A stretch of DNA of 64,000 nt from assembly GCF_013389455.1 (NCBI RefSeq), contig NZ_CP058278.1, positions 3,849,348-3,913,347 of the forward strand, in the 5' to 3' direction. Below, in pieces: positions 1 to 64,000 of this stretch. Position 1 is the stretch's first letter. Every line of letters begins with the position of its first letter. Made by a program: the position numbers and the translations under genes. Source of the DNA: Flavobacterium inviolabile (GTDB taxonomy: Bacteria > Bacteroidota > Bacteroidia > Flavobacteriales > Flavobacteriaceae). Below the pieces are notes generated by a model that had not been told where the DNA came from, did no database searches, and worked only from the letters and a program-made list of their open reading frames with translations.

Positions 1-115
1 CAAAATCCACACGATCGAAGCCTTCGTCCTGAAAACTGCGCGCAATTGTTGATGTCTCTGAAAAATTCAGTTTACATCCCAACGTATAAAAAGCAACTTT
101 TTTTCTGTTTTCCAT
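1..115 (-). CDS. mtaB: MtaB-type tRNA methylthiotransferase, N-terminal fragment
   Basis: The reverse strand from 115 down to 1 opens with ATG and reads MENRKKVAFYTLGCKLNFSE and on to the window edge, 38 codons without a stop. The segment YTLGCKLN carries the first cysteine of the N-terminal UPF0004 iron-sulfur domain of radical-SAM methylthiotransferases. The KLN form, rather than the QMN of MiaB, points to the MtaB/YqeV branch, which converts t6A37 to ms2t6A37 in tRNAs reading ANN codons. The rest of the gene, with the CxxxCxxC radical-SAM motif, lies outside the window. The assignment rests on this short but distinctive N terminus. Confidence 0.8.
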   Translation of the reverse strand, partial: MENRKKVAFYTLGCKLNFSETSTIARSFQDEGFDRVDF

Positions 116-285
116 AATGATAAGCTACTTATGAAGTAGTAACTTTAGTTATATTTACATCTTTTTAAAAAAGAGTTTGCAAATTTACATACAAATTTCG
201 GTTTGGTAAAATCCATAAGGACATTTGTATGACTAATTCACAACATATTAAGACTTTACAAGAACAGCACTGTATTTTTTATTTA

Positions 286-1905
286 ATGAAATCAATAATC
301 TTTTACATATCAACATTTTGCCTTTCCCTTTTCCTTGTTTCCTGCGGAAAAAACAGCACCGAAGGAAAAGAACATCTGGTTTTCCGGTATAACGAAAGTG
401 CAAATGTGAGCTCCCTTGATCCGGCTTTTGCCAAAAGCCAGGCAATCATCTGGCCTTGTAATTTGCTTTTTAACGGATTGGTGCAACTGGACGACAGTTT
501 GCACATTCAACCTGACCTTGCCAAAAAATGGATGATTTCCAATGATGGAAAAACCTATATATTTACCCTGCGAAACGATATTTACTTTCATAAAAACAGT
601 CTTTTCGGAAAAGACAGCACCCGCACCGTTAAGGCTTCCGATTTTGAATACAGCCTGAAACGACTGCTGGATGAAAAAGTAGCCTCACCCGGCGGATGGA
701 TCTTGCAAACGGTGGAAAGTATGCAGGCAAAAAACGACAGTATTTTCGAAATCCGGTTAAAAAAACCGTTTCCTGCTTTCTTAGGTTTATTATCGATGAA
801 ATATGCATCAGTAGTTCCGAAAGAGATAGTTGACACACCGGGTTATGATTTCCGGGCAAAACCGGTTGGCACCGGACCTTTCCGGTTAAAACTCTGGGAA
901 GAAAACGTAAAATTGGTACTGCGCAAAAACCCGCTGTATTTTGAAAAAGATGAAAAAGGCGTATCGCTTCCGTACCTCGAAGCCGTAGCGGTCACTTTCC
1001 TGCCGGACAAACAAAGCGGCTTTTTACAGTTTGTCCAGGGAAAACTGGATTTTGTTTCCGGTCTGGATCCTTCCTATAAAGACGAGATCCTCACCCAGGA
1101 CGGCACTTTACAGCCCAAATATAAAAATGATGTCAACCTGATTACCGGTGCCTACCTGAACACCGAATACCTTGGCTTCCGAATGGACGGAACCGACAAA
1201 ACAATTCTGGACAAACGCATCCGCCAGGCGATGAATTACGGTTTTGACCGTAAAAAGATGATCCTTTACCTCCGAAACGGCATGGGTACGCCGGCAACCA
1301 GCGGAATCATTCCGGCCGGATTACCGGGTTATAACCATCAGCAAGGATACGATTACAATCCTGCAAAAGCAAAACAGCTGATCTCGGAATACAGGAAGGC
1401 GACCGGAAATACCAAACCGACCGTTTTTTTAACGACCAATGCGTCTTATATTGACATTACCGAATACCTGCAGCGGGAATGGCAGAAAATCGGGCTGGAC
1501 GTCCAGGTCGATGTCACGCCGCCGGCAACATTGCGCCAGGCGATTGCCACCGGAAAAGTTAGCTTTTTCCGCGCCAGCTGGATAGCCGATTATCCGGATG
1601 CCGAAAATTACCTTTCCCTGTTTTACAGTAAAAACTTTGCCCCGAACGGCCCGAATTATACCCATTTTAAAAATGAGGCATACGATGCGCTTTACGAGCA
1701 GGCTTTTTTAGAAACCGACAACGAAAAGCGCTATGCTTTATACCAGAAAATGGATGCCATCATTATTAATGAAGCGCCCATCATTCCTTTATTCTATGAC
1801 AGGGTAGCCCGTTTTACGCGCAAAAACGTACAAAACTTAGGAATTAATCCTTTAAATTTATTACAGCTGAAAAGAGTAAAAAAGCTACCGCCGGACAATT
1901 CCTAA
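286..1905 (+). CDS. ABC transporter substrate-binding lipoprotein, peptide-type (SBP family 5)
   Basis: The product (539 aa from the ATG at 286) is an oligopeptide/dipeptide-type solute-binding protein, anchored as a lipoprotein and probably capturing peptides or similar ligands for an ABC importer. An earlier in-frame ATG exists at 229. The start at 286 is preferred because it gives a clean lipoprotein signal, MKSIIFYISTFCLSLFLVSC, with lipobox LVSC and acylated Cys20. Family 5 hallmarks follow: an early SLDPAFAKS segment, LAKKWMISNDGKTYIFTLR, a VKASDFEYSLKR stretch, PVGTGPFRL, and RQAMNYGFDRKKM in the second lobe. No permease or ATPase genes are adjacent, so it is an orphan binding protein here. 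The ligand cannot be read from sequence. Confidence 0.85.
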   Translation: MKSIIFYISTFCLSLFLVSCGKNSTEGKEHLVFRYNESANVSSLDPAFAKSQAIIWPCNLLFNGLVQLDDSLHIQPDLAKKWMISNDGKTYIFTLRNDIYFHKNSLFGKDSTRTVKASDFEYSLKRLLDEKVASPGGWILQTVESMQAKNDSIFEIRLKKPFPAFLGLLSMKYASVVPKEIVDTPGYDFRAKPVGTGPFRLKLWEENVKLVLRKNPLYFEKDEKGVSLPYLEAVAVTFLPDKQSGFLQFVQGKLDFVSGLDPSYKDEILTQDGTLQPKYKNDVNLITGAYLNTEYLGFRMDGTDKTILDKRIRQAMNYGFDRKKMILYLRNGMGTPATSGIIPAGLPGYNHQQGYDYNPAKAKQLISEYRKATGNTKPTVFLTTNASYIDITEYLQREWQKIGLDVQVDVTPPATLRQAIATGKVSFFRASWIADYPDAENYLSLFYSKNFAPNGPNYTHFKNEAYDALYEQAFLETDNEKRYALYQKMDAIIINEAPIIPLFYDRVARFTRKNVQNLGINPLNLLQLKRVKKLPPDNS

Positions 1906-1964
1906 TTCTTTCCGAAATTCCGGATTAGATTGCCTCCATTTATTTAATTTTTATAAGCAAAAGG

Positions 1965-2636
1965 ATGAAAATTCTAATAATAGAAGATGAAAAAGGGCTT
2001 CGAGAAGTCATACAGCAATCGCTCGAAAAAGAGAAGTTTATTGTTGAAACTGCGGCGACATTTAACGACGGACTGGACAAACTGGGCAGTTACGATTACG
2101 ACTGTGTTGTGGTGGACATCATGCTTCCGGACGGCAACGGTCTTGATTTAATTTCGGAAATCAAGGCAATTCATAAAAAAGAGGCTATCATTATCATTTC
2201 GGCCAAAGATGCGGTAGACGATAAAGTAAAAGGGCTGGACATTGGCGCCGACGACTACCTGAGCAAACCTTTTCACCTGGCAGAATTACACGCGCGTATC
2301 AAATCGGCGATACGCAGAAAAAGCCATAACGGCGATACGCTGCTGCGCTGGAACAACATTTCCCTATCACCGGAGCAACGCCTGGTAAAGGTAGACAACG
2401 AAGAGCTAACGCTAAACCGGAAAGAATTTGACCTTTTGTATTATTTTATCATCAATCCGAACCGCCTGATCAACAAAACCGCCCTGGCGGAATATGTATG
2501 GGGTGATTATATCGACCAGGCAGACAATCTGGATTTTGTGTATTCCCAGATCAAAAACCTGCGTAAAAAATTAAAAGATGCCGCTGCCGAGATAGACATA
2601 CAGGCTGTTTACGGCATCGGTTACAGAATGAGCTAA
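1965..2636 (+). CDS. OmpR-family response regulator
   Basis: A 223-aa two-component DNA-binding regulator. The receiver domain (about residues 1-118) has the acidic pair E7/D8, phospho-acceptor D51 in VVVDIMLPDGNG, switch residue S79 and K101 in SKPFH. The C-terminal winged helix (about 125-223) has the OmpR-type ending YSQIKNLRKKL...VYGIGYRM. The start is supported by an AAAGG sequence just before ATG. The stop is two bases before the kinase start, so the pair is probably co-transcribed and coupled. It presumably controls the PepSY-like gene at 4019 or envelope genes; that is inferred from position only. Confidence 0.93.
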   Translation: MKILIIEDEKGLREVIQQSLEKEKFIVETAATFNDGLDKLGSYDYDCVVVDIMLPDGNGLDLISEIKAIHKKEAIIIISAKDAVDDKVKGLDIGADDYLSKPFHLAELHARIKSAIRRKSHNGDTLLRWNNISLSPEQRLVKVDNEELTLNRKEFDLLYYFIINPNRLINKTALAEYVWGDYIDQADNLDFVYSQIKNLRKKLKDAAAEIDIQAVYGIGYRMS

Positions 2637-2638
2637 AC

Positions 2639-3931
2639 ATGAAACTTCAGGTCTATACATTACGCTATCTGCTCATTGCCTTACTGGGTGTTATCGCACT
2701 TTGGGCAAGCCTTTTCTATATGGTTATCCTGGAAGAAGTGTATGACAATATAGACGACGGCCTGAAAAACTCCAAGCTGCTGATTATCCGGAAAGTGAAT
2801 GAAAACCCGAAGTTTTTAACGAATTACGAATCGGAAATCAACCAGTTCACGATAAAACCGCTGCCCAAAGACAATTACCCGGTTTACAATGACGACGACG
2901 ATGACGATCCTAACGATGTGTTTGTAAATTCCCATCAGTATATGGAATATGACGACGATTACGAACCGGTACGCCTTTTAAAAACAATGTTCATTGCTGC
3001 CGACGGCAATCCGTATGCGCTCACCATCAGCGCTTCCATGGTGGAAGAGGATGAATTGCTCGAAGACCTGATGGCAGCGCTGATCGCTTTGTATATCATG
3101 CTGGTCGTGAGCATCATCGTTATTAATTATTTTATTTTAAAAAGAGTATGGAAATCCTTTCATGCGTTACTGGAAAAGCTTCGAAATTTCAAACTGGGAA
3201 CCGGAACCGCTTTTACGGCACCACATTCCCCTATTGACGAATTTAAAGTACTTGGCAAGGAACTGGAAGGACTGTTACAGCGAAATGAAGCCACCTATGC
3301 GAGCCAGAAACAATTTATAGAAAATGCTTCTCACGAATTACAGACTCCGCTGGCGATCAGCATCAACCGCCTGGAATTGTATGCCGAGAACAATCTTTTA
3401 ACGGAAGCCCAGATGGACGATATCGGAAAAATAACCGACACGCTTTCCCGTCTGGTCAAACTGAACAAATCGCTGCTGATGCTTTCCAAGATTGAAAACA
3501 AACAGTTTCCGGATGAAGAACGCATTGATTTTAATGATCTGACGGCTAAAATTGTATCCGATTTTGAGGATTTTGCCGATTTCAAACAGGTAACCATCAG
3601 CATCACCCAACAGGAACCGTTGCTTTTCACCATGAATAAAGGACTGGCTGTAACCTTACTCAGCAATCTTATCAAAAATGCCATCCTGCACAATCACACC
3701 AACGGTACTGTAGCCATTTCGCTTTCCCAGAACCAGCTGAGTATCCGGAATTCGGGCACAGAAAAGGCACTGGATGCCAATTTTATTTTTAACCGGTTTT
3801 CCAGACACAGCACAAACGAGCATTCCACCGGCTTGGGCTTAGCCATCGTAAAATCAATTATTTCGACCTATAATCTAAAAATTTGTTATAAATTTGAAGA
3901 AGGACATCTTTTTACCATTACGTTCCCCTAA
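2639..3931 (+). CDS. Sensor histidine kinase with Asp-rich extracytoplasmic domain
   Basis: A 430-aa membrane histidine kinase paired with the upstream regulator. A first membrane helix spans about residues 8-29 and a second about 144-166, enclosing a short periplasmic sensor. The sensor is strikingly acidic: YNDDDDDDPNDVF, then MEYDDDYEP. The H-box FIENASHELQTPLAI has phospho-acceptor H232. The N-box is NLIKNAILHN and the G2 box HSTGLGLAIVKS. The usual DxG of the G1 box reads NSG, a departure also met in this kinase subfamily. The acidic sensor suggests binding of cations or cationic peptides, which is inference. Location is the inner membrane. Confidence 0.92.
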   Translation: MKLQVYTLRYLLIALLGVIALWASLFYMVILEEVYDNIDDGLKNSKLLIIRKVNENPKFLTNYESEINQFTIKPLPKDNYPVYNDDDDDDPNDVFVNSHQYMEYDDDYEPVRLLKTMFIAADGNPYALTISASMVEEDELLEDLMAALIALYIMLVVSIIVINYFILKRVWKSFHALLEKLRNFKLGTGTAFTAPHSPIDEFKVLGKELEGLLQRNEATYASQKQFIENASHELQTPLAISINRLELYAENNLLTEAQMDDIGKITDTLSRLVKLNKSLLMLSKIENKQFPDEERIDFNDLTAKIVSDFEDFADFKQVTISITQQEPLLFTMNKGLAVTLLSNLIKNAILHNHTNGTVAISLSQNQLSIRNSGTEKALDANFIFNRFSRHSTNEHSTGLGLAIVKSIISTYNLKICYKFEEGHLFTITFP

Positions 3932-3965
3932 ATAAATAAAAAAACATTTTTCCGGTTTTTCCCAA

Positions 3966-3993
3966 TTGTTTCCTAATTCCGATTGTAATCTTG
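3966..3993 (+). promoter_or_regulatory. Bacteroidetes-type promoter for the PepSY-like gene
   Basis: TTG at 3966-3968 and TAATCTTG at 3986-3993, separated by 17 nt, match the Bacteroidetes -33/-7 pattern (TTG, TAnnTTTG) with one mismatch. A transcript would start near 4000, about 20 nt before the ATG at 4019. The PepSY-like gene can thus be expressed separately from the regulator/kinase pair. Confidence 0.5.
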
Positions 3994-4018
3994 TATCAAA
4001 TATTAAAATCAATCAAAT

Positions 4019-4471
4019 ATGAAAACATTATCAAATTTCCGTTTTGCAAGCCTTATTATTTTATTTACGCTTTTTACAGGAGTAACAGCAAATGCTCAAA
4101 AATCGAACATCACACTGTCTCAGTTACCGGCTACCGCACAGGATTTCCTGAAGAAACATTTTCCGAAGCAAACGCCTAATTATATTTTAAAAGACGAAGA
4201 AACGTTCTCTTTGGATTATAAAGTACAGCTTGCTGATGGTACCGAAATCGAGTTTGACCGAAAAGGCAACTGGGAAGAAATTGACGGAAACGAAAGACCT
4301 ATCCCAAACACTGTAGTACCTGCTACGATTGTAACGTATATCCAGAAAAACTACAAAGGGGCTTCGATTGTAAAAATCGACAAAGGTACCTGGGATTATG
4401 AAGTGGATCTGGACAACGGTCTTGAATTGAAATTCAACAAAAGCGGTGAATTCCTTAGAATTGATAAATAA
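4019..4471 (+). CDS. PepSY-like secreted protein
   Basis: 150 aa with a cleavable signal peptide (residues 1 to about 26, ending ANAQ). Two tandem PepSY-like repeats follow. The first runs from PATAQDFLKKHF to EIEFDRKGNWEEID and the second from PATIVTYIQKNY to ELKFNKSGEFLRID. This is the beta-lactamase-inhibitor-like PepSY family common in Bacteroidetes, thought to act in the periplasm, often beside two-component systems. Its place 88 bp behind the kinase, with its own promoter and a strong terminator at 4491-4514, suggests it is a target or modulator of that system. No enzymatic function is implied. Confidence 0.85.
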   Translation: MKTLSNFRFASLIILFTLFTGVTANAQKSNITLSQLPATAQDFLKKHFPKQTPNYILKDEETFSLDYKVQLADGTEIEFDRKGNWEEIDGNERPIPNTVVPATIVTYIQKNYKGASIVKIDKGTWDYEVDLDNGLELKFNKSGEFLRIDK

Positions 4472-4485
4472 TAACCGCTTCCTAT

Positions 4486-4519
4486 AAAAAAAGCCTCATC
4501 AAAAGATGAGGCTTTTTTT
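4486..4519. terminator. Bidirectional intrinsic terminator
   Basis: Inverted repeat AAGCCTCATC (4491-4500) / GATGAGGCTT (4505-4514) with an AAAA loop, flanked by an A-run on the left and a T-run on the right. It lies between the convergent PepSY-like and aspA genes and can serve both. Confidence 0.9.
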
Positions 4520-4530
4520 ATGACCCGGAT

Positions 4531-5922
4531 TTATCGTTTGGGTGCCAGCATGTTTTCCGGATTTAAAATATCATCCAGCTGTTCTTTGGAAAGGATGTTG
4601 TGTTCCAAAACCAGATTATACACGCTTTTACCAGATTCTAAAGCTTCTTTGGCAATCTTGGTACTGTTTTTATACCCGATATACGGATTTAATGCGGTTA
4701 CTATACCAATGCTGTGCAGTACCATTTCGCGGCAATGCTCCACATTTGCCGTAATACCGTCAATACATTTAAGACGCAGTGTGTCCATACCGTTCGCCAG
4801 TAAAGCCATCGATTCCATAATGGCATAGGTTAACACCGGCTCCATAACATTCAGCTGTAGCTGACCCGCTTCGGCAGCCATCGTTACCGTCAGGTCGTTC
4901 CCGATAACACGGTAACAAACCTGGTTCATCACTTCCGGAATTACCGGATTTACTTTCCCCGGCATAATGGACGAACCCGGCTGCATGGGTGGCAGGTTGA
5001 TCTCATTAAATCCGCAGCGCGGTCCGGAAGACAGCAAGCGCAAATCGTTACAGATTTTAGAAATTTTAATGGCCATTCTTTTCAATGCCGAAGAATAGAT
5101 CACATACGAACCGGTATCCGGTGTGGCTTCAATAAGGTTAGGCGCCGAAACAAACGGATGCCCGGAAACTTTCGCCAGGTTCTCCGCACAAAGCTCGGCA
5201 TATCCCGGAACGGCATTCAATCCGGTTCCAATGGCTGTCGCTCCCATATTGATCTCAAAAAACAACGCCGAATTTTGGTTTAACCGGGCAATTTCCTCTT
5301 CCAGGTTTGCCGCAAACGCTTCAAATTCCTGCCCTAAGGTCATTGGAACCGCATCCTGTAACTGGGTTCTTCCCATTTTTAATACCGTTTTGAACTCCTC
5401 TCCTTTTTTACGGAAAGCGGCAATCAGTAATTTTAAATGTTCAATTAACTGGATATTGGCATTTATCGTGGCTAATTTTATCGATGTCGGATACGCATCA
5501 TTGGTTGATTGCGAAAGGTTAACATGATCATTTGGGGAACAGTACTGGTATTCGCCTTTCTGGTGCCCCAACAGCTCCAAAGCCCTGTTGGCAATCACTT
5601 CGTTAATATTCATATTTGTCGATGTTCCGGCACCACCCTGAATCATGTCGATTGGAAATTCCTTGTCGAACTTCCCGTCTATCACTTCTTTGGCAGCCTT
5701 AACAATCGCCTCTTTTAATTTCTCTTCCAATAGTCCCAATGTAAAATTGGTTTCGGCAGCAGCCCATTTCACATAAGCCAGTCCTTTTATAAATTCCGGA
5801 AACTGATACAGCTTCACGCCCGAAATATGAAAATTATCAATCGCTCTTTGGGTCTGAATCCCATAATATGCATTTTCAGGAACGTTTAAGTCCCCTAACA
5901 GGTCGTTTTCAATTCTATACAT
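4531..5922 (-). CDS. aspA: Aspartate ammonia-lyase
   Basis: 463 aa, full length for the family. It catalyses reversible deamination of L-aspartate to fumarate and ammonia in the cytoplasm. The N terminus (RIENDLLGDLNVP, YYGIQTQRAIDNF) and the fumarase/aspartase signature GSSIMPGKVNPVIPE are present. The YYGIQTQRAI form and the QLQLNVMEPV segment favour aspartase over class II fumarase, which normally has YYGAQT and QFELNV. The gene stands alone between two terminators. Confidence 0.92.
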   Translation of the reverse strand: MYRIENDLLGDLNVPENAYYGIQTQRAIDNFHISGVKLYQFPEFIKGLAYVKWAAAETNFTLGLLEEKLKEAIVKAAKEVIDGKFDKEFPIDMIQGGAGTSTNMNINEVIANRALELLGHQKGEYQYCSPNDHVNLSQSTNDAYPTSIKLATINANIQLIEHLKLLIAAFRKKGEEFKTVLKMGRTQLQDAVPMTLGQEFEAFAANLEEEIARLNQNSALFFEINMGATAIGTGLNAVPGYAELCAENLAKVSGHPFVSAPNLIEATPDTGSYVIYSSALKRMAIKISKICNDLRLLSSGPRCGFNEINLPPMQPGSSIMPGKVNPVIPEVMNQVCYRVIGNDLTVTMAAEAGQLQLNVMEPVLTYAIMESMALLANGMDTLRLKCIDGITANVEHCREMVLHSIGIVTALNPYIGYKNSTKIAKEALESGKSVYNLVLEHNILSKEQLDDILNPENMLAPKR

Positions 5923-6010
5923 TTTATGCTATTTTTAGTATTAAAATTACATTAAAGGTACTTTTTATTTTAGAGATACTTCTTTATGAATCGTTAAATT
6001 TACAGCCGTA

Positions 6011-6047
6011 AAATAAAAAACCACAACCGTTATTACAGTTGTGGTTT
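6011..6047 (-). terminator. Intrinsic terminator of the GlmU-like gene
   Basis: AACCACAAC (6019-6027) pairs with GTTGTGGTT (6038-6046) around a 10-nt loop. On the reverse strand the stem is followed by a T-rich run, 27 nt beyond the stop codon of the GlmU-like gene. Confidence 0.8.
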
Positions 6048-6073
6048 CCTATTTTTAAGGTCTTACTATCCTA

Positions 6074-7249
6074 TTATTCTTTTCGCCATTTTTTGGTTTC
6101 CTCAAATACGTGTTCTAAAATTGCCGCATCCTGTTCTGTGAATTCCACATTGCGTCTTGACATTACAATTTTAGCCGTATCAAAAGCTTTTTTGGTAATA
6201 TAGGTGGTAAAACCGGCTGCTCCGCCCCATGAAAAACTCGGCACGAAATTTCTCGGGAAACCGCTTCCGAAGATGTTTGTACTCACCCCCACAACCGTTC
6301 CGGTATTGAACATGGTGTTGATCCCGCATTTGCTGTGATCGCCCATCATCAATCCGCAAAACTGTAGTCCGGTTTTAGCAAATCCTTCCGTTTCATAGCT
6401 CCACAGTTTTACTTCTTCGTAATTGTTCTTTAAATTGGAGTTATTACTGTCGGCACCAATATTGCACCATTCTCCCAAAACCGAATTTCCTAAAAATCCG
6501 TCATGTCCTTTATTCGAATAGCCAAACAGTACCGAATTATTCACTTCTCCTCCAATTCTGGAGTGCGGCCCAACAGTTGTTGCGCCATATACTTTGGTAG
6601 CCAGTTTTACCTGTGCTTCTTCACAAAGAGCAAACGGACCACGAATAACCGAACCTTCCATTATTTCAGCATTTTTACCAATATAAATAGGACCGGTTGC
6701 TGCATTTAATGTTACAAATTCCAGTTTGGCGCCTTCTTCCAGGAAAATATTTTCCGGCGCAATAACATTCACACTTTTTGGAATGGGCTGTGATGTTCTG
6801 CCTTCGGTTAACAATTCGAAATCTTCACGAAGGGCAATATCGTTTTTCTGAAAAATATCCCAGGTGTGTTCTATTTTGATACAATCGTTTGTGTATTCGA
6901 TAATTTCATACGAATCAAAATCTACTTCTTCCTGAGTATCCTGCGTATAAAAAGCGATTACATCATCCTTGTGAAAAATAGCCTGATTCGGTTCCAGATT
7001 CACCACCATTTCCGTCAGTATCTCATTGGGCAAAAAGGAAGCATTAATCATAATGTTCGCTTCCATTTCCACCATCGGGAATTTTTCCATTAAATATTCC
7101 TCCGTTAAGGTGGTCGTAGTGTACCCCAGGTGTTTTTCCCATTTTTCTCTAATGGTCAGAATCCCGATTCGAATATCGGCTACCGGACGGGTAAAAGTAA
7201 ACGGAAGTAACGCTTCGCGAACCGTTCCATCAAAAAGTATGTAGTTCAT
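6074..7249 (-). CDS. GlmU-like sugar nucleotidyltransferase
   Basis: 391 aa from the ATG at 7249, which starts MNYILFDGTVREALLPFTF. This start fits the family; a longer open frame to 7495 adds unrelated residues crossing the L31 terminator region. The N-terminal part resembles the nucleotidyltransferase fold, and the second half is a left-handed beta-helix with hexapeptide-type repeats (IGKNAEIMEGSVIRG, IGGEVNNSVLFGYSNKGHDG). It is annotated in this phylum as GlmU family or putative sugar nucleotidyltransferase. It probably makes a nucleotide sugar for envelope polymers, but the substrate is unknown, and it lacks the canonical LAAGxGTRM loop of true GlmU. Confidence 0.85.
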   Translation of the reverse strand: MNYILFDGTVREALLPFTFTRPVADIRIGILTIREKWEKHLGYTTTTLTEEYLMEKFPMVEMEANIMINASFLPNEILTEMVVNLEPNQAIFHKDDVIAFYTQDTQEEVDFDSYEIIEYTNDCIKIEHTWDIFQKNDIALREDFELLTEGRTSQPIPKSVNVIAPENIFLEEGAKLEFVTLNAATGPIYIGKNAEIMEGSVIRGPFALCEEAQVKLATKVYGATTVGPHSRIGGEVNNSVLFGYSNKGHDGFLGNSVLGEWCNIGADSNNSNLKNNYEEVKLWSYETEGFAKTGLQFCGLMMGDHSKCGINTMFNTGTVVGVSTNIFGSGFPRNFVPSFSWGGAAGFTTYITKKAFDTAKIVMSRRNVEFTEQDAAILEHVFEETKKWRKE

Positions 7250-7309
7250 TTGTATCTGTTCAAGATTAGAATGTACCAAAGTTACAAAGTTTCGGTCAGA
7301 TAAAAATAA

Positions 7310-7340
7310 AAAAAGCCTTCCGGAATGGAAGGCTTTCTTA
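7310..7340. terminator. Terminator between rpmE2 and the GlmU-like gene
   Basis: AAAGCCTTCC (7312-7321), loop GGAAT, GGAAGGCTTT (7327-7336), with A/T runs on both sides. It lies 20 nt beyond the rpmE2 stop on the reverse strand. Confidence 0.85.
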
Positions 7341-7355
7341 TTTTTTGAACACTTA

Positions 7356-7607
7356 TTATTTACTAAATTTAGCGTATTTGTTTTTGAATTTATCAATACG
7401 TCCTGCAGTATCGATAAGTTTAGATTTACCTGTGTAGAAAGGGTGAGAAGTTCTGGAGATCTCCATTTTGTACACCGGGTATTCAACACCATCAACTTCG
7501 ATAGTTTCTTTAGTTTCTACTGTAGATTTTGTGATGAAGATATCTTCGTTAGACATATCTTTAAACGCTACTAATCTGTAATTTTCTGGGTGAATTCCTT
7601 TTTTCAT
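7356..7607 (-). CDS. rpmE2: 50S ribosomal protein L31, type B
   Basis: 83 aa, starting [19 protein letters not shown] and containing [21 protein letters not shown]. This is the zinc-independent (C-minus) type B paralogue: it has no CxxC zinc ligands, and the length fits. It is a component of the large ribosomal subunit at the central protuberance. A well-formed reverse-strand promoter lies about 110 bp upstream and a terminator just downstream, so it is a single-gene unit. Confidence 0.96.
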
Positions 7608-7713
7608 GATAAATCTTTATTTGTGGCTGTAATCCGTTTTGAAGCTTCTATTTTTCAAAAAGGTATAAACGTCTCACAACTTTTTGTTTATAAACTTTTT
7701 TATTTTCAGGTTG

Positions 7714-7742
7714 CAAATGTACAACTAATTTTGAAATATCAA
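7714..7742 (-). promoter_or_regulatory. Promoter of rpmE2
   Basis: On the reverse strand, TTG (7742-7740) is followed after 18 nt by TACATTTG (7721-7714), a full match to the Bacteroidetes -33/-7 consensus. The predicted transcript start near 7708 gives a leader of about 100 nt before the rpmE2 ATG. Confidence 0.7.
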
Positions 7743-7809
7743 ATCTTTAGCCCTATTTTTTTAAGTAGCTGCCAGCTATATTTTTTAGCTATCCTATAAA
7801 GGTAATTCT

Positions 7810-7817
7810 TATATTTG
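7810..7817 (+). promoter_or_regulatory. Possible -7 element for the DUF4199/glycosyltransferase run
   Basis: TATATTTG matches TAnnTTTG exactly and sits 28 nt before the ATG at 7845. No good TTG is present at the expected upstream distance, so this is half a promoter match. Confidence 0.4.
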
Positions 7818-7844
7818 TAAATTAATTAACCTAAACCAAAATTT

Positions 7845-8375
7845 ATGAATAGTATCATTAAAAAAAACGGGATTAATTTCGGCCTGATAATGGGTATCTT
7901 TTCCATTTTAGTAACAACTCTGATATACGCTATCGACATTTCTTTATTTGTGAATCCGATGATTGGCATTTCAAGTATTGTGATATACCTGATTCTGGGA
8001 ATATGGGTTGTTTCCAAAACAAAAAAAGAGCTTAACAAAAGTATCACTTTTAAAGAGGCTTTTACCGTTTATTTTTTAGCGGCCGCTATAGGAGCAACGC
8101 TTTCTGTAGTATTCAATATTATTTTATTTAATTATATCGATCCTGCTGCTAAAGACACTATTCGCCAGTTGACTATTGATTATACGGTTGACATGCTTAG
8201 AAAATTCAGTACTCCGACTGCAACGATAAAAGAAACGGTTGAAAAATTAAAAGAATCAGACAACTATAGTATTGTAAGCCAATTAAAAGGTTTGGTATTC
8301 AGTCTTGTTTTCAGTGCCATTTTTGGAGCAATTTTAGCGCTGATTTTTAAGAATAGAACCAATACTTTAGAATAA
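7845..8375 (+). CDS. DUF4199 integral membrane protein
   Basis: 176 aa with about four hydrophobic segments: near residues 11-29, 36-56, 74-95 and 150-170. The sequence and layout match the DUF4199 family, small inner-membrane proteins of Bacteroidetes with no known function. A hydrophilic loop (about 98-145) carries a charged, helical segment. It is followed after 8 bp by the glycosyltransferase gene, a pairing seen often in this phylum, which hints at a role in the same envelope pathway. That link is inference. Confidence 0.8.
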   Translation: MNSIIKKNGINFGLIMGIFSILVTTLIYAIDISLFVNPMIGISSIVIYLILGIWVVSKTKKELNKSITFKEAFTVYFLAAAIGATLSVVFNIILFNYIDPAAKDTIRQLTIDYTVDMLRKFSTPTATIKETVEKLKESDNYSIVSQLKGLVFSLVFSAIFGAILALIFKNRTNTLE

Positions 8376-8383
8376 TAAAATAA

Positions 8384-9340
8384 ATGAATTTATCCATTAT
8401 AATTCCTTTACTAAACGAAAGTGAATCACTTCCGGAATTGCATTCATGGATTTCAAAAGTTATGACTGCCCACCATTACTCCTATGAAGTTATCTTTATA
8501 GACGATGGCAGTACCGACAGTTCCTGGCAATTGATTGAGCAGTTAGCTGCCCGGAATCCGAATGTAAAAGGAATTCGTTTTTTACGAAATTACGGAAAAT
8601 CGCAGGCGCTGCATGCCGGTTTTGCAAAAGCAGCCGGTGATGTTATCATCACTATGGATGCCGATTTGCAGGACAGTCCTGACGAGATTCCCGAATTATA
8701 CAATATGATTACCAGCCAGAACTACGATTTGGTTTCGGGCTGGAAAAAAAAGCGCTACGACTCTGTGGTAGCCAAAAATTTACCTTCAAAATTATTCAAC
8801 TGGGCTGCCCGAAAAACATCGGGCGTTCAGTTGAACGATTTTAACTGCGGACTAAAAGCCTATAAAAACATCGTTATTAAAAATATTGAGGTTTCGGGCG
8901 AAATGCACCGTTACATTCCGGTTCTGGCAAAAAACGCCGGTTTTGGAAAAATTGGTGAAAAAATCGTTATTCACCAGGCCCGTAAATACGGATCGACAAA
9001 ATTTGGTATGGAACGTTTTATCAACGGTTTTCTGGACCTGATTACCATCTGGTTCTTATCCCGCTTCGGAAAACGCCCGATGCACCTTTTCGGCGCTTTA
9101 GGAGTTTTAATGTTCCTGATTGGTTTTTTATCGGCCGGATACATTGGTTTTATAAAGCTTTACAGGCTGTACCACCATCAGCACACCATTTTAGTAACCA
9201 GCAATCCCTGGTTTTATATTGCGCTGACTACGATGATTATCGGAACACAACTGTTTTTAGCCGGATTTTTAGGCGAAATTATTCTCCGTACCAAAAACAA
9301 TGAAGAGCGGTATAAAATTTCCAATGAAGTGAATACCTGA
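8384..9340 (+). CDS. GT2 glycosyltransferase, DPM1/GtrB-like, membrane anchored
   Basis: 318 aa. The N-terminal GT-A domain (about 1-220) begins LSIIIPLLNESESLPELHSW. It has nucleotide-binding IDDGSTDSSW, a metal-binding MDADLQDSPDE motif (DAD) and a later RKYGSTKFGMERF segment. Two C-terminal membrane helices follow (about 235-258 and 270-297). This is the dolichol-phosphate/undecaprenyl-phosphate sugar transferase type: it moves a sugar from a nucleotide donor to a polyprenyl phosphate at the inner membrane. The sugar is not predictable. It is followed by a phosphohexomutase that could supply sugar-1-phosphate precursors. Confidence 0.9.
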   Translation: MNLSIIIPLLNESESLPELHSWISKVMTAHHYSYEVIFIDDGSTDSSWQLIEQLAARNPNVKGIRFLRNYGKSQALHAGFAKAAGDVIITMDADLQDSPDEIPELYNMITSQNYDLVSGWKKKRYDSVVAKNLPSKLFNWAARKTSGVQLNDFNCGLKAYKNIVIKNIEVSGEMHRYIPVLAKNAGFGKIGEKIVIHQARKYGSTKFGMERFINGFLDLITIWFLSRFGKRPMHLFGALGVLMFLIGFLSAGYIGFIKLYRLYHHQHTILVTSNPWFYIALTTMIIGTQLFLAGFLGEIILRTKNNEERYKISNEVNT

Positions 9341-9372
9341 TTCTTGTTTACAAACTTTAAAGTTGAACAGCA

Positions 9373-11100
9373 ATGCACATTGAACAAAACATATTAGATA
9401 AAGTAAATGTCTGGTTAACGCCAACATTTGACAAGCATACCCAGGAAAAAATCAAAGAAATGATGACTTCGGCTCCGAAAGAGCTGGAAGACAGTTTCTA
9501 CAAGAACCTGGAATTTGGAACCGGAGGAATGAGAGGGATTATGGGCGTAGGAACCAATCGTATCAATCAATATACCTTAGGGAAAAACACGCAGGGATTA
9601 TCGGATTATCTGAAGATTTCTTTTCCGGGTGAAGCCCTTAAAGTTGCGATTGCCTATGACTGCCGCCACAATAGCGATACTCTGGCAAAAGTGGTTGCCG
9701 ATGTTTTTTCTGCCAACGGAATTAAAGTTTATTTATTTTCAGACATGCGTCCCACTCCCGAATTGTCTTTTGCGGTGAAACATCTTGGCTGTCATGCCGG
9801 AATTGTACTGACCGCTTCACACAATCCGCCGGAATACAACGGGTATAAAGTGTACTGGCAGGACGGAGGTCAGCTGGTTCCACCTCAGGACAAGGAGGTC
9901 ATTGAAACCATTGAAGCACTGAATTACGATCAGATCCGCTTTGAAGCCAATAACGATTTAATTGAATATATCGATACCGCCATTGATGATGCTTTTATCA
10001 ATAACGCTATCGAAAATGCCAGTTTCAACACTCCGGCTACGGCAAAAGACAAGCTGAAAATAGTTTTTACGTCCCTGCACGGAACGTCTATAAAATTAGT
10101 TCCGGATGTTTTGGAAAAAGCCGGCTACCCTCATGTTGAGATCGTTAAGGAACAGGCCGAACCGGACGGGAATTTCCCAACGGTAAAATCACCAAACCCG
10201 GAAGAACCGGAAGCTTTAACAATGGCTATGGCACTGGCCGAAAAGACAAATGCCGATATTGTTATCGGAACCGATCCGGACAGTGACCGTTTAGGCGTTG
10301 CCGTTAGAAATACCGAAGGCAAACTGATCTTATTAAACGGTAACCAGACCATGGTGGTTATGACCCATTTCCTTTTGAAACAATGGCGAAAACAGGGCAA
10401 AATAACCGGAACCGAATTTATTGGTTCTACCATCGTATCCACACCAATGATGCTGGAGTTAGCTTCTGCCTATGGCATTGAATGCAAAGTAGGACTTACC
10501 GGATTCAAGTGGATCGCTAAAATGATCAAAGACTTCCCGGATCAGAAATTTATTGGCGGCGGCGAAGAAAGTTTCGGTTTTATGGTGGGCGATGCCGTTC
10601 GCGATAAAGATGCCGTTACCGCTACGTTACTGGTTTGCGAAATTGCCGCTCAGGCAAAAGAAAGAGGCGCTTCCCTATATGAGGAACTGCTGCAGATGTA
10701 TGTTGATTTTGGCTTCTATAAAGAACATTTAATTTCAATCACGAAAAAAGGTATTGAAGGCGCTAACGAGATCAAACAAATGATGGTTGCTTTACGGGAG
10801 AATCCGCTAAAAGAAATTAACGGAGAGCGCGTGGTTTTTATTGAAGATTATCAAAATTCGACAACAAAAAATCTTTTTACAGACGAAACAGGAACCTTGA
10901 GTATTCCCAAATCGAATGTTTTAATCTATTATCTGGAAGACGGTAGTAAAATTTGTGCCCGACCAAGCGGTACAGAACCAAAAATAAAATTCTATTTCAG
11001 CGTAAATGCTGCCATAGAAAGCATTGATGATGTTGTTGAAGCTGAAGCATTCCTGGACGACAAAATCAAGAATATAATATCAGGAATGAATTTATCTTAA
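9373..11100 (+). CDS. Phosphoglucomutase/phosphomannomutase family protein
   Basis: 575 aa, of the long PgcA-like type, interconverting hexose-1- and -6-phosphates. Domain order is complete: active-site loop TASHNPPEYNGYK with phosphoserine S149; metal loop GTDPDSDRLGVA; sugar-binding GGGEESFGFM; and C-terminal phosphate-binding RPSGTEPKIKFY. It gives glucose-1-phosphate or mannose-1-phosphate for nucleotide-sugar synthesis, which fits the glycosyltransferase just upstream. The stop is two bases before the ABC exporter start, so the two are probably one transcript. Confidence 0.92.
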   Translation: MHIEQNILDKVNVWLTPTFDKHTQEKIKEMMTSAPKELEDSFYKNLEFGTGGMRGIMGVGTNRINQYTLGKNTQGLSDYLKISFPGEALKVAIAYDCRHNSDTLAKVVADVFSANGIKVYLFSDMRPTPELSFAVKHLGCHAGIVLTASHNPPEYNGYKVYWQDGGQLVPPQDKEVIETIEALNYDQIRFEANNDLIEYIDTAIDDAFINNAIENASFNTPATAKDKLKIVFTSLHGTSIKLVPDVLEKAGYPHVEIVKEQAEPDGNFPTVKSPNPEEPEALTMAMALAEKTNADIVIGTDPDSDRLGVAVRNTEGKLILLNGNQTMVVMTHFLLKQWRKQGKITGTEFIGSTIVSTPMMLELASAYGIECKVGLTGFKWIAKMIKDFPDQKFIGGGEESFGFMVGDAVRDKDAVTATLLVCEIAAQAKERGASLYEELLQMYVDFGFYKEHLISITKKGIEGANEIKQMMVALRENPLKEINGERVVFIEDYQNSTTKNLFTDETGTLSIPKSNVLIYYLEDGSKICARPSGTEPKIKFYFSVNAAIESIDDVVEAEAFLDDKIKNIISGMNLS

Positions 11101-11102
11101 AA

Positions 11103-12929
11103 ATGACTTACTTTAAACAAATATTCCGCTTTGCGATTCCGTACTTAAAATATGCGTACCTGAATATTTTATTCAACGTACTGTATGCCTTATTCAGTAC
11201 TGTTTCGTTTATGGCATTAATTCCAATGTTATCGGTTTTATTCGGTGAAACCAAAAAAGTTACCGAAATACCGCAATACACCGGAATTGAAAACATTAAA
11301 GCGTACGCAGAAAATTATTTTAATTATTTCGTCACCACCACCTCCGAAGCCAAAGGTCTGGATTATACACTGGGTGTACTGGTGGTGATCATTATCTCGA
11401 TTTTCTTACTTAAAAACCTGTTCAATTATATGGCACTTTTTTTCGCAACCTTCCTTCGAAACGGAATGCTGCGCGATTTAAGAAATGCCATGTATAAAAA
11501 AGCAGTGGAACTGCCGTTATCGTTTTTTTCAGAAAAAAGAAAAGGCGACACCATATCCCGAATCACCTGGGACGTGGCGGAAGTACAGGGTTCCTATTTA
11601 TCCATCCTGGAATTAATTATCAAGGAGCCGCTAACGATTATCTTCACAATTGTTGCCATGCTGGTGATCAGCGTTAAGCTAACCATTTTTGTCTTTATTT
11701 TTATTCCGGTATCGGGTTTTATCATCTCTCTGATCGGAAAGCGTTTAAAAAAGCAGTCCTCTGTAGCCCAGCAGGAACAGGGTTTCTTTCTTTCCATTAT
11801 TGAAGAGACCTTAGGCGGACTGAAAGTGATTAAAGGGTTTACAGCCGAAAGTTATTTCAATAAAAAATTCAGTACTTCGACCGATCGTTATTTTGAACTT
11901 TCAAACAAAATCATGAACCGTCAGAATATGGCTTCCCCGGTGAGCGAATTCATGGGAATCATGGTCATTGCGATTCTTTTATGGTTTGGCGGACACATGG
12001 TTTTAGTAGAAAAAACGTTATTAGGCGCGCAATTCATCGCCTATATGGGACTTGCCTACAACATTTTAACGCCTGCCAAAGCGATTTCCAAAGCTTCTTA
12101 CGATATTAAAAGAGGGAATGCTGCTGCAGAACGTGTGCTTGAAATTTTAGAACAGGAAAATCCTATTGAAAATAACGCCAAAGCGATTAAGAAAGATACC
12201 TTTGAAGACAAAATAAGCATACAGAACATCAACTTCCGCTATGAAGAGGAGAATGTACTGAAAAACTTTTCCCTTGAAGTGCCGAAAGGAAAAACCATTG
12301 CTTTGGTTGGACAGTCGGGAAGCGGAAAAAGTACTATTGCCAATTTGCTGACGCGTTTTTATGACGTACAGGAAGGTTCTGTAAAAATTGACAATATCAA
12401 TATTAAGGATTACGACCTGCATTCGCTGCGCGGTTTGATGGGACTGGTAACCCAGGACAGTATCTTGTTTAACGATACCATTAAAAACAACATCCTGTTA
12501 GGAAAACTGGACGCTACCGATGATGAAATCATTGCCGCTTTAAAGATTGCCAACGCTTATGAATTTGTAAAAGATCTTCCTAACGGTATCGAAACCAATA
12601 TCGGGGACAGCGGTAACAAATTATCCGGCGGACAGAAACAGCGTTTATCTATTGCCAGAGCCGTATTGAAAAATCCTCCGATCATGATCCTGGATGAAGC
12701 GACTTCCGCATTGGATACCGAAAGCGAAAGACTGGTACAGCAGGCACTGGAAAACATGATGCAGAACAGAACTTCGGTTGTTATTGCCCACCGTTTGTCT
12801 ACGATTCAAAAAGCAGACATGATCGTGGTAATGCAAAAAGGAGAAATTGTAGAACAAGGTACCCATGACTCGCTTTTAGCCTTAAACGGTACGTATTCCA
12901 AACTGGTTATGATGCAGTCCTTCGAATAA
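11103..12929 (+). CDS. MsbA-like ABC exporter (fused membrane and ATPase domains)
   Basis: 608 aa half-transporter that would work as a homodimer in the inner membrane. The N-terminal ABC transmembrane domain has about six helices over residues 1-330. The ATPase domain has Walker A GQSGSGKST (about 401-409), Q-loop VTQDSILFND, signature LSGGQKQRLS, Walker B IMILDEATSALD and switch His in IAHRLST. The family includes lipid A and multidrug exporters. Its place behind glycosyltransferase and hexomutase genes favours an envelope lipid or glycolipid substrate, which is inference. Confidence 0.92.
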   Translation: MTYFKQIFRFAIPYLKYAYLNILFNVLYALFSTVSFMALIPMLSVLFGETKKVTEIPQYTGIENIKAYAENYFNYFVTTTSEAKGLDYTLGVLVVIIISIFLLKNLFNYMALFFATFLRNGMLRDLRNAMYKKAVELPLSFFSEKRKGDTISRITWDVAEVQGSYLSILELIIKEPLTIIFTIVAMLVISVKLTIFVFIFIPVSGFIISLIGKRLKKQSSVAQQEQGFFLSIIEETLGGLKVIKGFTAESYFNKKFSTSTDRYFELSNKIMNRQNMASPVSEFMGIMVIAILLWFGGHMVLVEKTLLGAQFIAYMGLAYNILTPAKAISKASYDIKRGNAAAERVLEILEQENPIENNAKAIKKDTFEDKISIQNINFRYEEENVLKNFSLEVPKGKTIALVGQSGSGKSTIANLLTRFYDVQEGSVKIDNINIKDYDLHSLRGLMGLVTQDSILFNDTIKNNILLGKLDATDDEIIAALKIANAYEFVKDLPNGIETNIGDSGNKLSGGQKQRLSIARAVLKNPPIMILDEATSALDTESERLVQQALENMMQNRTSVVIAHRLSTIQKADMIVVMQKGEIVEQGTHDSLLALNGTYSKLVMMQSFE

Positions 12930-12939
12930 AACATTTTTA

Positions 12940-13644
12940 ATGTACAGAAACGCTCCGAACATAACGCTTCCTGAAGATCCGGATACTATTATCTGGAAAT
13001 ATCTGGACTTGTCGAAATTTCTGGATTTACTACTGTATCAAAAAATGTTTATGTCGCGTTCCGATAAGTTTGAAGATCAGTATGAAGGTACTTTTAGTGA
13101 ACCGACTTTTGAAGAGATTAAAAAAATAGCAGAAAACAATCCTAAATTTCTGCAATACTATAAGTCACATCGTGAAAATGTCGTTATCAGCAGTTGGCAC
13201 ACCAACGAATACGAATCTTTCGCGATGTGGCAAATTTTTACCAAAAACAACGAAGGTTTAGCCATCCAGTCTACCATCGGCAGGCTTAAAGAAGCGCTGG
13301 CTCCGGAAAAGCATTTTGAGCAGTATATTGGCGAGGTGAATTATATTGACTATAAAAAGGAGTACATTCCTTTTGACGATGCTTTCTTCCCTTTTTTGTT
13401 TAAAAGAAAAAGTTTTCAGTATGAAAAGGAAATCCGGATCATTTCGGATCTTACCTCCCAAAAAATGTCCATTAATGAAGGTTTAAAGATAAATGTAAAC
13501 ATCAACACCCTGATTGAAAAGGTTTACATTCATCCTAAATCGGAAAACTGGTATAAGAAACTGGTAATCGAACTGGTTACCAAACTCGGTTATGATTATA
13601 TTACGATTGAAAAATCGGATCTGGAAAGCGATATCCTGATTTAG
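12940..13644 (+). CDS. DUF2971 domain protein
   Basis: 234 aa, cytoplasmic, no signal peptide. The N terminus (WKYLDLSKFLDLLLYQKMFM, SRSDKFEDQYEGTF) and the central VISSWHTNEYESFAMWQIF with GLAIQST match the DUF2971 family, whose function is unknown. It begins 10 bp after the exporter stop and may be on the same transcript. It is convergent with the next gene, with a three-base gap. The family is scattered across bacteria and sometimes found among accessory genes. Confidence 0.8.
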   Translation: MYRNAPNITLPEDPDTIIWKYLDLSKFLDLLLYQKMFMSRSDKFEDQYEGTFSEPTFEEIKKIAENNPKFLQYYKSHRENVVISSWHTNEYESFAMWQIFTKNNEGLAIQSTIGRLKEALAPEKHFEQYIGEVNYIDYKKEYIPFDDAFFPFLFKRKSFQYEKEIRIISDLTSQKMSINEGLKINVNINTLIEKVYIHPKSENWYKKLVIELVTKLGYDYITIEKSDLESDILI

Positions 13645-13647
13645 GTT

Positions 13648-14370
13648 TTATATCGGCATATACTCTTCTACTTTCCACTCTTTATCCAACAGGTTTACAT
13701 AAAAATAGTGTACGGTATCTTTTTTATCGAAAGCACCATTCTTATTGATATCCTCAATGGTTCTGAAATAAAGCCTGTTCTGAACTTCCACAATATTCCA
13801 GTCCAATAGTTCCTGTAAATCGTCAGACAGTTTGGTAAAGTTCGTTCCGTTAATATTACTCACGTATAACGCTTTAATATCATTGGCATCTACTTTATTA
13901 TCACGGTTCGTATCGGCATCTACCAACGAATAAACCAGGATCTGTTTTTTGGTTTTATCAGCGATTGTATTAAGATAAGTAGCGGTCTGAATCTGAATCG
14001 CCTTGTCCGTTAACGAATGCAGCGCGGTAGAGTCAATGTGCTGAAATTTTAGATTCTGGAAATAACCGGTGATTTCAAAACGGTTGTAATTTGAAATCGC
14101 ATAGCTCACCGAGTTGGTTTTACTGGAACCATAACTGCTGCTTGGTCCATCGTATACACGGATATCGCCAATAGCATGGATCAGGTATTTGGTTCCCTCC
14201 ATATAAATGGGCAAATCAGCTATCTTAATCTGAGAAGAATCCCTTTTCACCTGACCGTTCACAGCACTTTTAGCTTCTTCATAAATTACTTTAGGTTTTT
14301 TGACTTCCTCTTTACAACTTATAAAAAGAAACGACAAAAGCAAAACGGCACATGTTACAATCTTTTTCAT
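13648..14370 (-). CDS. Lipoprotein with two EF-hand-like calcium loops
   Basis: 240 aa. The signal MKKIVTCAVLLLSFLFISCK has lipobox FISC, so it is a lipoprotein. No family is recognised. Two segments fit a 12-residue calcium loop: DTNRDNKVDAND (D-x-N-x-D-x-x-x-D-x-x-D) and DINKNGAFDKKD. These resemble EF-hand or dockerin-type loops embedded in a beta-rich, possibly propeller-like protein (YALYVSNINGTNFTKLS pattern). It may read out calcium or simply be stabilised by it. It lies downstream of the TonB receptor gene on the same strand but is separated by 47 bp. Confidence 0.7.
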   Translation of the reverse strand: MKKIVTCAVLLLSFLFISCKEEVKKPKVIYEEAKSAVNGQVKRDSSQIKIADLPIYMEGTKYLIHAIGDIRVYDGPSSSYGSSKTNSVSYAISNYNRFEITGYFQNLKFQHIDSTALHSLTDKAIQIQTATYLNTIADKTKKQILVYSLVDADTNRDNKVDANDIKALYVSNINGTNFTKLSDDLQELLDWNIVEVQNRLYFRTIEDINKNGAFDKKDTVHYFYVNLLDKEWKVEEYMPI

Positions 14371-14417
14371 CTTCTGAAATTAAATGGTCATTCAAATATA
14401 AAACTTTTAAGCTGGAA

Positions 14418-16889
14418 CTACAATCTTACATTCAACTTTAAATTAAAAGTTCTTGTGGTCATATAATTCGGGATTCCGTACTGGCTTTTTGTATAAACAT
14501 CGCGAACCCAGGTATTGGTAATCGCATTCTGATTATTGAACAGGTTAAAGATTTCAAAGCCCAGTGTAAACTCTTTAAATGGTTTTAGCCAGGTTTTAGC
14601 CGATTTTATATTTGCATCTTTAAATACATACGAAAAACCGGCATCTGCTCTTCTATAGTCTTTTAAACGCAGCTGGTAGTCATACGGATCGGCATAGGCA
14701 GGAGAACCGCCCGGAAGTCCGGTATTGTAAATCATATTCAGGTACATTTTCAGGTTCGGAATCGTAGGCATATAATCCTGGAAAAGCAATCCGAATTTTA
14801 AACGCTGGTCGGTTGGACGGGCAATATACCCTTTTCCATCCTGATTTTCTTCTGTTTTCAGGTATCCGAAACTGAACCAGGATTCCGTTCCCGGAACAAA
14901 CTCGCCATTCAGTCGGAAATCGGCTCCATACACATAGGCTGTCGCGTCATTATTAGCACTGTAACGAATCCGCACATTATCAATGGTATAGGTATTCACA
15001 TCTGTCAGATTCTTATAATAGGCTTCCGAAACCAGCTTAAACGGTCTTCCCCACATTTTAAAACTGTAGTCGTTACTCAACACGATATGTACGGACTGCT
15101 GCGCTTTCACATTGGGCTGTACCACACCGTTAGCATCCCGCAATTCCCTGTAGAAAGGCGGCTGATGGTATAATCCTCCCGATAAACGGAAAAGCATGTC
15201 CATATCCCAATCCGGTTTTATGGCAAACTGTGCGCGCGGGCTAATTACAAACTGGCTGTCACCATCGGTAATATTATCACCGGAAACCTGCCACTGATGT
15301 GCTCTCACTCCGGCATTCACCCAAAACTGGCTGCTTCCCATTTCGCCACGGTAATTCCATTGGGCATACCCTGAAAAACGGTTGATCTTCACAAAGTTTG
15401 TCGCTCTGATGTTCTGATAAGGCGCTAACGGCCCGGTATAAGGTGTGTATGGCTGGTCGTGCGGAATACCCAAAATAGGCGCCGGCAATGAAAAACCTGC
15501 CGAATCGATCGCTTCCCACTCCACTATTCTGTCCCGGATATCTTCACGGGTATATTTAAGCCCCCATTCTACCTGGTGGTCACTTTCTTTAGGAGCGTGA
15601 AAACCTTTTACTTCTGCATTTACAATTAATGCATCCAGATCGTTTCTGGCATGGCTCAGCTGCGAACCGACACCACGGGAATACACCACATCGCCAAAAG
15701 TATCCGAACCAATGTTACTGTCCACTTCTCCCAGAGCATATTGTGCCTGTATATCAAAATGTTCCTGTTCCTGTGTGTGGTAGGTTGAACCGATAAATTT
15801 CAGTTTGAATTCATCACTCACCTGATAAACCGATTTGATAGCGCCGAAAAGGGTCAGATAACGGTCCTTCTCCTGTCCGTCATAAAAAACCTGCAAGGCT
15901 ATAGGATTATCTATTGTTCCAAAGTTCGTCTGACGTGAGATCGGCTGATAGTTGTAACGGTTTTGCGATATATTTCCCAAGAAACTCCATTGCCATTTTG
16001 TAGAGGCATCGAAATTAACCAAAGTCTGAACGTCCACAAAGGTAGGCCGGAAGTTTGTTTCCGTTTCCTGGCTTTTTACCAGCAGGCTGTTGTCGCGGTA
16101 ACGCACTCCTGTAATACTGCTCCATTTCTGGTTTTTGGAAACCATATCTACTGTGGCACTTCCGCCTAAAAGGCTGGCATCCAAAGCCGCCTGGAATTTC
16201 GTTGGTCTTCTGTAGGTAATATCTAAAACAGACGATAATTTATCGCCGTATTTTGCCTGGAAACCTCCGGCAGAGAAATCCACATTTTGTACCATCTCGG
16301 TATTGGTAAAACTCAATCCTTCCTGTTGTCCGGAACGGATCAAAAACGGACGGTATACTTCAATTTCATTTACATAAACCAGGTTCTCATCGTAGTTCCC
16401 GCCGCGAACCGCATACTGGGTACTCAGTTCATTGTTCGAATAGACGCCGGGTAATGTTTTCAGGATGTTTTCAATTCCGGCATTAGCCCCCGGTATGGTT
16501 CGTATTACTTCCGGTGTAATTACCGTTATCCCTTCTACTCTTTTTCGTCCGCCACCGGTAACAATCACTTCTCCCAATTGTTCCTGACGCTGATTTAAAA
16601 CCACATTGAGTTCATAATCTTCGTTGGGTTTCAATTCGATAACCGTTGTCGCCTTTTTATAGCTCACATGCGAAATTTCTATTGTTATTTTCTGATGTGC
16701 GGGTATCGTTATCTGAAAAAAACCGTTGGCATTCGATTGTGAAGAGGCAGATCCGGCTTTTATAGTTGCTTTTTCAATAGGCTTATTGTTTTCATCTAAA
16801 AGAATTCCTTTTACACGTCCCGTTTGTGAATAGGAGGCATAACCAATAAAAAAAACACAGATAACAAGGAAATTAATTATTTTTCTCAA
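14418..16889 (-). CDS. TonB-dependent outer-membrane receptor with carboxypeptidase-like N domain
   Basis: 823 aa. A signal peptide ends near YASYSQ. A CarboxypepD_reg-like beta-sandwich follows (about 25-100, GRVKGILLDENNKPIEKATI). The plug domain covers about 105-220 (GEVIVTGGGRKRVEGI, GIENILKTLPGVYS, YAVRGGNYDENLVYV) and the beta-barrel runs to the C terminus, ending LKLNVRL. It would import an unknown large ligand across the outer membrane using TonB energy. The start codon overlaps the end of the upstream M23 peptidase gene by 17 bp, so the two are translationally coupled. No SusD partner is adjacent. Confidence 0.9.
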   Translation of the reverse strand: MRKIINFLVICVFFIGYASYSQTGRVKGILLDENNKPIEKATIKAGSASSQSNANGFFQITIPAHQKITIEISHVSYKKATTVIELKPNEDYELNVVLNQRQEQLGEVIVTGGGRKRVEGITVITPEVIRTIPGANAGIENILKTLPGVYSNNELSTQYAVRGGNYDENLVYVNEIEVYRPFLIRSGQQEGLSFTNTEMVQNVDFSAGGFQAKYGDKLSSVLDITYRRPTKFQAALDASLLGGSATVDMVSKNQKWSSITGVRYRDNSLLVKSQETETNFRPTFVDVQTLVNFDASTKWQWSFLGNISQNRYNYQPISRQTNFGTIDNPIALQVFYDGQEKDRYLTLFGAIKSVYQVSDEFKLKFIGSTYHTQEQEHFDIQAQYALGEVDSNIGSDTFGDVVYSRGVGSQLSHARNDLDALIVNAEVKGFHAPKESDHQVEWGLKYTREDIRDRIVEWEAIDSAGFSLPAPILGIPHDQPYTPYTGPLAPYQNIRATNFVKINRFSGYAQWNYRGEMGSSQFWVNAGVRAHQWQVSGDNITDGDSQFVISPRAQFAIKPDWDMDMLFRLSGGLYHQPPFYRELRDANGVVQPNVKAQQSVHIVLSNDYSFKMWGRPFKLVSEAYYKNLTDVNTYTIDNVRIRYSANNDATAYVYGADFRLNGEFVPGTESWFSFGYLKTEENQDGKGYIARPTDQRLKFGLLFQDYMPTIPNLKMYLNMIYNTGLPGGSPAYADPYDYQLRLKDYRRADAGFSYVFKDANIKSAKTWLKPFKEFTLGFEIFNLFNNQNAITNTWVRDVYTKSQYGIPNYMTTRTFNLKLNVRL

Positions 16890-18591
16890 GTGGGGTAGTT
16901 TTTAAATTTCTAAAAAAATGAGTTTCAAAGGTAGTAGAATTTCCAATATTATCAGAAACAATAATTTTTAAATCATTCCGTCCTTCATCATAAATCATAT
17001 CGCTTAAATCGTGTACTAACAATTTGGTTTTGTAATCATATTTCATCAGTATCCATTTACCGTTCAGGTAACCGTTGTATTCTTTTATACCCGACAAATC
17101 GTCCTGAATGTAAACACTAATCGTGTCCAGCTTATCAATTGTACTTCCTGTTGCGAAATTCGGTTTATAGATTCGCGGTCCGGCGGTATCCGTCATCAGA
17201 AGGAATTTACCCAGATCTTTTGTTTTTATCGAAAACAGGTTGCCTTTTCTGGTCGTTGTAAAATATTCCGCTTTGGCACCGTCCATCCGGGCAATAAATG
17301 TTTTTTTCTGATCCAGGTTGGGAATCCCGCTCACATCAAAGGTTATCGTAATATTGTTATGCGCCGGCACCGTATCGTCATGCAGGTCAAGCACATTGTC
17401 TTTCACATCAAAGTTCAGGTAGAAATCATCGTAAAAGGCATTTGCCGGAATAAAAACGGAAATATTGTCCCTGGTGTAGTTATGGTCGTTACTGGCTTTA
17501 ATAAAGTAAGGCGTTTTAACATCTTCCCTTAAATACTTTGCTTCCAGGCCGGAATAGGCAATCGGAATGTTGATAATTGTTTTGTTGTTATTAAAATCGG
17601 ACACTTCAATTCTATAGGTAAAATTGTCCCCGTCTTTAACGCTGATCTGTCCGTTTTTAGCATTTCCGCTAATAATCGAAAAAGGGTAACTGTTTTTGTA
17701 AAACAATTTCTGATAGCGCTGCTTGGTCCTTTTATACCTTTCGTAGTCGATGAAGTTATTGATATAGCGCGATTCGTCAAACGAAAAGGCATCAAACTGG
17801 TAACCGTACAGCCTGGCTCCGTTTAAAAAAGTTTCCACTTTATAAACTCCGTTTTTACTGTAGTTGTTATCTGAAGTATCGTAAGCATCCAGCGCAAAAG
17901 CAATGTCGCCTTTGGCAGCAATTTTACCGGCAAGATAGGTTCCGTCTTTTTGCAGCGAAAGCGCAACGACTATCGGACGCTGCGAAGCGTTAACCACGGC
18001 ATCATCGCTAACCGAATAGGCCACGATACCGTTTACGGATGGTGCTTTGGTATCGACCAGCTCCTGATTTAACCCGAACAAAAGCGGATTCAGTGTTTTT
18101 TCTGTTTTGGTATCCCGGTATTCAAAATGCAGGTGCGGCCCGCCGGAACCTCCGGTATTTCCGGAAAAAGCGACCAGATCGCCTTTAACAACCGGTAATT
18201 CGGCTGCTGTGGGGAAAAATTCCACTTCAAATTTTTTCTGGGTGTATTGTTTCTTTTTTACATATTCCCTGATCTTGCCTTCGTAGGCCGATAGATGCCC
18301 GTAAACGGTAGTAAACCCGTTCGGATGGGTAATGTAAAGTGCGTGGCCGTAGCCAAATGTAGAAACTTTTATCCGGGAAATATAGCCGTCTGCCACTGCA
18401 AAAACGGGCAATCCGATGCGCTGCTGTGTTTTATAATCCAATCCGGAATGAAAGTGATTGCCTCTTAATTCTCCAAAAGTACCGGAAGAAAACAACGGAA
18501 TGTTCATCGGCGATCTGAAATAATCTTTCGGATATTGATTCTGGCTAAAGCAACATAAAAAGGGGAACAGTAAAAATAACAGCAGTCTCAT
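16873..18591 (-). CDS. M23 (LytM-type) metallopeptidase
   Basis: 572 aa with an N-terminal signal peptide ending near CCFSQ. The zinc-binding LytM motifs are intact: HSGLD with H48 and D52, and PHLHFEY with the HxH pair. The glycyl-type hydrolase fold covers about residues 25-175. The remaining 400 residues are beta-rich, with no catalytic motif I recognise. Such proteins cut peptide crosslinks in peptidoglycan or act as scaffolds. It is translationally coupled (17-bp overlap) to the TonB-dependent receptor, suggesting that wall remodelling and receptor assembly are linked; that is inference. Confidence 0.9.
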   Translation of the reverse strand: MRLLLFLLFPFLCCFSQNQYPKDYFRSPMNIPLFSSGTFGELRGNHFHSGLDYKTQQRIGLPVFAVADGYISRIKVSTFGYGHALYITHPNGFTTVYGHLSAYEGKIREYVKKKQYTQKKFEVEFFPTAAELPVVKGDLVAFSGNTGGSGGPHLHFEYRDTKTEKTLNPLLFGLNQELVDTKAPSVNGIVAYSVSDDAVVNASQRPIVVALSLQKDGTYLAGKIAAKGDIAFALDAYDTSDNNYSKNGVYKVETFLNGARLYGYQFDAFSFDESRYINNFIDYERYKRTKQRYQKLFYKNSYPFSIISGNAKNGQISVKDGDNFTYRIEVSDFNNNKTIINIPIAYSGLEAKYLREDVKTPYFIKASNDHNYTRDNISVFIPANAFYDDFYLNFDVKDNVLDLHDDTVPAHNNITITFDVSGIPNLDQKKTFIARMDGAKAEYFTTTRKGNLFSIKTKDLGKFLLMTDTAGPRIYKPNFATGSTIDKLDTISVYIQDDLSGIKEYNGYLNGKWILMKYDYKTKLLVHDLSDMIYDEGRNDLKIIVSDNIGNSTTFETHFFRNLKTTPLEKNN

Positions 18592-18722
18592 AACTCGAAT
18601 TTAGGCTAATATAATAAAAAACAAATATAAAACAATTCGAAAATACCGCAAAAACTTAACTAACTATAAAACAATTTATTATCAAAACCCGCTAAAGTTT
18701 TTCGTTTTTTTTAGTAAAACTA

Positions 18723-18753
18723 TTGGGTTTTTTCATCAGGAATACTAACTTTG
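18723..18753 (+). promoter_or_regulatory. Promoter for the coiled-coil/zapA/6S region
   Basis: TTG (18723-18725), 20-nt spacer, TAACTTTG (18746-18753): an exact Bacteroidetes -33/-7 match. The expected transcript start is near 18760, about 22 nt before the ATG at 18782. It probably drives the coiled-coil gene and zapA together. Confidence 0.7.
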
Positions 18754-18781
18754 TAAAATCATATAATGAAATTAGTCTGCA

Positions 18782-19072
18782 ATGAATGGATTGTCGGAAA
18801 TTATTGATTCTCTTGAATATAAATTTTCCAAGCTTATCGTTAAAATCGAAGGGCTGGAAAAATTAAACCAGGAGTTACGCAATGAAATATCGAAATCAAC
18901 AGCGCTAATCAATCGCCAGAAAGAAGAAATTACCGTATTAAAAGAACAATACGACAATTTAAAAATGGTGAATTCATTATTGGGCAGTGAAGAAAATAAA
19001 CGAGAAACGAAACTCAAAATAAATTCATTAATACGCGAAATTGATTATTGTATAGCACAACTTTCTGATTAG
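18782..19072 (+). CDS. Small coiled-coil protein upstream of zapA
   Basis: 96 aa, charged, with an almost continuous heptad-like coiled coil over residues 10-70 (LIVKIEGLEKLNQEL, STALINRQKEEITVLKEQYD). No signal peptide or membrane segment. It is 8 bp from zapA, and this position is usual in flavobacteria. The pairing suggests a cell-division partner, perhaps a ZapB-like filament former, though I see no direct homology to ZapB. Confidence 0.75.
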   Translation: MNGLSEIIDSLEYKFSKLIVKIEGLEKLNQELRNEISKSTALINRQKEEITVLKEQYDNLKMVNSLLGSEENKRETKLKINSLIREIDYCIAQLSD

Positions 19073-19080
19073 AAAGCCTT

Positions 19081-19374
19081 ATGGATGACAAGCTAAAAAT
19101 AAAAATATCAATTGCAGACAGGGTATATCCGCTAACAGTAGATTATGCCCAGGAAGAAGGACTCAGAAGTGCTTCCCGCAAGATAGATACAATGATCAAG
19201 CAATTTGAAGAAAACTATGCCGTGCGCGATAAACAGGACGTTTTAGCCATGTGTGCCTTACAATTTGCTTCGCAGGTAGAACAAAAACAGATTGACAAAT
19301 CAGTTGATTTTCAGGAAGCTTTTGAACGCCTAAAAAACATGAATGACAAATTGGATTCGATTCTGTCTAAATAA
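19081..19374 (+). CDS. zapA: Cell division protein ZapA
   Basis: 97 aa. The N-terminal half (KLKIKISIADRVYPLTVDYA, EEGLRSASRKIDTMIKQF) is the FtsZ-binding ZapA globular domain, followed by a C-terminal coiled coil (QIDKSVDFQEAFERLKNMND). It promotes Z-ring bundling at midcell. A 6S-like RNA follows directly; zapA next to a 6S RNA gene is also known from Proteobacteria. Confidence 0.88.
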   Translation: MDDKLKIKISIADRVYPLTVDYAQEEGLRSASRKIDTMIKQFEENYAVRDKQDVLAMCALQFASQVEQKQIDKSVDFQEAFERLKNMNDKLDSILSK

Positions 19375-19404
19375 ATCACGTTCTTTAAAATAGATTAAGA
19401 TACT

Positions 19405-19564
19405 GCCTACATTAGTACCTATTTGATAAACTCAACACTAACAAATTAAAATGGGTGAATCATCGTTTCTAAAGCAAGCTGTCCAGAACAGATCCTTGAA
19501 CAACGAGTTAACTCAAAACTTGTCTTTACGAGTTTATGCAATAACCCTAATGTAGGCTTTTTTT
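19405..19564 (+). ncRNA. ssrS: 6S-like RNA (6S-Flavo type)
   Basis: The 211-bp gap between zapA and rny holds a long closing stem: GCCTACATTAG (19405-19415) pairs perfectly with CTAATGTAGGC (19547-19557), followed by a T-run (19558-19564). About 130 nt of A-rich, internally paired sequence lie between. A long, mostly closed rod with a large bulge, next to zapA, is the hallmark of 6S RNA, which sequesters RNA polymerase holoenzyme in stationary phase. A flavobacterial version (6S-Flavo) has been described. The assignment is from structure and context; no covariance search was possible. Confidence 0.78.
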
Positions 19565-19585
19565 ATATATAATTTTCAACATACT

Positions 19586-21151
19586 ATGAGCACAACATTG
19601 ATAATAATTATTTGCTGTATCGCAGGAACAGGGATAGGTTTTGGAATTGCAAAATATTTAGAAAAGATCAATGCTTCCACATTGATTAAAAATGCAAAAA
19701 AAGATGCTTCATCCATCCTAAAAGACGCAAGAACAGAAGGGGAAGCCCTAAAAAAGGATAAGATCCTTCAGGCTAAGGAAAAGTTCATTGAATTAAAAGC
19801 AGAACACGAACAGGTAATTTTAGGTCGCGACAAGAAAATTGCTGAAGCAGAGAAAAGAACACGCGACAAAGAATCACAAGTATCAAACGAATTAGCAAAA
19901 GCCAAAAAAGCTAACGAAGAATTAGAGACCAAAACTACAGATTACAACAACCGTATTGACGTATTAGACAAAAAACAACAGGAGATTGAAAAATTACACA
20001 AAAGCCAGGTAGAACAGCTTGAGGTAATTTCCGGTCTTTCTGCTGATGAAGCTAAAAATCAATTGGTGGAGAGTCTGAGAGCTGAGGCAAAAACCAGCGC
20101 AATGTCCCACATTCAGGAGACTATTGAAGAGGCTAAATTAACCGCACAGCAGGAAGCTAAAAAGATCATCATCAGCACGATCCAGCGTATCGGAACAGAA
20201 GAGGCTGTAGAAAACTGCGTTTCTGTATTCAACATTGAATCGGACGATGTAAAAGGTCGTATTATCGGACGTGAAGGCCGTAACATCAGAGCATTAGAGG
20301 CTGCTACCGGAGTAGAGATCATCGTTGATGATACTCCTGAGGCAATTATCCTTTCCTGTTTTGACCCGGTTCGCCGTGAAATTGCCCGTTTGGCATTACA
20401 CAAACTGGTAACAGACGGACGTATTCACCCGGCACGTATTGAAGAGGTGGTAGCTAAAACTGCTAAACAGATTGACGATGAAATCATCGAAGTTGGTAAA
20501 CGTACCGTTATCGATTTAGGAATTCACGGATTACACCCTGAATTGATCAAAATCGTCGGACGTATGAAATACCGTTCTTCTTACGGACAGAACTTATTAC
20601 AACACTCCAGAGAAGTAGCAAAACTTTGCGGTATCATGGCAGCTGAATTGGGCTTAAATGTAAAACTGGCAAAAAGAGCCGGATTACTTCACGATATCGG
20701 AAAAGTACCGGAAACAGAAAGCGAACTTCCGCATGCTATCTTAGGGATGCAGTGGGCTGAAAAATACGGTGAGAAAGAAGAAGTATGCAACGCTATCGGA
20801 GCACACCACGACGAAATCGAAATGAAATCGTTAATCGCACCGATTATCCAGGTTTGTGATGCTATTTCAGGAGCAAGACCAGGTGCAAGACGTCAGGTAC
20901 TGGATTCTTATATCCAGCGTTTGAAAGATCTTGAAGATATCGCTTACGGATTCAACGGTGTTAAAAACGCTTATGCTATCCAGGCCGGACGTGAACTACG
21001 TGTTATTGTAGAGAGCGAAAAAGTGAGCGACGAAATGGCTTCAACACTTTCTTTTGATATTTCTCAAAAAATCCAGACAGAAATGACCTATCCGGGTCAG
21101 GTAAAAATTACTGTTATCCGTGAAACAAGAGCGGTAAATATTGCCAAATAA
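19586..21151 (+). CDS. rny: Ribonuclease Y
   Basis: 521 aa, full length. An N-terminal membrane anchor (about 4-20) is followed by a long coiled coil (about 30-190). The KH domain ([19 protein letters not shown]) and the HD domain ([20 protein letters not shown], with the HD pair and AHHDEIE) follow. It is a membrane-attached endoribonuclease that starts mRNA decay. It ends in a strong hairpin terminator at 21182-21215. Confidence is high because every domain is intact and in order. Confidence 0.96.
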
Positions 21152-21181
21152 CAAATCGCATTCACTTTACATTAAATGATA

Positions 21182-21215
21182 AAAAAAGCATTTCAAAATT
21201 TTGAAATGCTTTTTT
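21182..21215. terminator. Bidirectional terminator between rny and xerD
   Basis: A perfect 34-bp palindrome of A-run, GCATTTCAAAA, TTTTGAAATGC, T-run centred at 21198/21199. It serves the convergent rny and xerD genes. Confidence 0.9.
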
Positions 21216-21232
21216 ATTTATAATCGGTACCG

Positions 21233-22132
21233 TTATTTCCGGGGATGGAATGCATGCAGTACTTTCGAAAGATGTTTCCGGTCTAGATGCATATAGACCT
21301 CGGTAGTTGTTATCGACTCATGTCCGAGCATAATCTGGATCGAACGTAAGTCGGCCCCGTTTTCCAGCAAATGTGTCGCAAAGGAGTGCCTGAACGTGTG
21401 CGGGCTGATTGTTTTATTGAGATTTATTTTCACGGCCAGGTCTTTAATTATCGTAAAGATCATCGCCCGCGTGAGCTGCCCTCCTCTTCTGTTCAGGAAC
21501 AAAGTATCCTCAAATCCTTTTTTGATCTGCTGGTGGTTCCGGATGCCTTCCTGATAGAACACAATATATTTTTGAGTAGAAGCCCCGATCGGGACAAAAC
21601 GCTGTTTATTTCCTTTACCGGTAACTTTAATAAAGCCTTCGTCAAAAAAGAGATCCGAAATTTTCAACCCGACCAGTTCCGAAACCCGCAAACCGCAGCT
21701 ATAAAGCGTTTCCAGCATTGCCCGGTTGCGTTCTCCTTCATTTTTGGACAGATCAACCGCTTTTATTAACGCATCAATCTCAATAGTGGAAAGCGTGTCC
21801 GGTAATTTTCTCCCCACTTTGGGGATTTCAATCAGTTCCAAAGGTGTTGTTTCCCGATACCCTTCAAAGATCAGATAATTAAAAAAGCTCTTTAATCCCG
21901 AAATAAGCCTTGACTGCGAACGGGCATTAACCGTTCCGGAAATGGCATATATGAATTCCTGTATCGTCAGTTCGTCAATATTTACCGGAGAAATGCTCAG
22001 ACCGCTCGTTTCCAGATAGGCCAGCAGCTTTTCAATATCATAAACATAGTTCATGATGGTATTCTCTGACAATCCCCTTTCCAATTTCAAATACGCCTTA
22101 TACTCATTTATGTAAGATCTCCAGAGTGTCAT
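21233..22132 (-). CDS. xerD: Tyrosine recombinase XerD
   Basis: 299 aa, the usual size. The N-terminal SAM-like core-binding domain spans about 1-85. Catalytic residues are all visible: Arg in SCGLRVSEL, Lys in TGKGNKQRF, HTFRHSFATHLL (HxxR), His in MLGHESI, and nucleophile Y280 in EVYMHL. With XerC it resolves chromosome dimers at dif. The neighbourhood is ordinary chromosome, so this is the housekeeping recombinase rather than a mobile-element integrase. Confidence 0.93.
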   Translation of the reverse strand: MTLWRSYINEYKAYLKLERGLSENTIMNYVYDIEKLLAYLETSGLSISPVNIDELTIQEFIYAISGTVNARSQSRLISGLKSFFNYLIFEGYRETTPLELIEIPKVGRKLPDTLSTIEIDALIKAVDLSKNEGERNRAMLETLYSCGLRVSELVGLKISDLFFDEGFIKVTGKGNKQRFVPIGASTQKYIVFYQEGIRNHQQIKKGFEDTLFLNRRGGQLTRAMIFTIIKDLAVKINLNKTISPHTFRHSFATHLLENGADLRSIQIMLGHESITTTEVYMHLDRKHLSKVLHAFHPRK

Positions 22133-22175
22133 AATTTTTAAACTGCTTTAAATACTGCCCTGTTAAAATCCAGAT

Positions 22176-22191
22176 TGGCACGATTTCTGGA
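22176..22191 (+). promoter_or_regulatory. Possible sigma-54-type promoter
   Basis: TGGCACG at 22176-22182 followed by ATTT and CTGGA (22187-22191) is close to the -24/-12 consensus TGGCACGnnnnTTGC, with the GG block perfect but the -12 GC replaced by GG. It lies 31 bp before the ATG of the barrel gene. A tentative call. Confidence 0.35.
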
Positions 22192-22221
22192 TAAAGTTAT
22201 TAAACTTAAAAATTTAACCTT

Positions 22222-22809
22222 ATGAAATTAGTAAATTTTTTGCCCGCCGGTTTATTATTTTTAGTAACACTAACAGCAGCCAATGCCCAGGAAAAAGCCA
22301 GTTTTGGTATAAAAGGAGGTTTGAACTACTCCACCGTTACACAAGGTAAGTTTGAAGAAGGCCCGGATGCCAGAACCAGTTTTCACATTGGTGTTGTTGG
22401 CGAAGTCCCTATTGTTCCGAACATATTTTCGATCCAGCCGGAAGTACTATACTCCCAGCAGGGTTTTGAAAGTAATGTAACACTATTGGGAAATACCTAC
22501 ACAACCACACACAAAATTGATTATTTAAACATTCCCGTTTTAGCAAAATTATATCTTGTTAAAGGGTTAAGCCTGGAAGCCGGTCCGCAATTTGGTTTTA
22601 AACTGAATGAAAGCCACGACAGCAACAACAGTTCCATCACAACCAACGAAGTCAACAAGTTTGACACCGCTTTGGCACTGGGAGCTACCTTTAACCTGTC
22701 TGGCGGTATTTTTATCTTTGGCCGCTACACCTACAGCTTAAATGAAGTGGTAAAAGACACCGATGCCAAGAACAAGGTATTACAAGCCGGAATCGGTTTT
22801 AAATTTTAA
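22222..22809 (+). CDS. Outer-membrane beta-barrel protein, PorT-like family (copy 1)
   Basis: 195 aa. Signal peptide of about 22 residues (ends ANAQ), then an eight-strand-type barrel: FGIKGGLNYSTVT, FHIGVVGEVPI, FSIQPEVLYSQQGFE, LEAGPQFGFKL, and a terminal aromatic strand VLQAGIGFKF. It belongs to the porin-family/OMP b-brl group that is abundant in Bacteroidetes. Two other barrels here (22862, 27022) share the same block order and are evident paralogues. The function is unknown: small channel, adhesin or structural protein. Confidence 0.85.
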   Translation: MKLVNFLPAGLLFLVTLTAANAQEKASFGIKGGLNYSTVTQGKFEEGPDARTSFHIGVVGEVPIVPNIFSIQPEVLYSQQGFESNVTLLGNTYTTTHKIDYLNIPVLAKLYLVKGLSLEAGPQFGFKLNESHDSNNSSITTNEVNKFDTALALGATFNLSGGIFIFGRYTYSLNEVVKDTDAKNKVLQAGIGFKF

Positions 22810-22812
22810 AAA

Positions 22813-22840
22813 AGAAAACCTCCCAATGGGAGGTTTTTAT
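22813..22840. terminator. Terminator after barrel copy 1
   Basis: AAAACCTCCC (22815-22824), AAT loop, GGGAGGTTTT (22828-22837), T-rich tail. It lies between convergent barrel genes. Confidence 0.85.
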
Positions 22841-22861
22841 TGGGCAGCATTTTTTTAAATA

Positions 22862-23410
22862 CTATAGGAATTTATAACCTACAGATACCTGGAAAACACT
22901 ATTTTTTCGGCTTTGATCTCCTGATTCCTTAGCCAGGTTTGTTAAGCCTAAATTATATCTTCCCTGAAAGAAGATACCTTCTTTTAATTCATAACCAATA
23001 CCAGCGTTAAAACCAAAGTCTACCGTATTGAATGTATCTTTTACATCCACCGACTCTAATTTTGCGCTCATTAAGAAACCAACCTGTGGTCCGGCTTCAA
23101 TACTGAATCCGTCTGCAACATAATATTTTGCCATAATCGGAACATTGATGTAGTCCATTTTTAACGACACATCTCCCTCACCTTTTGCCCCCTGAGAAGA
23201 GTACAAAACTTCCGGTTGAACCGCAAATTTATCTGCAACTTTTATTTCAGCCAATGCCCCAACGTGAAAACTGGTTCTTGTTTTTCCACCATCCAGGTTA
23301 GTGATTGAAGATAAGTTTAATCCGGCTTTAGCACCAAATTTAACTTCTTGTGCATTAGATGCAAAACCGAAAGCCATTAAAGCCACGGCAGAAAGTAATA
23401 CTTTTTTCAT
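22862..23410 (-). CDS. Outer-membrane beta-barrel protein, PorT-like family (copy 2)
   Basis: 182 aa from the ATG at 23410 (MKKVLLSAVALMAFGFASNA), chosen because it begins a standard signal peptide and fits the promoter. Strand blocks match copy 1: VKFGAKAGLNLSSIT, SFHVGALAEI, FAVQPEVLYSSQG, IEAGPQVGFLM, and C-terminal FQVSVGYKFL. It is the inverted neighbour of copy 1, so the two probably arose by duplication. The function is not known. Confidence 0.85.
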   Translation of the reverse strand: MKKVLLSAVALMAFGFASNAQEVKFGAKAGLNLSSITNLDGGKTRTSFHVGALAEIKVADKFAVQPEVLYSSQGAKGEGDVSLKMDYINVPIMAKYYVADGFSIEAGPQVGFLMSAKLESVDVKDTFNTVDFGFNAGIGYELKEGIFFQGRYNLGLTNLAKESGDQSRKNSVFQVSVGYKFL

Positions 23411-23439
23411 ACGTAATAATTTTTTACAAGTTTGTCTAA

Positions 23440-23468
23440 CAAAAATATAAAAACTTACCAATTATCAA
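23440..23468 (-). promoter_or_regulatory. Promoter of barrel copy 2
   Basis: Reverse strand: TTG (23468-23466), 18-nt spacer, TATTTTTG (23447-23440). An exact consensus match; the predicted transcript start is about 25 nt before the ATG at 23410 and supports that start. Confidence 0.7.
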
Positions 23469-23605
23469 ATTAAAAAGCAAAAAAACACACGAATACCCAT
23501 GCTTAACGTTAAAAATACAAACAAAAAAATCTCTTTTTGTGAATTTTACAATATAATCTGCTTTTATACAACAATTTGCTAGATATTGATAGCCAGTATA
23601 ATGCA

Positions 23606-23630
23606 TAAAGCCTCCCAAAAGGAGGCTTTA
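23606..23630 (-). terminator. Hairpin after the T9SS cargo gene
   Basis: TAAAGCCTCC (23606-23615), loop CAAAA, GGAGGCTTTA (23621-23630), 22 nt beyond the stop at 23652. The T-run on the reverse strand is poor, so termination may be weak. Confidence 0.6.
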
Positions 23631-23651
23631 TCAGGTATTGTTTTTATCCGG

Positions 23652-26111
23652 TTATTCGATAGTAAACTTGATACTTTTCAAAACACCGGAAGCATCTTTA
23701 TAGGTTAACATATAGATCCCTGTAGCATATCTGGAAACATCCAGTGCAAGTTCGCTGTTCTTTTCCGAACCGGAACCCGGTTGAAAAGTATAGACTGTTT
23801 TACCAAACGAATCAATAACGGAAAGAATTTCACAATTATTAACGGCAATATTCAGTTTATCTTTAGCCGGTACAGGATATAGTAACGGTTTATTGTTTTC
23901 CTTAACTTCTTTTAATTCTCCCAATAAAAGTGCATCATCAGCAGCAACTTTACCGCTCACGGAGTTTCTGTTATTTTTATAGCTGTTTGCTGCACAAATA
24001 GTAGCCAGTTCTGCCTGTGTTACCGGAACAACTTTATTGGTTGGTACAGCCGGATTAGCACCGTTTTGAGCCGCATAAACCTGCGCATCTGTAATATAAT
24101 TAGATCCCGTCATATTATAACCGGCCGGAGCCGCTTTGATAGCCACCGGGTAAGTTACCACATACAATACATTTTGCGCATCCGGATTATCCGTACGCTT
24201 TAAATTCAGGATAAACTTAAGCTTAAACCCTTTAACTCTTGGCGTTAAGAAATCATCTTTAGGCGTTACAGAATAAGGATTAACTAATGTTGATGTATTG
24301 TATCTAAAATGGGATGTACTCAGGAAACTAAAACTATTGGATGTCGGATCGTTCTGCTTATAGCTAAAAGGTCTTGATCCGCCGAAATCCCAGTCACACG
24401 GGCCAATAGAAGAACTATAGCATGTAAACTTCTGGAATGCTGACGCAAACTGATTGTATTTTAAACGTCTCTTACCACTACCACCCGGTGTATTGGCAAC
24501 AGTGTATAGGAAGGAAAAGGAATAATCATTTTTATAATTATTAATTCCAATGGCTTTATAGGCATTTTGAAAAATCGCTTCTTCATCATCTACAACAGGA
24601 CCTTTGGATGTTCCGGCAATGTCCTGCCCGTTGTCCATATCCACATCAACATTGATCACCTTAGGACTCGGAAACTGTCTTGAATATTTAATTGAAGGTT
24701 TTTCATATTCTACCATCAGCATGACTTCAGCATCCTGTAAAATCAGTCCGCTTGCCGGGTTAATTGCATATTTAAGTGCATCACCGGATAACTTATAATT
24801 TCTGCTGGTAAAATCATATTTATTCTTTATCTCCCAATATTCTGTTTTATCAAAATTACCAACGGTCTCTCTGTTAATAAACTCTTTCTGAACCTTGGTT
24901 TCCGTATAGTACATAACCGGTTCATTAATTAACGAAAACACTCCTAATGTTTCATTATACAACGGTTGTCCGCCGATAGTTCCCGCCAGCGTGTTCTGTT
25001 TTTGAGAACCCGGCAACCCGATAGTCTGATTGTGCATCGGATCCTGTGTTGTGATCGATCCTTTAATGGCTACATCCAGGTTTACACTCAAAGGAGCAAG
25101 CTGTAACGGACCATTACCGCTGCCTCCGCCTCCAAAAAGACCGGAAAGAAACTTAACTCCTTCACTTACATAAGGAATCGCTTTTAAACCGGCTTTCATG
25201 AATTGGTTATTTTTCATAAAATTACCAATCGAGTTGATCGCATTGATTGTGATACCTCCGTCTGCAAGGTTCTTATAAATTTTTTCGTAATCTTTTGTAA
25301 ATGACTCAATTCCCTTATGAGCTTTCATCATTTTACTATTGATATTGTTGGCAGTCTTCCAGAAATTTCCATCGGAAGCAGCACTACCCTGTCCCTGCGA
25401 TATAGACGAAATTGTTCCGGTGATTTTCCCGGTCAATTCTACCGAAGAGTTGCTGATTAGCTCCGAATAAAGCAATAATCGCGATGATTCTGTAAAGCTA
25501 CAGGTACAAGGATCATAATTCATTTTAAAGTCGGCATACGCCCAGGAATTATTATCGTTGTAGAACTTCAGCGCCGTACTGAAGGAAGGATTTTGGATAT
25601 GCGGCGTATCTAATGTTTTTTCATTATAGGCCATATCCAAAAGATTGGTCTGAAAACCTGGTGCAAATTTCAATGTTAACATCGCTCCGTTATAGTTAAC
25701 ATTGCGACACCATTTCACCAAAATTCGCATCATGCCCGTATATTTATTATACATCATGATGTACGTATGCTCCGGACGGGCGGCCAAAGGGACATTATTA
25801 TTATCATATCCCATATTGTAGGCAACCATTTCCCAGCCATTTTCCGGTTTCATATCTTTATTCAAAGACAATGGCAGCATTTCCAGCTGGTTCGATTCGA
25901 AAGGATTGGGTGTTGCTGCGTTTGGATTGCAAAAGGAATTGATGGAATAGAAAGGATTGGCAGTAGCCCAATTAAAAAAGTTCAGGTAATTGGATTGCTG
26001 GGGATTAACAGGGTTTGCCGGATTGGTAGAAATACCGTTGGGAGGGCAAAAACTCTGGGCAAAAAGTAAATTCGTAACAAAAAGTATTGGCAATGTAATT
26101 TTTAATTTCAT
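23652..26111 (-). CDS. T9SS-exported protein of unknown function with helical/Gly-rich core
   Basis: 819 aa from the ATG at 26111 (MKLKITLPILFVTNLLFAQS), which gives a signal peptide; the longer frame adds only non-signal residues. The C terminus (YPVPAKDKLNI, VSRYATGIYML, SIKFTIE) is a type A T9SS sorting domain, so the protein is exported through PorV/U and attached or released at the surface. The N-terminal third is Asn/Pro rich with CNPN and CTC cysteines. Residues about 250-326 are predicted helical (IESFTKDYEKIYKNLA, VSEGVKFLSGLF) and run into GGGGSG. No catalytic motif is recognised. It sits among barrel genes. Confidence 0.8.
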   Translation of the reverse strand: MKLKITLPILFVTNLLFAQSFCPPNGISTNPANPVNPQQSNYLNFFNWATANPFYSINSFCNPNAATPNPFESNQLEMLPLSLNKDMKPENGWEMVAYNMGYDNNNVPLAARPEHTYIMMYNKYTGMMRILVKWCRNVNYNGAMLTLKFAPGFQTNLLDMAYNEKTLDTPHIQNPSFSTALKFYNDNNSWAYADFKMNYDPCTCSFTESSRLLLYSELISNSSVELTGKITGTISSISQGQGSAASDGNFWKTANNINSKMMKAHKGIESFTKDYEKIYKNLADGGITINAINSIGNFMKNNQFMKAGLKAIPYVSEGVKFLSGLFGGGGSGNGPLQLAPLSVNLDVAIKGSITTQDPMHNQTIGLPGSQKQNTLAGTIGGQPLYNETLGVFSLINEPVMYYTETKVQKEFINRETVGNFDKTEYWEIKNKYDFTSRNYKLSGDALKYAINPASGLILQDAEVMLMVEYEKPSIKYSRQFPSPKVINVDVDMDNGQDIAGTSKGPVVDDEEAIFQNAYKAIGINNYKNDYSFSFLYTVANTPGGSGKRRLKYNQFASAFQKFTCYSSSIGPCDWDFGGSRPFSYKQNDPTSNSFSFLSTSHFRYNTSTLVNPYSVTPKDDFLTPRVKGFKLKFILNLKRTDNPDAQNVLYVVTYPVAIKAAPAGYNMTGSNYITDAQVYAAQNGANPAVPTNKVVPVTQAELATICAANSYKNNRNSVSGKVAADDALLLGELKEVKENNKPLLYPVPAKDKLNIAVNNCEILSVIDSFGKTVYTFQPGSGSEKNSELALDVSRYATGIYMLTYKDASGVLKSIKFTIE

Positions 26112-26211
26112 TTTAATAATAATTTTACTGTTAAAAAAATAAATCTCTCCAAAAAAAATCTCCTGATTCTCAACAGAATAGGAGGCAATAAGTTCCAAAA
26201 AACTCTTTAAG

Positions 26212-26239
26212 TATAAAAAAACCTCCCGAAAGGGAGGTT
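26212..26239 (-). terminator. Terminator of barrel gene 26262-26849
   Basis: AACCTCCC (26220-26227), GAAA tetraloop, GGGAGGTT (26232-26239). On the reverse strand it ends in a run of seven T. It lies 22 nt past the stop. Confidence 0.9.
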
Positions 26240-26261
26240 AATCTATAAAATCTAAGTCAGA

Positions 26262-26849
26262 TTAGAATTTGTAAACTACACCAAACTTAATGCTTGATAA
26301 GTTAAGGTTTAAATCGAAAGTGTTTTTCGCTTCTGCACCATCAACATCAACTTTAGCACTGTTGTAAGATAAGTTACCAAAAGTAGCTTCTAAAGCGAAG
26401 TTGTTAGATACGAAATAGCTTAAACCTGGTCTGAAACCGATATCGAATGTATTAACTTTTGTATCAGTTAATTTATCTTTACCCATCCAGTACTCAGCTC
26501 CTAGTTCTCCGAATAAAGAGAATTTAGTTGCAGGAGTAGTGTAATATCTACCGAAAACACCTACTTTGAAAGTATTTTGATCTAAAGTTGTAGCAACTTC
26601 ATTTTCTTTTTTCAAAGTTTCGTATCCGATTTTAGCACCAATTGCAATATTGTTAGTTACAAAGTAAGCTGCTTTAGGGCTGATGTCGAATCCGTTTTCT
26701 TTAACATCTCCTTGTTTAGCAGAATTAACTCCTACTGAACCAGAAATAAAAACATCTCCTTTAGAGAAACCTTCACCTTTAGCTTCTTCTTGTGCATTAG
26801 CAAATCCGAAAGCGAATACTGCTGCTACTGTTAAAATAATCTTTTTCAT
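26262..26849 (-). CDS. Outer-membrane beta-barrel protein (OmpA-like barrel type)
   Basis: 195 aa from the ATG at 26849 (MKKIILTVAAVFAFGFANAQ), a classic signal peptide; the upstream in-frame ATG at 26906 overlaps the promoter and is rejected. Barrel strands alternate: VFISGSVGVNS, FDISPKAAYFV, IAIGAKIGYE, FKVGVFGRYYT, FSLFGELGAEYWMG, and terminal LSSIKFGVVYKF. It is less similar to the other three barrels and closer to the general OMP b-brl family. The strong promoter and terminator suggest an abundant protein. Confidence 0.85.
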   Translation of the reverse strand: MKKIILTVAAVFAFGFANAQEEAKGEGFSKGDVFISGSVGVNSAKQGDVKENGFDISPKAAYFVTNNIAIGAKIGYETLKKENEVATTLDQNTFKVGVFGRYYTTPATKFSLFGELGAEYWMGKDKLTDTKVNTFDIGFRPGLSYFVSNNFALEATFGNLSYNSAKVDVDGAEAKNTFDLNLNLSSIKFGVVYKF

Positions 26850-26878
26850 GATTGTTTTGTTTATTAAAATTAACGGGA

Positions 26879-26906
26879 CAAATGTATAAAAAAAACTATA
26901 TCGCAA
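26879..26906 (-). promoter_or_regulatory. Promoter of barrel gene 26262-26849
   Basis: Reverse strand: TTG (26906-26904), 17-nt spacer, TACATTTG (26886-26879). An exact consensus; the transcript would start about 25 nt before the ATG at 26849, which decides the start codon. Confidence 0.75.
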
Positions 26907-26964
26907 TCATGACATTTGTCCAAAAGAAATCAATTTTAATACTAATTTTCATAAAAAAACGTTA

Positions 26965-26972
26965 TATATTTG
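26965..26972 (+). promoter_or_regulatory. Possible -7 element for barrel copy 3
   Basis: TATATTTG fits TAnnTTTG, 49 nt before the ATG at 27022. No TTG at the expected upstream distance, so only half the signal is seen. Confidence 0.35.
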
Positions 26973-27021
26973 ATAAGCAATATATTACAAGAATATTAAA
27001 AAAACCTTAAAATCTACTTTT

Positions 27022-27576
27022 ATGAAAAAAAACCTCTTGTTTTTAGTATTATTCACCTTTTTTAGCACTCCTTTTTATGCACAATTGCTCCAGTTTGGAG
27101 TAAAAGCCGGTGTAAATTTTTCGAATTTTACCGGAGGTGACATCGAAGGCTATGACTTCAAAACCATAACCAGCTATCATGCCGGAGTGGTTGCAGAAGT
27201 AAAAATTCTGGAAAATTTTTCAATTCAGCCGGAACTTTTATATTCCACTCAGGGAGCCGAACTAAAAGGACTCGGAGAACAGATCAAAAGCGAGCTGGGT
27301 TATATTTCCATCCCCATTCTGGCGAAGTTTTATCTAACCAGTAATAAATTAAGTCTTGAATTAGGTCCGCAGGCATCCTTTTTAGTAAGCAAACGCAATG
27401 AATTCAGCGGTAGCGATACCAAATCCTTTGATTTTGCTGTTGCCGGAGGTCTGGGCTATAAAATAACCAACAGTATATTCGTTCAGGGCCGTTATGCTCT
27501 CGGACTAACCGAAGTTTCTAAAGATGCTGATGTGAAAAACTCTACAATTCAGTTTTCTTTAGGATATTTATTTTAA
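27022..27576 (+). CDS. Outer-membrane beta-barrel protein, PorT-like family (copy 3)
   Basis: 184 aa with a signal peptide ending FYAQ. Blocks match copies 1 and 2: LQFGVKAGVNFSNFTGG, SYHAGVVAEVKI, FSIQPELLYSTQGAE, LSLELGPQASFLVS, VQGRYALGLTEVSKDADVKN and terminal IQFSLGYLF. With 22222 and 22862 it forms a paralogous trio. The function is unknown. Confidence 0.85.
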   Translation: MKKNLLFLVLFTFFSTPFYAQLLQFGVKAGVNFSNFTGGDIEGYDFKTITSYHAGVVAEVKILENFSIQPELLYSTQGAELKGLGEQIKSELGYISIPILAKFYLTSNKLSLELGPQASFLVSKRNEFSGSDTKSFDFAVAGGLGYKITNSIFVQGRYALGLTEVSKDADVKNSTIQFSLGYLF

Positions 27577-27596
27577 CATCACTCATATGTTAGTTA

Positions 27597-27628
27597 GTAA
27601 AGCCATTCTCCAGGGAATGGCTTTTTTA
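27597..27628 (+). terminator. Terminator after barrel copy 3
   Basis: AAAGCCATTC (27599-27608) pairs with GAATGGCTTT (27615-27624), followed by a T-run. Confidence 0.85.
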
Positions 27629-27683
27629 TTCCGGACAGGCAGCAGAATCGGATTTTTCTGTATTTTTACAAAAACTGTATCCC

Positions 27684-28097
27684 ATGAAACTCATCATCAT
27701 CAACGGCCCTAACCTGAATCTTCTTGGCAAACGCGAACCGGAAATCTACGGCTCCCAGTCTTTTGAAGATTATCTTGAAATCCTGAAAAAAAACTTCCCG
27801 GATATCACACTGGAATACTACCAGAGCAACATTGAAGGCGAGCTTATTTCTAAAATTCAGGAAAAAGGATTTGACTATGACGGTATCATCTTAAACGCCG
27901 GAGCCTATACGCACACCTCCATAGGCATTGGCGATGCGATTAAGGCCGTAACCACGCCGGTTATAGAAGTTCACATTTCCAATACATTCTCCAGGGAAAG
28001 CTTCCGCCACCAATCCTATATTTCTCCTAATGTAAAAGGCATCCTGATCGGGTTTGGCTTAAAAAGCTACGATCTGGCAATTCAATCTTTTTTATAA
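27684..28097 (+). CDS. aroQ: Type II 3-dehydroquinate dehydratase
   Basis: 137 aa, the typical size. It converts 3-dehydroquinate to 3-dehydroshikimate in the shikimate pathway. Signature INGPNLNLLGKREPEIYG contains catalytic Y22; ILNAGAYTHTS and the HISNTFSRESFRHQSY loop carry the other active-site residues. It works as a cytosolic dodecamer. Single-gene unit. Confidence 0.96.
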   Translation: MKLIIINGPNLNLLGKREPEIYGSQSFEDYLEILKKNFPDITLEYYQSNIEGELISKIQEKGFDYDGIILNAGAYTHTSIGIGDAIKAVTTPVIEVHISNTFSRESFRHQSYISPNVKGILIGFGLKSYDLAIQSFL

Positions 28098-28126
28098 CGC
28101 CATGCAACCATTTTTTGTTTTAAATC

Positions 28127-28143
28127 GTCTTATCAGATAAGAC
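28127..28143. promoter_or_regulatory. 17-bp palindrome, possible operator
   Basis: GTCTTATC (28127-28134), centre A, GATAAGAC (28136-28143): perfect 8-bp arms around one base, 30 bp before the DUF5686 start. No T-run follows, so it is not a terminator. The form fits a dimeric repressor site, which is inference. Confidence 0.45.
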
Positions 28144-28172
28144 ACCTTATCAACAGCCTTAAATTACATTAC

Positions 28173-30656
28173 ATGAAGAAAACAATTACCCTGCTTACCT
28201 TATTATTCTCTACCGTTTTGTTAGCACAAATCAGAGGAAAAGTGACCACAGCATCCGGACAGGCCCTGCCTTATGCCAGCGTTCTTATTGAAAACACCTA
28301 TAACGGTACGTCAACGAACGACAGCGGGATGTATGAACTGAATGTAAAAGAGAAAGGAAAATATACAATTATCTTTCAGTGCCTGGGTTTTAAAACCAAA
28401 AAGGCTACCGTTACCATTTCCGATTTCCCATACACCCTGGAAAACATTGCCCTTGAAGATGAAAATTTCACGCTTAACGAAGTAGTCATTAATAATAAGG
28501 AGAATCCGGCTTATCCGATAATCCGGAATGCGATAGCCAGCAGAAAAAAGAATATGGCCAAAACGGATAAGTTTGAAGCCGATTTTTATTCCCGCGGTAT
28601 TTTTCGCGTTAAGGACATGCCTAAAAAAATTCTCGGACAGGAAGTAGGCGACTTTAACGGTTCGGTCGATTCCACCGGAACCGGTATTATCTACCTTTCG
28701 GAAACGGTTTCCAAAGTAGCTTTCGAAAAACCCAACAAGCTTCGGGAAGAGATCATCGCTTCCAAAATAAGCGGAAACGACAACGGTTTCAGTTATAATA
28801 CCGCCCGCGGTACGCATTATGATTTTTACGAAAACTATGTGAGCCTCGGCATTAACATGGTTTCCCCTATAGCCAATAACGCCTTAAACTATTATAAGTA
28901 CACACTGGAAAGTACTTTTTTTGACAATTACAATCACCTGATCAACAAAATCAAGGTTACTCCAAAAAGGGATAAAGAACCTGTTTTTGAAGGATACATT
29001 TATATTGTAGAAGACAGCTGGGCCATTTATGCGGTAGATTTTGACATCAAAGGCTACAGAATGCAGCAACCGGTTATCGAAACCATGAAACTGACACAGA
29101 GTTTTACCTACAATACCCATTCTGCCATCTGGGCAAAAAACATACAGACCATGGATTTCAGTGCCGGCTTTTTTGGTGTGAAATTCACCGGAAAGTTCAC
29201 CCATGTCTTCAGCAACTATATCTTTAAAGACCAATTTGAGAAAAAAACGTTTTCTAACGAAATCGTAACGATTCAAAAAGAAGCGAATAAAAAAGACAAT
29301 GACTACTGGAATACTTTCCGTCCGGTTCCGTTAACCGAAGAAGAGGTTACCGACTATAAAAAGAAAGACAGTATTCAAACCTTAAGAACATCAAAAGTAT
29401 ACCTGGATTCTATTGATGCCAAGAAAAATAAATTCCGTCCGTCAGACATTCTTCTGGGCTATACACACCGCAATTCCTTTAAAAAAGAAACCTACAACTA
29501 CGATGGTATTTTAGACATTACCTCATTAGGCTTTAATACAGTTCAGGGATGGAATCTTGGTTCCGGCTTTTCCTACCGCAAATGGGATCAGGAAACAGGA
29601 AAATCAACCTACATTGGCACCAAACTGAACTATGGTTTTGCAGAAGACCGTTTGCGTATAACCGGTTCTTTCACCCACCATTTTAATGCCACGAACTATG
29701 CCGTACTGGACATTAGCGGCGGAAGCAGTATCGAACAGTTCAACCCGGAAAACCCTATCAGCAACCTGCTCAACTCTGTGACCACTTTATTTTTCAAAAA
29801 CAACTTTGCAAAATACTACAACAAAGAAGCGATCCGCATAAGCTACGGCCAGGAGGTTGTTAACGGTGTAACACTTACCGGTAAAGTAGAATATTCCGCC
29901 CGAAAACCACTGTTCAACAATACCGATTATGTATTGCTCAAACGGGATAAAGACTACACGTCCAACAATCCGTTACTACCGGAAGACAATACGGTTGCTC
30001 CGTTTGAAAAGCATAATCTTGTAAAAGCGTCCTTATCCACCCGAATCCGCTTCGGACAAAAATACATCACCAGACCGGACAGAAAGGTAAATATCCCGAA
30101 TGATAAATATCCGTCCCTGTTGCTAACGTATGAAAAAGCATTTGCCGGCAGTGCCGACAACTATAATTATGATTTGCTATCCGGTGCCGTTAATTATGGC
30201 AAAACATTAGGAAACAAAGGTGATCTGGGAATACGCTTAAAAGCCGGTAAATTTTTCAATGCCGACAATATTTCATTTATCGATTACAAACATTTTAACG
30301 GCAACCAGACCCACATCGGGACCACAGACCGTTACCTGAATGTTTTCAACCTGCTTCCTTATTACTCAAACAGTACTAACGATGCTTATCTGGAAACACA
30401 TATCGAGCACAATTTCAACGGTTATATCATGAATAAAATTCCGTTGTTAAACAAACTGCAATGGAACCTGATTGTTGGTTTCCACCAGATCAATACGCCA
30501 ACAACAAAACCTTACCAGGAATTCACAGCCGGATTTGACAATATAGGATGGGGTAAATTCCGTATGCTTCGCGTGGATTATGTCCGTTCTTATCAAAACG
30601 GATTCCAGACAGACGGTATCGTTTTCGGATTAAAATTCCTTAATATTATTGACTAA
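28173..30656 (+). CDS. DUF5686 outer-membrane protein with carboxypeptidase-like N domain
   Basis: 827 aa. Signal peptide (ends LLAQ), a CarboxypepD_reg-like beta-sandwich (about 20-105: IRGKVTTASGQALPYASVLI, GKYTIIFQCLGFKTK), then the DUF5686 region to the end. The C-terminal half looks like a beta-barrel, with a terminal GIVFGLKFLNIID strand. The domain order matches the Bacteroidetes DUF5686 family, related in plan to TonB receptors but without a plug. The role is unknown; surface assembly or transport is plausible. It is followed by an excellent terminator. Confidence 0.85.
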   Translation: MKKTITLLTLLFSTVLLAQIRGKVTTASGQALPYASVLIENTYNGTSTNDSGMYELNVKEKGKYTIIFQCLGFKTKKATVTISDFPYTLENIALEDENFTLNEVVINNKENPAYPIIRNAIASRKKNMAKTDKFEADFYSRGIFRVKDMPKKILGQEVGDFNGSVDSTGTGIIYLSETVSKVAFEKPNKLREEIIASKISGNDNGFSYNTARGTHYDFYENYVSLGINMVSPIANNALNYYKYTLESTFFDNYNHLINKIKVTPKRDKEPVFEGYIYIVEDSWAIYAVDFDIKGYRMQQPVIETMKLTQSFTYNTHSAIWAKNIQTMDFSAGFFGVKFTGKFTHVFSNYIFKDQFEKKTFSNEIVTIQKEANKKDNDYWNTFRPVPLTEEEVTDYKKKDSIQTLRTSKVYLDSIDAKKNKFRPSDILLGYTHRNSFKKETYNYDGILDITSLGFNTVQGWNLGSGFSYRKWDQETGKSTYIGTKLNYGFAEDRLRITGSFTHHFNATNYAVLDISGGSSIEQFNPENPISNLLNSVTTLFFKNNFAKYYNKEAIRISYGQEVVNGVTLTGKVEYSARKPLFNNTDYVLLKRDKDYTSNNPLLPEDNTVAPFEKHNLVKASLSTRIRFGQKYITRPDRKVNIPNDKYPSLLLTYEKAFAGSADNYNYDLLSGAVNYGKTLGNKGDLGIRLKAGKFFNADNISFIDYKHFNGNQTHIGTTDRYLNVFNLLPYYSNSTNDAYLETHIEHNFNGYIMNKIPLLNKLQWNLIVGFHQINTPTTKPYQEFTAGFDNIGWGKFRMLRVDYVRSYQNGFQTDGIVFGLKFLNIID

Positions 30657-30659
30657 AAA

Positions 30660-30697
30660 TCAAAAAGCCGGATAATCTCTTATCCGGCTTTTTGATT
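30660..30697. terminator. Bidirectional terminator (DUF5686 / TauE-like)
   Basis: A 14-bp perfect stem: AAAAAGCCGGATAA (30662-30675), TCTC loop, TTATCCGGCTTTTT (30680-30693). Confidence 0.95.
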
Positions 30698-30700
30698 TTG

Positions 30701-31471
30701 CTATTTTTTCATAAAAACATCATATCCAAAACGGATCAGGGTTCCGATCACGACTATTAAAAAGAAAATCCGGATAAAACCATTTCCTTTATTGATCGCC
30801 AGTTTAGCACCAACCCAACCGCCCAAAGCGTTACAGGCAGCCATTGGCAGCGCAACCATCCAGATTATCTTTCCTTTCAGCAAAAACAGGCAGATCGATC
30901 CGAAATTTGTTGCCAGATTTACCATTTTAGCATTTGCGGAAGCATGTAAAAAATCAAATCCCAATAGGGAAATAAAGGCTACCACAAAAAAGCTTCCGGT
31001 TCCCGGACCAATAAACCCGTCATAGAATCCCACAACCACACTTATTAATGCGGCATAAATTACCTGGCGTTTGTAACTGAGTGCCTTTTCCTGCCGCTGT
31101 CCGAAATCCTTTTTCAGGAACGTATAAATCGCCAGAAAAACAAGTACAGCCAACAATAGCGGTTTCATAAAATCATTGCTCACCATCGTTAACAGGGTAG
31201 AACCCGCAAAAGCCGCTAAAAATGCCAGACCAGCCATTAACAGCAATAACCGCCAGTTCATCGTGACTTTTTTCAGGTACTGATAGGCCGCAAAACTGGT
31301 GCCGCTGAAAGCCGGAATCTTTAACGTCCCTATCACCGACGACACGGCATAATTGGGTAATAAAACCAGCGCTATAGGTGTTTGTATCAAACCGCCGCCG
31401 CCAATAATGGCATCGATAAACCCTGCGGCAAAAGCCGCCAGGCAAAGAAACAGTAAGGTCGTTATTTCCAT
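30701..31471 (-). CDS. Sulfite exporter TauE/SafE family permease
   Basis: 256 aa with about eight membrane helices. The family signature is at the N terminus (FAAGFIDAIIGGGGLIQTPIA) and repeated after the midpoint (VVGFYDGFIGPGTGSFFVVAF). Members move sulfite, sulfoacetate or other small anions across the inner membrane; the substrate here is not predictable. It is followed on the reverse strand only by the terminator. Confidence 0.92.
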   Translation of the reverse strand: MEITTLLFLCLAAFAAGFIDAIIGGGGLIQTPIALVLLPNYAVSSVIGTLKIPAFSGTSFAAYQYLKKVTMNWRLLLLMAGLAFLAAFAGSTLLTMVSNDFMKPLLLAVLVFLAIYTFLKKDFGQRQEKALSYKRQVIYAALISVVVGFYDGFIGPGTGSFFVVAFISLLGFDFLHASANAKMVNLATNFGSICLFLLKGKIIWMVALPMAACNALGGWVGAKLAINKGNGFIRIFFLIVVIGTLIRFGYDVFMKK

Positions 31472-31538
31472 GGTTTTAAAAAGAAAAGAGCTAAATTCTA
31501 ACAGAACTCAGCTCTTCAATATTATTCTTATCTAAATA

Positions 31539-32846
31539 TTAAACGCGTACTATTTTGGCTCCGATCGCTCTTAAACGCTCGTCGATTTTTTCGTAACCGC
31601 GGTCAATTTGTTCAATATTCTGGATCGTACTGGTTCCTTTTGCCGATAAGGCTGCAATTAAAAGGGAAATTCCGGCACGGATATCAGGAGAAGACATTAT
31701 GGTCGCTTTTAACTGCGATTTGAAATCATGTCCGATAATCGTCGCTCGGTGCGGGTCGCAAAGAATAATTTTCGCTCCCATATCGATCAGTTTATCCACG
31801 AAGAACAAACGGCTTTCAAACATTTTCTGATGAATCAGCACTTCTCCTTTTGCCTGTGTTGCCACAACAAGGATGATACTTAATAAATCCGGTGTAAATC
31901 CAGGCCATGGTGCATCGGCAATAGTTAATATTGAACCGTCAATATCCGTTTTAATTTCATATCCGTCAACGTGAGCCGGTATGTGAATATCGTCACCTCT
32001 TCGTTCCAGCGTAATTCCTAATTTACGGAAAGTACCCGGAATCACTCCTAAATTATCCCAGCTAACGTTTTTAATCGTAATCTCACTTTGGGTCATCGCT
32101 GCCAGACCAATCCAGGAACCGATCTCGATCATATCCGGAAGGATTCTGTGCTCACAGCCGCCAAGTGCTTCAACACCTTCAATTTCCAATAAGTTAGATC
32201 CTACACCGTGAATCTTGGCGCCCATAGCGTTCAGCATTTTACACAACTGTTGTAAATATGGTTCGCAGGCTGCGTTATAAATGGTTGTTTTTCCTTCTGC
32301 CAAAACTGCGGCCATAACAATATTTGCCGTCCCGGTTACCGAAGCCTCATCCAGAAGCATGTAGGTTCCTTTTAGTCTTTCGGCTTCCACGCCATAGAAA
32401 TGGTCTTCTTTATTGTATCGGAATTTTGCTCCTAAACTGATGAATCCTTCAAAATGGGTATCCAAACGACGGCGTCCGATTTTATCACCTCCCGGTTTCG
32501 GAATATATCCTTTCCCAAAACGTGCCAATAACGGCCCGACAATCATGATAGATCCTCTTAATGCTCTTCCTTCATCTTTAAAAGCAACCGACTCCAGATA
32601 GTTTAAATTAACGTCATCTGCCTGAAAAGTATAGGCATTTGGCCCTATTTTCTGAATCTTAACACCTAAATTCCCTAATAACGTAATCAGTTTGTTAACG
32701 TCGATAATATCGGGAATATTAGAAATCGTTACTTTTTCAGGTGTAAGCAACACCGCACACAAAATTTGTAATGCTTCATTTTTTGCTCCCTGAGGGGTTA
32801 TTTCTCCTTTTAATTTTATACCTCCTTCAATTTTGAATGTTCCCAT
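31539..32846 (-). CDS. murA: UDP-GlcNAc 1-carboxyvinyltransferase (MurA), Asp-type active site
   Basis: 435 aa. First committed step of peptidoglycan synthesis: transfer of enolpyruvate from PEP to UDP-GlcNAc in the cytoplasm. K22 and N23 in GAKNEAL are the conserved substrate-binding residues. At the place of the usual active-site cysteine (E. coli Cys115, in PGGCxIG) this protein reads PGGDKIG, with D121. Cys-to-Asp is known in MurA of mycobacteria and chlamydiae and makes the enzyme insensitive to fosfomycin. The gene sits 14 bp after DUF4290, and DUF493 precedes both, so an operon is likely. Confidence 0.95.
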   Translation of the reverse strand: MGTFKIEGGIKLKGEITPQGAKNEALQILCAVLLTPEKVTISNIPDIIDVNKLITLLGNLGVKIQKIGPNAYTFQADDVNLNYLESVAFKDEGRALRGSIMIVGPLLARFGKGYIPKPGGDKIGRRRLDTHFEGFISLGAKFRYNKEDHFYGVEAERLKGTYMLLDEASVTGTANIVMAAVLAEGKTTIYNAACEPYLQQLCKMLNAMGAKIHGVGSNLLEIEGVEALGGCEHRILPDMIEIGSWIGLAAMTQSEITIKNVSWDNLGVIPGTFRKLGITLERRGDDIHIPAHVDGYEIKTDIDGSILTIADAPWPGFTPDLLSIILVVATQAKGEVLIHQKMFESRLFFVDKLIDMGAKIILCDPHRATIIGHDFKSQLKATIMSSPDIRAGISLLIAALSAKGTSTIQNIEQIDRGYEKIDERLRAIGAKIVRV

Positions 32847-32860
32847 ATGGTAAAAGAAAA

Positions 32861-33586
32861 TTACGCTTTTCGGTTATTATTTTTATTGTTATTGTTGTTA
32901 CTATTTTTCTGATTGGTGAAATTTTTATTGCTGTTCGCATTTCCGCCATTCTTTTGTTTGCTGCCAAATTGTGTTTTGTTGGACTGCTTTTTGTTCACCC
33001 GCATTAGATCGGTTGTATTTGAAAGCTCCTCATCTGTTTTCAGCAGGTTAATTTTACCTCCGGACAGTTCATAGAGGTGTTCAAAAATAACTTCATCCTT
33101 CACACTATCCTTATTCCAGCTCAGGTAGGACTTTTTCATGTGATTGGCAATAACCATAATCAAAGCGTTTTTCAGCTCTCCTTCTTCCCATTTATTAGCA
33201 ACATCAATCATGTACTTAATATTATTTCCGTAGAAACGATATTTCGGAAAATTCTGAGGATAGGCTAATCTGTCCGGCTTCTGATTCAATACTTCTTTAT
33301 TCGGAATCGGATACGGCGAATCTACATCCAGCGTAAAATCGGACATTATAAAAAGCTGATCCCATAATTTATGCTGGAAATCCGGCACATCTCTCAGGTG
33401 CGGGTTCAAACTTCCCATTACCGTAATGATATATTTTGCCGCTTTGTTTCGTTCGTCCCTGTCTTCAATTACCGTTGCCTGGTTGATCAGTTTCTGCAAA
33501 TGACGTCCGTATTCCGGAATAATCAAATGCGGGCGCTCGGCATTGTATTCAAGAAAACCAATAGCTTCTTCTGGGCTGTACTTCAT
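32861..33586 (-). CDS. DUF4290 family protein with Asn-rich tail
   Basis: 241 aa. Residues 1 to about 195 match DUF4290 of Bacteroidetes (YSPEEAIGFLEYNAERPHLI, PEYGRHLQKLINQA). The last 40 residues are low complexity, dominated by Asn and Lys, probably disordered. No signal peptide. The function is unknown. It is conserved next to murA in this phylum, which suggests a role tied to cell-wall synthesis or division; this is inference from position. Confidence 0.85.
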   Translation of the reverse strand: MKYSPEEAIGFLEYNAERPHLIIPEYGRHLQKLINQATVIEDRDERNKAAKYIITVMGSLNPHLRDVPDFQHKLWDQLFIMSDFTLDVDSPYPIPNKEVLNQKPDRLAYPQNFPKYRFYGNNIKYMIDVANKWEEGELKNALIMVIANHMKKSYLSWNKDSVKDEVIFEHLYELSGGKINLLKTDEELSNTTDLMRVNKKQSNKTQFGSKQKNGGNANSNKNFTNQKNSNNNNNKNNNRKA

Positions 33587-33598
33587 TCTTTTTTGAAT

Positions 33599-33883
33599 TT
33601 ATAAAGAAATAATTCCTTCAATTTTTGATAGTTCAAGATACTTATCAATCACGCTTTGTGCGCTGTTCATTGTAACATTAATGGACACACTGGTATATTT
33701 TCCCGTTTTGGATTGACTCGTTTGTATAACGGCTCCTACTCCGTCGAAAGATTTCTCTATTATCGCCACTTTTTCAGTATCGGTAGGGACAATAAATTTA
33801 AACAAATATTCTGAAGGCCAAAGTGTTGAATTGGTTAATTCTTCTTTAAGTCTGTGGTAAAATTCTTCTGTTTTCTTATCCAT
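33599..33883 (-). CDS. DUF493 (YbeD-like) family protein
   Basis: 94 aa from ATG at 33883 (MDKKTEEFYHRLKEEL); an alternative ATG two codons upstream (33889) is equally possible, and longer forms are unlikely because a TATATTTG -7-like element (33909-33902, reverse strand) lies just upstream. The ferredoxin-like ACT-type fold of DUF493 is suggested by FKFIVPTDTEKVAIIE and YTSVSINVTMNSAQSV. The molecular role is unknown. It is the first gene of the probable DUF493-DUF4290-murA unit. Confidence 0.8.
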   Translation of the reverse strand: MDKKTEEFYHRLKEELTNSTLWPSEYLFKFIVPTDTEKVAIIEKSFDGVGAVIQTSQSKTGKYTSVSINVTMNSAQSVIDKYLELSKIEGIISL

Positions 33884-33986
33884 CTTCATACAAAATAAAA
33901 GCAAATATACATTAGAGTTATGAATTATGAAGCATCAAACAGGATAAATCCGATAACTCTGAAATTATAAATTAAAAACTATTCTT

Positions 33987-34013
33987 TTGATTAAACAAAA
34001 AAATGTAAATTTG
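33987..34013 (+). promoter_or_regulatory. Promoter of the ATPase gene 34031-34570
   Basis: TTG (33987-33989), 16-nt spacer, TAAATTTG (34006-34013). The -7 element is exact and the spacer one base short of the usual range. The transcript would start about 12 nt before the GTG start. Confidence 0.6.
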
Positions 34014-34030
34014 CGCCTTATTTTTAAAAA

Positions 34031-34570
34031 GTGAATAAGGAAATTGTTGTTATAATTGGAGGACCGGGTTCGGGGAAAACCACACTTATTGATGGTTTAA
34101 CGGATAGAGGATATACTTGTTATCCTGAAATTTCCCGTGAGGTAACTTTGGAGGCCCGTAAACAGGGAATTGAACAACTCTTCCTGGAAAGACCGCTGCT
34201 TTTCAGTGAATTACTGCTGGAAGGAAGAAAAAAACAATTTGTCAGTGCAACCAATGAAGCAGCTGAAATTGTTTTTCTAGACCGCGGTATTCCCGATGTA
34301 CTGGCTTATATGCACTACATTGGCGATGCTTATCCCGCTTTTTTCGACAACGCCTGCAAAGAACACAAATATTCCAAAATTTTTATCCTTCCACCCTGGG
34401 AAGACATTTACATCAGCGACGATGCGCGCTATGAAAACTACGAACAGGCTGTTTTAATTCACGAACACCTTGTAGAAACCTATGAAAAATACGGCTACAA
34501 TCTAATCGAAGTACCAAAAGACACTGTAGATAGCAGAATTCTTTTTATATTAGACAAACTTTCAAAATAA
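34031..34570 (+). CDS. AAA-type ATPase / kinase-like protein
   Basis: 179 aa, starting with GTG at 34031. The P-loop GGPGSGKT occupies residues 10-17. The layout (EISREVTLEARKQG, FLDRGIPDVLAYMHYIGDAY) matches the AAA_28-type NTPases, small proteins resembling nucleotide or metabolite kinases. GTG is required because the P-loop starts only 9 codons in and no ATG lies upstream in frame near the promoter. The substrate is unknown. Two other genes on the window (61128, 62773) also use non-ATG starts. Confidence 0.8.
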   Translation: MNKEIVVIIGGPGSGKTTLIDGLTDRGYTCYPEISREVTLEARKQGIEQLFLERPLLFSELLLEGRKKQFVSATNEAAEIVFLDRGIPDVLAYMHYIGDAYPAFFDNACKEHKYSKIFILPPWEDIYISDDARYENYEQAVLIHEHLVETYEKYGYNLIEVPKDTVDSRILFILDKLSK

Positions 34571-34633
34571 TTACGAATCAGGCACGGCAATACTTTCCGG
34601 TATTGACGCAGCAGGACTCCTAACATTTATTTG

Positions 34634-36526
34634 ATGTCTGAAGCTCTAAAAACTCTTCAAAAATATTGGAAGTACGACAGTTTTCGGGATCCTCAGGACA
34701 TGATTATTCAGTCTGTCCTTGACGGAAAAGATACGTTTGCACTATTGCCAACCGGAGGCGGAAAATCAATTTGCTTTCAGGTTCCGGGCATTATGCTGCC
34801 GGGTATCTGCCTTGTTATTTCCCCTTTAGTAGCCCTGATGAAGGACCAGGTACAAAACCTGCAAAAAAGAAACATTAAAGCAATTGCCCTAACCGGCGGA
34901 ATTTCGTCCGATGAAATTATCGACCTGTTAGACAACTGCCAGTTTGGAAACTACAAATTCCTGTATGTTTCTCCGGAACGACTGCAGTCGGACTGGATTA
35001 TCGAAAGAATCAAAGGACTGCCGATTAACCTGATTGCCATTGACGAAGCACATTGTGTTTCCCAATGGGGACATGATTTCCGCCCGGCCTATCTTAAAAT
35101 TGCAACTTTAAAAAGTTTTTTTCCAAAAGTTCCTTTCCTGGCACTGACCGCATCGGCAACCGAACGCGTACAGGAAGACATCTGTAAAGAACTGCTCCTG
35201 GACAATCCCGTTCTTTTTAAAAAATCCTTTGCCCGGGAAAATATCGCCTATATGGTCTTTGAGGCCGAAGACAAATTACACCGGATAACCCAGATGCTGA
35301 CCAAAAATCCGGGGCCTTCCATTATTTACGTCCGCAACAGGAAATCCTGCCACGATATAGCCGCACAGCTCACCTCGCTGGGATTCCGTACCGCTTTTTA
35401 TCACGGCGGATTATCCACCAAGGACAAGGAACGGCAAATGCAGCTCTGGATGGAAGAAAGCGCACAGGTGATTATTGCCACCAATGCTTTCGGAATGGGC
35501 ATTGACAAGCCCAACGTTAAAACGGTAATCCACGTTCAGCTGCCCGAAAATCTTGAAAATTATTACCAGGAGGCCGGAAGAGCCGGAAGAAACGGTGAAA
35601 AAGCGTTTGCGGTTACCCTGATCGCACCTTCCGACATTGGCACCACCAAAAATCAGTTTATAGAAGTACTGCCAGACAAAACTTTTTTAAAGGAAGTCTA
35701 TATCAAGCTCAACAACTATTTCCAGATTGCTTACGGCGAAGGCTTTAACGATTCCTTTTCGTTCAATCTGAATCATTTTTGCCTGCATTATAAATTCCCG
35801 GTTTTAAAAACCTTTAATGCCCTACAGTTTTTAGACCGCCAGGGCGTGATTACCTTATCGGCGACTTTCTCCGAAAAAGTGACCATCCAGTTCCTGTTAC
35901 CCAGCAAGGAGATCATCCGGTATATCAGCCTGAACAGTGCAGACGAAGCGGTTATTGTTGCTGTTTTGCGGAATTACCCGGGTGTTTACGATATGGAAAC
36001 CCCTATTAACAGCAGTTTGATCGCCCGTAAGGCAGGTACCTCTGAAGATACCGTTTTTCAGATTTTAAAGCGTTTACACGAAAAAGAAATCATAAGCTTT
36101 AACAGCCAGGCAAACGACAGCCAGCTCACTTTTAACGAAGTACGGGAAGACAGCCTTACCATTAACAGGCTTTCCAAGTTTTTAGAAAAGCAAAACGACC
36201 TGAAAATTGCCCAATTTGAAGCGGTTGTTGCCTATATGACCGATAAAAAACTATGCAAGAGCCGTTTTATTCTAAACTATTTCGGCGAGCAAAACACTAC
36301 CGATTGCGGCAGCTGCTCCGTTTGCATCACCAGAAAGAAAGCACCGTCCGATCCTGTAGCCACCGCAAAGGAGATCGTGGCGCTTTTAAAAAATAGTCCG
36401 CTAACGTCAAGAGAAATTGAAAACAGGCTTAATTTAACGCCGGAGGAAACTATATTTGCAATTCAGCTGCTGCTGGAATACAACAGCATTACCCTAAACA
36501 CTAAAAATCAATACCTTTTAAAATAA
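34634..36526 (+). CDS. recQ: RecQ family DNA helicase (no HRDC domain)
   Basis: 630 aa from ATG at 34634 (the in-frame TTG one codon before is not needed). A 3'-5' helicase for recombination and repair. Walker A LLPTGGGKSICFQ, DEAH box AIDEAHCVSQWGHDFRP, motif V/VI region MGIDKPNVKTVIH and QEAGRAGRNG are intact. The RQC zinc site is visible as CKSRF...DCGSCSVC (C-x16-C-x2-C-x2-C). The C terminus ends in a winged-helix-like segment and no HRDC domain is seen. The last base overlaps the fmt start (TAATG), so translation is coupled. Confidence 0.93.
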   Translation: MSEALKTLQKYWKYDSFRDPQDMIIQSVLDGKDTFALLPTGGGKSICFQVPGIMLPGICLVISPLVALMKDQVQNLQKRNIKAIALTGGISSDEIIDLLDNCQFGNYKFLYVSPERLQSDWIIERIKGLPINLIAIDEAHCVSQWGHDFRPAYLKIATLKSFFPKVPFLALTASATERVQEDICKELLLDNPVLFKKSFARENIAYMVFEAEDKLHRITQMLTKNPGPSIIYVRNRKSCHDIAAQLTSLGFRTAFYHGGLSTKDKERQMQLWMEESAQVIIATNAFGMGIDKPNVKTVIHVQLPENLENYYQEAGRAGRNGEKAFAVTLIAPSDIGTTKNQFIEVLPDKTFLKEVYIKLNNYFQIAYGEGFNDSFSFNLNHFCLHYKFPVLKTFNALQFLDRQGVITLSATFSEKVTIQFLLPSKEIIRYISLNSADEAVIVAVLRNYPGVYDMETPINSSLIARKAGTSEDTVFQILKRLHEKEIISFNSQANDSQLTFNEVREDSLTINRLSKFLEKQNDLKIAQFEAVVAYMTDKKLCKSRFILNYFGEQNTTDCGSCSVCITRKKAPSDPVATAKEIVALLKNSPLTSREIENRLNLTPEETIFAIQLLLEYNSITLNTKNQYLLK

Positions 36527-37473
36527 TGAATACGCTACGAATCGTTTTTATGGGAACTCCCGATTTTGCAGTCGGAATTCTGGACACTATATATCAAAAC
36601 AATTATGAAATTGCCGCTGTAATCACAGCTCCGGACAAACCTGCCGGACGCGGGCAAAAATTAAAATATTCTGCCGTAAAGGAATATGCATTAGCAAAAA
36701 ACCTTCCGATACTGCAGCCGACAAATTTAAAGGACCCGTCTTTTTTAAGCGAATTAAAAAGTCTGAATGCCAATCTGCAGATCGTGGTGGCTTTCCGGAT
36801 GCTGCCGGAAGCAGTCTGGAAAATGCCAAGCCTGGGGACTTTTAACCTTCATGCCTCCCTGCTGCCGGAATACCGTGGTGCTGCCCCGATTAACTGGGCA
36901 ATCATTAACGGTGAAACCAAAACCGGAGTGACTACTTTTTTTATTGATGATAAAATCGATACCGGTGCTATGATTTTAAGTTCCGAAACCGAAATTGAAC
37001 CCAATGAAACTGCCGGCGAGCTGCACGACAGGCTGATGCACCTGGGAAGCGACACCGTGATCCGGACTTTACAGCAAATTGAAAAAGGCGACGTTACCAC
37101 AACCATACAGGCCGAAAGCAGCGACATTAAAACCGCTTATAAACTCAATAAAGAAAACTGCAAAGTAGACTGGAGCAAAAAAGGAGAAGAAATTCACAAC
37201 CTGGTAAGAGGTTTAAGTCCCTACCCGGCTGCCTGGTGTTTTATAAACGACAAAGAACAGGAATGGAACGTGAAGCTTTATGAGACTTCTTTTGAAGCGG
37301 CAAACCATGATTTTGCTGCCGGAAAGATTCTGGCAACAAAAAAAGATTTAAAGGTCGCTGTACAAAACGGTTACGTTCAGATTCACCAATTACAATTTCC
37401 CGGAAAGAAGCGAATGAAGACATCCGAACTCTTAAACGGAATTGTTTTTTCTGAAAACGCAATCGCTTCTTAA
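36526..37473 (+). CDS. fmt: Methionyl-tRNA formyltransferase
   Basis: 315 aa. It formylates Met-tRNA for initiation. N-terminal Rossmann-like domain with catalytic N107 and H109 in FNLHASLLPEYRGAAPINW, and D in DDKIDTGAM. The C-terminal OB-like domain (about 205-315) binds tRNA. It starts on the A of the recQ stop codon, so the two genes are co-transcribed and coupled; the functional pairing seems incidental. Confidence 0.96.
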   Translation: MNTLRIVFMGTPDFAVGILDTIYQNNYEIAAVITAPDKPAGRGQKLKYSAVKEYALAKNLPILQPTNLKDPSFLSELKSLNANLQIVVAFRMLPEAVWKMPSLGTFNLHASLLPEYRGAAPINWAIINGETKTGVTTFFIDDKIDTGAMILSSETEIEPNETAGELHDRLMHLGSDTVIRTLQQIEKGDVTTTIQAESSDIKTAYKLNKENCKVDWSKKGEEIHNLVRGLSPYPAAWCFINDKEQEWNVKLYETSFEAANHDFAAGKILATKKDLKVAVQNGYVQIHQLQFPGKKRMKTSELLNGIVFSENAIAS

Positions 37474-37576
37474 GTGGCGTAAACACTAATATTTGCAAAA
37501 ATTTGAGAAAAACAACTAAGTTTATTAACAATCGCACTTAGTTATCAACATTTTACCGTAAAAACAGCCAAAAGAC

Positions 37577-37606
37577 TTGTGTAATTGGGAAATCCACATA
37601 ATTTTG
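37577..37606 (+). promoter_or_regulatory. Promoter of the HU gene
   Basis: TTG (37577-37579), 19-nt spacer, TAATTTTG (37599-37606), an exact match. It leaves a leader of about 40 nt before the ATG. Confidence 0.7.
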
Positions 37607-37651
37607 TAAGACAATTAATTAATTTTAACCAAACAATTAATAACTAGAATT

Positions 37652-37927
37652 ATGAACAAATCAGAATTAATCGATGCAATCGCTGCAGACGCAGGTATTA
37701 CTAAAGCAGCTGCTAAATTAGCTTTAGAGTCTTTTTTAAATAATGTTGAAGGTACTTTAGCTAAAGGTGGAAGAGTATCTTTAGTAGGTTTTGGTTCTTG
37801 GTCAGTTTCTAAAAGAGCTGCAAGAGAGGGAAGAAATCCTCAAACAGGAAAAACGATCAAAATTGCAGCTAAAAATGTTGTAAAATTCAAAGCTGGTGCT
37901 GAATTAGAAGGTTCTGTAAACAAATAA
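37652..37927 (+). CDS. HU family DNA-binding protein
   Basis: 91 aa, starting MNKSELIDAIAADAGITKAA. The signature GFGSWSVSKRAAREGRNPQTGKT is the beta-arm region that wraps DNA, with the Pro at its tip. A nucleoid-associated histone-like protein, dimeric. The codon use (TTA, GTA, AAA, GCT) is that of a highly expressed gene in this genome. It has its own promoter and terminator. Confidence 0.96.
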   Translation: MNKSELIDAIAADAGITKAAAKLALESFLNNVEGTLAKGGRVSLVGFGSWSVSKRAAREGRNPQTGKTIKIAAKNVVKFKAGAELEGSVNK

Positions 37928-37947
37928 TAATTTGTTAGACAAAAATA

Positions 37948-37978
37948 ATAAAACCTCTCGTTGAGAGGTTTTTTTTAT
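37948..37978 (+). terminator. Terminator of the HU gene
   Basis: AAAACCTCTC (37950-37959), GTT loop, GAGAGGTTTT (37963-37972), then a T-run. Confidence 0.9.
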
Positions 37979-38045
37979 GCATTAAACGATTTTTTTTTGA
38001 CCGATTCTATTTTTTTTGTTAAATTTAATTCTAAACTCTCAGGAA

Positions 38046-38606
38046 ATGATTTCAATTAAGCCTCAAAAAGGAAATCTGCTCATTGCAGAGCCTTCAATTA
38101 TAGGAGATCTTTCATTTAACAGATCCGTGATATTATTAGCCGACCACAACAGTGACGGTTCGGTAGGATTTATTTTAAACAAACCGCTGGGATATTCCAT
38201 ACAGGATTTAATCCCTGAAATCCATTCGAATTTTAAGATCTACAACGGCGGTCCGGTTGAGCAGGACAACCTGTATTTTATCCACAACGTTCCTGAATTA
38301 ATTACCAACAGTATTGAAATTTCCAATGGAATCTATTGGGGCGGCGATTTCGAGTTAACCAAAGAACTGATCAACGCCGGAAAGATAAAAAAAGGGAATA
38401 TCCGTTTTTTCCTGGGCTATACCGGTTGGGATATCCATCAGCTGGAACACGAACTTGAAGAAAATTCCTGGATTGTGAGTGAGAACAGTCATAAAAATAA
38501 AATCATTGGAAAATCCACTGTTCACTTCTGGAAAGAAAAAATCATGGAGCAGGGAGGCGATTACTTAATCTGGTCCAATGCTCCCGAAAATCCTGTATTA
38601 AATTAA
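38046..38606 (+). CDS. YqgE/AlgH family protein (DUF179)
   Basis: 186 aa from the ATG at 38046, preceded by AGGAA. The N terminus (GNLLIAEPSIIGDLSFNRSV, ILLADHNSDGSVGFILNKPLG) and FLGYTGWDIHQLEHELEENSW match the DUF179 family. The biochemical role is unsettled. A TTG ten codons upstream is in frame but the spacing and homology favour ATG. The 3' end overlaps the aminotransferase gene on the other strand by four bases. Confidence 0.9.
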   Translation: MISIKPQKGNLLIAEPSIIGDLSFNRSVILLADHNSDGSVGFILNKPLGYSIQDLIPEIHSNFKIYNGGPVEQDNLYFIHNVPELITNSIEISNGIYWGGDFELTKELINAGKIKKGNIRFFLGYTGWDIHQLEHELEENSWIVSENSHKNKIIGKSTVHFWKEKIMEQGGDYLIWSNAPENPVLN

Positions 38607-39442
38607 TTCAAACGGATAAAGGCGTTTAGCTTTTTAACCAAATCTGCTGAAAATTCTGTTTTATAGTCCTTTTTACGGTATTTCGTGATGGGCTGAACAC
38701 CTTTTATCACATTCGTAAGAAACAACTCGTCTGCCTTCTGTAAATCGAAAGGAGAAATAGATTGTTCCACCACTTCCAGTCCTTCCATTTTTCGGGAAAG
38801 CGCCAGCACCTGTTTTCGCATGATACCGTTCAAACATCCGTCTGCAATGGGTGGTGTAATTAATTTGCCATCCATCAGCATAAAAAGATTTGCCTGCAGT
38901 GCTTCCACCACATTTTTCTCATCATTCATCACCAGGCAGTTTTCATAACCGTTTTCATAAGCAAAAATACTTCCGGTTATCTGCACCATTCTGTTCGTAC
39001 TCTTTAAAGTCGAAAACAACTGCCTGGTCACATAGGCATCCTTAAACAATTCTACTTCATAAGCCGCAGCATCAAAAGCATACAGTGCATTTTCAAGCGG
39101 CTCGGCAGTAACGATAAAAGCCACTTCATTGGTTTTAGGCAGGTAAAAGCCGCCATTTTCCCGGAATACAGAAAAACGTACCCTGTAGGAAGCGACCTGC
39201 TCTTTTGTTTTCAAAAGTTCCAGCACCTGTGTTTCAAAATATTCCATCGTAAAGTTCATCGGAAGATCCATACGAAGGATTCTTGTGGAAGCCATTAACC
39301 GAAAATAATGATCTTCCAGGAAAAGAATTTTATTATCTAATACTTTCAACGTTTCAAAAACGGCATCGCCATACAGAAAACCTCTGTTTTCCTGAATCTG
39401 AATCCCCGAATTTTCAACTATTAAACCATTATAATTAATCAT
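38603..39442 (-). CDS. Class IV aminotransferase (PabC/IlvE-like)
   Basis: 279 aa, PLP-dependent fold type IV. The N terminus GDAVFETLKVLDNKILFLEDHY is typical. The PLP lysine is in LFSTLKSTNRM, and FLTNVIKGVQPITKY is the C-terminal phosphate-binding segment. It could be aminodeoxychorismate lyase (folate) or a branched-chain or D-amino-acid transaminase; sequence alone does not decide. Cytoplasmic. Confidence 0.88.
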   Translation of the reverse strand: MINYNGLIVENSGIQIQENRGFLYGDAVFETLKVLDNKILFLEDHYFRLMASTRILRMDLPMNFTMEYFETQVLELLKTKEQVASYRVRFSVFRENGGFYLPKTNEVAFIVTAEPLENALYAFDAAAYEVELFKDAYVTRQLFSTLKSTNRMVQITGSIFAYENGYENCLVMNDEKNVVEALQANLFMLMDGKLITPPIADGCLNGIMRKQVLALSRKMEGLEVVEQSISPFDLQKADELFLTNVIKGVQPITKYRKKDYKTEFSADLVKKLNAFIRLN

Positions 39443-39494
39443 AAAAAAAGCCCTGATTTTATTTCAGGGCAAATATACTTTATATAAACCGAAA

Positions 39495-39887
39495 CTACAC
39501 AGAACCGATTACATGTTTTAAATCGGAAATCTGATTTTCCCACAGCAGCTTTGCTTCGTGCAAATCGCCATGTTCGGCAAAATCAACAACCATTAACGAA
39601 ACGTCTTTTGTAATTTCATCTTCCAATATGCGCAACTCAAAATAATATTCGCTATCCTTATCATTATCATCAACCCAGCGGAACTTCACTTTTTCACCTG
39701 ACTTTTTTGAAGCCAGCCGTGCTTTCTCCTCAGAATCATCCCAAATGAAGGTAAAAAACTCCCCTCTTGAGTTTACATTATCTGCAAACCATTCTGACAA
39801 ACCGGAAGGCGTTGAAATATATTGATACAATAACTGGGGGGATGACATTATAGGAAATTCTAATTCGTATTTTACTTTACCTTCCAT
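39495..39887 (-). CDS. START-like domain protein
   Basis: 130 aa. It resembles the Aha1/SRPBCC START-like proteins of Bacteroidetes (YELEFPIMSSPQLLYQYIST, PSGLSEWFADNVNS, DDSEEKARLASKKSGEKVKF). The fold has a hydrophobic cavity, but the ligand is unknown. No signal peptide. Confidence 0.85.
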   Translation of the reverse strand: MEGKVKYELEFPIMSSPQLLYQYISTPSGLSEWFADNVNSRGEFFTFIWDDSEEKARLASKKSGEKVKFRWVDDNDKDSEYYFELRILEDEITKDVSLMVVDFAEHGDLHEAKLLWENQISDLKHVIGSV

Positions 39888-39969
39888 ATATTAAATTTTT
39901 CGGAAATATATAGAATAATACATACAAAAAAAAAGAATTTCAGAAAAAATATTTTTTTTAAAAATATAT

Positions 39970-39999
39970 TTGGAAGCTTCGAATTTAGTCTTATATTTG
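39970..39999 (+). promoter_or_regulatory. Promoter of tRNA-Met
   Basis: TTG (39970-39972), 19-nt spacer, TATATTTG (39992-39999), an exact consensus match 37 nt upstream of the tRNA. Confidence 0.75.
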
Positions 40000-40035
40000 C
40001 ACCCGCATTCAAGGATGTAACACGAAAGACGAAAT

Positions 40036-40109
40036 GGCGAGGTAGCTCAGTTGGTTAGAGCGCAGGATTCATAACCCTGAGGTCACGGGTTCAACTCCCG
40101 TCCTCGCTA
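40036..40109 (+). tRNA. tRNA-Met (anticodon CAT)
   Basis: A full cloverleaf. The acceptor stem GGCGAGG pairs with CCTCGCT (last pair G-U), D arm GCTC...GAGC, anticodon loop TTCATAA with CAT at 40070-40072, and T arm CGGGTTCAACTCCCG. CCA is not encoded. The paired 1-72 end and A-U rather than GGG/CCC anticodon stem point to elongator rather than initiator Met; a tRNA-Ile with lysidine-modified CAT cannot be excluded. A terminator follows at 40120. Confidence 0.95.
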
Positions 40110-40117
40110 CAAGGAAA

Positions 40118-40154
40118 ATAAAGGGCTGATAGAAAATTCTATCAGCCCTTTTGC
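40118..40154. terminator. Terminator after tRNA-Met
   Basis: AAAGGGCTGATAGAA (40120-40134) pairs with TTCTATCAGCCCTTT (40137-40151), followed by T-rich sequence. Confidence 0.9.
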
Positions 40155-40304
40155 ATTTGGTATAACGAGTCAGATCTATAAAAAAACATTTTAACTAATC
40201 GGTTAAAACATAAGACATTGGTGTTCTTTTTAATTCTTTTCGTACAATAAAAAAAATAAAAAGATAGCAGGAAAATTACTATTTCTGTATCCGGGTAAAG
40301 AGAA

Positions 40305-40340
40305 AGGTGCTCCCCTTTACAGGAATAAAGCGAAGCACCT
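40305..40340 (-). terminator. Probable terminator of the seven-gene accessory operon
   Basis: AGGTGCT (40305-40311) and AGCACCT (40334-40340) form a 7-bp stem, 12 nt past the stop of the last gene. The reverse-strand tail TTTCTCTTT is a moderate U-tract. The interval 40155-40304 holds nothing else I can recognise. Confidence 0.5.
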
Positions 40341-40352
40341 GAGAAGAGAAAT

Positions 40353-41102
40353 TTAGTCGCCTTTGCTTGCTGCAACGACCGTTTCGATAAATTCGTCCAT
40401 CTGTTCGAGTTTTTCGTTTTCACCATTTTCTTCATATTGGACGCGCATCGAACGCAGGACATTCAGGAACTTTTCGAAAACATGTTCCCGGATGATCGGT
40501 GAATCGACTACTTTGTACAGACTGCGTAACATCCAGACACGGTTGTATTCCGTACGCGACATCACGACGTAAAAGCCCTGAGCCATTTCTACTGACCAAT
40601 CGCGCAATTCAGTCAGAATTCGCGCTGCGCCGAATTGACCGGAAGCGATACTGTCAAAAAACGTCTCGATTTCTTCGAACAATCCGGCCGATGCTTCGTC
40701 ATTTTGTTCCTTGAAAAATTCTTTGAGCGATTGCGCCGCGGTCTGCGCATTGATATAAACATTTCCGGACGGATAAATAAACCCAGAAAGGTCGATTTCG
40801 CCTCCGTAAATCCCGTCAATAAATATTGCAAGTCCCCGCAAATAATGTCCGACGTCCTCATGGGACAGATATTCGTTATACCCTGGCAATACTTCCATAA
40901 ATTTATCGAGAGCGACGTTCCAATCTTCATGTTCCGCCCATCGCTCGATCAGGAAAACAGCACAGGTGCGTTCGATCATCTCGTGGTCCAGGTGGGCACT
41001 GGTGAGTGAATTGTTGCGGTAGCTGTCGAGGAAAAGATCGATTCCGCTGAAATAACCCTGGAGCGAATCACTTTTGAGTAATTCAAGTATTTGTTCTTTC
41101 AT
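40353..41102 (-). CDS. Hypothetical helical protein, last gene of the accessory operon
   Basis: 249 aa, not recognised. It is soluble, acidic and apparently all-helical (IERTCAVFLIERWAEHEDWN, AQSLKEFFKEQNDEASAGLF, EHVFEKFLNVLRSMRVQYEE), with no signal peptide or membrane segment. There is no catalytic motif. ATG at 41102 overlaps, as ATGA, the stop of a -1-frame tail of the upstream gene (see 41099-41209), which supports the start and shows tight coupling. In the accessory cluster it may be a soluble partner or immunity-type protein; that is speculation. Confidence 0.75.
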   Translation of the reverse strand: MKEQILELLKSDSLQGYFSGIDLFLDSYRNNSLTSAHLDHEMIERTCAVFLIERWAEHEDWNVALDKFMEVLPGYNEYLSHEDVGHYLRGLAIFIDGIYGGEIDLSGFIYPSGNVYINAQTAAQSLKEFFKEQNDEASAGLFEEIETFFDSIASGQFGAARILTELRDWSVEMAQGFYVVMSRTEYNRVWMLRSLYKVVDSPIIREHVFEKFLNVLRSMRVQYEENGENEKLEQMDEFIETVVAASKGD

Positions 41103-41209
41103 ATATTCCGTTTAGGATAGTTTTCACTTATGTTGTAATCGAAGTACAACGCGTCGGGGTCGGTTTGTTTACCCTGAACTTCAGACGCGTTGCATTTTGA
41201 TACCCTTAA
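41099..41209 (-). other. Hidden -1-frame C-terminal extension of the membrane protein 41206-41880
   Basis: The gap between 41206 and 41102 reads, in the -1 frame relative to the gene upstream, as 36 codons ending TGA at 41101-41099. The peptide contains TDPDALYFDYNISENY, which looks coding, and the stop overlaps the next ATG as ATGA, as at the other operon junctions. The frame joins at A AAA AAT (41215-41209), a slippery heptamer, immediately before the in-frame TAA. It has no start codon of its own. Either a one-base deletion in the A-run has cut the gene short (real or a sequencing error), or the frame is switched by ribosomal slippage. Confidence 0.6.
41147..41192 (-). other. GC-rich hairpin inside the extension
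   Basis: On the reverse strand CAACGCGTC (41192-41184) pairs with GACGCGTTG (41155-41147) around a 28-nt loop. It begins 16 nt after the slippery heptamer. Such a downstream structure can stimulate frameshifting, but the spacer is longer than the usual 5-9 nt. It is not followed by a T-run and so is not a terminator. Confidence 0.5.
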
Positions 41210-41880
41210 TTTTTTGTTTTTTTGACAATCTGTTCCATTAAAGCTTGCTGAAATTGCTCTTTCGGTAGTTCTTTTGGAATCGCAAACAATCCGTAGACAA
41301 CATTACCGTACTTTATTCTGTCCGGAAAATCCTCTTCGAGGTCGATTATTGTACGTATTGTATAATTTTCATCGAGTAGAAACGGTAACTGTCCGTCATA
41401 GATCTTTGCAATCCTAATCCCATCGCTTTTCGTACCCATCGCTTTCGACATGTGTTCGGCGATTGCATTGCCTCCGTACATACTGTTCATGTTAACGAGT
41501 ACGAAATTTTTGTCTACAGCCAGATCGAAACGCATCAGTTCGTAATTCGATTCATCCGGTTTTGGAAGCTTGAGCTGGTACTCCGAAGATTTAACCAAAC
41601 TGTCGTTCGAATCCCAAACCGAAATTTTATAATTACCTGTCGGAACTTGCTGAATAAGCGATTCGTCCGGTTTGATTTTACTGTCGATGGTGTATATTTT
41701 CTCCAGTTTCCCGTCGGCCATTATTTGTTCAAAAGTCACGGATCGCAATTCTGTTCCCGTATTCATGAATTTAATAGCCTGAGTTGGCCCGGTGCTTCCG
41801 TTTTGAATATAATAAATTACATAGGCGATAGCTATTAAAGCGATAAACGCCAGGCAGCCGATTTTAAAAAATTTTTTCAT
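41206..41880 (-). CDS. Hypothetical single-pass membrane protein (probably frameshifted near its end)
   Basis: 224 aa, not recognised. An N-terminal helix at about 7-25 (IGCLAFIALIAIAYVIYYI) anchors a soluble domain, probably outside the inner membrane: PTQAIKFMNTGTELRSVTFE, TGNYKISVWDSNDSLVKSSE and a following beta-rich portion. As read, it stops at TAA in an A-run (VKKTKN). Coding-like sequence continues in the -1 frame for 36 more codons to 41099. The full-length protein may be near 260 aa. The start codon overlaps the stop of the 551-aa gene (ATGA, 41877-41880). Confidence 0.7.
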   Translation of the reverse strand: MKKFFKIGCLAFIALIAIAYVIYYIQNGSTGPTQAIKFMNTGTELRSVTFEQIMADGKLEKIYTIDSKIKPDESLIQQVPTGNYKISVWDSNDSLVKSSEYQLKLPKPDESNYELMRFDLAVDKNFVLVNMNSMYGGNAIAEHMSKAMGTKSDGIRIAKIYDGQLPFLLDENYTIRTIIDLEEDFPDRIKYGNVVYGLFAIPKELPKEQFQQALMEQIVKKTKN

Positions 41881-43532
41881 AATTTTCGAAGTAAGTCACG
41901 TTCCCATTTTGCATCAATGGGCGTATTAAAATGTTTTTGTGTTATATAAGTGTTTCTTGTGTAACCTGAGACGTCTGAGTCGCCTGAAACGAGTTTCCAT
42001 CTGTCGTAATCGATTTCCGTTGGAATATAACGTGCGATTAGTTTTGGTTCGCCGTTAATTTGTGCCAGTATAAAACAATCGTCCAACGTCATATCTTTCG
42101 GATTGGCGGCCGACAGGTAGCATACCCATATTTCTTCGTAATGACGATGGTCATACTGTACGATTTCATACAGGTAACGCGGTTTTGGTTGTTCGTTTTC
42201 AGATGTCCGAACTTTTTCCCACCCGAAATCGATTTCGCTATAATAACTCCTTGTTAAATCCGTCATCGCATGTAATTGGTCCTTCATGGAAGTGTCGTTA
42301 GAGCGCAAGGCTTTGGTTTCGATTTTGATGAAATCTTCTAAAAAATTCCTGACGCTATCCATTTTGATGCGTCTGTCGTTTTTGTGATACTCATAAAAAG
42401 TCCATTGGTCTTTAAGTACTTCGTTCAACACGTTCCAGCCTTGTCTTTGCGACAAGTCGATCGCATATTGCCACGAGGCTTCCACAAGGTCCAAACGTTT
42501 TGCAAGACCCGCCCAATAGGCCGCAGCTATCAAGGCATTCCAGCAGGATTCGGCATCGTTGTATTCTTCATCAAAACGCTTTGCAGCCATCCAGTGGTGC
42601 TCTCCTGCGTATTGTTTGCCTTCGATCAGGCTTGTAGCTTCATACAGCGGATGGTTGGCTACTTCTTCTGGCAAAAAACCTTCATGATCACGAGCTGAAT
42701 TGATCGAGAGGCTCACGCCCCACATCATGCTTTTAGATTCACCATAGTGGTATTCATATTTTTTGAAGCCCATCTCATCGCAGTCCAATCCAAGCGGCAT
42801 GCGCGCATACTTCCAAAGATGCCAATACTGCTTTTCCATTTGAGTTTTATTCTTAGGCTCCAGATCGTAAGCCCGTTCCGTGAGCGCACTACGCACGTAT
42901 GCATTCCAGATACCATAGTCTTCCTCCTGGAATTCGGGTAGAAATTTCTTGTCGGCAATTAACTGAGCGAAAAGATCGAACGCTTTTTTGTGTTCGGGCG
43001 TGTCGTAATAATGGTTCCAGAAATCACAGAAAAAAACGTCACGGTTTTTCTTTGCTTTTTTAAAACGCTCCTGATTTTCCTCATCCAACAGATAGGACTT
43101 GAGAAAATCGAGATCCCCTTCTCCCAGATAATCAAAAAGCGGTTTCGACTGACTGATCGCGGCATCCATGTTGGATTTTAAAGCTTTGATTGCGGTAGCG
43201 GTTTCCATCAGTTTTAGGTATGCCATTGGAATCATCGCTTTCAGGTTGGGTGCCTGGGTGATGGCAGCCACATCACTGTAAAACCCGGTATAAACCTTTA
43301 CCACGGGTTCGTCTTTCAAAGACGTCATACGAGGCGAAAGCGATACCGCTAAGGTGCTGCCGGATGCCGGTTCGAACGCAAAAGGAGCCAGAAACCAGAA
43401 TCCGTTTTCAAACATGCGCATCTGTTTGAGCAGACTTCCCTTCCTGTTGAATTCGATTTTTAATGCCTCCCGGGTTTCCTGTCCTTCATACAGGCGACTT
43501 AGCTCGGCTTGTAAGCTATTTAACTGTATCAT
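41877..43532 (-). CDS. Hypothetical 551-aa soluble protein, largest of the accessory operon
   Basis: Not recognised. No signal peptide or membrane helix. It is rich in W and Y, with a mainly alpha-helical middle (YWHLWKYARMPLGLDCDEMG, CWNALIAAAYWAGLAKRLDL) and a beta-rich end (IVQYDHRHYEEIWVCYLSA, LIARYIPTEIDYDRWKLVSG). The N-terminal part has a beta segment, FWFLAPFAFEPASGSTLAVS. No P-loop, nuclease or protease motif is visible. It overlaps the next gene by four bases (ATGA) and starts two bases after the upstream gene ends. Any functional label would be a guess. Confidence 0.75.
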   Translation of the reverse strand: MIQLNSLQAELSRLYEGQETREALKIEFNRKGSLLKQMRMFENGFWFLAPFAFEPASGSTLAVSLSPRMTSLKDEPVVKVYTGFYSDVAAITQAPNLKAMIPMAYLKLMETATAIKALKSNMDAAISQSKPLFDYLGEGDLDFLKSYLLDEENQERFKKAKKNRDVFFCDFWNHYYDTPEHKKAFDLFAQLIADKKFLPEFQEEDYGIWNAYVRSALTERAYDLEPKNKTQMEKQYWHLWKYARMPLGLDCDEMGFKKYEYHYGESKSMMWGVSLSINSARDHEGFLPEEVANHPLYEATSLIEGKQYAGEHHWMAAKRFDEEYNDAESCWNALIAAAYWAGLAKRLDLVEASWQYAIDLSQRQGWNVLNEVLKDQWTFYEYHKNDRRIKMDSVRNFLEDFIKIETKALRSNDTSMKDQLHAMTDLTRSYYSEIDFGWEKVRTSENEQPKPRYLYEIVQYDHRHYEEIWVCYLSAANPKDMTLDDCFILAQINGEPKLIARYIPTEIDYDRWKLVSGDSDVSGYTRNTYITQKHFNTPIDAKWERDLLRKL

Positions 43533-43534
43533 TT

Positions 43535-44149
43535 TTAGGTCGATTGGTGGAATTGACGCAGTAAACGCGTCTTTGGCGAATAGTACAGATTGTACGAACC
43601 ATAGACTTCATCGTCGTAAAGTGTAGCGATGTATTCCATCACCTCGCCGTTTTCATCTTTAAAGATGTCGAGCGAATAATCGGTTTTGCGCACATTATCC
43701 TTTTCGTAGGTGGTTTGATCCCAAATAGGTTCCCCTCCCATGTAAATGCTTTCGCTTTTTACCGATTTGTCAACTTCGAAATAGATCGGCTCCTCTTTGT
43801 ATCCGTAAAAATTGTCCTCCATTTCATCGGCACACCATTTGAGAAACTTCTCATCGAAATCCGAGATCGGGGTTTCGCTGTACGATACAATTTCGTATTT
43901 GTTGTCAGCGGTAAGCCTGAAATCGGCATAATCCAGAAAAACCGGCGTCACGATAAAATGGAACACAAGATCGGTGAATTCCGGTTTTATAAAATGCCCC
44001 GGAATACTGTATTGCGGCAACAGGATTTGCTGTTCGAAATGTTCAGGCTCGGCAAGGACGTCTGCGGGTTTCGGAAAAGAGACGATTATTTTGCTCAGGT
44101 CTTCCGGTTGGGCAACCTGCCTAAGTCCGATGGGTTTTGATCTTGCCAT
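43535..44149 (-). CDS. Hypothetical 204-aa protein, weakly YwqG-like
   Basis: No signal peptide or membrane segment. The middle has MGGEPIWDQTTYEKD, reminiscent of the GGxPxWxQ motif of YwqG/DUF1963 proteins, followed by an acidic beta-rich end (ATLYDDEVYGSYNLYYSP). The resemblance is limited to that motif and is not an assignment. The ATG at 44149 shares its A with the TAA of the upstream two-helix gene, so translation is coupled. Confidence 0.7.
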   Translation of the reverse strand: MARSKPIGLRQVAQPEDLSKIIVSFPKPADVLAEPEHFEQQILLPQYSIPGHFIKPEFTDLVFHFIVTPVFLDYADFRLTADNKYEIVSYSETPISDFDEKFLKWCADEMEDNFYGYKEEPIYFEVDKSVKSESIYMGGEPIWDQTTYEKDNVRKTDYSLDIFKDENGEVMEYIATLYDDEVYGSYNLYYSPKTRLLRQFHQST

Positions 44150-44685
44150 TACTTTGATTGTAAATTGTTACCGGATATGCTTTGAAGCGCTTGTCTGACT
44201 TCGTGCACGAGTTTTGCATTCTGCTCTTTTTCGCCTTTGAGTAATATCGATTTCAAAATGGCAACCAGGATAATCCCCGGAATAAGAGCAATCAGACCAC
44301 CCAAACCGGCAGCGATTTTATGTCCCGGCAAAAACGCAAGCGGTTCGATATTGTTGTAACCCATATACGCACCGATCGCCAAAAACAAAAGCAGCACCGA
44401 ATACGTGATCATGTTACCCATTTTGGATGATTCGCTCACATCGAGTTTCAAGACATCCCGAGTTGATTTTTCCCATTTCAAACCGACGGCGGCTCCTATT
44501 TTGTTGCCTTGGCGCACTTTTATTTCGTGTGACCAATTTTTGTCCGCATCCGTGAAATCATCGGCCGAAATGGCGTAGGACGAACCGAATTTAGATTGAA
44601 GTATTGATGTTATGTCGTTTGCTGCTTGCTTCAACGCTGTGTTTGTGTTTGCGTTGGGATTTATTTTATAAGTAATATTTTCCAT
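44149..44685 (-). CDS. Hypothetical two-helix membrane protein
   Basis: 178 aa, not recognised. A soluble N-terminal domain (1 to about 90) with a beta-alpha pattern (AANDITSILQSKFGSSYAIS, WSHEIKVRQGNKIGAAVGLK) precedes two membrane helices (about 94-111 and 125-149) and a charged C-terminal tail (KGEKEQNAKLVHEVRQALQS). It might anchor a complex formed by the soluble proteins of the same operon to the inner membrane; this is inference. 16 bp separate it from the ankyrin gene. Confidence 0.72.
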   Translation of the reverse strand: MENITYKINPNANTNTALKQAANDITSILQSKFGSSYAISADDFTDADKNWSHEIKVRQGNKIGAAVGLKWEKSTRDVLKLDVSESSKMGNMITYSVLLLFLAIGAYMGYNNIEPLAFLPGHKIAAGLGGLIALIPGIILVAILKSILLKGEKEQNAKLVHEVRQALQSISGNNLQSK

Positions 44686-44701
44686 GTTTTCAGGGGCTTA
44701 T

Positions 44702-45949
44702 TTATGCTTTCGGTTTTATTTTTTTCGGAGTTAGCAGTTTCGCAATTTCGGCGTCGTTCCAATGCTCGGCTACCTCTTTTGCGGTGATTCCGGGAGAAAG
44801 CGGTCCTAAACCTTTGGTACTTCCGACAGAAGTGTCGAGACCGGCTTTGACCAGGATTTTAGCCATTTCGGCAGGTCCGCCAATATCGCCCAGGTAATGC
44901 CCGGCTGTCCATCCGTTTTCGTCGACTGCATTTATGTCCTGTTCCGGGTGGAGTTTGAAAAAAGCTTTCAACCCGTCGAGGCGTTTGCTGCGTGCGATGT
45001 AATGCAAGGACGCGATTCCTTCATTGTTCTTAATTTCAAAAGACGCGCCTTTTTTGGCCAATGCCGTCATCACTTCAGGCTCTCCTACAGAACACGCCAT
45101 GATCATTGGCGTATTGCCGTTGTTACCACGGGCGTTTACGTCTGCACCTTTTTTGATCAAATATTGGGCAAGATAGATGCATTCCACATAGTTGCGATGC
45201 TGGGTTGGTCCCCAGGAATATCCGGAGATGTCGTATTGATCCATAAGCGAAAGCACACGTCCCTTTTCGTTTGCCCCGCCATTGAACGGTTTTATATAGC
45301 GGAAACAGCCATTGTCTATCTGGTATTTCACGTGTATACCGGAATTTGTTCCTTCAGATTCCCAATGTTCCACTTTGGCTTGTCCCATACGCAGCAAAAC
45401 GTTGAGTAAAGGTGAAAATCCGAAATCATCCAGAGAATTTACGTCTGCACCGGCGTCGACAAGTCGCCATCCTATCGCATAACTGCCAAAAGAAGCAGCT
45501 ACGTTCAAGGCCGTTTTCTGTTCCTGATCTCTGGCTTCGATCGGGGCTTTTTTGATTTCAGGCAGGTCGAGTATTTCGAAAAAGTTGTTTGCCGCAGCAA
45601 CGTGTAGTACCGTTCCAAGGCTGGAAGTCACCACGTCGAGTTTAGCGCCGTTGTCAATTAGATCCCGTACGACATTTAGATGTTTGTAAGCTGCCGCTAA
45701 GTGGATCGGATAAAACGATTGGTTGTCGGCCACGTTCGGATTAGCACCGTGTTTGAGCAAAAGCTGTACGATTTCGCGATGGCCGTTTGCCGCCGCGCAA
45801 TGCAAAGCGCCTGAATTTGGTCCCATGGCACTTGCATCTGCCCCTTTGGCGAGCATTTGCTTTACAGTTTCCAGATCACCTGCTTCAGAGGCGATTACGA
45901 GTTCTTTGTTCATATCCATATTTGTTTTTTGATTGGTTTGGTTGTTCAA
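44702..45949 (-). CDS. Ankyrin-repeat protein
   Basis: 415 aa, cytoplasmic, with about nine ankyrin-type repeats. Clear examples: AGDLETVKQMLAKGADASAM, HREIVQLLLKHGANPNVADN, HLNVVRDLIDNGAKLDVV, and later GEPEVMTALAKKGASFEIKN. Irregular repeats lie in the middle, with an insertion around GGANEKGRVLSLMDQYDISG. Ankyrin arrays bind other proteins, so this is the natural hub of the operon. Such proteins in accessory clusters often serve as immunity or scaffold partners. Its own partners are unknown. It is the second gene of the operon. Confidence 0.88.
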   Translation of the reverse strand: MNNQTNQKTNMDMNKELVIASEAGDLETVKQMLAKGADASAMGPNSGALHCAAANGHREIVQLLLKHGANPNVADNQSFYPIHLAAAYKHLNVVRDLIDNGAKLDVVTSSLGTVLHVAAANNFFEILDLPEIKKAPIEARDQEQKTALNVAASFGSYAIGWRLVDAGADVNSLDDFGFSPLLNVLLRMGQAKVEHWESEGTNSGIHVKYQIDNGCFRYIKPFNGGANEKGRVLSLMDQYDISGYSWGPTQHRNYVECIYLAQYLIKKGADVNARGNNGNTPMIMACSVGEPEVMTALAKKGASFEIKNNEGIASLHYIARSKRLDGLKAFFKLHPEQDINAVDENGWTAGHYLGDIGGPAEMAKILVKAGLDTSVGSTKGLGPLSPGITAKEVAEHWNDAEIAKLLTPKKIKPKA

Positions 45950-46012
45950 ATGGAAGCCCCGCCCCGGACAGCATTTTTATCCGAGGCCTGAAAAAGTAAG
46001 ATGTATTTGAAA

Positions 46013-46579
46013 TTATTTTGCCACAGTAGCTTTTGCTGCTTCGTACATTAACTTAACATCATCAGCACTGTAATCCGTGAATTGGTCAGGAGATTGGTCG
46101 TGGCTCATTCCTTCCTGTATAACAACGGAAGACTGGCCGGTGGTTACACCATAAGTGAAAGCCAGTTTACCTTCATTGTTCTGTTTCACAAAACCGGTCG
46201 GGTCTTCGGTCACGAATTTGTCAAAGCCAGGATTCATTTCCTTATCGCCTGTCATTTCCTTGATTAGTCCTACCGATTCTTCAGCATTTCCTTCGCGGAT
46301 CGAAAAAGTCAGCTTGAACAATTTTCCGCCGTACACGAAGATTTCACCTTCTGTAGTGCTTTTAATAACTTTTGCATCTTTCGGAGCTTTTGTCACAACA
46401 GGAATTCCGTAGCTGCTCAAATCAAGATCAACGAATTCAGCGAATACCAGCGGTTTTTCAGGAGCAGCGGTTTCTTCTGTTGCAGCTGCTGCGCCTTCAG
46501 ATTTGCTACCGTTGCAGCTGTAAGTCGTGATGGCAAGCGTCGCGATGGCTGCCAAAAGAAGGAATTTTTTGTTCTTCAT
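46013..46579 (-). CDS. Lipoprotein of unknown function, first gene of the accessory operon
   Basis: 188 aa. Lipobox in ATLAITTYSCNGSKSEG, Cys22. An Ala/Glu-rich linker follows (GAAAATEETAAPEK), then an alpha/beta domain (AEFVDLDLSSYGIPVVTKAP, GGKLFKLTFSIREGNAEESV). No family is recognised. It stands first in the operon, 63 bp from the ankyrin gene, so it may have partly separate expression. It places at least one component of the cluster in the envelope. Confidence 0.75.
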   Translation of the reverse strand: MKNKKFLLLAAIATLAITTYSCNGSKSEGAAAATEETAAPEKPLVFAEFVDLDLSSYGIPVVTKAPKDAKVIKSTTEGEIFVYGGKLFKLTFSIREGNAEESVGLIKEMTGDKEMNPGFDKFVTEDPTGFVKQNNEGKLAFTYGVTTGQSSVVIQEGMSHDQSPDQFTDYSADDVKLMYEAAKATVAK

Positions 46580-47286
46580 GTTTATTATTATAGTTTTATT
46601 GGTTTCGGGTAAGCTTTTTTAAAATGAATGCGGGAATCTTTATGCGAATCGTGCCTGAACAATAGCAGCTATTGTTAATTGAATAAAAATCTATCGGGCG
46701 TTAAAAATTACCCTTAACAAAAATAGGAAAACTCCTATAACAAAATGTAATGAAAATGTGAAATATTTGCTTAATCCTTAACAGCAATAAGCTGAATATG
46801 ACAAATCCGAAAATTTACCATCACATTCATTATTATTAATAAAATGTAAGGTCTCTTTTTTCTTCTCTTTATTTTTTTATTTCTACATCTAAAGAATTCA
46901 GAAATTTCCTGCTGAAAATACAATATAAAATTAATTCCGCAAAATAGTTGTATGTAAAAAGCAAACCGCAGCTAATCCGCCGATATACGTTTACAAAACA
47001 ATCAGCTTCTTTTTTCAGGAAAAATTTTAGCTGCCTTTTAATTTATCACTTTGTTAATTTTCACTGAACCTTAAAATTCTTTTAAAAATCCAACACAACA
47101 TGCTAATTACCTACAATTTGTAGTAACAAAATGTTATAAATAAATGATGATTTTTATCATTTGTTTAATCATAAATTAACCTTAAAATAACGATTAGTCA
47201 CTATTTAAGATAAAAACAAAAAGATTTAATATCATTTTATTTAATAAACAATATTAATTAATAAAGTTATGTTAATTTTTTTTCAT
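46580..47286. other. AT-rich intergenic region between the accessory operon and the M14 gene
   Basis: About 700 bases with no open frame worth calling. A small hairpin AACAATAG-CAG-CTATTGTT sits at 46658-46676 without a T-run. A reverse-strand CAAAAATA (46718-46725, i.e. TATTTTTG) is a possible -7 element for the lipoprotein gene; the nearest TTG complement is at 46741 (15-nt spacer, short). No tRNA-derived repeat of the tRNA-Met 3' end was found. Confidence 0.6.
46718..46743 (-). promoter_or_regulatory. Weak candidate promoter of the accessory operon
   Basis: Reverse strand: TTG (46743-46741), 15-nt spacer, TATTTTTG (46725-46718). Both elements are present but the spacer is short for a Bacteroidetes promoter. 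The leader to the lipoprotein ATG would be about 130 nt and would contain the 46658-46676 hairpin. Confidence 0.4.
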
Positions 47287-47294
47287 TAATTTTG
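47287..47294 (+). promoter_or_regulatory. -7 element of the M14 carboxypeptidase gene
   Basis: TAATTTTG matches TAnnTTTG exactly, 21 nt before the ATG at 47316. The matching upstream TTG is missing, so the promoter is only partly supported. It overlaps the alternative TTG start at 47292, making ATG at 47316 the likely start. Confidence 0.45.
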
Positions 47295-47315
47295 AAGACC
47301 CAAAAGCCCAATTAT

Positions 47316-50300
47316 ATGAAAAAAACTACATTAATAATTTTATTATTATTAGTATTAACTACTGTATTTGCCCAAACCGAACCCAATCTTAAAAAAGCAC
47401 AGAATTATTTAAACACTAAAGGAGAAGTAATCTTCACTTTTAAAGCTGCCAATCAGCAGCAATTTAAAAAATTAGCCGGCTTTTTATCTATCAGCCACAA
47501 ACGAGTAGACCCGCAGGACTTAAAAGTCGAGGCTTATGCCGACAAAGAAGCTTTTCAAAAATTCCTGAAATACAACATCCCTTTTGAAGTTAGTACGACT
47601 GATAACGAGATTCCTTCAGAAGAAAACAAAAGCGCCCTGGCTCCAAATGCGCAGTGGGACACCAGTTGGGATGCCTATCCTACTTACTCCCAGTATGTCG
47701 CTAAAATGCAATATTATGCCACCACCTATCCAAACCTTTGTAAACTGGAAAACATAGGCAGTACTCCAAATGGACGAAATCTATATATCTTAAAAATATC
47801 CGACAATTGCCAGAGCGATGAAGCAGAACCGGAATTTTTCTATTCTTCTTCTATGCACGGGGATGAAATAACCGGCTTCCCTTTAATGATGCGGCTTATT
47901 GATTATCTGGTTACCCGTTACGGAACCGATACCGAAGTAACGAATCTTGTCAACACAACAGAGATCTATATCAGTCCGCTGTCCAATCCTGACGGCTCCT
48001 TTAAAACCGCCGGTAATGACGTAATGAACTCTGCCGGTAATGCTGCGACCCGTGCCAATGCAAACGGCAGGGATTTAAACCGTAATTACCCCGATCCGGT
48101 AAACGGACTGCATTCGGACACCTTTGCCTACCAGCCGGAAACATTAGCTTTTTTAGCTTTTGAAAAAACGAGAAATTTTGTATTGGCCGCCAACTTTCAC
48201 GGTGGTGTAGAAGTCGTTAACTATCCGTGGGATGCTTATTCTTCGCCCAATCACCTGCATCCGCATGACAATCACTTTAAGTTTATTGCCAAAAACTATG
48301 CACAGTCCTGCCAGACGGCAAGCAACAACAACGGCTATATGGACGATGTATTTGCCAGTCAGTTTCCGGGAACCACAAACGGTTCACTCTGGTACACCGT
48401 TAGCGGCGGAAGACAGGATTACAACAACTACTTTATGCACAATAAAGAAGTGACCATTGAAATTTCGACAACAAAATTCCCGGCTTCTTCCGAACTTCCG
48501 AATTACTGGAATTACAATAAGCAAGCCTTTTTAGACTATATCAAACAGGCCAATTACGGTTTGCAGGGAAAAGTTACCGATGCTTCCGGAAACCCGATAA
48601 GTGCAAAAGTATACATCAGCAACTACGATTTAAAAGGCGCCTGGGTAAAAACCGGCACCTTACATGGCGATTACTACAAACTATTGATCGCCGGAAGCTA
48701 CAATGTTATTTTTGAAGCGCCGGGCTATACGTCGCAGACAATTGCGGTAACCGTAACCAATAACAACACCACGGTTTTAAATGTGCAGATGGTGGCTGTA
48801 ACGGCAGAACCCGCCGTAAACAATGCAACGATCTGTAAAGGAAAAACTGCCAGTCTTACCACTGCCGACAGCGGAACCATCAGATGGTATGACACCGCAA
48901 ACAGTACCACCGCTTTAGCTACCGGAAGTTCTTATACCACACCTGTATTAAACGCTTCAAGATCCTACTTTGCAGAAAGAGAAATCCCTTTGGCAAACAT
49001 CGGCCCTGCCAGTGCCACCGGAACCGCTACCGCAAAAGCTACCGTTGCAAACAAATACCTGACTTTTGACTGTACCAAACCTACAAAACTAAAATCGGTT
49101 GCGATTAAAACCAGTGCTACCGGAGAAATCATGGTAGAATTACAGGATAGTTCCGGAGCAATGCTGGAATCCAAAATGATCCGTATAACGGCAACCGGAG
49201 AACAGGACATCGATCTGGATTTTTTCCTTCCGGCACAAAACAACCTTCGCTTGATTTCAAGAGAAATTAACGGTTACAATCTTACTGTTGCCACCAGCGG
49301 AATTACCTACCCGATGTCTAACGGAACCGTTTCGATAAAAAGCAACAGCGGAACCGGTACCTTTTTTCAGTTCTTTAACTGGAAATTTGCCCCGGCAAAA
49401 AGTGCCCGGAAAGAAGTACAGGTTATCGTAAAACCCGATCCGGCCATCACCACCCTTACTCCTGACACCGCTCTTGAAGGAAGTGCAAATTTCACCCTGA
49501 CCGTAAACGGAACAAATTTTGTAAACGGCGAATCGATCATCCAATGGAACGGTGTGAACAAAACAACGACTTTTATCAGCAATACCCAATTATCGGCTAC
49601 AATCCTGGCGGCAGATATTGCAAACGACGGAACGGTTCCGGTAACCGTTTTGAACAACTGCAACAATTATGTATCACCGGTAACCAATTTCACGATTCAG
49701 GGAGTACCGTGTGCAACCACCACAACATGGAGTGGCAGCAGCTGGAATAACGGCGCTCCGAATAACGATGTTCATGCCGTTATCAACGGAAACTATACCT
49801 CATCGGCCAATCTGGAAGCCTGTTCTTTAACCATCAACGGAACCGCAACGGTTACCGTTCAGTCCGGGCATAACTTTATAATCACCAGAGCTGTTACGAT
49901 TGCTTCGGGTGCCAATCTTGTTATTCAGAATAATGCCAATCTGGTACAGCTTGAAAACAGCACCAATACCGGAAATAGTAATGTTTACCGGAATAGTGCT
50001 CCGGCCATCCGTTTAGACTATACCAACTGGTCCTCACCGGTAGCGGCACAAAACCTGCTGGCTTTTTCACCACAAACGCTGACCAACCGTTTTTATGTTT
50101 ACAATCCTTTAAACGGTTCTATCGGCGCTTACGAAACCATTAATCCGGCTACAAACCAGTTTACGGCAGCCAAAGGCTACCTGATACGCACACCAAACAG
50201 CTGGAGTACAACTCCTGCGGTTTTCCCGGGACATTTCACCGGAGTGCTGAATAATGGTGCAATCAATATCAACGCCGTTAAAGGAACCACTACCGGGTAC

Positions 50301-51341
50301 AATTTAATTGGTAACCCTTATCCATCCACTATTAATGCTGTAGACTTTATCAATGCCAACATCAGCGGCACCGGAACAATCAACACGACTATTGACGGCA
50401 GTCTGTATTTCTGGACACATGCTACGCCGTCCAGTCCGACAACCGGTTTATACCCTTTAAACAACTATGCTAAATTCACAAAATTAGGCGGTACCGCTGC
50501 CCAAGCCGGCGGAGCCACACCAAACGGAATCATACAGGTCGGACAGGGCTTTATTGTGAATGCGGTAACCAACGGAACGGTTTCTTTCAGAAACAGCATG
50601 AGACTCATTAACAATGCCAATCAGTTCTTTAAAGTAAACAACCTGCCTGCCTTTACTGCAGACGAAACCATTGAAAAACACCGTATCTGGCTGAATTTAA
50701 GCGGCGATAACGACGCTTTCAGTCAAATCCTGATCGGGTACATGACCGGAGCAACCAACAATATCGACTATGGAATAGACGCCAAAGATTTCGGAACTGC
50801 CGGTGCTTCCTTATACAATGTTATTAACGATGAAGCCTATGCCATTCAGGGCCGTGCCGTTCCTTTTACCGAGAACGATATCGTTCCTTTAGGAATTAAC
50901 GTTCCGGCAGCCGGAAATTACACGCTTTCCCTTGATCACTTTGACGGTATCTTCACGGACAATCAGGTCATTTTTATTAAAGACAACGTTTTAAATACTG
51001 TACACAATCTTAAAACCGGTAATTATACTTTCGCTGCAAACGAAGGGACATTCAACAACCGGTTTGAATTAATCTTTAAAAACAGCATCTTAGGGACTAT
51101 CGATCCTGCTGCCGATAACGGAACAATCAGCATCAGCAAAACCGACGGTGTTCTTACGGTAAAATCGTCTAAAGAAAATTTAAAATCAGTTGCGGTTTAT
51201 GACTTATTAGGAAGAGTCATTTACCAGGCTGACAATATTGACACACCGCTATTTACGGCCCATTTAATGACAAGCAAAGCCGTTTTATTAGTGAAAGTAA
51301 TTACCCAGACCAATCAACCCATTTTTAAAAAAGTAATCTAG
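47316..51341 (+). CDS. T9SS-exported M14 zinc carboxypeptidase
   Basis: 1341 aa from the ATG at 47316; signal peptide ends TTVFAQ. The M14 domain (about 100-410) has the zinc motif HGDE (H181, E184), the substrate-binding NGRDLNRNYPDPVNG, the second zinc His in ANFHGGVEVVNYPWD, and the catalytic Glu in EVTIEIS. A carboxypeptidase-regulatory-like fold, an Ig-like region, an IPT/TIG-like domain (TTLTPDTALEGSANFTLTV) and a WSSPV-NPYPS module follow. The C terminus (YDLLGRVIYQADNI) is the T9SS signal. It would remove C-terminal residues from peptides at the surface. Confidence 0.9.
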   Translation: MKKTTLIILLLLVLTTVFAQTEPNLKKAQNYLNTKGEVIFTFKAANQQQFKKLAGFLSISHKRVDPQDLKVEAYADKEAFQKFLKYNIPFEVSTTDNEIPSEENKSALAPNAQWDTSWDAYPTYSQYVAKMQYYATTYPNLCKLENIGSTPNGRNLYILKISDNCQSDEAEPEFFYSSSMHGDEITGFPLMMRLIDYLVTRYGTDTEVTNLVNTTEIYISPLSNPDGSFKTAGNDVMNSAGNAATRANANGRDLNRNYPDPVNGLHSDTFAYQPETLAFLAFEKTRNFVLAANFHGGVEVVNYPWDAYSSPNHLHPHDNHFKFIAKNYAQSCQTASNNNGYMDDVFASQFPGTTNGSLWYTVSGGRQDYNNYFMHNKEVTIEISTTKFPASSELPNYWNYNKQAFLDYIKQANYGLQGKVTDASGNPISAKVYISNYDLKGAWVKTGTLHGDYYKLLIAGSYNVIFEAPGYTSQTIAVTVTNNNTTVLNVQMVAVTAEPAVNNATICKGKTASLTTADSGTIRWYDTANSTTALATGSSYTTPVLNASRSYFAEREIPLANIGPASATGTATAKATVANKYLTFDCTKPTKLKSVAIKTSATGEIMVELQDSSGAMLESKMIRITATGEQDIDLDFFLPAQNNLRLISREINGYNLTVATSGITYPMSNGTVSIKSNSGTGTFFQFFNWKFAPAKSARKEVQVIVKPDPAITTLTPDTALEGSANFTLTVNGTNFVNGESIIQWNGVNKTTTFISNTQLSATILAADIANDGTVPVTVLNNCNNYVSPVTNFTIQGVPCATTTTWSGSSWNNGAPNNDVHAVINGNYTSSANLEACSLTINGTATVTVQSGHNFIITRAVTIASGANLVIQNNANLVQLENSTNTGNSNVYRNSAPAIRLDYTNWSSPVAAQNLLAFSPQTLTNRFYVYNPLNGSIGAYETINPATNQFTAAKGYLIRTPNSWSTTPAVFPGHFTGVLNNGAININAVKGTTTGYNLIGNPYPSTINAVDFINANISGTGTINTTIDGSLYFWTHATPSSPTTGLYPLNNYAKFTKLGGTAAQAGGATPNGIIQVGQGFIVNAVTNGTVSFRNSMRLINNANQFFKVNNLPAFTADETIEKHRIWLNLSGDNDAFSQILIGYMTGATNNIDYGIDAKDFGTAGASLYNVINDEAYAIQGRAVPFTENDIVPLGINVPAAGNYTLSLDHFDGIFTDNQVIFIKDNVLNTVHNLKTGNYTFAANEGTFNNRFELIFKNSILGTIDPAADNGTISISKTDGVLTVKSSKENLKSVAVYDLLGRVIYQADNIDTPLFTAHLMTSKAVLLVKVITQTNQPIFKKVI

Positions 51342-51343
51342 AT

Positions 51344-51372
51344 TATTTGGCTCTTCCACTAGGAGCCAAATA
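51344..51372. other. Hairpin between the two giant T9SS genes
   Basis: TATTTGGCTC (51344-51353) pairs with GAGCCAAATA (51363-51372), loop TTCCACTAG. No T-run follows. It may be a weak terminator or an mRNA-stabilising or processing structure. Confidence 0.5.
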
Positions 51373-51422
51373 AAATTATTAACAATCCATCCTCTACAAA
51401 ATGAAAAAAACTACTTACAACT

Positions 51423-54400
51423 ATGAAAGCAACAATGACCACATTAGTAAAACACTTACTGATTGTAGGACTTAGTTTTCTTCCCAATTTTTTATCGGGA
51501 CAGACCACACAATTACAGCAGGAAAACTTTGAATCAGCAAGTACCTGGACAGCTTCTGGCGCTACCTTTACCACAACCAATGCCTACAACGGCACTTACA
51601 AAGCTGTCATCCCGGTTAATGGAAGTTCCATTACCTCGCCTGTTATTAACACGACAGGCTACAACAAAATCGATGTTCGCTTCTTTGTGAAAAGCAACAA
51701 TGCAAACGCCGGTGACAAAATAACGCTGCAATACAGGGATAATTCCCTTGCCTCATGGTCGGACGTCAGAGTTGTCGAAAAAGGAACCCCAAGCGGAATC
51801 TCCTATAGAGATATCAATGACAACACCAATTACCATGCGCTTGTCGGAACTATTTTTTCAACCAGCTCCACATTTGCCGCCACCTCGCAATTCCGTTTTG
51901 TAACCACATCAGGATCTTCTTCCCGGCAGTTTTACATTGACTACATCACGGTTAGCGGTACAAAAGACAATACCATTGCTACCGGACCCGGCGGCATTAC
52001 CAGCAATCTGGAAATGTGGCTGAGAGCCGACCTGGTAGACGGGGTCACTATCGGTACCGACGGTGCAAACGTGAACATCTGGACCGACAAAGGAAAAGGT
52101 CACGATGCCAAAGTTATTGACGCCACTAACGCTGCCCTGACCGTAAAACCTGTCTACCGAAATAACGCCTCCAAAAATATCAACTTCAATCCGGTGGTTG
52201 AGTTTGGCAACACGCCTTCCGCATCGGCATCCAATTATACCTATTTATCGAACAAAGCCGAATTACAGGGAACATCCGGTTTTTACAGTAACGATCTCTT
52301 TATTGTAGTCATTAACGACAACCCGGCTTCCCTTGTATCCACTTCATCCAGTGTCGATTTATTCTGTTCCCAGTCCCCGGCTTCGACCACTTATGCCAAA
52401 GATGGTACCGGAATTGGTTTCGGACAGTATTCTATTCGTCTTGACAATGAAGTAGTAAGCTACTGTATTGGTACCACGCCGGATCCCGTAGATCCCGATG
52501 TTAATACAAGAGGATATGGTCTGGCCCAGGTAAACGGAACCTTTTCCGGCGTTAACATCATCAACAGCCGGCACAACAGCACCAATACCAAACAGGAATT
52601 ACACAGCAATGCCCTGAGCATATCCAATACAGAAGTAGGTACGCCTGCCTGGGTTGCAGTACAAAACAAAAGATTCTGGCTGGGCAGAAGCCAGCTTTTT
52701 GATGGTAGTTTCGGCGGCAGGATTGCAGAAGTAATCTCCTATTCTGCCCGAAAAAATGACGCTACAGAACGCAACCGAATTGAATCCTATTTAGCCATTA
52801 AATACGGTATCACTTTAGGCACTAACGGTACCAGTCAAAACTATGTGAACTCTGCCGGTACGACAATATGGAACATCGCACCAACAGGATTCAATTATGA
52901 CATTGCCGGAATCGGAAGAGACGATGCCGCACAATTAAATCAGAAACAATCCAAAAGTATAAACTCCGGAGCGGTCATCACAATGGGACTCGGAGATATC
53001 TTTACGACCAACGCTGCAAACACCAATACTTTTGGCGCCGACAGAAGATGCCTTGTATGGGGCAGTAACGGACTTGCGATGACCAACAGCGGTTCTCCGG
53101 TAACCGTAAGCTTCGGTCCTTCAACCGTTACCACCTCAACGGATGTTACCAATAAAAAATGGAAGGTTGTGGAAACCGGCGGTGATGTTGCTACCGTTAA
53201 GGTTTCGCTGGCTACAACAGATCTGGCCAGTTTACCGGCTCTATCCGGAAACGATGCCTATGTAATGATCGTTGCCAGCGATGCGGCATTTACAACCGGC
53301 GTAGAAACCGTTTTCCTGAACACAAACGGATCCAATCAGGAATGTTTTTACGATTTTGACGGTACAAAATATATTGCGTTTGGGGTAGCCCACGAAGTAA
53401 TTGCGTCCAGACACATTACTATTGACGGCGTTGATGATGCCGTAAAAGTAAGCAACGCAAACGACCTTACCGGAGCTTTCAGTATCATGGTATGGGCAAG
53501 ACCTACAGGAGCGAACACTGCGCTTTCCGACAAAACAATTGTTTCCAAACACAACGGAACAACCGGATATCGTCTGGTAATACAAAACGATAATAAAATC
53601 AGAATGGAGTGGAACGGAACTTCTTTGGTTTCCAATACCACTTTACCGAATAACGAATGGCACAATATTGCCGCAATTTACAATTCCGGGACGCTGTCCT
53701 TATACATTGACGGTGTTTTGGACAAATCCGGAAGCATAACGGCACCAACGGCTACAACAAGCATCTTTACCATCGGTGCCGAATACAGAAGTAAAAGCAG
53801 CACCGTAAATGTGTTTAAAGGAGACATAGACGAGCTGCGTTTCTGGAACAGAGCCATCACTTTAGCCGAGCTGCGCTTTATCATGAACCAGGAGATCAAT
53901 AACTCCGGAGCCAATACGATTGGTAAAATCATGCCTTCAACGGTTACCAAAAATGACATCAGCGCACTAACATGGGCGAGCCTGACCGCTTATTATTCGA
54001 TGAATACCTACATTGGCACCCATATTAATGACGATTCTGTAAACAACAACAGAGGAAGCCTGGTTACTCCGGATAAAACCGGTGTCAATACCCAGACAGC
54101 ACCAATGCCTTATGACAGTGCTGCCAATGGTCTTTGGTCGGATACCGCAACATGGACTAACGGAACCACCTTTGCCTTACCGTCGGCATTGTCGATAATA
54201 GACAACAGCACGACCATTGACTGGAACATTGTGAGAACCTCACACACCATTACTTCCAATGGTAACAAAACGCTGTTAGGATTCTTTGTAAACGCCAATA
54301 CCGTTAATGCTGCCAACGATTCCAAAATAGAGATCAGCCACTTTTTAAGGCTAAACGGAAAAATTGACTTACAGGGCAAATCCCAATTGGTGCAAACCTT

Positions 54401-55964
54401 TAATTCCGATCTTGACCCTACCAGTTCCGGTTCTATTGAACGCGATCAGCAAGGACAGAAAAGCATTTACAACTACAACTACTGGTCGTCACCCGTTGGC
54501 GCGATCAACAGCACGACCAACAACAATAACTATACGGTAAATGGTGTTCTAAGAGACGGAACAAACACCGCAACACCAGTTGCCATAAACTGGGTAAACG
54601 GTATGGACGGTTCCACAGGAACACCAATTAACCTGGCAAGACGCTGGATTTATAAATTCCAGAACCTTTCTGACCTTTATGCAAACTGGACACAAATATT
54701 CGAAACCGGAATATTGGCGCCTTCAAACGGATTTACCATGAAAGGCAGCGGAACGGCTACTGCAACACAAAACTATGTGTTTGTCGGAAAACCATACAAC
54801 GGCAGAATAAACGGCACCGTTTCGCCCAACAATATTAATTTAAGCGGAAACCCTTATGCCTCAGCTTTAGATGCCCAACAGTTCATTACCGATAATGCTG
54901 CTGTTATTAACGGATCGATTTACTTCTGGGAACACTATCCTACGAACAACACCCATGTATTGCTTCAGTATCAGGGCGGTTATGCCACCCGGAACTTTTC
55001 TGGCGGAACACCGCCGGTAGCGCCGTTTGGCATCAGCGGATTAGGATCCAGCGCAAGGGTTCCGAACCGTTATATCCCGGTTGGGCAGGGCTTCTTTATA
55101 CAGGCAAATGCTACCGGAGGAACTATTGTGTTCGACAATAACCAAAGAACCTTTGTTAAAGAAGATGCCCCAACATCGAACATCATGTTTAAAAACGCTT
55201 CCGGCGCCAATACCCAGATGTCGACTTCAGATCATTTTAACGACAATACGAATGACAGCACTACCGCCGAAGACACATTTGCCAGAATACGCCTGGGCTT
55301 CACTTCCCACAATGGTAATCACAGACAGTTATTACTTGCCTTTATGGAAGAACATGCAACAGACGGATGGGATTACGGTTACGACGGCATTGTTCTTGAC
55401 GACGATTTAGTACAGGATATGTTATTCCTTCTGGACGATAAAAAATTAGTTATCCAGGGTGTCGGTTACTTCAATGCAAGCGCTATTTACCCGTTATTGG
55501 TCAGAACCGATGTTGCCGGTGAAGTAAAATTCATGATCGATGAACTGGAAAACTTTAACCCGAATCAGCCTATCTATATTTATGACAACGTTACAAATGG
55601 ATACCATGATATCCGAAATGCTCCTTTTGCTCTTGAAATTCCGGCAGGAGAAAACACAAGCCGTTTTTCATTACGTTTTGAAAAACAAAAACTTGCCGTT
55701 ACAGAATTTGACTGGAGCGCGGTTAAGATGACTTACCTTCAGGGGAACAACCAGATTAAGATCAATAACGGGCTTACAGATGGCACCCGTATCGAAAAAG
55801 TAATGCTTTACAATATAACTGGACAGCTGCTTGGCACGTGGAAAACAGACAACATGGACCAGCAGGAAATCCTGCTGCCGGTTCGCAATGTAAGCACCGG
55901 TACCTATATTATAAAAGCCGACACTAACAAAGGTTCGCTCAGCCAGAAAACAATCATCAGATAA
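51423..55964 (+). CDS. T9SS-exported giant LamG-type protein
   Basis: 1513 aa; signal peptide of about 27 residues (ends LSGQ). Modules in order: an N-terminal beta-sandwich (about 30-180); a LamG-like segment (MWLRADLVDGVTIGTDGANV ... RIAEVISYSARK, about 195-450); a second LamG segment (ITIDGVDDAVKVSNANDLTG ... GDIDELRFWNRAIT, about 665-815); a WSSPVG-GNPYAS module (about 1020-1230); and a T9SS tail (VMLYNITGQLLGTWK ... STGTYIIKADT). No catalytic motif is visible. It is probably a cell-surface binding protein for glycans or proteins. The gap to the M14 gene is 81 bp. Confidence 0.88.
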   Translation: MKATMTTLVKHLLIVGLSFLPNFLSGQTTQLQQENFESASTWTASGATFTTTNAYNGTYKAVIPVNGSSITSPVINTTGYNKIDVRFFVKSNNANAGDKITLQYRDNSLASWSDVRVVEKGTPSGISYRDINDNTNYHALVGTIFSTSSTFAATSQFRFVTTSGSSSRQFYIDYITVSGTKDNTIATGPGGITSNLEMWLRADLVDGVTIGTDGANVNIWTDKGKGHDAKVIDATNAALTVKPVYRNNASKNINFNPVVEFGNTPSASASNYTYLSNKAELQGTSGFYSNDLFIVVINDNPASLVSTSSSVDLFCSQSPASTTYAKDGTGIGFGQYSIRLDNEVVSYCIGTTPDPVDPDVNTRGYGLAQVNGTFSGVNIINSRHNSTNTKQELHSNALSISNTEVGTPAWVAVQNKRFWLGRSQLFDGSFGGRIAEVISYSARKNDATERNRIESYLAIKYGITLGTNGTSQNYVNSAGTTIWNIAPTGFNYDIAGIGRDDAAQLNQKQSKSINSGAVITMGLGDIFTTNAANTNTFGADRRCLVWGSNGLAMTNSGSPVTVSFGPSTVTTSTDVTNKKWKVVETGGDVATVKVSLATTDLASLPALSGNDAYVMIVASDAAFTTGVETVFLNTNGSNQECFYDFDGTKYIAFGVAHEVIASRHITIDGVDDAVKVSNANDLTGAFSIMVWARPTGANTALSDKTIVSKHNGTTGYRLVIQNDNKIRMEWNGTSLVSNTTLPNNEWHNIAAIYNSGTLSLYIDGVLDKSGSITAPTATTSIFTIGAEYRSKSSTVNVFKGDIDELRFWNRAITLAELRFIMNQEINNSGANTIGKIMPSTVTKNDISALTWASLTAYYSMNTYIGTHINDDSVNNNRGSLVTPDKTGVNTQTAPMPYDSAANGLWSDTATWTNGTTFALPSALSIIDNSTTIDWNIVRTSHTITSNGNKTLLGFFVNANTVNAANDSKIEISHFLRLNGKIDLQGKSQLVQTFNSDLDPTSSGSIERDQQGQKSIYNYNYWSSPVGAINSTTNNNNYTVNGVLRDGTNTATPVAINWVNGMDGSTGTPINLARRWIYKFQNLSDLYANWTQIFETGILAPSNGFTMKGSGTATATQNYVFVGKPYNGRINGTVSPNNINLSGNPYASALDAQQFITDNAAVINGSIYFWEHYPTNNTHVLLQYQGGYATRNFSGGTPPVAPFGISGLGSSARVPNRYIPVGQGFFIQANATGGTIVFDNNQRTFVKEDAPTSNIMFKNASGANTQMSTSDHFNDNTNDSTTAEDTFARIRLGFTSHNGNHRQLLLAFMEEHATDGWDYGYDGIVLDDDLVQDMLFLLDDKKLVIQGVGYFNASAIYPLLVRTDVAGEVKFMIDELENFNPNQPIYIYDNVTNGYHDIRNAPFALEIPAGENTSRFSLRFEKQKLAVTEFDWSAVKMTYLQGNNQIKINNGLTDGTRIEKVMLYNITGQLLGTWKTDNMDQQEILLPVRNVSTGTYIIKADTNKGSLSQKTIIR

Positions 55965-55967
55965 TAA

Positions 55968-56002
55968 AAACAGCAGCCCCGTTTTGGGGCTGTTGTCATT
56001 TT
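55968..56002 (+). terminator. Terminator after the LamG-type gene
   Basis: CAGCAGCCCC (55971-55980) pairs with GGGGCTGTTG (55986-55995), followed by TCATTTTT. Confidence 0.8.
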
Positions 56003-56060
56003 TAGATTTTAATTCTGCTTTAAAAAAAGTAACTTTGTCTTTCTATATATTTTTATCCGC

Positions 56061-56744
56061 ATGAAAGCCTGTTTTTTATTCCTTCTTTGTTTTTGCTGTA
56101 TATCCCTTTCACACGCACAACTTCAAGCCATTACCGATCAAGCCGATTATCCGTTCTACATTCACCTTCCGGAACAGGAAGTACTGGACAATAAAGCCCC
56201 GGTTATTCTCTTTTTGCATGGCAGAAGTTTATCCGGTACCAATCTGGAAAGAGTGAAACGATACGGCGTACTGAAAGCAATAGAAAACGGGAAAAAGATT
56301 CCGGCCATCGTTGTTGCCCCGCAGCTGCCTTCCGGTCCCTGGAATCCGGATAAAGTATTGAACGTACTCGAATATGTACAGCAACATTACAATACTGATT
56401 TGTCCCGCGTTTATGTATGCGGTATGAGTCTGGGCGGTTACGGAACCATGCATTTTGCCGGAAAATATGCCGATAAGATCACGGCAGCTGTAGCGATATG
56501 CGGCGGCGGAAATGTAAATGATGCCTGCAAACTGGCAACGATCCCGCTTTGGATCCAGCATGGCAACAGGGATTTTATCGTACCGATTTCGGAGTCGAAA
56601 AAAATTGTAAAAGCAATCAAAGCCTGCAAACCGGATGCCGATGTAACCTTTACTGTTATCCCCGGAGGCAATCACAGCAATGTGGAGAACATCTTCCGAA
56701 AAGACGAAGTCTACGACTGGATGCTGAAACAGGTCAAAAAATAA
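56061..56744 (+). CDS. Secreted esterase-like alpha/beta hydrolase
   Basis: 227 aa with a signal peptide ending SHAQ. The lid-less alpha/beta-hydrolase core shows the oxyanion segment ILFLHGRSLSG, nucleophile elbow GMSLGGYGT, a catalytic Asp candidate in HGNRDFIVPI and His in GGNHSNVE. It resembles the small polyhydroxybutyrate/feruloyl esterase or prolyl-oligopeptidase-like hydrolases. The substrate is unknown; no T9SS tail is present, so it is probably periplasmic. Confidence 0.85.
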   Translation: MKACFLFLLCFCCISLSHAQLQAITDQADYPFYIHLPEQEVLDNKAPVILFLHGRSLSGTNLERVKRYGVLKAIENGKKIPAIVVAPQLPSGPWNPDKVLNVLEYVQQHYNTDLSRVYVCGMSLGGYGTMHFAGKYADKITAAVAICGGGNVNDACKLATIPLWIQHGNRDFIVPISESKKIVKAIKACKPDADVTFTVIPGGNHSNVENIFRKDEVYDWMLKQVKK

Positions 56745-56748
56745 TATC

Positions 56749-56786
56749 AAACAAAAAAGGCTATCTCACGATAGCCTTTTTTGTTA
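56749..56786. terminator. Bidirectional terminator (hydrolase / hisS)
   Basis: ACAAAAAAGGCTATC (56751-56765), TCAC loop, GATAGCCTTTTTTGT (56770-56784): a 15-bp perfect stem that reaches into the hisS stop codon. Confidence 0.92.
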
Positions 56787-58154
56787 TTGTAATATTGTTT
56801 TCAGTTCTTCCAGACTTACTTTTTGCTGTTCGCCTGAACCCAGGTTTTTCAAAGCAAACTGGTTGCTTTCAATTTCCTCGGCACCTACAATCACAGCATA
56901 CGGAATACCTCTTTTATCGGCATGTTGAAACTGCTTTCCGATTTTTGCATTACTAGGGTACAATTCCACTTTTATACCGGCTTTGCGCAATTGCATAATC
57001 GCTTTCATCGAATATAATGCTTCTGCATCGCCAAAATTCAGGAATATGGCTTTAGAAGTAGCGGTAACCGTTTCCGGGAACAGGTTCAATTCTTCCAGTA
57101 CCAGGTAAATACGATCCAGTCCGAAAGAGATTCCCACGCCACTCATATTTTTCAATCCGAAAATTCCGGTCAGGTCATCATAACGACCGCCCCCGCCAAT
57201 GGAACCCATCGCAACGGTTTTCGGGGCAGCCACTTCAAAAATAGCTCCCGTATAATAGTTCAGTCCTCTTGCCAGTGTTACATCCAGGTCCAGGATTGCT
57301 TTATCCAGACCTAATGCCGCTACGTTATCACAAATAAACGTCAGCTCTTCCACTCCTTTCATACCTTCTTCCGAAGAAGCCAATAAGGCTGCCAGTTTGG
57401 TTATTTTCTCCGAAATCGAACCGGTGAAATTAAATAACGGCTGTACTTTTGCAATCGCTTCCTCCGAAATGCCTTTACCGGACATTTCTTTCTTTACTCC
57501 GTCTTCCCCAATTTTGTCCAGTTTATCCAAAGCCACCGTAAAATCAATAAGCTTGTCTTTGGCACCGATCACTTCAGCAATACCGGACAGGATTTTCCGG
57601 TTGTTGATTTTTATTGTCACCCCTTCCAGTCCCAAAGCCGAAAACACACTGTCATACAACTGTACCAGCTCCACTTCCTGCCATAATGAGGTAGAACCAA
57701 CCACATCGGCATCACACTGATAAAACTCTCTGAAACGGCCTTTCTGCGGCTTGTCTGCTCTCCATACCGGCTGGATCTGGTAGCGTTTAAACGGGAATTC
57801 TATCTCATTCTGGTGTTGCACCACATAACGGGCAAAAGGAACCGTTAAATCATAACGCAGGGCTTTTTCCGAGATTTGTGCGGTAAGTTTCAAACTGTCT
57901 TTCGCCTCTAAAAAAGCCTCATTTGCTTTGGCTAAAAAATCGCCCGAATTCAAAATCTTAAAAATCAGCCGGTCCCCTTCTTCGCCATATTTCCCCATTA
58001 AGGTTTCGGAATTTTCAAAAGACGGTGTTTCAATAGGCTGAAAGCCGAATTTTTCGAAATTCGATTTGATGATCGAAAAAATATAATTACGCTTTGCCAC
58101 CTCAATTGGTGAAAAATCACGGGTCCCTTTCGGTATACTTGGTTTTTGTGCCAT
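56784..58154 (-). CDS. hisS: Histidyl-tRNA synthetase
   Basis: 456 aa, class II synthetase that charges tRNA-His. Motif 1 begins [19 protein letters not shown]; motif 2 region [25 protein letters not shown]; histidine-binding [14 protein letters not shown]; motif 3 [14 protein letters not shown] and SFGLDRI. The C-terminal anticodon domain ends LEELKTILQ. All key parts are present, at the usual length for Bacteroidetes. Confidence 0.96.
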
Positions 58155-58234
58155 TTTTAGAATTGAAAATTTAATTTAAACTGTCCAGCTACATCTGAAA
58201 AAGCGTCGTTCTTTTTCACTACACTGCAAATATC

Positions 58235-58378
58235 TTACTTTTTAAAATTATCTTCATCCATTTTCAATAAAATACTGTGATAATTTATTCCGGAAGCAGC
58301 TCCCTGTTTTACAACTCCCTTTCCCGCTTTTAATATTCTTCCTGTTTTTCCAAAAAAATATGTAACAAAAACTGTACT
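58235..58378 (-). other. Start-less open frame, possible gene remnant
   Basis: Between hisS and the permease, the reverse strand is open for 47 codons before TAA at 58237-58235. It reads coding-like near its end (KTGRILKAGKGVVKQG, then GINYHSILLKMDEDNFKK). No ATG, GTG or TTG is in a usable position, and no promoter match precedes it. It may be the end of a frameshifted gene or chance. Confidence 0.3.
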
Positions 58379-58397
58379 TTAGTGACAAATTAGCATT

Positions 58398-59639
58398 ATG
58401 CTTGGACTATTCAGAGAAAATACTAAAATTGCTTTAGACGCAATTAAAAGTCAGTTACTTCGTACGATATTAACCGTAATGATCATAGCCATCGGGATCA
58501 CCGCGCTCGTTGGAATACTTACCGTGGTTTCGGCATTGGAAAACACCATTGCGAAAGATTTCGCATCCATGGGTGCCAATACCTTTTCCATCAGTCAGTA
58601 TGATTTATCCTCACAGATCAACAACCAGAATTCCAACCAGAAAATCAATCCGATTATCAGCTATCCGGAAGCCCGTGCTTTTCAGGAAAAATACAAATAT
58701 CCTTTATCGACTTCTTCCCTTTCGTTTACCGCCACCACCAAGGCCGAAGTAAAATATGAAGCGCAAAAAACCGACCCGGAAATAAGCATCGTAGGTGTTG
58801 ATGAAAACTTCCTGCCTAACAAAGGACTGGAAACCACAAGAGGACGTAACTTTACCGGATTTGATATTAAAAACAATAATTATGTCTGCATTTTAGGATC
58901 CGATTTCGAAAAAGGGCTTTTTAAAGATATCAATGCCATAGACAAAACCATATCGATTCGCGGGGCCAAATTTAAAGTAATCGGGATCCTGAAAGAAAAG
59001 GGATCCACTTTCGGCAACAGCCAGGATTTACGGGTATTGATCCCGAATCAGATTGCCCGTTCCATCTTTTCGGCTCCCAACATCAACTACGATTTAAGTG
59101 TGATGATCGGGCAGAAAGAAATGATCAACCAGGCGGTTGATGATGCCATTATTACCATGCGAAAAATTAAAAAACTCAATCCGGTAGAAAAGAATAACTT
59201 CGGGATTGAGCGCAGTGACGACCTGATAAACACCTTACTTTCCAATACCCAGTTTTTAGGCTATATCGCCTGGGCTGTCGGGGTAATTACCATTTTTGGT
59301 TCCTCTATCGCCCTGATGAATATTATGCTGGTTTCCGTTACCGAAAGAACCCGTGAAATCGGCGTGCGAAAATCATTAGGAGCCAAAAGAAGTACCATTG
59401 CCTGGCAATTTTTTACCGAAACCCTGGTAATCGGTCAGTTGGGCGGATTAGTAGGTATTATCCTCGGAATTTTGGTTGGTTTCGGAATATCCGCTGCGAT
59501 TAAATTCAGCTTTGTGATTCCGTGGCAGGCTATTTTTGCCGCCTTTGCCACGACTTTCCTTGTAGCTATTGTTTCCGGATTGTACCCGGCCATCAAAGCA
59601 TCCAAACTGGATCCGGTAGAAGCTTTACGGTACGAATAA
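58398..59639 (+). CDS. MacB-like ABC transporter permease
   Basis: 413 aa. TM1 at about 18-45, a large periplasmic MacB-type core domain (about 45-260; NNQNSNQKINPIISYPEARA), then three FtsX-type helices with conserved VTERTREIGVRKSLGAKR between TM2 and TM3, ending DPVEALRYE. It works with a separate ATPase, not encoded here, in efflux or mechanotransmission. The lone permease implies that its ATPase is elsewhere. Confidence 0.9.
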   Translation: MLGLFRENTKIALDAIKSQLLRTILTVMIIAIGITALVGILTVVSALENTIAKDFASMGANTFSISQYDLSSQINNQNSNQKINPIISYPEARAFQEKYKYPLSTSSLSFTATTKAEVKYEAQKTDPEISIVGVDENFLPNKGLETTRGRNFTGFDIKNNNYVCILGSDFEKGLFKDINAIDKTISIRGAKFKVIGILKEKGSTFGNSQDLRVLIPNQIARSIFSAPNINYDLSVMIGQKEMINQAVDDAIITMRKIKKLNPVEKNNFGIERSDDLINTLLSNTQFLGYIAWAVGVITIFGSSIALMNIMLVSVTERTREIGVRKSLGAKRSTIAWQFFTETLVIGQLGGLVGIILGILVGFGISAAIKFSFVIPWQAIFAAFATTFLVAIVSGLYPAIKASKLDPVEALRYE

Positions 59640-59644
59640 TCCGT

Positions 59645-60499
59645 TTACAGTATTGCTTTTGTCATGCGGTCATTGCCGTAAATATCCTTACGCAGTTCTC
59701 CGTTTTTAAAATGGTATTCCTTTAGCAATGCCAGCATTTCCGGCCCGAGATACTGATTGATCTCGAAATACAGCTGCCCGCTTTTTACCAAATGCTGCGC
59801 GGCTAATTCCGTGATTTTGCGGTAAAAAAGCAACGGGTCATGGTCTTCAACAAACAAGGCTAAATGCGGTTCAAATTCCAATACGTTTTTGTTTATTTCC
59901 TCTTTTTCCAGGTTTCTCACATAGGGCGGATTGGACACGATAATATCAAACTGTTCCGGCAACATACTGGTTTCAAGAATGTTTTTGTGTAAAAACACCA
60001 CGTTTGCCTGGTTTTGCCTTGCATTCCTTCTGGCTACTTCCAGTGCTTTTTCGGAAACATCGATTGCAAATACCCGGGCCTGCGGCAGCTTTTTAGCCAG
60101 CGAAACGGCAATACAACCACTGCCTGTTCCGATATCCAATATTTTAAGCGGCTGTTCTTTGGGCAGTTCCGAAACGGATTGCAGGATCCACTCCACCAGT
60201 TCTTCCGTTTCCGGACGCGGGATTAAAACGTTTTCATTGACATAAAAAGGCAGTCCGAAAAATTCGGTTTCCTCAAAAATATACTGGATCGGTTTTTCCG
60301 CTTTCAGCTGATGCAGCACTGTTTCCCATTGCAGCAACTGCATGGCATCCAGTTCAAAATCGGCTTTCAGCACCATATCCACCCGTTTCATCTGGTGAAA
60401 AGCGTCTAAAATGATATAGAAAAAGCTTTCGATCTCTTTTTCATCATAAAGAGCCGACAGTTCTTCTTTAAAATAATTGCGATAGTCTTTGATTAGCAT
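59645..60499 (-). CDS. prmC: Release factor glutamine methyltransferase
   Basis: 284 aa. It methylates the Gln of the GGQ motif of RF1/RF2. SAM-binding ILDIGTGSGCIAVSLAKKL and the NPPY motif in IVSNPPYVRNLEKEE are present, as is the N-terminal helical domain (about 1-80) that binds release factors. The stop of the upstream GNAT gene is one base away, so the two are co-transcribed. Confidence 0.95.
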   Translation of the reverse strand: MLIKDYRNYFKEELSALYDEKEIESFFYIILDAFHQMKRVDMVLKADFELDAMQLLQWETVLHQLKAEKPIQYIFEETEFFGLPFYVNENVLIPRPETEELVEWILQSVSELPKEQPLKILDIGTGSGCIAVSLAKKLPQARVFAIDVSEKALEVARRNARQNQANVVFLHKNILETSMLPEQFDIIVSNPPYVRNLEKEEINKNVLEFEPHLALFVEDHDPLLFYRKITELAAQHLVKSGQLYFEINQYLGPEMLALLKEYHFKNGELRKDIYGNDRMTKAIL

Positions 60500-60500
60500 C

Positions 60501-60986
60501 TTATAAATCTTTAAGCATCCATACCGGACAGGAGTTATGACCGGTATCTCCCAACGGAGCCTCCAGATACCGGAATCCGGATTTTACATATAATTTCCGG
60601 GCAGCCGTCATGTTTGGAAGTGTTTCCAGATAACATTGTTTAAAGCCGAAAGCTTTTGCCTGTTCCAGGCACTTCCCGATCATTTTTGCTCCCAGTCCCA
60701 AACCTCTGGACACGGGTAAAAAGTACATTTTTTGCAGCTCACAAATCGTGGCCGCTCCATTTTCCAATGGTGCAATTCCGGCACCGCCAATAATCTCCCC
60801 GTCTTTGACAACCAGGAAATAAGCCGACTGCGGAGTCGCATACGTTTCAAACATCCTGTCCAGCGAAGCATCGGCATAAGCCGTGCCTACTTTAGGCACT
60901 TCATGCTCCACTAATACTGTTCGTATTAAGGCTGCGACCGCCTCATTGTCATTTTTTTGAATTTCCCGTATCTCGATTGTATCCAT
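60501..60986 (-). CDS. GNAT family N-acetyltransferase
   Basis: 161 aa. The acetyl-CoA loop reads PVSRGLGLGAKMIGKCLEQA (RxxGxG/A type), and the C-terminal CYLETLPNMTAARKLYVKSG segment is typical. The small-molecule or protein substrate is unknown. One base separates it from prmC. Confidence 0.88.
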   Translation of the reverse strand: MDTIEIREIQKNDNEAVAALIRTVLVEHEVPKVGTAYADASLDRMFETYATPQSAYFLVVKDGEIIGGAGIAPLENGAATICELQKMYFLPVSRGLGLGAKMIGKCLEQAKAFGFKQCYLETLPNMTAARKLYVKSGFRYLEAPLGDTGHNSCPVWMLKDL

Positions 60987-61009
60987 TTTTAAGGAATAGT
61001 TTATTTTTG
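60977..61009 (+). promoter_or_regulatory. Promoter of the ribD gene
   Basis: TTG (60977-60979), 22-nt spacer, TATTTTTG (61002-61009): an exact -7 and a spacer within the Bacteroidetes range. The leader to the TTG start at 61128 would be about 110 nt. Confidence 0.55.
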
Positions 61010-61127
61010 CAGCTTCCGGACAACAGGAATACTGTTCGATTTGTTCAAAATCAGGACGAATGTAAGCAGCTTCCCTGACAGTTCATAAACATTTAGAATA
61101 ATTTTACAAATTTAATACGATACGCTT

Positions 61128-62171
61128 TTGAACACCCATGAATTTTACATGAACCGCTGTGTTGAATTGGCTAAAAACGGTTTGGGCACAACATACACCA
61201 ACCCTTTGGTGGGCAGTGTTATCGTATACAATAATGAAATTATCGGAGAAGGGTGGCACCGGAAAGCCGGCGAACCGCATGCCGAAGTGAATGCGGTAAA
61301 CTCCGTTAAGGACAAATCCCTTCTATCCAAAGCTACTATTTATGTAAGTCTGGAACCCTGCAGTCATTTTGGCAAAACACCTCCCTGCTGTGATCTGATC
61401 ATTCAGCATAAAATCCCCAACGTTGTCATCGGCACCATTGATCCGTTTGCCAAAGTTGCCGGAAACGGCATCAAAAAACTGATCGAAGCCGGTAAAAATG
61501 TTACCGTTGGTATACTGGAGGACGCCTGTAACGAGCTCAACAAACGTTTTTTTACATTCCACCAGAAAAAGCGCCCGTATATCATCCTGAAATGGGCAGA
61601 AAGCAGTGACGGTTTTATTGCGCCGGAAACCAGAGCGGAGCAAAAACCGGTATGGATCTCCAATGTATATTCCCGCCAGCTGGTTCACAAATGGCGCAGT
61701 GAGGAACAGGCTATTTTAGTGGGAACCCAAACCGTTATTGACGACAATCCCAAACTGGATGTAAGGAACTGGACCGGTACAAATCCTGTGCGCATCGTGC
61801 TGGATAAATCCGGAAGGATTCCGGAAGATTATTTTGTAAAGGACGGCAGTGTAAAAACCATAATCATCACGGAAAATCAAAATTTAAAAAATTCTACATC
61901 AGTTTTTTTCGAAAATTGTATCTTTGATAATACGCTCCCTTTTTCAATTGTATCGATTTTACAGCAATACGATATTCAATCCTTACTTATTGAAGGAGGA
62001 AAGCAGACGCTGCAAACCTTTATCGACGCAGGATTATGGGATGAAGCACGGGTTTTTAAAGGCGCTGTAACACTGCAAAGCGGCACAGCAGCACCGTTTA
62101 TAACCGGTACATTACAAGAGAAACAGACGATACTAAACGACGAACTTCTAATTTTCACACACAATGATTGA
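61128..62171 (+). CDS. ribD: Bifunctional riboflavin deaminase/reductase RibD
   Basis: 347 aa from TTG at 61128 (HEFYMNRCVELAKNGLGTTY matches the family N terminus; the ATG at 61149 would cut it). The N-terminal CDA-type deaminase (about 1-145) has HAE in GEPHAEVNAV and PCSHFGKTPPCCDL as zinc ligands. The C-terminal reductase (about 150-347) binds NADPH. It makes 5-amino-6-ribitylamino-uracil phosphate precursors in riboflavin synthesis. The end overlaps the HAD gene by eight bases. Confidence 0.95.
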   Translation: MNTHEFYMNRCVELAKNGLGTTYTNPLVGSVIVYNNEIIGEGWHRKAGEPHAEVNAVNSVKDKSLLSKATIYVSLEPCSHFGKTPPCCDLIIQHKIPNVVIGTIDPFAKVAGNGIKKLIEAGKNVTVGILEDACNELNKRFFTFHQKKRPYIILKWAESSDGFIAPETRAEQKPVWISNVYSRQLVHKWRSEEQAILVGTQTVIDDNPKLDVRNWTGTNPVRIVLDKSGRIPEDYFVKDGSVKTIIITENQNLKNSTSVFFENCIFDNTLPFSIVSILQQYDIQSLLIEGGKQTLQTFIDAGLWDEARVFKGAVTLQSGTAAPFITGTLQEKQTILNDELLIFTHND

Positions 62172-62763
62172 TACTATCATATTCGATTTTGGCAATGTTT
62201 TTATTAATCTGGCAGAAGAAGCCCCTTTTGAACACATGCGAAAATTAGGACTGGTTTGCTGGAACGAGGATTTAGACAATCTGAACAAAAGATATGAAAA
62301 GGGAAAAATCAAAGAAGCTGATTTTTTCAACGGTCTTCATAAATACATCCCGAACAAAGATTTAAAAGAGATTCGCGATGCCTGGAATGCCATACTGCTG
62401 GATTTCCCGCTTTACCGCCTGGAGTTTTTACAGCGTTTATCGTCGCAGTACCGTTTATTCCTGTTGAGCAATACCGATGCTACCCATATTGAAAAATTTG
62501 AAAGCAAAGTGGGCGAAACATTCAGCCGCGAGTTTTACCAATGCTTTGAAAAGGTGTATTTTTCGTTCGAAATAGGCCTTAGAAAACCCGATCCGGAAAT
62601 CTTCAACTACATCATCAAGAAACACGAGTTATCCCCTAAAAGAACCCTTTTTGTGGACGACAACAAGCACAATACCGAAGTGGCTGCCAACCTGGGATTA
62701 AATATCTGGAACCTGCAGGTGGGTAAAGAAGATGTTGTAGATTTGCTGGATAAAAAATGGTAA
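62164..62763 (+). CDS. HAD-superfamily hydrolase (YihX-like)
   Basis: 199 aa. Motif I is IIFDFGNVFI (DxGNV form, common in the subfamily), motif II LLSNTDATH, motif III/IV KPDPEIFN and FVDDNKHNTE. It dephosphorylates a small phosphoester, substrate unknown. It overlaps ribD and may serve the missing 5-amino-6-ribitylamino-uracil phosphatase step, which is often assigned to HAD enzymes; that is inference. Confidence 0.88.
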   Translation: MIDTIIFDFGNVFINLAEEAPFEHMRKLGLVCWNEDLDNLNKRYEKGKIKEADFFNGLHKYIPNKDLKEIRDAWNAILLDFPLYRLEFLQRLSSQYRLFLLSNTDATHIEKFESKVGETFSREFYQCFEKVYFSFEIGLRKPDPEIFNYIIKKHELSPKRTLFVDDNKHNTEVAANLGLNIWNLQVGKEDVVDLLDKKW

Positions 62764-62772
62764 TTAACAGCA

Positions 62773-63381
62773 TTGGAAAAAGACACATACAAAACCTTAG
62801 CCATACCGTCCGAAGAAGTTCTCTACAAAGAAAAAAACAGTAAATTTTTCGGCTATGCCTTTCCTATAGCAACAGAAGAGGATGTCAAACCGATTCTGGA
62901 AGATCTCCGGAAGCAGCATCATGTCGCGCGACACTGGTGTTATGCCTTCCAGACCGGAACCGAAAAAATATACTTCCGTGCCAACGACGACGGCGAACCC
63001 AATAACTCGGCAGGAATGCCCATTTACGGTCAGATACAGTCGTTTGACGTAACAAACGTACTCATAGTAGTCGTACGGTATTTCGGTGGCGTAAAACTCG
63101 GCGTAGGCGGTTTAATATCCGCTTACAAAACAGCTGCCCAGATGGCGCTGGAAGTTTCCGAAATAATCGAAAAGACAATCGACATTCATTACCTCATTCG
63201 TTTTGATTATAAAAATATGAACAAAGTGATGCGGGTTATCAAAGAAAAAAATCTGGACATTATCGCTCAGAAAATGGAAATGAGTTGTGAGATTGAAATC
63301 GCTACGCGCAAAAAAAATGCCGAAATGATTTTCGACATTTTTTCCAATCTTTATGAAGTAACTATTCTTGAAAAAGAGTAA
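62773..63381 (+). CDS. YigZ/IMPACT family protein
   Basis: 202 aa. The start must be TTG at 62773: the frame is closed by TAA at 62761, and the N terminus KDTYKTLAIPSEEVLYKEKN fits the family. The N-terminal UPF0029 domain (about 1-125) has HHVARHWCYAFQTG and YFGGVKLGVGGLISAYKTA; the C-terminal DUF1949 domain follows. It is linked to translation regulation in IMPACT relatives; the bacterial role is unclear. It is in the ribD run (9 bp after the HAD gene). Confidence 0.9.
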   Translation: MEKDTYKTLAIPSEEVLYKEKNSKFFGYAFPIATEEDVKPILEDLRKQHHVARHWCYAFQTGTEKIYFRANDDGEPNNSAGMPIYGQIQSFDVTNVLIVVVRYFGGVKLGVGGLISAYKTAAQMALEVSEIIEKTIDIHYLIRFDYKNMNKVMRVIKEKNLDIIAQKMEMSCEIEIATRKKNAEMIFDIFSNLYEVTILEKE

Positions 63382-63397
63382 TTTTCAATGTTGCTTT

Positions 63398-63808
63398 TTA
63401 GCTTTCAACAAACGCCGTTAACTTTTCGGTAACATACGCCGGAGGCAAAGTCGGCTTTCCGGTTTTCATGTCTACAAACACCAGAATGGAGTTCCCCGTT
63501 GTTAATAACTCACCTGCTTCATTGTAGATTTCGTAGTCAAATTCTATCTTAACAGAGGTCTGACTTTTGAATATTGTTTTCACCGTTAGCAGGTCGTCAT
63601 AAAGTGCCGGTTTTTTGTAACTCATGCTCAAAGAAACCACCGGAAGCATAATTCCGTTTTCTTCCATCCATTTATAAGAAAGCCCAAGGTTTCTAAGCCA
63701 TTCCACACGTCCCATCTCAAAATACTGTGCATAATTTCCGTGATAAACCACTCCCATCTGGTCTGTTTCGGCGTATCGGACACGAACCTGAAATTGATAA
63801 TCTCTCAT
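63398..63808 (-). CDS. YbgC/FadM-type acyl-CoA thioesterase
   Basis: 136 aa hotdog-fold enzyme. The motif RYAETDQMGVVYHGNYAQYF holds the catalytic Asp/Tyr/His region of the 4HBT family. It probably hydrolyses acyl-CoA or acyl-ACP. It is divergent from the partial gene at the window end. Confidence 0.92.
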   Translation of the reverse strand: MRDYQFQVRVRYAETDQMGVVYHGNYAQYFEMGRVEWLRNLGLSYKWMEENGIMLPVVSLSMSYKKPALYDDLLTVKTIFKSQTSVKIEFDYEIYNEAGELLTTGNSILVFVDMKTGKPTLPPAYVTEKLTAFVES

Positions 63809-63988
63809 ATTAATTTTTTGTTAATTTATTTTAAAAACATTTTTAAATGTACTTACAATATTTTTTTCATAAAATCAATACACGTTATATTTTTTTTTGA
63901 AAAAAATTGTCCACATATTTGTCTTCCCAATTTCAATGAAAGTATCTGACTTACTTTTTGAATTCAACTTTTTAAAAAAACATTAATT
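63809..63988. other. AT-rich divergent region with a DnaA-box-like site
   Basis: 180 bases of A/T-rich DNA between divergent genes. TTGTCCACA at 63907-63915 differs by one base from the DnaA box TTATCCACA. No other clear box is seen. The setting fits an origin or dnaA promoter region but is not proof. Confidence 0.4.
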
Positions 63989-64000
63989 ATGCCCGAATAT
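63989..64000 (+). CDS. Start of an unidentified forward gene
   Basis: ATG at 63989 followed by three codons (MPEY) to the window end, with an A-rich leader. Four residues do not identify it. dnaA is a possibility given the YbgC-type neighbour and the DnaA-box-like site, though MPEY is not a start I recognise for flavobacterial DnaA. Confidence 0.3.

Follow-up and report, generated by a model that had tools for sequence, protein, structure and literature searches.

Polyimmunity loci and polyimmunity proteins have been described for polymorphic toxin systems (Zhang et al., 2012; PMC3482391), and a recombinase lies next to several of these loci, though not to all. In gut Bacteroidales, orphan immunity genes are gathered in the AID-1 and rAID clusters; where PMC12247911 presents them, rAID is described as carrying a tyrosine recombinase and having conserved motifs between its genes. 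Contractile-injection (eCIS) loci, too, carry toxins together with cognate immunity genes (Geller et al., 2021; PMC8213781), and the pages of that survey on antibacterial toxins note, as an 'intriguing mystery', that most of these toxins had no identifiable immunity gene next to them. Here we present a cluster of seven genes (g1 to g7, numbered from its upstream end) of Flavobacterium inviolabile, located at 40,353-46,579 on the reverse strand of a 64,000 nt stretch of contig NZ_CP058278.1, hereafter the window. It is best explained, at a probability that we put at roughly 0.72, as a heterogeneous polyimmunity locus, namely several unrelated orphan immunity genes without a toxin, on one or two messages. 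Similarly to the loci of PMC3482391, it is a co-oriented, tight and toxin-free run of unrelated genes with an ankyrin member (g2), it carries two separately encoded domains in one polypeptide (g5) and its content varies between relatives. It differs from them in that both halves of g5 (g5N and g5C), g7 and x187, an eighth gene left as a remnant, reach the cut-off of no Pfam family, the order of its genes is well conserved and the toxin of this genome belongs to an eCIS-type locus. As far as AID-1 and rAID are portrayed in the relevant parts of PMC12247911, they share with our cluster the co-orientation of orphan immunity genes in Bacteroidota, and five of the seven genes fall within the ~100-300 codons given there for rAID (g2 and g5 are longer). 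In contrast to both, the toxin of this genome is located in an eCIS-type and not in a T6SS locus. No recombinase was found among five scanned neighbors (two towards the tRNA and three towards the carboxypeptidase), unlike in several polyimmunity loci, and the tyrosine recombinase of rAID was missing from these five and from the seven cluster genes. Conserved intergenic motifs of the rAID kind were not found either, in a search for motifs of at least 16 nt; it returned three direct repeats (two copies each, 24-36 nt), none of them between successive cluster genes.

The seven reverse-strand genes listed in a preliminary description of this DNA agree with both the ORF list and the sequence. The first one, g1 (46,013-46,579), encodes a 188 aa lipoprotein with a lipobox (TYSC) read from the sequence. 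It is followed by g2 (44,702-45,919), a 405 aa ankyrin-repeat protein, g3 (44,149-44,685), a 178 aa protein with an N-terminal part and then two membrane helices, and g4 (43,535-44,149), which encodes 204 aa without a known domain. The 551 aa g5 (41,877-43,532) consists of g5N (42,372-43,532; residues 1-387) and g5C (41,877-42,362; residues ~391-551). Finally, g6 (41,206-41,880) is a single-pass protein of 224 aa with one N-terminal membrane helix, and g7 (40,353-41,102) encodes 249 aa. A longer frame of g2 starts from a TTG at 45,949 (44,702-45,949, 415 aa), and the ATG at 45,919 is probably the true start because three g2 orthologues, 405, 405, and 406 aa long, share this start. Same-orientation genes overlap by 1-4 bp, including the ATGA (41,877-41,880) and TAATG (44,149) overlaps reported before and seen again here, or are separated by at most 103 bp; the g1-g2 gap measures 93 bp from the ATG of g2. 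Folding of this gap predicted a stem-loop at 45,961-45,987 on the reverse strand, without a T run after the stem. A hairpin was predicted in all three g1-g2 intergenic sequences that were folded (the window, F. cerinum and the relative G480), and g1 may therefore be a transcription unit of its own. At the other end, a terminator-like hairpin of 14 pairs (40,120-40,151, reverse strand) can be read from the sequence between the cluster and the convergent tRNA-Met (40,036-40,110, forward strand), which adjoins the g7 end as had been noted. The AT-rich gap of about 0.7 kb that was said to bound the cluster lies upstream and measures 712 bp with 24% GC. The Bacteroidetes-type promoter motif had six matches in the window vs. 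4.5 expected, none of them at the cluster start, and it was therefore left unused.

The excess of CG dinucleotides, previously noticed by eye, was right. The cluster has 67.8 CpG/kb, whereas the richest of 91 overlapping segments of cluster length from the rest of the 64 kb has 57.3. Related clusters were CpG-richer than their flanks in all four other genomes, with a clear excess in F. cerinum and in F. supellecticarium and a slight one in G480 and G187. The same tRNA-Met does not adjoin the cluster in any of the four relatives examined; among these four, an integrase lies near this tRNA gene in G187 only, the one in which it was scanned for. Insertion through duplication of the tRNA end was rejected, as the last 12, 15, and 18 bases of the tRNA-Met have no exact repeat in the 7.2 kb beyond it. 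A phage origin was likewise dismissed, since neither g2 nor the g5 alignment found relatives in viral_contigs, and so was a plasmid origin, with no plasmid match for g5.

Comparison with relatives showed that gene order is kept while individual genes are missing. The four g2-bearing clusters hold five to eight intact genes out of eight, and each of g1, g3, g5, g7, and x187 is missing from one or more of them or survives there only as a remnant. End remnants of three different genes were detected in three genomes. In the window, the 103 bp gap between g6 and g7 is, judged from its sequence, the remnant of x187. Although tblastn with x187 gave no match there, frame-by-frame and blastn comparison, including that of the peptides with L021:12282-12845, revealed a start of about 42 bp (41,162-41,203) and an end of about 30 bp (41,111-41,140), both on the reverse strand, with about 490 bp between them missing relative to F. 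cerinum (G501). The remnant of g1 in F. supellecticarium (locus L008 of G517) is short, 25 residues of the signal-peptide region only (E-value = 1.9e-5), and so is that of g7 in G480, with 21 residues (E-value = 6.6e-4). Because of these remnants, our data suggest that cluster genes disappear individually, via internal deletion. The G480 cluster lacks g3, g5, and an intact g7, and a second, diverged g4 copy (37%) is located near it; g3 was not found in the F. supellecticarium cluster either. In G187, g3 and g6 occur without the other cluster genes, the g6 relative overlapping the g3 relative, and G310 has g1 without the others (L044). The species compared thus carry different selections of the same antidote-like genes. 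The genus samples comprised 101-398 genomes including the window's own, with F. cerinum in the 398-genome sample only, so that any rates are rough; g6 accounts for 27 entries of the protein collection, one of them from the window itself.

These comparisons also bear on the idea of one multi-part machine, put forward in the preliminary description. A single multi-protein envelope assembly, built on a g2-g4-g6 core with accessory subunits (an ankyrin scaffold, membrane anchors and a lipoprotein) and serving, for example, defence or envelope maintenance, would fit the tight coupling and overlaps of the genes, their mixed predicted locations and the constant order in which g2, g4, and g6 co-occur in all four loci with g2. 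Recurrence of the set in relatives, proposed as a check, was indeed seen for these three genes, whereas several others occur independently of it. We regard such a machine as unlikely given the incomplete G480 cluster, the five genes that are lost or remnant in at least one of four clusters, the occurrence of g3 with g6, and of g1, apart from the rest, and PADLOC matches that were strong for the ankyrin part alone; besides, the g5 halves are found behind toxins and within arrays made up of other genes, and the g7 domain occurs as a fusion with SUKH (see below). The polyimmunity reading has its own counterpoint, since gene order is more conserved than a shuffled store would predict.

Compared with its homologs, g5 is a fusion of two proteins that are encoded apart in Chryseobacterium and other Flavobacterium. 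The g5N family is found as a separate protein of ~380 aa in Chryseobacterium, Fluviicola, and other Flavobacterium, while g5C relatives are stand-alone proteins of ~180 aa elsewhere. The N-part was present without the C-part in eight of the nine genome loci found, six of these eight having free C-type genes within the same stretch; the N-type frame is broken in L010 and L016. Having at least two domains that are also encoded separately, as polyimmunity proteins do, g5 would be such a protein with two immunity domains. The genes found behind toxins argue for this role. Four of the 48 rows of the g5N and g5C families begin 2-6 bp behind a polymorphic-type toxin ORF, a count that gives no unbiased rate because the loci were picked for holding g5 relatives or the toxin. 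Specifically, a g5N relative lies 2 bp behind a 1,390 aa toxin ORF in L009, and g5C relatives follow toxins in L011, L012, and L039, the last of these toxins being from F. supellecticarium. Many of the remaining rows are located in arrays of short genes, one of them with 11 g5C copies. All three g5C-followed toxin ORFs match Endonuclea_NS_2 at their ends, with one E-value above Pfam's cut-off (1.8e-9) and two below it (4.6e-5 and 1.4e-4). The alignment between the L012 and L039 toxins runs on through their ends (1338 and 1365), whereas the L009 toxin loses alignment with them at 1174 and 1148, and thus the type of toxin end tracks the partner family. In F. cerinum, an Imm11 gene (E-value = 4.7e-19) is established 2 bp behind a toxin-type ORF, whose common region covers only ~130-230 N-terminal residues, and therefore this is an immunity slot. 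Next to a free g5N gene, the same species has a fragment of the L009 toxin end that covers residues 1306-1387 (54%) and contains two internal stops.

Adaptors likewise adjoin effectors, and the g5 halves adjoin toxin genes directly, as would be expected of loading chaperones or adaptors for injection-system toxins. We give this alternative very little credit, considering that the g5 halves lie downstream, in the slot held by Imm11 in F. cerinum, that the 11-copy g5C array belongs to a genome without a match to the toxin searched and that the g7 domain is fused to SUKH. NucA toxins are of the DNA/RNA non-specific endonuclease type. An Imm-NTF2/Tox-NucA pair is listed in PMC3482391 and, in the same manner, g5C relatives stand behind DNA/RNA non-specific endonuclease ends, yet among 26 g5C members there was no match to an Imm-NTF2 model of Pfam. 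No immunity family of Pfam was matched by these 26, two of which match MComp1 (of ABC-three-component systems) weakly and below cut-off. Searching the PDB with the g5C profile up to E = 1 gave a single match, 9qzd (E-value = 0.1, molecule dNTH0-H1), by the name perhaps a designed NTF2-like protein, and g5N gave five weak hits to solved structures, unrelated to one another. The name DUF4034, attached to one g5 orthologue in a database, was unsupported by Pfam on the window's g5.

Regarding the other proteins, the ankyrin array is the sole domain recognized at Pfam cut-offs in all seven, as had been stated, and NCBIfam gave no match above cut-off for any of them. Pfam immunity families did not match g5 or g7 of the window. 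PADLOC matched strongly only g2, within its ankyrin part, and beyond these repeats pointed to no anti-phage system; its Csm2-like matches to g7 are at chance level (E-values of 0.015 and 0.065), and weak RseC-like matches were disregarded. The g7-homologous domain is fused to SUKH-1 in G310 (E-value = 1.6e-21), and arrays with g5 relatives also hold SUKH+ankyrin and DMP19+ankyrin proteins, along with SUKH and LRR matches just below cut-off. Through their homologs, immunity is linked directly to g5 (two candidate families) and g7, and by class only to g2. For g1, g3, g4, and g6 an immunity role would follow from the company they keep. In the loci examined, no relative of theirs adjoins a toxin or has an immunity domain as fusion partner, and 1,321 ORFs of Chryseobacterium arrays, searched with profiles, yielded no significant paralogue of these four, of g7 or of x187.

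The ankyrin class of g2 need not mean immunity, because an ankyrin protein encoded in an eCIS locus of Flavobacterium is reported, in the experimental part of PMC8213781, to be toxic to E. coli when expressed. By analogy with that protein, one member of the cluster, e.g., g2, might be a toxin and the others its antidotes, which we hold to be highly improbable: neither Pfam nor NCBIfam detected a toxin domain above cut-off in the seven proteins, no large toxin-type ORF exists within the cluster, and the large toxin ORFs preceding g5 relatives elsewhere indicate that the toxin partners are separate proteins. From the toxin-immunity or defence module suggested earlier, the immunity genes are retained and the toxin gene is dropped.

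A toxin of this genome is encoded elsewhere. Its eCIS-type locus ends in a 1,374 aa toxin and an immunity-type gene, in line with the toxins with cognate immunity genes treated in the corresponding part of PMC8213781. That immunity-type partner differs from the g5 halves, and our cluster differs from such pairs in being an immunity-type gene set that lies >1.3 Mb away from the eCIS locus in both directions around the contig. The two toxin ends that pair with the g5 halves were not found in this genome; orphan status is judged from these two ends and one toxin family, which unrelated toxins may escape. In a heterogeneous polyimmunity locus, the proteins of g2 to g7 would be made ahead of an attack. 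Once a rival used an eCIS or similar contractile injection system to inject a polymorphic toxin, with a C-terminal end of the nuclease or another type, the matching cluster protein would bind and block it. g5C would counter DNA/RNA non-specific endonuclease ends, g5N the L009-type end and g7 a third type, while the envelope-located g1, g3, and g6 may deal with toxins that enter through the periplasm or inner membrane or are active there.

Polyimmunity loci are already in the literature, and our search of it found no work joining 'orphan immunity' with 'Flavobacterium'. Seven nearly unannotated proteins hereby gain a testable role. Of three candidate immunity families, the two g5 halves are located behind identified toxin ORFs, and the g7 domain is tied to SUKH. 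More tentatively, and at somewhat less than even odds, the locus could be an order-conserved, sparsely distributed cassette cluster that stores, at a distance from the eCIS locus, antidotes to polymorphic toxins delivered by eCIS. In that case its content would include new immunity families (g5N, g5C, the g7 domain, x187, and possibly g3, g4, and g6) acting in both envelope and cytosol. The eCIS link matters because most antibacterial toxins in the relevant part of the survey (PMC8213781) had no adjacent immunity gene, and, if it is true, antidotes kept in detached clusters may help to explain them.

The seven reverse-strand ORFs of the cluster (g1, lipoprotein; g2, ankyrin protein; g3, two-helix membrane protein; g4, 204 aa; g5, 551 aa; g6, single-pass membrane protein; g7, 249 aa) are co-oriented and overlapping as the preliminary description had it, with the tRNA-Met neighbor and the AT-rich upstream gap both in place. 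The ankyrin repeats of g2, proposed there as the sole known domain, were indeed the only one recognized by Pfam, NCBIfam and PADLOC. The claimed CG richness was also borne out, with 67.8 CpG per kb in the cluster against a maximum of 57.3 among 91 overlapping windows of cluster length elsewhere in the 64 kb. Third-position GC of the individual cluster genes is 0.42–0.53, and 40 other ORFs average 0.428 (sd 0.063); composition by itself thus gives no strong indication of a foreign source. The window lies at the end of the single-contig 3.9-Mb genome (G000). A hairpin is predicted between g1 and g2 at 45961–45987 and likewise in two further species; a T run follows it in genome G480, and it may therefore act as a terminator or attenuator.

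The genes are rare, even with the window's own genome included in all genus and family counts. The g5 protein was matched in 1/101 genus and 2/120 family genomes, the second family match covering only its C-part, and the profile of its N-type part (g5N) matched 2/398 genus genomes. Furthermore, g4 was found in one of 199 genus genomes, g1, g3, g6 and g7 in two of 199 each, and g6 by profile in 3/363 genomes. A search of 7,669 candidates out of 5.8 billion proteins gave 23 relatives of g5, seven full-length (551–558 aa) and 16 of 373–385 aa lacking the C-part; g7 has 10 entries and g6 27 in the same collection. The named database relatives of g5 at 77–98% identity belong to Flavobacterium.

Comparison of loci showed that g5 joins two families encoded separately elsewhere. 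Among nine g5-family loci located in genome_contigs the fusion occurs in one (L008 of F. supellecticarium), while the N-part stands alone in eight, with a broken frame in L010 and L016; six of these eight also carry separate C-type genes of ~180 aa. F. cerinum (G501) has the fusion at L021 plus two free N-type genes, one of them next to a free C-type gene. A profile built from 30 free C-type proteins matched the C-part of the three fusion proteins (5.5e-25 to 2.2e-21).

Both halves are found directly behind large toxin ORFs. The N-type gene of L009 begins 2 bp downstream of a 1,390-aa ORF, and C-type genes begin 6 bp downstream of a 717-aa C-terminal toxin part in L011, 5 bp downstream of a 1,349-aa ORF in L012 and 2 bp downstream of a 1,382-aa ORF in L039. 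Alignments of the large proteins revealed long common N-terminal regions and partly different C-termini, which is, judging from sequence, the polymorphic-toxin pattern. The L009 protein aligns over residues 8–976 with that of G000 and 1–1174 with that of L012; the G000 and F. supellecticarium toxins share 78% identity as far as G000 residue 963 and do not align beyond it; and the F. cerinum toxin-type protein shares only its first ~130–230 residues. Alignment of the L012 and L039 toxins, each followed by a C-type gene, runs through their ends. Endonuclea_NS_2 was detected at the C-terminal ends in G000 (6.2e-9) and L012 (1.8e-9), and below Pfam's cut-off in L011 (4.6e-5) and L039 (1.4e-4); a Pfam scan of the L009 toxin found no domain. 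In F. cerinum an Imm11 gene (4.7e-19) lies 2 bp downstream of the toxin-type ORF, which marks this position as an immunity slot. Nine toxin slots hold g5-type genes (4), Imm11 (1), an F1-type gene (1) and other short genes (3), counts that are not a rate, the loci having been picked via g5 or toxin; four follow long-backbone toxins (L009, L012, L038, L039), and the other five lie behind ORFs that are partial or related at the N-terminus alone (L011, with two, and L040, L041 and L042, with one each). The g5 protein is likely a two-domain immunity protein. Two g5C relatives weakly matched MComp1 of ABC-three-component systems, below cut-off (L012:10007-10546, 7.5e-5; L011:15423-15962, 1.1e-4). 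Genome G033 carries an array of 11 free g5C-type genes (L024:10622-17740), with a SUKH-like protein just below cut-off in the same stretch, and had no match to the L009-type toxin.

The window's genome has a toxin of its own, forming the last part of a locus with sheath, tube, CIS_tube, spike, gp25, Baseplate_J, Pvc16_N and AAA genes (G000:C1, about 1301000-1351000; L061, L060, L059, L038). We read it from its gene content as a putative extracellular contractile injection system (eCIS) locus, ending with the AAA ATPase, the 1,374-aa toxin with its endonuclease end and, 8 bp downstream, an immunity-type gene of the F1 family. The backbones at L039:11877-16025 (F. supellecticarium) and L038:3548-7672 (G000) are 78% identical and differ in their ends and downstream immunity-type genes, as if toxin end and antidote had been exchanged. 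Neither the L009 toxin end (match stopping at residue 994 of 1390) nor that of L039 (at 189 of a 440-residue piece) was found in G000, so that, within the searched scope, no partner toxin of g5 was detected in the genome that encodes it.

Concerning g7, a 433-aa protein of G310 carries the g7 domain (8.7e-33, profile) followed by SUKH-1 (1.6e-21), and g7 is probably an immunity protein too. The same stretch encodes a relative (34% identity) of the eighth gene, x187, and a protein whose LRR matches fall below cut-off. In F. cerinum x187 lies between g6 and g7; the corresponding gap in the window aligns to the initial ~42 bp and the final ~30 bp of that gene, and about 490 bp are lacking. The remnant peptide scores were reached in 0 and 5 of 2,000 shuffles, and blastn of 300 bp around the gap gave alignments of 141 positions at 79% and 137 at 78%, which consist largely of g6/g7 sequence. 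A family of ~200-aa proteins (38–48% identity; L069:6732-7328, L043:9880-10491, L066:3000-3665) adjoins, in three genomes, relatives of g1, g3-g6 or x187 and is possibly a further member of the set; two members scanned had no Pfam match above cut-off. Small secreted-looking proteins (135–137 aa) with a repeated GYIKSDGTIE-type motif occur in four loci (L012:15263-15673, L014:9578-9985, L015:4806-5219, L066:3699-4106).

Across relatives gene order is constant and individual genes are gained or absent. The window has g1-g2-g3-g4-g5-g6-(x187 remnant)-g7; F. cerinum carries x187 alongside the full set of seven; F. supellecticarium has g2-g4-g5-g6-g7, preceded by a remnant of g1 (residues 1–25); G480 has g1-g2-g4-g6-x187 and then a remnant of g7 (residues 229–249), and a further copy of g4 lies close by; G187 has g3-g6 and a 203-aa gene; and G310 has g1 at one place and the g7/SUKH fusion with the x187 relative at another. 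A single machine built from the products, favored by the conserved g2-g4-g6 core, is a reading of lower probability. The tRNA-Met/START_2 neighborhood is kept in F. cerinum, F. supellecticarium (G517), G310 and G187, and in 4/4 the cluster is absent there; the two carriers among them, F. cerinum and F. supellecticarium, have it elsewhere. In F. supellecticarium three other genes separate the tRNAs from the M14 carboxypeptidase gene orthologous (81%) to that of the window, and G187 has a tyrosine integrase (L058:11650-12930) about 2 kb from the tRNA-Met bordering the window's cluster. This site thus varies between genomes, and the integrase suggests an integration hot spot.

Taken as a whole, the cluster would be a polyimmunity locus, a toxin-free run of immunity genes, to which we assign a probability of about 0.7 from sequence comparison. 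As far as tested, the absence of a recombinase and of conserved intergenic motifs speaks against membership in rAID, the orphan-immunity clusters of gut Bacteroidales. No recombinase was found among the seven genes and five scanned neighbors, a point of misfit with the polyimmunity loci of PMC3482391, for which one is reported in several cases only; the loci described there otherwise resemble the cluster in orientation, spacing, toxin absence and variable content. The link to immunity is direct for g5 and g7. For g2 it is by class, as Imm-Ank is a listed immunity class in that same text and SUKH+ankyrin and DMP19+ankyrin proteins occur in the arrays with g5-type genes. For g1, g3, g4 and g6 it is by company only, and that all seven are immunity genes is somewhat less likely than not.
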